From positions 1 through 22,852 of the IMG/VR virus record IMGVR_UViG_3300027687_000080: 22,852 nt of DNA. The stretch is one strand, 5' to 3'. Position numbers and translations under genes: made by a program. The stretch is from a virus. Positions 1 to 22,852 of this stretch are shown piece after piece. Position 1 is the stretch's first letter. Every line of letters begins with the position of its first letter. The notes beneath the pieces were generated by a model, which saw only the letters and a list, made by a program, of their open reading frames with translations, had not been told where the DNA came from and did no database searches.

Positions 1-1
1 A

Positions 2-118
2 AAAGAGGACATCAAGAAGGCACAATCACTATATGATGATAATGTGATTAGGTTGTGTCAGGCAGAGGGGCGTCATTTCCCCTCTGCCACTTTTTATATA
101 ATGACTAAATATAGGTGA
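2..118 (+). CDS. possible 3' end of an upstream gene (partial)
   Basis: A reading frame is open from the window edge to a TGA at 116-118, giving 38 codons. It would read through the hairpin at 61-88, so either the gene really ends here with the terminator inside its last codons, or the upstream gene ends outside the window and this frame is open by chance. No family is recognisable in so short a piece. Low confidence. Confidence 0.25.
   Translation, partial: KEDIKKAQSLYDDNVIRLCQAEGRHFPSATFYIMTKYR
61..95 (+). terminator. Rho-independent terminator
   Basis: A perfect 10-bp GC-rich stem (61-70 with 79-88) encloses an 8-nt loop and is followed by A, C and a run of five T residues (91-95). This is the standard intrinsic terminator form. 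It closes the transcription unit entering from the left edge, about 27 nt before the next start codon. Confidence 0.85.
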
Positions 119-121
119 TGA

Positions 122-574
122 ATGTATAATTGTGTTACAGTAGAGGGTAGTACAAAAACCAAGAGACAACTTGTTAGAGAGATAGCATATTTCTGTGTAG
201 ACGAAATGCTCCCCAAGTTCAGAACTCTTGATGTTGAAATAAATCTCATAAAATTGAAAGACGAAACAAATTGTGATGGACTATGCTCGCCTGGCGATTA
301 TAGAAATCATTTTGAAATTGATATTGAAAAAAGTTTAAAAGGAGATGACCTAATTACTTGTGTCACTCACGAAATGGTACATGTTATGCAATACGCTAAA
401 GGAATGCTGAAAGATAATAACACAGCAGGATCAAAGGTATATTGGAAAGGTTACTGTTATAGTAACTATGCATATAGTAAACAACCGTGGGAAAGACAGG
501 CATATAGGATGCAAGAAACCCTTTTGATCAAATATAAACAATGGAGTAAAAATAATGGTAACAGAACTACTTAG
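122..574 (+). CDS. HExxH-motif putative zinc metallopeptidase-like protein
   Basis: A 150-residue protein with the zinc-binding signature HEMVH at residues 83-87, in a predicted helix (VTHEMVHVMQY). A Glu at about 124 in PWERQAY could be the third metal ligand, as in SprT-like and other gluzincin-type proteins. I see no signal peptide, so it probably acts in the cytoplasm. The start is ATG at 122 with AGGTG upstream, just after the terminator. Its 3' end overlaps the next gene by 20 nt, suggesting coupled translation with the cell-wall hydrolase. Whether it is an active protease or only keeps the fold is unknown, and the substrate cannot be read from sequence. The family call rests on the motif and its spacing. 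Confidence 0.6.
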   Translation: MYNCVTVEGSTKTKRQLVREIAYFCVDEMLPKFRTLDVEINLIKLKDETNCDGLCSPGDYRNHFEIDIEKSLKGDDLITCVTHEMVHVMQYAKGMLKDNNTAGSKVYWKGYCYSNYAYSKQPWERQAYRMQETLLIKYKQWSKNNGNRTT

Positions 575-1028
575 TACGGCACTTATTTGCTTAGCATCTA
601 ATGTGTATCACGAGGCAAAAAACCAAAGTATAGAAGGACAGATTGCAGTTGCTGAAGTTACGATGAATAGAGTTGCAGATTCAAGATATCCCAATACAGT
701 GTGCGAAGTTGTAAAACAAGGCCCGATTAGAGAATCTTGGAAAACAAGAAAAGATGCAACACTTCCTAAATACAAAAGAAAATACTTTCCAGTAAAAAAC
801 AGATGCCAATTTAGTTGGTATTGTGACGGAAAAAGTGATGAGGTAAAAGAACACAATGCATTTGTAATCGCTACATGGGTTGCGAATGGTGTCCTCACTG
901 GTACGTTAGAACCTACAGTCAAGGGTGCAACTCACTACCATGCAGATTATGTACTACCAGCTTGGGCTGCAGCAAAAACAAAAACAAGAACAATACAAAC
1001 CCACATCTTTTATAGATGGGAGAAATAG
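555..1028 (+). CDS. SleB-type cell wall hydrolase (Hydrolase_2 family)
   Basis: A 157-aa protein with the pattern of SleB/CwlJ-type hydrolases: a helix ending in ASNVYHEAKNQ (Glu20, the likely catalytic acid), then EGQIAVAEVTMNRV, the CQFSW segment (Cys84) and a C-terminal GATHYHADYVLP block (His127, His129). Members cleave peptidoglycan, usually as lytic transglycosylases. Phage copies are thought to act in lysis or in local wall opening. I see no clear cleavable signal peptide, so export would need a holin or virion delivery. It overlaps the HExxH gene, and a second wall-degrading enzyme (a T4-type lysozyme) lies at 5422-5865. Confidence 0.82.
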   Translation: MVTELLSTALICLASNVYHEAKNQSIEGQIAVAEVTMNRVADSRYPNTVCEVVKQGPIRESWKTRKDATLPKYKRKYFPVKNRCQFSWYCDGKSDEVKEHNAFVIATWVANGVLTGTLEPTVKGATHYHADYVLPAWAAAKTKTRTIQTHIFYRWEK

Positions 1029-1037
1029 GAGTACAAA

Positions 1038-1241
1038 ATGATTGAGACATTAATCATATCTATGTTGGGCAGTTTTGCTTACGACAATCTAGAATTTTTT
1101 AACACATCCAAGAATCAAATGAAACAAGGATATGTTTGGGAATATGAGTACAAGGAAAGAAATCCAAATGTACCAGCAATTCCATTGATAAATGAGTCTA
1201 CAGGCAAAGAAACAGTTATATGGGTATTAAAAGAAAAATAG
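1038..1241 (+). CDS. small hypothetical protein
   Basis: A 67-aa protein that I do not recognise. It starts 9 nt after the hydrolase stop, with AGGAG before the ATG. The first about 15 residues (IETLIISMLGSFAYD) are hydrophobic and could be a short membrane or signal-anchor segment. The rest is charged and aromatic (YVWEYEYKERNP). It is probably the last gene of the unit beginning at 122, because a strong promoter begins at its stop codon. Confidence 0.6.
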   Translation: MIETLIISMLGSFAYDNLEFFNTSKNQMKQGYVWEYEYKERNPNVPAIPLINESTGKETVIWVLKEK

Positions 1242-1244
1242 TAC

Positions 1245-1273
1245 TTGACATTTGCTAAAACATGTGGTATGAT
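1245..1273 (+). promoter_or_regulatory. sigma70-type extended -10 promoter
   Basis: TTGACA at 1245-1250, a 17-bp spacer and TATGAT at 1268-1273, preceded directly by TGTGG (an extended -10 with TG at -17/-16 as well). It matches the other promoters reported here in spacing and in this element. It would drive the genes from 1403 onward. Confidence 0.8.
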
Positions 1274-1335
1274 TAATACAATTAAAATAGACGATAACCG
1301 TATGGTTAGGGGTATATGATGATGAGAGTTATAAT

Positions 1336-1401
1336 ATGAGATATCGAATACTAGATATTTGGATTGAGAGTCCTCAAGTTCTATTTAATGTGAGAGGGTG
1401 A
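1336..1401 (+). CDS. possible 21-aa leader peptide
   Basis: A short frame, ATG at 1336 to TGA at 1399-1401, lies between the promoter at 1245 and the next gene, whose ATG follows after one base. The close fit of stop and start would allow translational coupling. The peptide resembles nothing I know, and the ATG has no clear Shine-Dalgarno. It may be chance. Confidence 0.22.
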   Translation: MRYRILDIWIESPQVLFNVRG

Positions 1402-1402
1402 T

Positions 1403-1957
1403 ATGAATATTTTCTACTTAGATAAAGATCCAAGAGTAAGTGCTTCTATGCATTTAGACAAACATGTTGTCAAGATGTGTACAGAATATGCACAACTATT
1501 GTCTACAGCCCATAGGTTGATAGATGGGGAAATTTATGAAGGTAGGACTAAAAATAATCATAGAATCAAACGATGGAAATTACATGACAAAAGAGAAAAT
1601 GTTTTATACAAAGCAGGTCATGTAAATCATCCCTCTGCCATTTGGACAAGAGTAAGTAGGAGTAATTATTATTACCTCTATTTCTTGTACATGGCAACAC
1701 TTGCAGAATACAGTTTTAGATACGGCAAAATACACGGTGCAAGCAAACCATCTATTTACTTACAAAGAGCACCTAATAATTTATGTGATAAGAATGGGTT
1801 AACAGAGATGCCACAATGTATGCCAGAGTACTGCAAAGTACCAGGCAATCCAATTAAGGCCTACCATACTTACTATATACATGAGAAGAAGGGTTTTGCT
1901 ACATGGAAAGGTAAAATAAATGGAAGAGATAAACCAAGTTGGTATGTCACAAGCTGA
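1403..1957 (+). CDS. conserved phage protein with N-terminal DKHVVKM motif
   Basis: A 184-aa protein. The first 40 residues (MNIFYLDKDP, then HLDKHVVKMCTEYAQLLSTAHR) form a pattern I associate with a protein family common in marine T4-like phages and sometimes labelled a pyrimidine-dimer glycosylase or endonuclease V-like protein. I cannot confirm that activity: the paired His and Lys residues would suit a nucleic-acid enzyme, but no experiment is known to me. The protein is rich in Tyr, Trp and His. It is the first long gene after the promoter at 1245, with GAGAGGGTG before the ATG. A small gene overlaps its 3' end. Confidence 0.55.
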   Translation: MNIFYLDKDPRVSASMHLDKHVVKMCTEYAQLLSTAHRLIDGEIYEGRTKNNHRIKRWKLHDKRENVLYKAGHVNHPSAIWTRVSRSNYYYLYFLYMATLAEYSFRYGKIHGASKPSIYLQRAPNNLCDKNGLTEMPQCMPEYCKVPGNPIKAYHTYYIHEKKGFATWKGKINGRDKPSWYVTS

Positions 1958-2069
1958 AATGTATCAGCTTGATATTGCCGAACTTACAAAAGAGAAGTAC
2001 ATTTTAATTAAAAGAATCAAAGAATTGACGGAAGAGATACATGAATTACAGCGAAATGGAAGCACTTAA
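1944..2069 (+). CDS. 41-aa predicted coiled-coil protein
   Basis: This small frame overlaps the end of the preceding gene by 14 nt and the start of the following one by 29 nt. The peptide begins MSQAEMYQLDIAEL and continues with Leu/Ile at heptad spacing among Lys and Glu, so a single amphipathic helix or coiled coil is expected. Small helical proteins packed between larger genes are common in this phage type. No strong Shine-Dalgarno is visible, so translation may depend on coupling to the upstream gene. Function unknown. Confidence 0.5.
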   Translation: MSQAEMYQLDIAELTKEKYILIKRIKELTEEIHELQRNGST

Positions 2070-2838
2070 AGAACACTTTTCAGTTGCTGGGAATCCCCAA
2101 CTAAGAGCATTTTCTTTATATAGAAGTCATACTGGCCAGGCTGGTGTAAAATACATTAATGAAAAACTAAAACCCAACTCTGTGTTAGACGTTGGTTGTG
2201 GTGCAAATCTATTTAAACCACATCTGGAAGGTGTTGTAGGGATAGACTTATTAGACTATCGGAAACTAGGACACAAGACAGGCGCTGATGTTATAGATAA
2301 TATCAGAGAGTGGTATTTTAAAATGCATCCCTCATTCGATTTAATCTATTGCATAGGCCCAATGAACTTTGGAACTGTGGAAGATATCTATGTAAACTTT
2401 GATATTTTTCGTAAGATGTCAAATAGAATATTTGGACATGTAAGGCCTGGACATTTAAGTGATGAGGATAGAGGAGTGAAATCTGGATATCCATATTACC
2501 CTTGGACTACACAAGAGATTCAGAGATGGGCAGATGAGTTTGGTTTTGATGTTGTCAATATGGCAACTGAACATACAGATTTAACTTTGATGTCAGATGA
2601 ACATATTCAACTATACAAAAATGCTGTAAAAGATGCATCTAAATTTAAAGGTTATGGTATGATTGGTATGAATACAAATGACTTGGCAGATTTAAAGAAT
2701 ATTGATACAGAGGGTATTGGTGAAGATTTAAAAGGTAAAGTGATGAATGAATGGAATAGACGATTTGACAAAGTTCACTATATAGATCATATAGACGTAA
2801 AAGTTAGACCAAGGTTACACTATGAGTTTGCAAAATGA
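2041..2838 (+). CDS. SAM-dependent methyltransferase-like protein (copy 1 of 3)
   Basis: A 265-aa protein with a class I methyltransferase nucleotide-binding motif, VLDVGCGANLFKP at about 50-62, followed by the acidic post-I strand VVGIDLL. A later strand (FDLIYCIG) fits motif IV. The GCGxNxxKP form is shared with the proteins at 2835 and 3911, so the three are probably paralogues. The extra C-terminal 60 residues are unique to this copy. GGAAGAG lies 5 nt before the ATG, supporting this start. It overlaps the next gene by an ATGA. The substrate cannot be deduced. The lack of obvious DNA-methylase catalytic motifs (no NPPY or PC) argues against a simple DNA methylase. Confidence 0.65.
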   Translation: MNYSEMEALKEHFSVAGNPQLRAFSLYRSHTGQAGVKYINEKLKPNSVLDVGCGANLFKPHLEGVVGIDLLDYRKLGHKTGADVIDNIREWYFKMHPSFDLIYCIGPMNFGTVEDIYVNFDIFRKMSNRIFGHVRPGHLSDEDRGVKSGYPYYPWTTQEIQRWADEFGFDVVNMATEHTDLTLMSDEHIQLYKNAVKDASKFKGYGMIGMNTNDLADLKNIDTEGIGEDLKGKVMNEWNRRFDKVHYIDHIDVKVRPRLHYEFAK

Positions 2839-3518
2839 GTGATTATGATTCCAGACTACACGAAAAAAGAAATATTAGTGGTGTAGAAATAGATGATGTC
2901 AGAGAAAGATACACAAATGAAGTAGATTTTGACACTAGACAAAACCTACCGAAATACAGAACTCTCTCTGGTGAAAAGTTAGCAAATGAGATAGCGGCAC
3001 ATAAACCAGATTTAGTTATTGATCTGGGGTGTGGTGCTAACTATTTCAAACCGATTGTAAGAAATGTTATTGGTGTAGACCTTACACATTTACCACAAGT
3101 AGATTTACAAAGAGATGTAAATACTTTGCCTGATATCTTCAAACCTAATGTTGCAGACTTTGTATTTTGTTTTGGCCCATGGTCAGTTTATGAACTAAAT
3201 GCGCCAGAAGATTGGGAATATAATAGAAGAGTCATTAAAGTAATAAAGTATCTACTAAAAAAAGATGGAACTGCTATATTACATGCAAATAGTAAAAGAA
3301 CAATATGGAATGAAAAGAACATCACAATGTTAGGTGATGAAGTTGGATTTAAAACACAGATAGATGGTATTGGTATCACGGATACAAACTTGATGACAAA
3401 AGATCATTGGAGAATACAAGAACAAGTGCCAGAACATAGGGAAAGTATGGGGATGTATCAAGATGGTGAGGATTTGATAAAGAATCCTAGATACGTTTGG
3501 CGATGGACACATATATAA
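2835..3518 (+). CDS. SAM-dependent methyltransferase-like protein (copy 2 of 3)
   Basis: A 227-aa protein with motif I as LVIDLGCGANYFKP, then VIGVDLTH (post-I acidic residue) and ADFVFCFGPW in the position of motif IV, followed by a helix and a strand DGTAILHANS as in the class I fold. It begins within the stop of copy 1 (ATGA overlap), so the two are translated together. It has no C-terminal extension. The motif I spacing and the KP after GCGxN match copies 1 and 3. Target unknown: small molecule, surface glycan and protein are all possible. Confidence 0.65.
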   Translation: MSDYDSRLHEKRNISGVEIDDVRERYTNEVDFDTRQNLPKYRTLSGEKLANEIAAHKPDLVIDLGCGANYFKPIVRNVIGVDLTHLPQVDLQRDVNTLPDIFKPNVADFVFCFGPWSVYELNAPEDWEYNRRVIKVIKYLLKKDGTAILHANSKRTIWNEKNITMLGDEVGFKTQIDGIGITDTNLMTKDHWRIQEQVPEHRESMGMYQDGEDLIKNPRYVWRWTHI

Positions 3519-3533
3519 ACATGGGAGAAAATT

Positions 3534-3899
3534 ATGCCAACATATAGATTTAATAAAGACGGTGAGGTTTGGGATGAGTTTATGGGAATGTCTGAAAAAG
3601 AAACATTCCTAGAGAACAATCCAGACATCAATCAAGTTCCAGTAGCAATTGCGATTGTGGGTGGTATTGAAGGAAGAACACACAAAGTAGACGATGGTTT
3701 CAAAGAGAACATGTCTAGGATTGCAGAGGCACATCCTAACTCGCCCCTTGCTTCTAGATACGGTAGTAATGAGAACATGGCGAAAAAGAAAGCAAGACAA
3801 GTTATAAAGAAAAGAACTGGTGCAAAAGTAACAGACGGTGGAACATCACACAATCTAAATAAAGCTGAAATTATTGGCGGTAGACACACATATAAGTAG
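3534..3899 (+). CDS. conserved phage protein, FmdB-like N-terminus without the zinc cysteines
   Basis: A 121-aa protein beginning MPTYRFNKDGEVWDEFMGMSE. This N-terminus resembles the FmdB-type zinc ribbon family (MPxYxFxC...) but has no cysteine at all, so it cannot bind zinc in that way. Proteins of this type are widespread in marine T4-like phages and have no assigned role. The C-terminal half is basic (AKKKARQVIKKR), which suggests nucleic-acid contact. GGGAGAAA precedes the ATG. It sits between methyltransferase copies 2 and 3. Confidence 0.55.
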   Translation: MPTYRFNKDGEVWDEFMGMSEKETFLENNPDINQVPVAIAIVGGIEGRTHKVDDGFKENMSRIAEAHPNSPLASRYGSNENMAKKKARQVIKKRTGAKVTDGGTSHNLNKAEIIGGRHTYK

Positions 3900-3910
3900 T
3901 GGATTAAAAT

Positions 3911-4486
3911 ATGAATACATCTAACTTTCATTTAGGAAAAGATGGACACACAAGAGATGCTAGAATCAGAAGTTTATATTACAAATATAGACACACTGGA
4001 TTTGAACTTTTAAGAAAGATTCCTAGAGATGCAAAAGTATTAGATATAGGTTGTGGTATAAATATGTGGAAACCATACTTTGATGATTTATATGGGATTG
4101 ATCCATACAATGAAGCTGCAGACGAGATGATAAAATTTGAAGATTACACACCACATAAAGAGTTTGATACTTTTCTGGCATTAGGAAGTTTAAATTTTTA
4201 TAATAAAGAATATGTAGAAATGCAAATAAAACATTTAAGTAAAATAACTAAGAGTGGTGATGTTATTTTTTGGAGACAAAATACTGGCAATAGACTTAGA
4301 AGAGGGGTTAATAATTTGACACCAAGTAATGTAGAATATTTTCCTTGGAGTATAGAACATAATAAATACTTTACAGATCGTTATGGGTTTGATTTGGTAG
4401 AGTTCAAGGTTGACAGTGTTCCAGTTTTAGATAATGAAGGAAAGAAGGGCCCTAAAAGATACTATGTAAAGTGGAGTAGAAAATGA
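3911..4486 (+). CDS. SAM-dependent methyltransferase-like protein (copy 3 of 3)
   Basis: A 191-aa protein with motif I KVLDIGCGINMWKP and post-I strand LYGIDPYNEA. A strand FDTFLALGSLNFY matches motif IV, and a late strand DVIFWRQ follows. It shares GCGxNxxKP with the two upstream copies but is shorter and more diverged. The Shine-Dalgarno is weak. The 3' end overlaps phoH by ATGA. The region around 4200-4300 is especially AT-rich. Function unknown beyond the fold. Confidence 0.62.
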   Translation: MNTSNFHLGKDGHTRDARIRSLYYKYRHTGFELLRKIPRDAKVLDIGCGINMWKPYFDDLYGIDPYNEAADEMIKFEDYTPHKEFDTFLALGSLNFYNKEYVEMQIKHLSKITKSGDVIFWRQNTGNRLRRGVNNLTPSNVEYFPWSIEHNKYFTDRYGFDLVEFKVDSVPVLDNEGKKGPKRYYVKWSRK

Positions 4487-5187
4487 GTAAGAAATTAGAA
4501 ATAACAAAAAAGAATATGGTTGCTATTAAACCAGCAACGGATAACCAAAAAGTGGTATTTGAAAGTTGGAAAACTGGTGCAAGTCAGTTTCTATATGGAG
4601 CAGCAGGAACTGGAAAGACCTTTGTTTCATTGTTCAATGGACTATCTGAAGCACTAGATAACACATCAAAGATTGATAAGGTTATTATAGTCAGATCACT
4701 TATACCAACAAGAGAGATTGGATTCTTACCAGGCGATGAAGAAGATAAATCAGCATTGTATCAAGTTCCATACTCTAACATGGTTCAGTTCATGTTTGAA
4801 ATGCCAAACGAACAATCATTTACTTCTTTGTATGAAAGATTAAAAGCACAAGGAACATTGTTTTTCTTGTCAACATCTTTTCTAAGAGGATTAACATTTG
4901 ACAATGCTCTTGTTATAGTTGATGAATGTCAGAACTTAAATTTCCATGAGTTGGATACGATTACAACCAGACTTGGACAAGACTCCAAGATAGCATTTTG
5001 TGGAGACTTTTCACAAAGTGATTTGGTAAGAACAAACGAGAAAAATGGACTTTGGGATTTTTTAAGAATCGCAGAAGAAATGAAAGAATTTAATTGTACA
5101 GAATTTACAATCGGAGATATTGTACGAAGTGGATTTGTAAGAAACTACTTAATACAAAAAACTAAACTAGGGATAGGAATGGAGTAA
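4483..5187 (+). CDS. phoH: PhoH-like P-loop ATPase
   Basis: A 234-aa protein with Walker A GAAGTGKT at 39-46 and Walker B LVIVDECQ at 143-150, then the CGDFSQSD sensor-like segment (about 173-180) and an arginine near the end (DIVRSGFV). This is the standard PhoH core, close to a superfamily 1 helicase domain. PhoH genes are common in marine phages. Their cellular role is unsettled, with RNA metabolism or phosphate-stress links proposed. No extra KH or PIN domain is present. It begins within the stop of the upstream methyltransferase-like gene. Confidence 0.88.
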   Translation: MSKKLEITKKNMVAIKPATDNQKVVFESWKTGASQFLYGAAGTGKTFVSLFNGLSEALDNTSKIDKVIIVRSLIPTREIGFLPGDEEDKSALYQVPYSNMVQFMFEMPNEQSFTSLYERLKAQGTLFFLSTSFLRGLTFDNALVIVDECQNLNFHELDTITTRLGQDSKIAFCGDFSQSDLVRTNEKNGLWDFLRIAEEMKEFNCTEFTIGDIVRSGFVRNYLIQKTKLGIGME

Positions 5188-5191
5188 ACCA

Positions 5192-5411
5192 ATGCCGCCA
5201 CGCAATCATCTGAATTGGACGTAACCTTCATGAAGATTTGATTGGGGTTAGTGGACAAGGAACTACAATGCGAGAAGGTACAGAGAAGAGAAATATATTG
5301 CATGGTAGACATGAGAACTCTACTATCCACGATGAAGTGGGTATGAGACATTACTATGCAGAGTGGGGTAAACATTTAGATGTTGATCCAAAACAACCAC
5401 TTGCAGCTTAA
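5192..5411 (+). pseudogene. small gene split by a +1 frameshift (about 72 aa if joined)
   Basis: An ATG at 5192 with GGAG upstream opens a frame (MPPRNHLNW) that stops at TAA after 10 codons. The overlapping +1 frame carries an uninterrupted, protein-like sequence from about 5214 to a TAA at 5409-5411. It includes an internal ATG at 5268 with AAGGA before it (a 47-aa product containing LHGRHENSTIHDEVGMRHYY). Dropping one A at CTGAATTGG (5210-5218) would join both parts into one 72-aa protein. It may be a real single-base lesion, an assembly error, or a gene that simply starts at 5268. The product is His-rich and unknown to me. Confidence 0.5.
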
Positions 5412-5421
5412 GGAGTATAAA

Positions 5422-5865
5422 ATGAATATAGATAAACTACGAGAGGAAATTGCATATGATGAGGGAAGTGTAGGAAAGATATATCTTGACCATCTTGGTC
5501 TGCCTACTTTTGGTATTGGCCACCTTGTTTTGGAATCAGACCCAGAGTATAAATGGGAAGTTGGAACGCTTATCACAAAAGTTAGAGTTGCTGAAGCCTT
5601 CAACCAAGATGTTGAGAATGTCTTATCAGACTGTACCAAACTATATCCAGACTTTGATGATTTACCAGAAGAAGTGCAATTAATAGTCGCAAACATGATG
5701 TTCAATATGGGCCGACCAAGATTGTCTAAATTTAAGGGTATGAAACGAGGAGTGGATGCCAAAGATTGGAACGCAGCTGCAGACGAAATGGTTGATAGCA
5801 GATGGTATCGTCAAGTGACTAAAAGGGCAGACAGATTAGTAGAAAGAATGAGGCAAATTGGTTGA
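5422..5865 (+). CDS. T4-type lysozyme (endolysin, glycoside hydrolase 24 fold)
   Basis: A 147-aa protein aligning with T4 lysozyme gpe over most of its length. The catalytic triad appears as Glu14 (DEG), Asp23 (YLDHLG) and Thr29 (PTFGIGH). Later blocks FNQDVENVLSD, NMMFNMG and SRWYRQVTKRADR match the family C-terminal lobe. It cleaves the glycan strands of peptidoglycan at the end of infection. I chose ATG 5422, with AAGGAG directly upstream and a T4-like N-terminus (MNIDKLREEIAYDEG), over an in-frame ATG at 5380 that would add 14 unmatched residues and overlap the previous gene. Confidence 0.88.
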   Translation: MNIDKLREEIAYDEGSVGKIYLDHLGLPTFGIGHLVLESDPEYKWEVGTLITKVRVAEAFNQDVENVLSDCTKLYPDFDDLPEEVQLIVANMMFNMGRPRLSKFKGMKRGVDAKDWNAAADEMVDSRWYRQVTKRADRLVERMRQIG

Positions 5866-6029
5866 AGAATGATGAGTACAAGTTGGTTGTAAAAAACACA
5901 TACAAAACATGGGTAAAAAGTTACAGTCCATCAAGAGAAAAACTAGAAGAAGAAGAAGCAGTCCATTTATCAAAGAAACACCCACATTGGACTATGTATG
6001 TAGTAAAAGAAAATCATAATATCTCTTGA
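5862..6029 (+). CDS. 55-aa hypothetical protein, TTG start
   Basis: A frame starting at TTG 5862, overlapping the lysozyme TGA as TTGA, runs to TGA at 6027-6029. The peptide is amphipathic and protein-like (YKLVVKNTYKTWVKSYSP, then a Glu run and HPHWTMYVV), with beta-strand, helix, beta-strand character. AGG lies 8 nt before the TTG. The stop sits inside the -35 box of the next promoter, giving a tight layout. No family recognised. The TTG start is uncertain. Confidence 0.45.
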   Translation: MKNDEYKLVVKNTYKTWVKSYSPSREKLEEEEAVHLSKKHPHWTMYVVKENHNIS

Positions 6030-6054
6030 CAATGGGGCAATGTTGTGTTATACT
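6026..6054 (+). promoter_or_regulatory. sigma70-type extended -10 promoter
   Basis: TTGACA at 6026-6031, a 17-bp spacer and TATACT at 6049-6054, with TGTGT immediately upstream of the -10 box. It serves the exonuclease gene at 6082, whose Shine-Dalgarno AAGGA follows about 15 nt downstream of the -10 box. Confidence 0.82.
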
Positions 6055-6081
6055 GTGTTATATAATTAAGAAGGATATATA

Positions 6082-6765
6082 ATGTTTAATCATGAAACGG
6101 TAGTATTACCAGAAGTTACAACGAAAAATATTAATGGTAAGAGATTCTATCTTACACCAGAGGGCAATAAGTACCCATCTATCACCACTGTCCTTAATGG
6201 ACGAAAAGCAGAAGGTCTATTTGAATGGCGTAAGAGGGTTGGTAACGATGTTGCTAATCATGTTATGCGAACTGCTGCTAGTCGTGGTACAAAAGTTCAT
6301 CAGATGTGTGAGGATTATTTAAACAATAACTTTGATGAAGATAAACATAAAAAAGATTTTCTTCCATATTGTTTATTTAAAGAATTATCTGCACAACTGT
6401 TATGCAAAATTGATAATATTAGATCACAAGAGTGTGGACTCTATTCTGATAAATATAAAGTAGCCGGTAGAGTAGATTGTATTGCAGAATACAATGGAGT
6501 CTTATCTATTATTGATTTCAAGACATCAAAAAGAGAACGTAGTGATGATTGGAACGAAAACTACTACATTCAAGGATCTGCATATGCAGAGATGTTTGAA
6601 GAACGAACAAGTCAACCTATTAGTCAAGTGGTTATACTTGTTGTAACAGAAGATGGTACTGTTCAAGAGTTTATCAAAGACAAAACGGATTACTTGCCTT
6701 TGTTAATAGAAGCAGTCAGCGTCTTTAGAACAAAGGAACAGAACAGTGAAAAACTTACTGCTTAG
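6082..6765 (+). CDS. PD-(D/E)XK nuclease / RecB-like exonuclease
   Basis: A 227-aa protein with the RecB-type nuclease core: a conserved His (RGTKVHQMCEDYL, His73), then AGRVDCIAEY (Asp132), IIDFKTSK (Asp145 and Lys147) and YYIQGSAYAEM (Gln164). These are the motif I, II, III and YxxQ elements of phage and Cas4/RecB-like exonucleases. It probably degrades or processes DNA during phage replication or recombination, using Mg2+ in the cytoplasm. It has its own promoter (6026-6054) and overlaps the next gene by 20 nt. Confidence 0.78.
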   Translation: MFNHETVVLPEVTTKNINGKRFYLTPEGNKYPSITTVLNGRKAEGLFEWRKRVGNDVANHVMRTAASRGTKVHQMCEDYLNNNFDEDKHKKDFLPYCLFKELSAQLLCKIDNIRSQECGLYSDKYKVAGRVDCIAEYNGVLSIIDFKTSKRERSDDWNENYYIQGSAYAEMFEERTSQPISQVVILVVTEDGTVQEFIKDKTDYLPLLIEAVSVFRTKEQNSEKLTA

Positions 6766-7180
6766 TGTTCTTATCGGTATCGCTTTAACTACTACTGTAT
6801 TTGCAATTGAACCGAATCAAGAACCTCCGTGTTGTGATATGGAAGAAAAAAAAGAGATAGTACCAGAAGTACCATCAGAATTTGTTATAATGAGGCCAAT
6901 GACATGTAAACCAATAAATGCAATGGTTTCTTGGTTACGAAATGAATTGGGTGAAATACCATTTGTTAGTGGTGATGCATTTTTAATAACAAGAGAAGGT
7001 GGAACTCTACCTCTACAGATTATGTGGTCAATGAATCCTCAAACTAGTAGATTTACTCTGATTGAATTACATTACACAACTGGAATGGCGTGTCTTTTGG
7101 GGTCTGGTAAGGGTATGGAAATGCATATACCAAAAAATAGTAAGACAAAAGTAGAAGTTTTACTTGACAATGGTATCTAA
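6746..7180 (+). CDS. exported protein of unknown function
   Basis: A 144-aa protein with a clear signal peptide: MKNLL, then a hydrophobic stretch to TTTVFA, likely cleaved after Ala20. The mature part starts with an acidic, proline-rich linker containing a CC pair (28-29) and continues into a beta-rich domain of about 95 residues with two more Cys. It should act in the periplasm or envelope. No known family recognised. Translation is probably coupled to the exonuclease by overlap. The tmRNA promoter is embedded in its last codons. Confidence 0.6.
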   Translation: MKNLLLSVLIGIALTTTVFAIEPNQEPPCCDMEEKKEIVPEVPSEFVIMRPMTCKPINAMVSWLRNELGEIPFVSGDAFLITREGGTLPLQIMWSMNPQTSRFTLIELHYTTGMACLLGSGKGMEMHIPKNSKTKVEVLLDNGI

Positions 7181-7192
7181 GTGTGGTATAAA
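7164..7192 (+). promoter_or_regulatory. sigma70-type extended -10 promoter for the tmRNA
   Basis: TTGACA at 7164-7169, a 17-bp spacer and TATAAA at 7187-7192 with TGTGG directly before it. A TATAAT a few bases further (7193-7198) could serve as an alternative -10. The -35 box lies inside the coding end of the preceding gene. Transcription would start near 7200, just before the tmRNA acceptor piece. Confidence 0.8.
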
Positions 7193-7199
7193 TATAATA

Positions 7200-7440
7200 C
7201 AATGTGTTGATACAAATTGAAGATTGAACTGGACATGGGGGCAGTACCCATCACCTCCACCAAAATCTATGGGGGTGAAATAGGATCGACAGGCAAGGAT
7301 AGATGCGAGGAATATTGTCGGATGACTCCGTAATTGGTCAAGACTACAAATGCAAACGATAATTTTGCAATCGAGGATTATGCACTAGCTGCTTAATCTC
7401 ACGGAGTTCGGTAGGTACTTAGCAACAGAAACCTACCACC
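7200..7440 (+). ncRNA. ssrA: circularly permuted (two-piece) tmRNA
   Basis: The acceptor half comes first. A T-arm (5-bp stem 7235-7239 with 7247-7251, loop GGCAGTA) leads directly into CACCTCC (7252-7258), discriminator A and an encoded CCA (7260-7262). After only 8 nt the coding half begins with GGGGGTG (7271-7277), which pairs fully with CACCTCC (one G-U) to form the acceptor stem, followed by the conserved AAATAGGATCGACAGG. The tag frame starts at GCA 7352 and reads ANDNFAIEDYALAA, then TAA 7394-7396. Helix P5 (7324-7331 with 7401-7408) encloses it. This permuted form is known from alphaproteobacteria. It rescues stalled ribosomes and tags peptides for proteolysis. The 5' end and the 3' end of the coding piece are estimates. 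Confidence 0.9.
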
Positions 7441-7640
7441 TTTTCCTCTGTAAAACGAGGATTCGCAGGCGATACTATTTGAATGTGCATCTGTAGCTAT
7501 GGTGTACTGTATCGGCGACCGTGGGATGGACTACCAAGAAGAAGTAAGGTAGACTCGATATAAAAGGCCGTATTATTCCACAATGGCAGGGTGCGCTGGA
7601 CGCCTGGGGGAACTAAAATAACCCTGCCTCCATTTAATTA
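7441..7640 (+). ncRNA. structured non-coding stretch after the tmRNA, identity unknown
   Basis: About 200 nt without a credible protein gene but with a series of helices: CCTC/GAGG (7445-7448, 7457-7460), CGATAC/GTATCG (7470-7475, 7509-7514), CTACC/GGTAG (7531-7535, 7548-7552) and a perfect 8-bp stem GGCAGGGT/ACCCTGCC (7585-7592, 7621-7628) containing a small inner hairpin. It is more GC-rich than its surroundings. Part may be the 3' section of the tmRNA coding piece and its processing region. The last stem may be a second RNA. No T-tract follows, so it is not a standard terminator. Confidence 0.45.
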
Positions 7641-7656
7641 ACTATGAGGATCTAAA

Positions 7657-7881
7657 GTGATAAAATTCAAACAAAATTCTAAATCATTTTCAATGAAAAT
7701 AGAATCAATCGCAAAAGAAAAGAAGATATCGCACATGGATGCTGTATTAGATTATTGTGATAAAAATGAAATTGAGCCCGATACAGTTGGACGTTTAATT
7801 AGTAAAGGATTGAAAGAGAAGATTGAAGCAAATGCAAGAGATTTACACTTCTTACCAAAGCATGCAAAATTACCCATATGA
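7657..7881 (+). CDS. gp33-like late transcription coactivator
   Basis: A 74-aa protein with a GTG start and GAGGA upstream. The layout, a helix with MKIESIAKEKKISHMDAVLDYC, then IEPDTVGRLISKGLKEKIEANARDL and a C-terminal FLPKHAKLPI, resembles the short gp33 proteins of marine T4-like phages, which bind RNA polymerase and link it to the sliding clamp at late promoters. The identification rests on recalled family pattern and is not certain. It fits the T4-type late promoter boxes near the structural genes. It overlaps the radical SAM gene by 4 nt (ATGA). Confidence 0.6.
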   Translation: MIKFKQNSKSFSMKIESIAKEKKISHMDAVLDYCDKNEIEPDTVGRLISKGLKEKIEANARDLHFLPKHAKLPI

Positions 7882-9071
7882 AGAAACTAGAGGAATACGA
7901 TTGGATATGTCCAGAACCGTTTACTAATTTGATGTTTTCGGCGCCTGGAGATATACGAGGTTGTTGTGCTACGACTGCTGTTAATAAAAAAGATATGCAA
8001 GATAAGTACAATCTTAGAACCTTTAATTCCTCTAGAGATACTTTTGATGACTACTATAATGCCCCACAAAACGTAAGATGGAGATCAGCACTAAAGAATA
8101 ATGATGATAAAGAATTTATTAACGATATTTGTGGAGTGTGTAAGAAACAAGAAAAAGCTGGTTCTCGCTCTCACAGACAGTTTTACCTATCTAGGTTTAA
8201 TGATCAAAATGAATTTGCCCATAAGAAAGAAGAATTAGAAAAAATAATTGAGACAGATTCTAAACCTACATTTTGGCATACTGCTATTGTGAATGGTGTA
8301 AGAGGAAATATATGTAACTTACGGTGTAACTTTTGTTCATCTGGTAATTCATCTCAATTTAATAAAGAGGCAATTGAACTAGGAGAAACTAAAAAGAGGG
8401 TTAAACGAGCAAAGATTAATCCACAGTTTGATAAAGATTTGAAACATATAATTGAAAATGCAGAAGAGATTAAGTTTACTGGTGGCGAACCACTCATAGG
8501 TAATAATATCTATGATATATTGTCTGTAGTTTCTGATAGAAAGATAGTTCGTGTCATCACAAATGGTACACAGAATGTAGATAGGTTTATAGAGGAGACA
8601 AAAAGGTTTCGTAGAGTTATAGTGAATGTTTCAGTTGATGGTGTAGGTGACTTTAATAATTATATTAGATACCTTTCAGATTGGGATGTAGTAAATGTTA
8701 ACATAAAGAAACTACAAAAATCTCCACATATTCAGACATACATGGCCGCAACTATAAATGCACTAAATGCTGGAAAGGTTCATCAGTTGTGTGAAGAGTT
8801 TCATTATATCAATTTTAGTCCAGTAGTTAACAATGTATACAGAATTGAATCAATACCACCAGAGGTAAGAGATTGTTATCTGGATACACTATATCAAAAT
8901 GGAAAGCACGATGAAGTAAAAAAAGTAATTAGATTTTTAGAACAGGCTGAGTGGGATCACAACGGTACAATCGCACTCATGAGCCACGTTAAATCTAGAG
9001 ACAAAGCAAGAGGAACTTGTCTATTAGATCATGTACCAGAGTGGGAAAAATATTACAAAATATTAAATTAA
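7878..9071 (+). CDS. twitch-type radical SAM enzyme
   Basis: A 397-aa protein with the radical SAM cluster motif CNLRCNFC (Cys146, Cys150, Cys153) and the SAM-binding GGEP at 202-205, followed by TNGT and VSVDG strands typical of the half barrel. An N-terminal region with Cys11, Cys29-Cys30 and CGVC (85-88) probably holds a second iron-sulfur cluster, the N-terminal twitch/SPASM-like arrangement seen in phage enzymes of this kind. It would cleave S-adenosylmethionine to make a radical and modify a peptide, nucleotide or sugar. The substrate is unknown. It overlaps the gp33-like gene by ATGA. An IscA-like carrier at 19051 could supply clusters. Confidence 0.82.
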   Translation: MKKLEEYDWICPEPFTNLMFSAPGDIRGCCATTAVNKKDMQDKYNLRTFNSSRDTFDDYYNAPQNVRWRSALKNNDDKEFINDICGVCKKQEKAGSRSHRQFYLSRFNDQNEFAHKKEELEKIIETDSKPTFWHTAIVNGVRGNICNLRCNFCSSGNSSQFNKEAIELGETKKRVKRAKINPQFDKDLKHIIENAEEIKFTGGEPLIGNNIYDILSVVSDRKIVRVITNGTQNVDRFIEETKRFRRVIVNVSVDGVGDFNNYIRYLSDWDVVNVNIKKLQKSPHIQTYMAATINALNAGKVHQLCEEFHYINFSPVVNNVYRIESIPPEVRDCYLDTLYQNGKHDEVKKVIRFLEQAEWDHNGTIALMSHVKSRDKARGTCLLDHVPEWEKYYKILN

Positions 9072-9074
9072 GTG

Positions 9075-9103
9075 TTGACAAAGGGTAACTTTTGTGGTAA
9101 TAT
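9075..9103 (+). promoter_or_regulatory. sigma70-type extended -10 promoter
   Basis: TTGACA at 9075-9080, a 17-bp spacer and TAATAT at 9098-9103, preceded by TGTGG. It starts 4 nt after the radical SAM stop codon and would drive the run of genes from 9144 toward gp32. Confidence 0.8.
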
Positions 9104-9143
9104 AAGTATATTAAAACTAAAACAGACATTGAAGGATTAAATT

Positions 9144-9311
9144 ATGTCAAAATCAAGTGAAGGTTTCTTTGAAGCAAGGTGTGACGGTCTCCGAGCCCGT
9201 GTTAAAAACTTGGAATTTAACAACGCTGAATTGGTTGTTAAAAATAAAGAATTAGTGGAGAGGCTCTCTGAACTCTCTGTTCGTAAACCATATCCAACTA
9301 AGAGGAAATAA
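9144..9311 (+). CDS. 55-aa coiled-coil protein
   Basis: ATG at 9144 with AAGGA 8 nt upstream, and a promoter just before it. The peptide MSKSSEGFFEARCDGLRARV continues into a long amphipathic helix with Leu/Val at heptad positions (residues 16-45) and ends with a basic tail. A homodimeric coiled coil is likely. The next gene starts one base after its stop. Function unknown. It is the first gene of this unit, so it is expressed with the accessory and replication genes downstream. Confidence 0.75.
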   Translation: MSKSSEGFFEARCDGLRARVKNLEFNNAELVVKNKELVERLSELSVRKPYPTKRK

Positions 9312-9312
9312 T

Positions 9313-9588
9313 ATGAAAAAAGGTGATCTAGTAACAGTATTGACCAATGCCGGTGAGTTTGTTGGTCGATTGAATATCAATGATGAAACAGGCGTTCATC
9401 TTGATAATCCTAAGATGATTGTAAATACACCAGAAGGTAAAATGGGATTTGCAAGGGGTGTTTGTATGACAGGCGAAGAGAACACTAAGAGTGCTATCTT
9501 TCGTGCTGGTGGTATAGTGTTAGTTACATTATCTAATCCAGATATAAATAAAGCATATACAGAAGTAGTAAGTGGAATAGTAATATAA
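9313..9588 (+). CDS. small beta-rich conserved phage protein
   Basis: A 91-aa protein. The start MKKGDLVTVLTNAGEFVGRLNI, with alternating hydrophobic residues, and the later PKMIVNTPEGKMGFARGVCMTG suggest a small beta barrel of SH3 or Lsm type. I recognise the GKMGFARGVCMTG segment as common in marine T4-like phages, but no function is established. AGAGGAAATA gives a good ribosome site. Its stop overlaps the next start (TAATG). Confidence 0.6.
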   Translation: MKKGDLVTVLTNAGEFVGRLNINDETGVHLDNPKMIVNTPEGKMGFARGVCMTGEENTKSAIFRAGGIVLVTLSNPDINKAYTEVVSGIVI

Positions 9589-9773
9589 TGAATCTAAATT
9601 ATTCAAAAGACCTTTCAAAAGATTATGAAACACTAAGTGAAGGTCGTAAAGCATATATAACTAAACGTGCTAATAAGAAAGATATGGATGTCGATGCTTA
9701 TCTAAAAGACAAATATATAATGACTCCATTTTCGATTATAAAAGACAAATATATATCTAAGATGGAGAAGTAG
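9588..9773 (+). CDS. small hypothetical protein
   Basis: A 61-aa Lys- and Tyr-rich protein (MNLNYSKDLSKDYETLSEG). It begins in the last base of the upstream stop and ends directly against the next ATG, so it is held in place by coupling on both sides. A repeat-like KDKYI occurs twice (about 40-44 and 52-56), suggesting two similar helices. No homologue recognised. Confidence 0.55.
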   Translation: MNLNYSKDLSKDYETLSEGRKAYITKRANKKDMDVDAYLKDKYIMTPFSIIKDKYISKMEK

Positions 9774-10478
9774 ATGGATAACGGTATTCCAATATTTCCA
9801 ATGGGTGTGATTCAGATTTACAATAATCCTAATCCGCCTGTTTACAAGAGTGACTTTAAGTTTACTGGTCAAGGTGGTAACAATCCAAACACAACACAGT
9901 TTGGTGATGAACTCCCTAACATAGTAAATCGTCCAGAAATGAACGAATTAAAGACATGGTTTGAATCATGTGTAAAAGATTACTTAGATAACGTAATGAC
10001 TATTGCATATGATGAATTTTGGATACATGAAAGTTGGATTAACGAAGCACATCCAGGCAGTTCACAAAATATGCACAACCACGGTAATTCTATAATCAGT
10101 GGTGTGTATTATTTTGACAGTCATCCTAATCAACCACCACTAAACTTTGAAAAGGTTGCTTTCAATACCGACCCATTTATGTCTTTGAGAAAACATTACA
10201 ATAGAGCAAATCCAAACTTTACAAATCAATTGTCTTTTCCATGTACCAAAGGTTCATTGATTATGTTTAATTCATATTTGTATCATGGATTTGGAAAGAA
10301 TACTACAGATCATAAAAGAGTAAGTCTTGCATTTAATATACTTGCAAACTTATCTGATAGAGATCATTACAAACTAAAGTTTGAAAAGGAAGAGAGATTC
10401 TTTAACAACGAAACATCAGAGTACCAAATACAAGGTAGTACATCAGATAGTGCTATTGCCAGAAAGATGTCTAAATGA
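9774..10478 (+). CDS. 2OG-Fe(II) oxygenase-like protein
   Basis: A 234-aa protein with the pattern of the phage 2-oxoglutarate oxygenase family: WINEAHPGSSQNMHNHGNSIISGVYYF (metal ligands near His101 and His103), the distal His171 in MFNSYLYHGFG and the 2OG-binding Arg182 in HKRVSLAFNI. Such enzymes hydroxylate a substrate using O2, 2-oxoglutarate and Fe(II). Members are frequent in marine T4-like phages, with unknown targets (nucleic acid, protein or sugar). It abuts the 61-aa gene and overlaps the next by ATGA. Confidence 0.8.
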   Translation: MDNGIPIFPMGVIQIYNNPNPPVYKSDFKFTGQGGNNPNTTQFGDELPNIVNRPEMNELKTWFESCVKDYLDNVMTIAYDEFWIHESWINEAHPGSSQNMHNHGNSIISGVYYFDSHPNQPPLNFEKVAFNTDPFMSLRKHYNRANPNFTNQLSFPCTKGSLIMFNSYLYHGFGKNTTDHKRVSLAFNILANLSDRDHYKLKFEKEERFFNNETSEYQIQGSTSDSAIARKMSK

Positions 10479-11239
10479 AACACATAGTTTACGGTAACGG
10501 TGAATCAAGAAGAGAAGTAAGATACAACGAGTGGACAACCACTTGGGGGTGTAATGCAATTTATCGTGATTTTACTGTTGACAATTTAGTGTCAGTAGAC
10601 TATAATATGCAACAAGAGATATATGAAAGTGGTTATGTAAAGAACAATAAATGCCACTTTGCAGATTGGGATATACTACCACCAGAGTTTGGTTATGAAT
10701 CCTTGATTATGGGGTGGGGTGATGGTGGAGTACATCAAACAACAGAAATGCCTGAACAAAGGGGGTGTGTCGTTCAAGGTAAAACAAAAGAATCAGTAGA
10801 AGAAAACATAAAAGAGATTATGGCACAAAATCCACATGCAGACGAAAATGATCTAAGAATCAAGATGTCTTATAATGTGGGCTTGTTTATAACACATTTA
10901 GGTGAAGATATGGTAAATGACATAGGGTATCCAAAAGGATGGTCTACTGGAAATACTGCTATTCACCTTGCATGTCAACAAGGTGCTAAAGAATTATACA
11001 TGGTAGGGTTTGACGGAAATGAGTTTGACAAACCTATAAATAACATGTATAAGGGTACAAAGAATTATGTATCCGAAAGTGCCAAAGGTTTCAATCCTAT
11101 AATTTGGAACAATCAGTTTAACACGATAGTCAAGGAATTTCCTAACGTCATGTTTATTCAGATTGGTGATAAGGATGAAACTCTAGGCGTAAATCAGAAA
11201 ACAATGACATACGAAACATACGAAAAAGGAGTATTATAA
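10475..11239 (+). CDS. unidentified GNGESR-motif protein, possibly MptE/DUF115-like fold
   Basis: A 254-aa protein. The N-terminus HIVYGNGESRRE followed by WGCNAIYRDF and LVSVDYNMQQEI looks like a nucleotide-binding Rossmann-type fold. STGNTAIHLACQQGAKELYMVGFDGNEF (about 157-184) is a glycine-rich loop, a helix and a strand ending in an acidic site. This recalls MptE-like/DUF115 and sialyltransferase-type folds, but I cannot make a firm match. It may act with the neighbouring oxygenase in modifying a sugar or nucleotide. It overlaps that gene by ATGA and gp32 by TAATG. Confidence 0.5.
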   Translation: MKHIVYGNGESRREVRYNEWTTTWGCNAIYRDFTVDNLVSVDYNMQQEIYESGYVKNNKCHFADWDILPPEFGYESLIMGWGDGGVHQTTEMPEQRGCVVQGKTKESVEENIKEIMAQNPHADENDLRIKMSYNVGLFITHLGEDMVNDIGYPKGWSTGNTAIHLACQQGAKELYMVGFDGNEFDKPINNMYKGTKNYVSESAKGFNPIIWNNQFNTIVKEFPNVMFIQIGDKDETLGVNQKTMTYETYEKGVL

Positions 11240-12117
11240 TGTCTTTAGAAGAGTATAGAAAGTCCAAATCATTGGACAAATTACTTGGTGCCATGGCGGA
11301 AGCTGATGAACCACAAGTTCAAAAAAAATCATATGTAGACGAAAGAATGTGGAAACCAGAGTTGGATAAAACTGGTAATGGTTATGCAGTTATTCGTTTC
11401 TTGCCTGCGGCACAAATTGAGAAATCATGGGTGAAGTTATATTCACATGCTTTCCAAGGGCCAACTGGACAGTGGTTTATTGAGAACTCTCTTACTACTT
11501 TGCCTGGTGGTAAAGACCCAGTGTCAGAACACAATACTGCATTGTGGAATAGTGGTGTAGAGTCCGATAAGGAAATTGCCCGTAAACAAAAGAGGAAATT
11601 ATCTTATTACTCAAACATCTATGTGGTAAGTGACCCTAAACATCCAGAGAACGAAGGTAAAGTTTTCTTGTTCAGATATGGTAAGAAGATTTGGGATAAG
11701 ATTTCCGAAGCTGCAACACCAGCATTTGAAGATGAGAAACCTTTAAATGCTTTTGATTTGGATGAAGGTGCAGACTTTAAATTAAAGATTCGTAAGGTAG
11801 ACGGTTACTGGAACTATGATAAGTCAGAGTTTGCTGAACCAACTAAACTTGCAGAAGATGATAAGTTGGAAGAAATCTTTTCTAGTCAACATGACTTACA
11901 GAGTTTTCTTGCTCCTACTAACTTCAAGTCTTATGACGAACTTAAAACTCGTCTAGATATTGTATTGTCTGGAACGGTAGTTGCTAAAACAGCAGAAGCC
12001 ATTATGGATGACCCAATTGCACCGATTGTTGATACTACAGAAGTATCAGCACCAGTACAAGTCAGTGAAGAAGATGACGATACTATGTCATACTTTGAGA
12101 AGTTGGCAAGTAACTAA
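11239..12117 (+). CDS. 32: gp32-like single-stranded DNA-binding protein
   Basis: A 292-aa protein matching T4 gp32. The N-terminal basic segment (YRKSKSLDKLLGAM) corresponds to the LAST-type cooperativity region. KQKRKLSYYSNIYVVSDPKHPENEGKVFLFRYGKKIWDKI (about 116-155) is the conserved core, and the end is acidic (SEEDDD) as in the T4 protein-interaction tail. It coats ssDNA during replication, recombination and repair. Unlike T4 gp32 it has no cysteine at all, so the Zn(His-Cys3) site is absent; only His70 remains near that place. GGAG lies 7 nt before the ATG. It ends head to head with the tape measure, stops overlapping. Confidence 0.9.
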   Translation: MSLEEYRKSKSLDKLLGAMAEADEPQVQKKSYVDERMWKPELDKTGNGYAVIRFLPAAQIEKSWVKLYSHAFQGPTGQWFIENSLTTLPGGKDPVSEHNTALWNSGVESDKEIARKQKRKLSYYSNIYVVSDPKHPENEGKVFLFRYGKKIWDKISEAATPAFEDEKPLNAFDLDEGADFKLKIRKVDGYWNYDKSEFAEPTKLAEDDKLEEIFSSQHDLQSFLAPTNFKSYDELKTRLDIVLSGTVVAKTAEAIMDDPIAPIVDTTEVSAPVQVSEEDDDTMSYFEKLASN

Positions 12118-14015
12118 AATACACCATCAAAGCCAGGGGCATTGTTGTTATGCATTAACGACTGCCCTTGGTAGGTTGTGGATTTATTCGCATTATCAAT
12201 AGTTTTTCTCTCATCCCTAATTACTGTGGTGTTTGTTGTACCACCTCTTGGATTAGACATTTGTTCTGAACCAGTAATCATCTTTTTCTTTTCTGCCTCT
12301 GCAACTGGATCAATTGATCCTGCCTCAACAGAATTTGCATTATTAACTAAATCTAAGCCTGTTGCTGGATCTAATCCAGCAAACTTATAAACTGCATCTG
12401 GTATAGGGTTAAGGTTCACTTCACCACCACCAAACTTTTTACCAAATAAAGTCATAGATGGTAAATCAAAAGATAAGAAATCTGGGGGTGGTAGAATAGA
12501 CTTTAGAAGATTAGCTATCATATTACCAGCATCACCAGCTATTTTACCCATACTAGGAACTTTAAAGTCAAATAAACCTTTTACAAAATCTATAGCATCA
12601 TCAACAACACTCATAATATACTTACCCAGACTAAATGGTGTTGTTTTACCTTGTTCATCTTTACCAAAACCAAATATATCTCTAAAGAAGTTTATTGCAA
12701 GATTATAAGGTAGTAGGATTATATCTAAAAACTTAGTGGCAAAAGTATCGCCTGGTTTGAATGTAAACAGATCCTTAAAAAAACCTATGATATTTGCAAA
12801 CTTATCACTAACAAAACTAGTAATTCCATTCCAACCAGCAGTTACCTTATCTTTTGCAAAATTAAACGCTGATGAAAAAACACCAGTGACACTCTTAAAT
12901 ACATTTTTTGCGCCGTCTTTTACACCATTCCAAGTTTTGGATATGAACCCAGTGATATTACCGTATATGTCACTAAAAAATTTACTGATAGATCCACCTA
13001 TAGAATCAGTTCCCTCAAATCCAAATATCTTACCAATTACATTAAATATACCAGTGACAGCATTATCTAAGGTATCTATTAGGAATGTTCCAATTGAACC
13101 AAATAGTTTTGTGATACCACCAAGAATATCACCCTCTTGAAATAGTTTAAATGCATCACCAATTCCACTGAATACCTTTTTAATATTAGCCCACTGTTTA
13201 AGGAATACATCTTCAATAATTGGGTATATCTCTTTTACAAAGAAATCTACTATTTTCATAATTACTGGAAAAATATCTTCTTTGAATACCTTAACAAGTG
13301 CCATAACTGCTGGTATTACTTTGTTTATTAAAAAGGTTTTTAGTTGGTCGAAGTATTTACTATTAACAAATGCAAAGATTGCTGGAAGTAAGAGTGCTAA
13401 AGCACCTTTCTTAATCATACCAATTAATCCACCAGCACCACTCTTTGCCACATCTACAACACCACCACCTAAACCTTTTAATCCATTTTTGATACCTTCT
13501 AAACTCGCTAATGATTTAAATGTTGCAGCCATATTTGCTGCTCTAGATTTCGCTTCTTCTTTCATTCTACCAGCGATACCCATTTTATTCTTTTTTTCTA
13601 ATCTTGCTTCTTGTCGTGCAATACCAGCTGCATCTCTTTGTAGTGCAATATTCTCTTCTGCATTACCACCAGCTTTTGTTATCGCATCTTTCATTTCTTG
13701 TAGTGCAACTTTTTGTGCTTCAATATCTGATTTTTCTGCTTGTCTGCCTGCAAGTTCTTCTGCTGATATACCTAAGAGTTTTGCCTGATTGTCTAAGACT
13801 TTGATATCCCTATCTGCAGCTGCTCTTGCTTCTTTAGATACACCTTTTGCAGCGGTGCCAGAAACCTTTGAGAGTTTCCTCAATTCTGCAACTTGATCAG
13901 CACTGTAAACTTTGTCATCTAATGCTTTCTTCTTATCTGATTCAATTGATTCAGCAAGTTTTGCATTGTTTGCTTTTAGGGCATTAATTATATCTCTGTC
14001 GAATTTATCAGCCAT
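12114..14015 (-). CDS. tail tape measure protein
   Basis: A 633-aa protein, of similar size to T4 gp29. The N-terminal about 150 residues are charged and helical (coiled coil, rich in Ala, Lys and Glu). The middle (about 190-330) has long hydrophobic, transmembrane-like helices such as ALALLLPAIFAFVN and the repeated DIFPVIMKIVDFFVKEIYPII, typical of tape measures that enter the host membrane. Repeated Phe-rich helices follow (SDIYGNITGFISKTWNG). The C-terminus is Asn/Gly-rich and polar. It should set tail length and be released on ejection. It begins in the stop of a small membrane protein gene, with AGAAGG before the ATG. Confidence 0.78.
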   Translation of the reverse strand: MADKFDRDIINALKANNAKLAESIESDKKKALDDKVYSADQVAELRKLSKVSGTAAKGVSKEARAAADRDIKVLDNQAKLLGISAEELAGRQAEKSDIEAQKVALQEMKDAITKAGGNAEENIALQRDAAGIARQEARLEKKNKMGIAGRMKEEAKSRAANMAATFKSLASLEGIKNGLKGLGGGVVDVAKSGAGGLIGMIKKGALALLLPAIFAFVNSKYFDQLKTFLINKVIPAVMALVKVFKEDIFPVIMKIVDFFVKEIYPIIEDVFLKQWANIKKVFSGIGDAFKLFQEGDILGGITKLFGSIGTFLIDTLDNAVTGIFNVIGKIFGFEGTDSIGGSISKFFSDIYGNITGFISKTWNGVKDGAKNVFKSVTGVFSSAFNFAKDKVTAGWNGITSFVSDKFANIIGFFKDLFTFKPGDTFATKFLDIILLPYNLAINFFRDIFGFGKDEQGKTTPFSLGKYIMSVVDDAIDFVKGLFDFKVPSMGKIAGDAGNMIANLLKSILPPPDFLSFDLPSMTLFGKKFGGGEVNLNPIPDAVYKFAGLDPATGLDLVNNANSVEAGSIDPVAEAEKKKMITGSEQMSNPRGGTTNTTVIRDERKTIDNANKSTTYQGQSLMHNNNAPGFDGVF

Positions 14016-14227
14016 TACTTAATTACCTTCTTTAACCATAGATACAATGCATAACAACCAAATAAGTATGCTGTTGCTACACCTACATCTAATATGTGTT
14101 CTCTCATGTGATATATAAATTCAATACCTGCTTGAACATCACCCTTACCAGCAGGATCAACAATAATTTGTTCTACTTTACCATCTTCACTAAACTCTAT
14201 AGCAGTTCGTTCTGTCTCTTGAGTCAT
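14015..14227 (-). CDS. small single-pass membrane protein
   Basis: A 70-aa protein. The first 45 residues are acidic and soluble. The last 25 form one hydrophobic segment (DVGVATAYLFGCYALYLWL) with a basic end (KKVIK), which predicts an N-out/C-in or tail-anchored topology. It overlaps the tape measure start by one base and follows an EF-hand membrane protein. A lysis role (holin/antiholin) or a tail-membrane role is possible, but nothing specific is recognisable. Confidence 0.6.
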   Translation of the reverse strand: MTQETERTAIEFSEDGKVEQIIVDPAGKGDVQAGIEFIYHMREHILDVGVATAYLFGCYALYLWLKKVIK

Positions 14228-14236
14228 TTACTTTTC

Positions 14237-14566
14237 CTATTTCTTTTTATCAGCGTATGCATTTGCACCAAAATAAGCAGCAACTAATGCTGAGATTGCA
14301 ACAAAATATGTAGGTGCAATATTAGCAATCAACTTTGCAGCTACTTCTTGTCCTAACAGTGATGTAATCAAAATGCCTGATGGATAGAATAACATACCCA
14401 TTAGAGCAAACCATGTCATATATCTCATTGCATCACGCCTCGCATCTACATCCTCTAATTCTTTTCTTTTAAATTCCAGATACATCTGATGTTCATCTGG
14501 ACTAACATTGCCATCACCGTTACTATCTGCTGGATGGAATCCAGCCTTTTTAATTTCTTCTGCCAT
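14237..14566 (-). CDS. two-helix membrane protein with an EF-hand loop (holin candidate)
   Basis: A 109-aa protein. Residues 14-25 (DSNGDGNVSPDE) are a canonical 12-residue EF-hand calcium loop with Asp at 1, Asn at 3, Asp at 5, Gly at 6 and Glu at 12. A charged helix follows, then two transmembrane segments (about 49-70 and 86-103) and a basic tail. The helices and size suit a holin-like protein, and similar EF-hand membrane proteins occur in marine T4-like phages. The calcium link is inference. AGAGGAAGA is the Shine-Dalgarno. Confidence 0.65.
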   Translation of the reverse strand: MAEEIKKAGFHPADSNGDGNVSPDEHQMYLEFKRKELEDVDARRDAMRYMTWFALMGMLFYPSGILITSLLGQEVAAKLIANIAPTYFVAISALVAAYFGANAYADKKK

Positions 14567-14581
14567 TTATTCTTCCTCTCG

Positions 14582-14701
14582 TTAAAATACAATCAAATAA
14601 ATTAGGCCGCTAAGTAAGGCGATATCAGCACATATACTCCAAACAATATATGCCCTAAACACCCATTTCCTTACTTCTGATACTAAAGGGGTCTTCATCA
14701 T
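14582..14701 (-). CDS. 39-aa single-pass membrane protein
   Basis: ATGATG at 14701-14696 has AGGGGGAA just upstream, and the frame ends at TAA 14584-14582, 15 nt before the next gene. The peptide MMKTPLVSEVRKWVFRAYIVW continues into a hydrophobic helix to the C-terminus (ADIALLSGLIYLIVF). It is too short for usual ORF thresholds, but the strong ribosome site and position between tail genes support it. Probable small membrane protein acting with the two downstream ones. Confidence 0.68.
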   Translation of the reverse strand: MMKTPLVSEVRKWVFRAYIVWSICADIALLSGLIYLIVF

Positions 14702-14743
14702 TTCCCCCTACTAATTTAATTAACATAAGTATTTCCTTTACAT

Positions 14744-14938
14744 CTATTTATTCTTATTGTTTTCTCTCTCTACTCTTTCATTTTCTTTTTTAATGTATTC
14801 TGCAAGTAATCCAGTATATATATCCCTTTCCCAAGGTATCATATCTTCTAATTCACTCAAACTATATTGATGATGTTGCATCAACGAGAAGTTCATCTTG
14901 TAATAGTTTTCTAGTGTTTCATGAGAAAGGATTACCCT
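14744..14938 (-). CDS. -1 frameshift extension of the gp26/gp51-type protein
   Basis: The slippery heptamer T TTT TTA (14944-14938) is in frame at the end of the 14932-15636 gene, one sense codon (GGG) before its stop. A -1 shift opens 64 codons from AGG at 14938 to TAG at 14746-14744, with no stop between. The product has a compact, protein-like sequence (MNFSLMQHHQYSLSELEDM, then PWERDIYTGLL) and a charged helical end. An internal ATG (14896) would give 50 aa but has no clear ribosome site. The fusion would be about 297 aa. This is the G/GT arrangement of tail-assembly chaperones; see findings. Confidence 0.72.
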   Translation of the reverse strand, partial: RVILSHETLENYYKMNFSLMQHHQYSLSELEDMIPWERDIYTGLLAEYIKKENERVERENNKNK

Positions 14939-15636
14939 AAAAAACTTTGCAGCCCCTCCAATAGCACAGTAGATTCTACTTTAGTCTTTGGATTGACTAC
15001 CGTAATTTCATGTCTAAGTCTAGGCATAGTTTCAAAGAAACCAACTACTGCTTGAAATTGTTGTGTATTCATCTGATCAACAAATTCTTGTACCTCTTTA
15101 TCTGATACATCAACTCTTTTGTAAATCTTATCATCAAAATGCATTTCATTAATACAATGATTAATCATCTCAAACATCATTGTTGCATCCCCACCAGTGG
15201 AATATTTTGCATAATCCTTTAGTGTAGGGTATCTCATAATAAGGTTAATTTTATCTGTTATAGAAACAACATTTGTGTGTTCATCAAACATTTGAGTTTC
15301 AATTTCATCTAGTTTAATATCAATTGAAACTTTTGTCTTTCCATCATCTGGGCAAAGTACAGATACTTTAGCAGTTTCCCCAACTGATTTTGCACGAATT
15401 TTCATAAACAAGTATTCAATATCAAATACTGGTTGTCTCTGTGCATCAATACCACCATCGGTACAAGATGCAACTAATTCAGTAATTGTATTTGCTATAT
15501 TGCCTACATCGTCACTCTCTTGTGCCATCATAAGAACTTTTTGTTCTTTGACTAAGAATGGACGGTATTTTGTTATTACGCCTGAACTAGGAATTGTTAT
15601 TTCATAGGTAGGGGTATCTAGTCTTGGTAGTGCCAT
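14932..15636 (-). CDS. gp26/gp51-type baseplate hub / tail assembly protein
   Basis: A 234-aa protein whose start, ALPRLDTPTYEITIPSSG, then YRPFLVKEQKVLMMAQES, matches the T4 gp26/gp51 baseplate family. T4 genetics places these as hub assembly factors. The position here, between a tube-like gene and the tape measure, plus the slippery site at its end, suggests a tail-assembly chaperone acting on the tape measure. AAAGGATG precedes the ATG. The unshifted product ends in QSFLG. A shifted fraction would read on for 64 residues. Confidence 0.75.
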   Translation of the reverse strand: MALPRLDTPTYEITIPSSGVITKYRPFLVKEQKVLMMAQESDDVGNIANTITELVASCTDGGIDAQRQPVFDIEYLFMKIRAKSVGETAKVSVLCPDDGKTKVSIDIKLDEIETQMFDEHTNVVSITDKINLIMRYPTLKDYAKYSTGGDATMMFEMINHCINEMHFDDKIYKRVDVSDKEVQEFVDQMNTQQFQAVVGFFETMPRLRHEITVVNPKTKVESTVLLEGLQSFLG

Positions 15637-15656
15637 AATTATTCATCCTTTATTAA

Positions 15657-16388
15657 TTATCTTTTCGTAAATGCTACGTTTTTCAAATTCGTCCTTCTCA
15701 CTGTATCAACACCAATTGATTCAAGCATTTCTTCTATTGGTGCAGGCAATGAACTTTCAGAATTTAAAGACTTCCAATATCTATAGGAGAATGTTACACC
15801 TACAGTGTGAAAGGAGTCATTGGTTGCATAGTCCAAAGCTTGTTCTGCAATTTGTTTTGGAAATGCATCAACTAATTCAATGCCATATGTTCTGGCGTTC
15901 AAATTGTTTAATTGGTATATAGTGACACTACCAACGTAGTCATCGTAGTATCCCATAGACCAAGTCTGTGGATTATATGCGAGTCTTTGCCAACTCTCAA
16001 ATAATTGTTTTTCTTTCATATCTGGGCCACACTGAAAAGTGCCTGTTACTTCTGGATAACTATATCCTTGAACAATTTCTCTTGTCGGGCCATATATGTT
16101 TGTGTCTGCTTCGGTATCAAGAGTTCTGCCTGGAAAAGATATTTGTGAACATCTCAATCCAGTTGCTCTTGCTGTTCCATCACTATTAACTTTACCCATA
16201 AGTAGGGAAAATACGTTATCTAGTGCATTGCCGCCTGTCTGTGAACCTCTAGTTCCAGTTGGACATGATAGAATTACTTCAAACTTGTTAGGTTGTGCAA
16301 CACCATCGTTACGAAACCCAGCGGCTGCGCTTTCAATGTCATCTGATACAACACCTAATTGTCTTAGTATATCTTTTGCAATACTCAT
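15657..16388 (-). CDS. tail tube-like protein (gp19/gp54 type)
   Basis: A 243-aa protein with the elements of the T4 tube family: NKFEVILSCP strand, LRCSQISFPGRTL, YGPTREIVQGYSYPEVTGTFQC and the block LFESWQRLAYNPQTWSMGYYDDYVGSVTIYQL, then GIELVDAFPKQI and the end strand VGVTFSYRYW. The 60 extra N- and C-terminal residues suggest the gp54-type tube initiator rather than the main tube gp19. It forms or starts the ring stack through which DNA passes. It begins in the stop of the upstream gene, and the chaperone-like gene follows after 20 nt. Confidence 0.68.
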   Translation of the reverse strand: MSIAKDILRQLGVVSDDIESAAAGFRNDGVAQPNKFEVILSCPTGTRGSQTGGNALDNVFSLLMGKVNSDGTARATGLRCSQISFPGRTLDTEADTNIYGPTREIVQGYSYPEVTGTFQCGPDMKEKQLFESWQRLAYNPQTWSMGYYDDYVGSVTIYQLNNLNARTYGIELVDAFPKQIAEQALDYATNDSFHTVGVTFSYRYWKSLNSESSLPAPIEEMLESIGVDTVRRTNLKNVAFTKR

Positions 16389-16945
16389 TATACCATCTTT
16401 CTTGAATCTGACCAGACTGCTGCTGCAGAGGCTTTCTTAAATCTTTGCACTGGCAGTAGAGTTGCTACAGTTAATTCATCTGCATCAATTCTTCTGAATT
16501 GACTTTTTGTATATCCTGCCAAGTATTTATGTATAGTTGGTTTGACTAATCTAATACCTTTTACTTTATTATATGTGACATTTAGTATAGTTTTTTCATT
16601 AAACAATGTATTACTACTAAAGTCTACTATTCTATCAAGCAATCTTATTCTAAGTGGTATTGGTAGATAGTGAAAGTTGATACCTAAAAATCCATCACTA
16701 TATAGTTCTAACGGTAGAACTAAAGGGAATGTATCATAGTAGGGCAACTTCTTTGCATCTCTAGGTGAATAGATAAACATATTTAAACGCCCAAAGTGTG
16801 GTCTGGTTGACCTTTTACCATCTCTGATTAAGTCCATAGTGGTTGGTGTGCCAAACTCTTTTATTTTTTCTCTATACCAATCAGTAGACTTTGGACGACC
16901 TTTTGCCGCGTCTTGAACTGCTTTAATGTACTTAGATACTGCCAT
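16388..16945 (-). CDS. conserved structural-module protein, unidentified
   Basis: A 185-aa basic protein. It begins with a helix (MAVSKYIKAVQDAAKGRPKS), then a beta-rich body with LNMFIYSPRDAKKLPYYDTFPLVLPLE and FLGINFHYLPIPLRIRLLDRI. The phrase YSPRDAKKLPYYDTFPLVLPLE looks strongly conserved in marine T4-like phages. I know no firm function. It overlaps the nuclease gene by 14 nt and the tube-like gene by one base, so it is likely a virion or assembly protein. Confidence 0.5.
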   Translation of the reverse strand: MAVSKYIKAVQDAAKGRPKSTDWYREKIKEFGTPTTMDLIRDGKRSTRPHFGRLNMFIYSPRDAKKLPYYDTFPLVLPLELYSDGFLGINFHYLPIPLRIRLLDRIVDFSSNTLFNEKTILNVTYNKVKGIRLVKPTIHKYLAGYTKSQFRRIDADELTVATLLPVQRFKKASAAAVWSDSRKMV

Positions 16946-17339
16946 CTAATTTCTTTCTATTTTCAAGGTGTTCTGATTCAACGTCATCTTTTGATTGTCC
17001 ATGATATGCAACTGCATAATGTTTTTCAATCATGAAGTCGTTAAGGATACTACCATCTTCTAATCTGAACTTACCAAGTATTCTACCATATTTTCCAGAC
17101 TTATCTTTTTCTGTAATTAGTGTTTGTGTAGAACCAACGGGCATATGAGACTTGACTACTTCTTTTGCTATATTCCCATACCTTTTTTCTTCTAAATCTC
17201 TGGTTCTAGACTCTGGTGTATCAATACCATATAGTCTAATTCGTTCTTTGTGCATCCACATACCGAAACCTAAATCAATGTCAACATCTACTGTGTCGCC
17301 ATCTACAACTCTTAATATTTTACATTTATACTCATACAT
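16932..17339 (-). CDS. thermonuclease (staphylococcal nuclease homologue)
   Basis: A 135-aa protein with an SNase-type fold: VVDGDTVDVDIDLGFG at 11-26, RIRLYGIDTPE with Arg35 and Glu43, and GKYGRILGK with Arg86. These equal the catalytic Arg-Glu-Arg set of staphylococcal nuclease. It hydrolyses DNA or RNA with Ca2+. No signal peptide is seen, so it acts inside the cell or virion. It is typical of marine T4-like phage late regions. A TATAAATA lies 5 nt before its ATG (17352-17345); see findings. Confidence 0.85.
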   Translation of the reverse strand: MYEYKCKILRVVDGDTVDVDIDLGFGMWMHKERIRLYGIDTPESRTRDLEEKRYGNIAKEVVKSHMPVGSTQTLITEKDKSGKYGRILGKFRLEDGSILNDFMIEKHYAVAYHGQSKDDVESEHLENRKKLDGSI

Positions 17340-17343
17340 ACTA

Positions 17344-17790
17344 CTATTTATACCTTATTCCTAGATGTTCTTCTGTTAGTATTTTAAATTCCCAATTCCT
17401 ATCCAGACAATACTCATTTGCATAACGCCATTTTGCCTGATTAATACCCCATGTTTTTACCTTATTATACCATGCTTTTGTCTTTCGAGCAGGTTTCTTT
17501 TCTGGTGGACTACACTGGTTTTTTGGTTTAATTTCAATAATAAACTTCTTAATAGAACCATCTGTTTGTTTTGCCTTAATGTAGAAATCTGGAAAATATC
17601 TATGTTTCCTTCCATCCCACGGAGATACATAGGGAATTATGTGTTCTTCACTTCCCCATTCTAGAATGTTATTACTATTATCAGCATATACCATGAACTT
17701 ACGCTCCCAAAGGGAACGGTATACCACATTCATAGGATTGCCAATATACTTGTGAGTGTTCTTTAGTTGGTATTTTCCTTTGTAAGCCAT
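17344..17790 (-). CDS. 4: head completion nuclease-like protein (gp4 type)
   Basis: A 148-aa protein matching T4 gp4: NPMNVVYRSLWERKFMVYADN, then ILEWGSEEHIIPYVSPWDGRKHRYFPDFYI and FIIEIKPKNQ. The Asp/Glu/Lys in HRYFPDF...IEIKPK fit a TnsA/PD-(D/E)XK-like nuclease core (E near 34, D near 68, ExK near 86-88). gp4 finishes the packaged head before tail joining. It is the first gene of the minus-strand unit, facing the divergent promoter pair at 17791-17822. Its last codons, TAT AAA TAG, form a T4 late-box sequence. Confidence 0.78.
   Translation of the reverse strand: MAYKGKYQLKNTHKYIGNPMNVVYRSLWERKFMVYADNSNNILEWGSEEHIIPYVSPWDGRKHRYFPDFYIKAKQTDGSIKKFIIEIKPKNQCSPPEKKPARKTKAWYNKVKTWGINQAKWRYANEYCLDRNWEFKILTEEHLGIRYK
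17345..17352 (-). promoter_or_regulatory. T4-type late promoter box (possible)
   Basis: Exact TATAAATA on the minus strand, overlapping the gp4 stop codon (Tyr-Lys-stop). With T4 spacing, transcription would begin at or near the A of the nuclease ATG (17339), giving a leaderless or near-leaderless message. It may be chance from the codons. Confidence 0.35.
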
Positions 17791-17798
17791 TATAAATA
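17791..17798 (+). promoter_or_regulatory. T4-type late promoter for the tube-cap unit
   Basis: Exact TATAAATA on the plus strand, 32 nt before the ATG at 17831, with transcription expected near 17804. It needs a phage late sigma and coactivator, consistent with the gp33-like gene at 7657. It forms half of an inverted repeat with the box at 17816-17822. Confidence 0.65.
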
Positions 17799-17814
17799 GT
17801 TATAACCTTCCGAA

Positions 17815-17822
17815 CTATTTAG
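17815..17822 (-). promoter_or_regulatory. T4-type late promoter for the gp4 unit
   Basis: Minus-strand CCTAAATA (two differences from TATAAATA), read from 17822 to 17815, about 25 nt before the gp4 start at 17790. AACTATTT (17813-17820) repeats the AAATAGTT (17794-17801) of the opposite box in inverse. Confidence 0.5.
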
Positions 17823-17830
17823 GGGTAGAC

Positions 17831-19048
17831 ATGGCAATAGATTTTAGTAGATCAAGAGCAGTTTCAACGCTCAAAAAAACATTAAGAAAAGTATCTGGCA
17901 ACTTACCAGGCCTTGCTGGTATTATATCTGGTAGAGGTGGGGATAGCTCTGATTTCGCTGGACTAAACCGAAAAGCGAAATCACCGAAGATGTATGCATT
18001 TCCGATAGATGTTACAGCAGCGCCTGGATTGGGTAATCATGGACATTACATGATCTTTTATGTCAATCAACAGTCAAACGCTAAATTGAAATTTGGAACG
18101 CCAGAATCTGGTTCAGCCCAAATGAAGAGAGAAGAGAAGAGTAGAAATATTCCAAAATACATTAAAGAAATGCTACCAGATGGTTCTGGCAAGACTGATA
18201 CAAAACAATCAAACGAAGTACAGAAACAAGTACACGCTGATATCCCACTTGCTGGTGGGCCTCCAAACCGAAACACTAACATCAAACCAGCGACAAGCCG
18301 TGTCGGTGCAAAAAAAACTTCTGGTTCTACAGTATTTTTAAAGAGACCACCAACAACAAGATTAGATACAGCAATTGCATTGTACATGCCTCCACAAGTA
18401 CAAGTATCATATAAATCACAGTATTCCGATACTCCAATTGGTGGTGGAACTGCAGCCGCAATGGATGTATATTCTTCTGTTATGGCTGGAAGGGGTGCTG
18501 AAAGTTCTATGAAAACGGCGATTAATAGAGGTGGACAAGCATTAAAAGAGGGTGTAAAGGGTACTATACTTTCAATGGTAGGTGCATTGCCTGGTATGGG
18601 TGGTGCAACAGAAGCATTTGAGATTGCTCAAGGATTTATTCAATCAGACAGAATGGAACTTGCATTTAAAGGTATTGATAAAAGAGCCTTTCAGTATACA
18701 TTCAAGATGATACCAAGAAACGACAAAGAATCAGAAGAAATACGCAAAATTATATTTGCTTTTAAATCAAACATGTTACCAGAGTTTAAAGATGGTGTTA
18801 GAAATGGGCGAGAGATGATAATGCCTAATACATTTGATATAGAGTATATGTATAATGGTAAAGAGAATGATTACCTACATAAGATATCTACATGCGTATT
18901 AGAAGATTTACAAGTATCACAAGGTGGAAGTAGATATAAAACATTTACTGCAAAAGAAGATGGTGCTCCACCAGTGGAGACCAGCATAACATTGAGTTTT
19001 AGAGAACTAGAACTTATCACCAGAGAAAGAGTACACGAAGGATTCTAA
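17831..19048 (+). CDS. baseplate tail-tube cap-like protein (gp48 type)
   Basis: A 405-aa protein. The N-terminal part is basic and helical, followed by MYAFPIDVTAAPGLGNHGHYMIFYVNQQ, a segment that fits the T4-like gp48 family. A long Lys/Gln-rich insert (about 90-170) follows. The C-terminal half has beta segments (FQYTFKMIPRNDKESEEI, MIMPNTFDIEYMYNG) like tube-fold proteins. It would cap the hub and seed tube polymerisation. The start follows AGGGGTAGAC and an exact late promoter box. Length and position favour gp48 over gp54. Confidence 0.6.
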   Translation: MAIDFSRSRAVSTLKKTLRKVSGNLPGLAGIISGRGGDSSDFAGLNRKAKSPKMYAFPIDVTAAPGLGNHGHYMIFYVNQQSNAKLKFGTPESGSAQMKREEKSRNIPKYIKEMLPDGSGKTDTKQSNEVQKQVHADIPLAGGPPNRNTNIKPATSRVGAKKTSGSTVFLKRPPTTRLDTAIALYMPPQVQVSYKSQYSDTPIGGGTAAAMDVYSSVMAGRGAESSMKTAINRGGQALKEGVKGTILSMVGALPGMGGATEAFEIAQGFIQSDRMELAFKGIDKRAFQYTFKMIPRNDKESEEIRKIIFAFKSNMLPEFKDGVRNGREMIMPNTFDIEYMYNGKENDYLHKISTCVLEDLQVSQGGSRYKTFTAKEDGAPPVETSITLSFRELELITRERVHEGF

Positions 19049-19050
19049 TT

Positions 19051-19356
19051 ATGGTTACACTTACAGATAATGCAAAAGAATATCTCACTAGTATTAAAGA
19101 AAATGACCACATCACTTTAGGTGTTAATGGGGGTGGTTGTTCTGGATTTCAATATGTCTGGGATTTTAAGAAAAACTGGCCTGATGTCAAATGGGGTAAA
19201 CCTATTGATGATTTACTAGTTCTAGACCCTATAGCAGAAATGTATGTTATAGGTTGTACAGTAGATTATGTAAAAGAGTTAGGTGGTTCTTATTTAAAAG
19301 TTATTAACCCAAATGCTACTGCATCGTGTGGATGTGGTGAGAGTTTTGCAGTTTAG
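19051..19356 (+). CDS. A-type iron-sulfur carrier (IscA/ErpA/HesB family)
   Basis: A 101-aa protein with the three family cysteines: GGGCSGF (Cys30) and the C-terminal SCGCGESF (Cys93, Cys95). Beginning VTLTDNAKEYL and the overall length fit A-type carriers, which bind a [2Fe-2S] or [4Fe-4S] cluster and pass it to target proteins. It is placed between two baseplate genes, 2 nt after the cap gene, so it is expected to be expressed late. Such genes are known in marine phages. The client is unknown, though the radical SAM enzyme at 7878 is a candidate. Confidence 0.88.
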   Translation: MVTLTDNAKEYLTSIKENDHITLGVNGGGCSGFQYVWDFKKNWPDVKWGKPIDDLLVLDPIAEMYVIGCTVDYVKELGGSYLKVINPNATASCGCGESFAV

Positions 19357-19364
19357 GAGAGAAG

Positions 19365-19889
19365 ATGTATTTTAATTCATTTCCAGTAATACCCTATGAC
19401 AATGAAGGTAATGGTAATTTAAAAGATGTGACTAATCTTTTGAGAAGAGTTGCCATAAGGTCAAAAGTATCCACTAACTCTGCAATGTTTGATACATATG
19501 ATATCAAAGAGGGTGATTCACCAGAAATTCTTGCTGATAAGTTTTACGATGATCCAGAGTTACATTGGGTTATTTTATTGATGAACAATATTACAGATAG
19601 ATATCATGGATGGCCTATGACTACCCCACAATTCCAAGCATATGTAAAAGATAAGTATGTAAACCCAAACTCTATACACCATTATGAAATAGCACAAACA
19701 TCTGGCAAAACAACAGTAAACATAGAGGTAAATGATTTAGATACATATCCTAATGCAACACCTATAACTAACTTTGAATATGAAGAAAAGAAACAAGACA
19801 CTAAACGTAGTATTAGATTACTCGACCCTAAATTTGTTCCAGACTTTGTAGATGAATTTAAAACAAGAATAAGTGAGTCGGTGATATAA
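19365..19889 (+). CDS. 53: baseplate wedge protein gp53
   Basis: A 174-aa protein starting MYFNSFPVIPYD with the gp53 pattern: VTNLLRRVAIRSKV, then YDIKEGDSPEILADKFYDDPELHWVILLMNNI, a LysM-like segment as in T4 gp53, and DRYHGWPMTTPQFQAYV. It joins the wedge arms to the central hub. GGAGAGAAG precedes the ATG, and its stop overlaps the hub gene start (TAATG). Confidence 0.82.
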   Translation: MYFNSFPVIPYDNEGNGNLKDVTNLLRRVAIRSKVSTNSAMFDTYDIKEGDSPEILADKFYDDPELHWVILLMNNITDRYHGWPMTTPQFQAYVKDKYVNPNSIHHYEIAQTSGKTTVNIEVNDLDTYPNATPITNFEYEEKKQDTKRSIRLLDPKFVPDFVDEFKTRISESVI

Positions 19890-21319
19890 TGGCTGGAATT
19901 AATTTTGCTGGTGAGTTTAAAGTTGAAGAGGCTAAGTTACATACTGCTAGTGGTAATGTAACTGATATAAGTAAGTTACTTATTACTGTAGATTTGTTTG
20001 AGAACATTTTTGAAAAACAAATGTCTGGAAGTATCACAATCAACGATACAAATGCTCTAGACTTAAATCTACCTATTACTGGACATGACTATATTACACT
20101 TAAAATCTCTACGCCAGGGCTTGATGGTAAAGGACAGAATATTGACTTTACGAACTCACCACTTATAGTATATAGAATAGGTACTAAACAAGAGATGGGT
20201 GGTAAGGCAAATCTTGTAGAAATATCTGTTATAACAAAGGATGCACTAAGAAACCATAGGATGAGAGTATCTAATGCATACACTGGAACATGTTCAGAGA
20301 TTGCAGAAAAAATATTGAGGAATGAAGTAAGAACAAAAAGAGACCTTTTTATTGAACCATCTATGGGTAATAGAAATGTAATAGTTCCCAATCAAAGACC
20401 TTATGAATTTCTACAGAGACTTGCTGCTGAAGCAATATCCGAAGAAGGTAATTCCCCACACTATGTGTTCTATGAAAATACTAAAGGTATACATTTTAGA
20501 AGTCTACAGAGTATGTATTCTCAAGATAGCAAACAATCATTTTTTGCTGCTGAGGCCGGTACTCAAAGTAAGGATGATAATGCTAAATCACCTAATATCG
20601 AAAAAGAACTAAAAAGAGTTACTAGTTTTGAACAAGGTGCAATTTCTGATACTGTAACTGCTTATAGAAATGGTATGATGGCAAGTACACTACTACAACA
20701 TGACATATTTCAGAAAAAATATAACAAACAAACATTCAATTACCTTGAGGATTTTAAGAAACACAAGAGAATTAATTTTGATGCAACTTCTAATGATAAT
20801 CCAATATATCCAGATTCATTGGTTGATGGGGATAATAAAATAAGTGATTTTCCAGAGGCAAGTATTAAACTTACACCCATTTCAGCGAGTCCAAAAGATA
20901 TAAATATAGATGCATCCTACATTAAAGAGGGTGCTAAATATGGAGAGGGTTTCTTGTACTCTAACGACAGATCTCACGATTCTACTTTAGCAAGACGTTC
21001 TAAGATTATAGAACTGAACCAAGGTGCTTCTGTCAATTTACAGATAATTGGACAAAGCCACCTTTCGTGTGGAGATATTGTAGAGTTTGACATGCCTATT
21101 CAAGGTAGAAACCATACAGGCGAAGAGATTAATCCATATTACAAAGGTAGATACTTAGTAACTACATTACGACACACTTTTTCAAACATGTCAAATAGTC
21201 ACTCAATCCTAATGAGACTTGCAAAAGACTCATTTGAATCACCTATAAAAATTGTAGGTGAGGTAGATGATTTTGAGACAGGCACTCAAGGTTTGACTAA
21301 TAATCAATTTTACACTTAG
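19889..21319 (+). CDS. baseplate hub protein (gp27/gpD-like)
   Basis: A 476-aa protein. The N-terminal half has hub-type beta domains (LLITVDLFENIFEKQMSGSI, FTNSPLIVYRIG, NLVEISVITKDALRNH), followed by ACTG-type tail-hub features such as RPYEFLQRLAAEA and HYVFYENTKGIHFRSL typical of gp27/gpD. The C-terminal part contains a beta barrel with SVNLQIIGQSHLSCGDIVEFDMP and GRYLVTTLRHTFS. It should form the trimeric hub under the tube, holding the spike. No lysozyme domain is fused. It directly overlaps gp53, so both baseplate parts are made together. Confidence 0.72.
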   Translation: MAGINFAGEFKVEEAKLHTASGNVTDISKLLITVDLFENIFEKQMSGSITINDTNALDLNLPITGHDYITLKISTPGLDGKGQNIDFTNSPLIVYRIGTKQEMGGKANLVEISVITKDALRNHRMRVSNAYTGTCSEIAEKILRNEVRTKRDLFIEPSMGNRNVIVPNQRPYEFLQRLAAEAISEEGNSPHYVFYENTKGIHFRSLQSMYSQDSKQSFFAAEAGTQSKDDNAKSPNIEKELKRVTSFEQGAISDTVTAYRNGMMASTLLQHDIFQKKYNKQTFNYLEDFKKHKRINFDATSNDNPIYPDSLVDGDNKISDFPEASIKLTPISASPKDINIDASYIKEGAKYGEGFLYSNDRSHDSTLARRSKIIELNQGASVNLQIIGQSHLSCGDIVEFDMPIQGRNHTGEEINPYYKGRYLVTTLRHTFSNMSNSHSILMRLAKDSFESPIKIVGEVDDFETGTQGLTNNQFYT

Positions 21320-21383
21320 AAGGGGGGGATTCAATAGTACATTTGTTATGCTTCAATCATAATAGAAAAAGAGGGAAATACTC

Positions 21384-21557
21384 ATGAACGTAAAGACAAG
21401 AGCCAATATGAGAAACAGATCCAAATTCTTAAATAGAGACAGAACACTTGAACCACTTTCAGAAGAAGATAAATATCAGCTGAAAACTATTGATAGGGTT
21501 AAACATGAAATCATACAAAGAACTACAAGAAGGAGTTTACGATCCCAATATACTTAA
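21384..21557 (+). CDS. small basic protein overlapping the kinase gene
   Basis: ATG at 21384 has AGAGGGA 7 nt upstream. The frame runs 57 codons to TAA at 21555-21557 and overlaps the following kinase gene by 53 nt in another frame. The peptide (MNVKTRANMRNRSKFLNRDR, then SEEDKYQLKTIDRVKHEI) is very basic and helical, which fits a nucleic-acid-binding or virion peptide. The last 17 residues lie over the kinase start and may reflect only that. No family recognised. Confidence 0.5.
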   Translation: MNVKTRANMRNRSKFLNRDRTLEPLSEEDKYQLKTIDRVKHEIIQRTTRRSLRSQYT

Positions 21558-22167
21558 AGCATTCTTTTTAGCAGGAGGGCCAGGTAGTGGTAAATCTTAT
21601 GTTGTAAAAAGAACCACTGGTGGTATGGGTTTAAAGGTTGTAAATTCAGACGAGGTTTTTGAGAAAAAACTCAAAGACGCTGGCCTTTCTCTAAAAATGC
21701 CTGATAGAGAAGCAGAACCTAGAGATAAAATTAGAGATAGATCAAAAGAAATCACTAAGAAGAGACAAGATAACTATGTAGAAGGTAGACTAGGACTTGT
21801 GATTGACGGAACTGGACACGATTATGATAAAATCTCTGGACAGGCAAGGACACTAGAGACTCTAGGATACGATACATTTATGATATTTGTCAATACATCT
21901 CTTGATGTTGCACTACAAAGAAATGCAGAAAGATCAAGAAGTGTACCAACATCTATTGTAACCACTTCATGGAACAATGTACAAAAAAACATAGGTAGGT
22001 TTCAAAACTTCTTTAGGGGCAACTTTGTGATTGTAGATAACAATAGTAAAGATGAGGATATTATGGGTCAAGCAATCAAAAGAGTTCGTGCATTAACTAG
22101 ACAGAAACTAAGAAATACTAGGGGTAAAGCATGGATTGCAAGAGAATTAGAACTTAAGCGCCGATAA
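21505..22167 (+). CDS. P-loop kinase (zeta-toxin/AAA-like) of marine phages
   Basis: A 220-aa protein. The start MKSYKELQEGVYDPNILKAF leads into Walker A AGGPGSGKS at 23-31, an acidic site NSDEVFE (48-50), the strand LVIDGTGHD at 98-106 and arginines in ALQRNAERSRSVP that could form the lid. The order resembles zeta-toxin and polynucleotide/nucleotide kinases. Substrate unknown. I start at ATG 21505 (AGGG 6 nt before) rather than the in-frame TTG at 21490. The C-terminus is highly basic (RQKLRNTRGKAWIARELELKRR minus the usual acidic tail), suggesting nucleic-acid contact. Confidence 0.68.
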   Translation: MKSYKELQEGVYDPNILKAFFLAGGPGSGKSYVVKRTTGGMGLKVVNSDEVFEKKLKDAGLSLKMPDREAEPRDKIRDRSKEITKKRQDNYVEGRLGLVIDGTGHDYDKISGQARTLETLGYDTFMIFVNTSLDVALQRNAERSRSVPTSIVTTSWNNVQKNIGRFQNFFRGNFVIVDNNSKDEDIMGQAIKRVRALTRQKLRNTRGKAWIARELELKRR

Positions 22168-22183
22168 TATCAAGCGGATAATA

Positions 22184-22191
22184 CATAAATA
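22184..22191 (+). promoter_or_regulatory. possible T4-type late promoter box
   Basis: CATAAATA, one difference from TATAAATA, ends just before the structured leader that precedes the 22280 gene. Transcription would start close to 22197, at the first base of the leader's 5-bp stem. Confidence 0.4.
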
Positions 22192-22196
22192 ATTGT

Positions 22197-22279
22197 ATCG
22201 TTCATCTATTCGTACAGACGGAAGTAGGCATATCGCTGAAGGAACGCTCAAAACTTTTGGTAACGAAAGGAGTAGAGAT
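22197..22279 (+). promoter_or_regulatory. structured 5' leader, PhotoRC-II-like candidate
   Basis: An 83-nt leader. CGTTC (22199-22203) can pair with GAACG (22242-22246) around a conserved-looking stretch with GTACAGACGGAAGTAGGC and CTGAAGGAACGC. I associate these words with a leader seen in marine phages and cyanobacteria (the PhotoRC-II type, usually before psbA). No photosystem gene follows here; the gene at 22280 is a 41-aa protein. The identification is from memory and unconfirmed. Confidence 0.4.
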
Positions 22280-22405
22280 ATGAATACGATAATTTACCAA
22301 TTAGAGAAATTAATCAAACAACATAAGATAAACAAGGCACTGTGGATTTTACACTGTAGGTCTAGGGTGATTCGCAACTCTTTCATAAACAACAAAACAT
22401 CATAA
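22280..22405 (+). CDS. 41-aa hypothetical protein
   Basis: ATG at 22280 with AAAGGAG 7 nt upstream, the best ribosome site in this part of the window. A longer in-frame version from TTG 22193 would run through the leader and is less likely. The peptide MNTIIYQLEKLIKQHKINKALW is an amphipathic helix, then a short basic segment with HCRSRVIRN. Function unknown. It is the only gene served by the structured leader. Confidence 0.6.
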   Translation: MNTIIYQLEKLIKQHKINKALWILHCRSRVIRNSFINNKTS

Positions 22406-22415
22406 ATTCATATTC

Positions 22416-22446
22416 TCTGTAACGTATAGTCAGCAACGATTACAGA
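22416..22446 (+). repeat. inverted repeat (7-bp stem) before a promoter
   Basis: TCTGTAA at 22416-22422 pairs with TTACAGA at 22440-22446 around a 17-nt loop, and a CG/CG pair can extend the stem past a bulge. It lies between the stop at 22405 and the promoter at 22454. There is no T-tract, so it could be an operator or a weak terminator/RNA end. Confidence 0.35.
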
Positions 22447-22453
22447 AGGGCCC

Positions 22454-22482
22454 TTGACTTTTCGATTAATACTTGGTATAAT
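22454..22482 (+). promoter_or_regulatory. sigma70-type extended -10 promoter
   Basis: TTGACT at 22454-22459, a 17-bp spacer and a perfect TATAAT at 22477-22482 with TTGG just before it (extended -10 TGn). It drives the small membrane protein at 22514. Confidence 0.82.
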
Positions 22483-22513
22483 AAGGTATAAATTGAGAAA
22501 GAAAGGATTTATT

Positions 22514-22789
22514 ATGAAAACTAAAAAGATTAAATCAAACAAGATGAGTGAGGCTTGTGGGTGGATAGGTATGATACTTATTCATGGTGCGACTGCTCCT
22601 ACATCAGTATCAGTATTAATGGGTTGGTCAACTGATCTACCACCATTGAACTTTATATTCCTCGTATGGTTAGGATTGTTTCTATTCCTTATAAGAGCAA
22701 TATATGCTAAGGATACATTGTATATCGTATCAAATGCAATAGGATTCTCATTGAATAGTCTGTTGTTAATGTTGATTGCATTTAACTAG
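22514..22789 (+). CDS. three-helix membrane protein, SemiSWEET/PQ-loop-like
   Basis: A 91-aa protein with AAAGGA before the ATG and its own strong promoter. After a basic N-terminus (MKTKKIKSNKMSE) come three hydrophobic helices: ACGWIGMILIHGATAPTSVSVLMG, NFIFLVWLGLFLFLIRAIYA and TLYIVSNAIGFSLNSLLLMLIAF. Size, three-helix layout and the final SNAIGFSLNSLLL recall bacterial SemiSWEET sugar transporters, which work as dimers. The PQ pair is replaced by APT, so this is a fold-level suggestion only. An inner-membrane location is likely. I chose ATG 22514; an earlier in-frame TTG (22454) lies in the promoter. Confidence 0.55.
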   Translation: MKTKKIKSNKMSEACGWIGMILIHGATAPTSVSVLMGWSTDLPPLNFIFLVWLGLFLFLIRAIYAKDTLYIVSNAIGFSLNSLLLMLIAFN

Positions 22790-22790
22790 T

Positions 22791-22852
22791 ATGAATAGGG
22801 TGATTCGCCCGATTCGCAATAATCCTAAAATCTTTAAAATACACAAGTCTCT
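22791..22852 (+). CDS. possible start of the next gene (partial)
   Basis: An ATG at 22791, one base after the preceding stop, opens a frame that stays open to the window edge (20 codons, basic: MNRVIRPIRNNPKIFKIHK). No Shine-Dalgarno is visible, so it would need coupling to the upstream gene. Too short to identify. Confidence 0.3.
   Translation, partial: MNRVIRPIRNNPKIFKIHKS

Follow-up and report, generated by a model that had tools for sequence, protein, structure and literature searches.

The stretch of DNA analysed here (the window) comprises 22,852 bases of a virus record, from a marine T4-like phage, and has a GC content of 35%. Positions 14932-15636 on the minus strand contain a gp26-family gene of 234 residues, the putative short form (TAC-N) of a tail assembly chaperone, which matches Pfam family PF12322 over profile positions 2-218 of 219 (E 2.5e-60; 204.3 bits vs a cut-off of 24.5) and PHROG 150 (4.2e-64). 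The 3' end of the gene reads CTG CAA AGT TTT TTA GGG TAA. The earlier note had pointed to a slippery heptamer, T TTT TTA, one sense codon before the stop, and this is what the sequence contains: the heptamer is located at 14944-14938 (minus strand) in the zero-frame register, is kept in relatives, and is followed by GGG (14937-14935) as the sole sense codon and by TAA (14934-14932). The 64-codon open -1 frame described in the same note was likewise found. It occupies 14938-14744 on the minus strand, including a stop codon at 14746-14744, and a -1 slip would add 64 residues (RVILSHETLENYYKMNFSLMQHHQYSLSELEDM...NNKNK) that form a gp51-type domain. The predicted long form (TAC-NC), consisting of the zero frame through TTA plus the extension, has 233 + 64 = 297 residues. 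Homology of the extension to the T4 gp51 family was revealed by its match to PHROG 634, 'baseplate hub assembly catalyst' (1.4e-26). The extension also matches positions 231-280 of PHROG 150 (2.3e-7), a family that probably includes long-form members because T4 gp51 matches its profile nearly end to end. The listed open reading frame 14744-14896 covers the extension only from its first ATG onward; the 14 extension residues that precede this ATG in the window are largely conserved in relatives.

The gene adjoins, on its upstream side, a tail tube-family gene on the minus strand (15657-16388; PHROG 45 tail tube, 1.9e-33), for which the Pfam gp19 match was only 0.036, under the cut-off. Downstream, also on the minus strand, lies a tape measure-like gene (12114-14015), by context the expected client of the chaperone, which matches several PHROG tape-measure profiles, the best at 2.8e-12. 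The placement between a tube-like gene and the tape measure gene that the earlier note had proposed is thus borne out by PHROG, with two small open reading frames (14237-14566 and 14015-14227) between the extension and the tape measure-like gene. The former (109 residues) matches PHROG 27150 weakly (0.004), and the gene at the same position in phage HTVC008M matches this family as well (2.4e-4).

Conservation of the site was examined by aligning homologues together with their downstream DNA, the check that the earlier note had suggested. The comparison set consisted of 142 loci (L002-L143) besides the window copy, drawn from viral contigs and phage records; ten of them (L002-L011) belong to the window's own cluster. 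T TTT TTN was present in register in 111 of the 142 loci, which are composed of 93 IMG/VR contigs and 18 phage records. The distance from the heptamer to the stop codon was 3 nt in 88 loci, 0 nt in 22 and 24 nt in one, the last being Pelagibacter phage Mosig (L083, 4699-4732), where 24 nt rather than 0-3 nt separate TTTTTTC from the stop. The heptamer occurs in Kyanoviridae (e.g. S-SM1, S-PM2 and HTVC008M) and also in Sinorhizobium phage phiM9, Pseudomonas phage pf16, Aeromonas phage Aeh1, Vibrio phage K575, Cronobacter phage LPCS28, Stenotrophomonas phages DLP_6 and Ps15 and Nitratidesulfovibrio phage SRB7757. Among the Straboviridae sampled, the site was found in Aeh1, LPCS28, VmeM-32 and Aswh_1. 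The remaining 31 loci are those of T4, 44RR2.8t and GAP161, 24 of the Ackermannviridae type and four cut by a contig end. At 80% identity the 111 heptamer loci form 55 clusters, one of which (L116) is a truncated near-duplicate of L115. In the 55 representatives the last base of the heptamer is C in 26, T in 14, A in 13 and G in two, all three kinds of stop codon follow it, and the extension is 56-69 codons long. A scan of viral contigs found no relatives of the Vibrio K575 protein, and a search of NCBIfam yielded no family above its cut-off.

The extension is under purifying selection at the protein level, which backs the protein-like nature that had been ascribed to it. Its dN/dS has a median of 0.17 over 204 pairs, with a maximum of 0.58, and ranges from 0.02 to 0.30 in 22 disjoint pairs; these values were obtained from 80 unique extensions after pairs with less than 60% identity, a dN of zero or a dS outside 0.1-2 were dropped and L051, whose extension is cut by a contig end, was left out. 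Stops number 343 and 336 in the two remaining frames of this stretch, both of which are interrupted in all 55 clusters. The conserved part of the extension starts directly after the slip site. The codons of the slippery site were assessed given the encoded residues and the codon usage of each gene, and their probability averages 0.33 per cluster. The log10 of the product over the 55 clusters is -34.7 if the clusters are independent; because they are related, the product overstates the significance. The clusters were picked from heptamer-bearing loci, and the test measures the improbability of the codons given the residues, not the frequency of the heptamer in gp26 genes. The slippery codons are kept even in phages that avoid them (0.002-0.05 in phiM9, DLP_6, MC09, pf16 and SRB7757), with p values of 0.002 in phiM9 and 0.004 in DLP_6.

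Upstream of the heptamer, within the gene, lies the Shine-Dalgarno-like element GGAGGGG (14959-14953, minus strand), which is probably a stimulator of frameshifting, judged from its sequence and from an anti-Shine-Dalgarno pairing test. From the end of GGAGG to the heptamer there are 10 nt in the window; the spacing of the Shine-Dalgarno-like element in Escherichia coli dnaX is also about 10 nt. Over the 55 clusters, pairing with the anti-Shine-Dalgarno sequence was stronger than in synonymous shuffles in four windows at this spot (combined Z -8.5, -9.0, -6.3 and -3.7), with no enrichment in six control windows placed farther from the site on the upstream side (-0.5 to +2.5). Cluster by cluster, a Shine-Dalgarno-like signal with p below 0.1 in the best windows is seen in only 19 of the 55. 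GGAGG itself stands at the upstream spot in 12 of 55 clusters and some 4-nt Shine-Dalgarno core in 47; at the Glu-Gly motif, glutamate is encoded by GAG in 21 of 32 cases vs 328 of 1145 elsewhere in the genes. Folding downstream of the site also exceeds that of synonymous shuffles, with a combined Z of -12.7 over 5-95 nt. In windows of 42 nt, Z is -7.1 at the site and then -2.0 to +1.3 far downstream, to be read against upstream controls that drift slightly negative (-2.2 to +0.1). Clear hairpins about 6 nt past the heptamer were seen in some clades (L012, L014, L023, L025). The downstream structure of the window is weak (z -0.46 and +0.69 vs dinucleotide shuffles), and the representative of its cluster scored -1.9 to +0.3 vs synonymous shuffles. 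RNAalifold yielded no consensus structure over 22 relatives, and a single conserved RNA structure common to the close relatives was rejected on this ground, although folding per cluster exceeds the shuffles.

The arrangement resembles the frameshift signal of E. coli dnaX, which, in the available text of PMC3711429, consists of a slippery site, an upstream Shine-Dalgarno-like stimulator and a downstream hairpin. The locus studied here shares with it the slippery heptamer, the upstream element and, in some relatives, the hairpin. It differs in that the gene and the heptamer are unrelated to those of dnaX and the hairpin is absent or weak in the window, so that the comparison is a likeness of signal, not a membership.

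Several explanations other than ribosomal frameshifting were weighed. A chance heptamer beside an unrelated or decayed open reading frame, or a sequencing frameshift, has next to nothing left in its favour. It draws on the fact that in-register heptamers of the form X XXY YYZ are no rarity in a record of 35% GC, with 33 in the 6531 codons of 32 likely genes chosen by hand from the 76 listed open reading frames; yet T TTT TTA at 14944-14938 is the only one of the 33 that joins a -1 frame passing the stop of its gene. In mononucleotide shuffles of the region, 65 codons were left open in 19 of 20000. Far stronger than these counts within the window is the comparative evidence, in which the same site and extension recur in 55 clusters under strong purifying selection. 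Chance is refuted by the comparative data together with the heptamer count. Slippage of RNA polymerase on the T run, rather than of the ribosome, is a very improbable source of the long form. The conserved element is a homopolymer run and the sequence alone would be compatible with such slippage, but in 41 of 55 clusters the last base of the heptamer is not T, which leaves a run of six Ts, and polymerase slippage generally requires longer runs. Moreover, ribosomes are the expected target of both the upstream Shine-Dalgarno-like signal and the downstream folding.

That the extension is a small protein in its own right, the annotated gp51, whose translation begins at a start codon within it or by reinitiation after termination at the gp26 stop, is improbable, if somewhat less so than polymerase slippage. 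Public records do annotate the extension as a separate gp51, 'baseplate hub assembly catalyst', and in some relatives (e.g. L084, L087 and several loci of the Ackermannviridae type) the -1 frame has TAATG or TGATG where gp26 stops; since an ATG lies at or just past the stop there, separate translation of the extension is possible in those relatives. Against separate initiation, the first 10 extension codons contain no ATG in 40 of 55 clusters and no ATG, GTG or TTG in 32. An early ATG with a 4-nt Shine-Dalgarno match was found in four of 55 clusters vs 47 of 55 at the start of gp26 itself, the gp26 starts in this comparison being picked automatically. The window's extension has its first ATG at codon 15, after 14 residues, and without a Shine-Dalgarno match; in SRB7757 (L134) the entire extension lacks ATG, GTG and TTG and thus any usable start. 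In addition, separate translation leaves the conservation of the heptamer against codon usage unexplained, and T4 gp51 is a continuous fusion. On the basis of the start-codon and Shine-Dalgarno survey of the 55 clusters, separate initiation as the main route was rejected. A -1 programmed frameshift that joins the gp26-type chaperone to a gp51-type C-terminal domain is supported, being the reading favoured by the homologues, the selection analysis, the start-codon survey and the codon-choice test. With a probability of about 0.92, gene 14932-15636 is taken to encode a tail assembly chaperone in two forms, the long one made by a -1 slip on T TTT TTA.

T4 itself departs from this arrangement. For the three phages T4, 44RR2.8t and GAP161, a profile of the zero frame plus extension matches the gp51 profile with a probability of 99.6 (columns 11-287) and gp26 with one of 99.3 (columns 18-236). 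The extension profile alone matches their gp51 with a probability of 97.2, columns 4-53 aligning with 203-251, the last 49 residues; against their gp26 it gave nothing credible (0.2). Within these three phages gp26 and gp51 match each other (98.5). It follows from the profile matches that T4 gp26 and gp51 are the short and the long form, produced from separate genes, which supports the earlier proposal that they are the T4-branch equivalents of the tape-measure chaperone. What is shared is homology, gp26 being the counterpart of the short form and gp51 that of the long one; what differs is that T4 has two genes on opposite strands and no frameshift site. In T4, 44RR2.8t and GAP161, gp26 lacks both the heptamer and the extension, and the long paralogue, gp51, is encoded in frame; beyond gp26 of T4, the -1 frame belongs to gene 25. 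The inference of the earlier note that frameshifting is conserved in the T4 branch therefore agrees with the presence of the site in 111 of 142 loci and fails for these three phages: judged by the sequences sampled, frameshifting in the branch is not universal. Campylobacter phage CP220 (L148, L150) has two gp26-family genes, one apparently with an in-frame C-terminal extension as in T4, and phage PaBG (L153, L155) also has two, probably in the same two-gene layout; both layouts rest on profile matches. T4 gp26 (L081, 4803-5429, minus strand) further showed a weak match to PHROG 1140, the gp28 family (E 9e-4), the reverse match of the gp28 family to T4 gp26 was not seen, and by sequence gp28 may be a further relative of gp26.

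A second departure is seen in the ACKERMANNVIRIDAE type, the Ackermannviridae-type loci (L086, L089, L092-L110 and L135-L137), of which 18 contigs and Vibrio phage D503 were assigned by similarity. In all 24, the -1 frame continues beyond the stop for a similar length, and where close pairs exist the extension is conserved, with dN/dS of at most 0.17 among the pairs listed. In place of the six Ts these loci have ATT, CTT or GTT followed by TTY (23 loci) or GCT TTC (one locus), two codons before the stop, in the order site, one codon, stop. In seven loci an ATG overlaps the stop (TAATG). Either single-tRNA slippage or reinitiation may operate in this type. Some of its extensions show only weak sequence homology to those of the other loci. 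For L084 and L092, a PHROG search at 0.01 found no match to the extension, and comparison with the extension profile gave only E 0.06 and 0.02; the extension of L089 did not match this profile, the E-values of the extension-profile and locus searches holding for small sets. In Bacillus phage SP-15 (L147), the end of the gp26-type gene carries AATTTTTTC, followed in the +1/-2 frame by an extension-like ..MAIFERKEMYSRLLL... No match to the extension profile at E 1 was found in the frames scanned, so that the +1/-2 case is a motif resemblance in one sequence.

These departures bear on the history of the locus. The T4-like phages may share an ancestral dnaX-like cassette that was replaced lineage by lineage in different ways, a proposal to which we give even odds. 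In this proposal the cassette would have consisted of the internal Shine-Dalgarno-like element, the T6N heptamer and often a hairpin about 6 nt downstream. Its replacements would have been two genes in T4 and relatives, CP220 and PaBG, a non-canonical NTT TTY site or a stop-start overlap in the Ackermannviridae, and perhaps a +1/-2 shift in SP-15. If the proposal is true, the locus is a natural experiment on the ways in which a virus retains two forms of one protein.

Comparison with structure models is consistent with a chaperone fold. The AlphaFold model of the gp26-type protein has a pLDDT of 89.3, and that of the extension, which is helical, 82.2. When the N-terminal domain of the gp26 model was re-aligned to the Foldseek candidates, 3FGX and the HK97 tail assembly chaperone 2OB9 were joint top with a Z of 7.7, over 85 and 83 residues respectively, the next entry being at Z 4.6. 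The match is modest and supportive only, because a Z under 8 can reflect a common arrangement, and Foldseek alone was not significant (E 2.7 and 3.5, probability 0.35 and 0.23). A sequence search of solved structures with the gp26 profile gave E 0.2 or worse, and a PDB search with the extension model returned nothing useful.

In the mechanism proposed, most ribosomes would halt at TAA and release the short gp26-type protein of 234 residues (TAC-N). In a minority of cases the ribosome would shift back by one base on T TTT TTA and add the helical gp51-type domain of 64 residues (TAC-NC); the internal GGAGG, 10 nt before the heptamer, would presumably favour this, as would the downstream hairpin of some relatives. 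By analogy with lambda G/GT, the tape measure protein would be coated by many copies of the short form and few of the long one. The extension might then recruit tail tube or hub-initiator proteins, and both forms would leave the finished tail. That ribosomes slip, how efficiently they do so and what each form contributes to assembly are inferences. The likeness to lambda gpG/gpGT consists in a short and a frameshifted long chaperone, the latter predicted for the window, encoded between the tail tube and tape measure genes. The systems differ in the two small open reading frames that precede the tape measure-like gene here and in the slippery site, which is GGGAAAG in lambda and T TTT TTA in the window. 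An HK97-like chaperone cluster displayed 6-7% frameshifting in reporter tests, as stated in the accessible portion of PMC3711429. A proposed -1 frameshift in the tail chaperone locus of phage Adele (Vandenendeviridae/Andersonviridae), with a T-rich GTTTTT motif and an open -1 frame, is described in an excerpt of PMC12846349; that motif is unlike T TTT TTN but resembles the sites of the Ackermannviridae type, the comparison being one of motifs only.

Vladimirov, Gautam and Davidson (2022, Virology 566:9-15) reportedly found frameshifting to be conserved in several T4-like groups, with genes 26 and 51 encoding the two forms in T4. In the passages available from later papers, Vladimirov et al. 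2022 is cited for T4-like phages with one short and one long fused gene (PMC10885494) and for poly-T slippery sites in the TAC-N genes of T4-like phages (PMC12846349). The core of the finding is already known, as far as these passages convey it, because Vladimirov et al. 2022 described the tail assembly chaperone genes of T4-like phages, and for specialists the present analysis is a correction and an extension rather than a surprise, the core idea having been published in that year. What is added are the stimulator signals, the scale of conservation and the departing lineages (Ackermannviridae, Campylobacter CP220, PaBG and perhaps Bacillus SP-15). The portions of the open-licence literature searched made no mention of a Shine-Dalgarno-like element in T4-like chaperone genes, or of this marine clade; either may be published elsewhere. 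G/GT frameshifting is called widely conserved 'except T4' in the available part of PMC5009743, and T4 gp26 and gp51 are listed as hub assembly chaperones in that of PMC3004832. The present data independently support placing these textbook hub 'chaperones' among the tail assembly chaperones.

The annotation of public genomes is affected as well. In none of the 23 annotated phage records with a -1 extension (L082-L092, L129-L133, L135-L138 and L141-L143) is the chaperone gene marked as joined; some list the extension as a small gene of its own, others leave it unannotated. According to the sequence comparison, what cyanophage and pelagiphage records annotate as a small 'gp51 / baseplate hub assembly catalyst' gene represents the end of gp26 that is reached by frameshifting. 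For T4-like Klebsiella phages, a supplement lists mass-spectrometry peptides 'that suggest frameshifts', the passage available leaving the genes unnamed (PMC13119998). In the protein alignment (A1), a CPKCG-like, zinc-ribbon-like motif appears near the C-terminus of many distant gp26 proteins, and its position reads like NPKTK in most of the marine gp26 proteins aligned.
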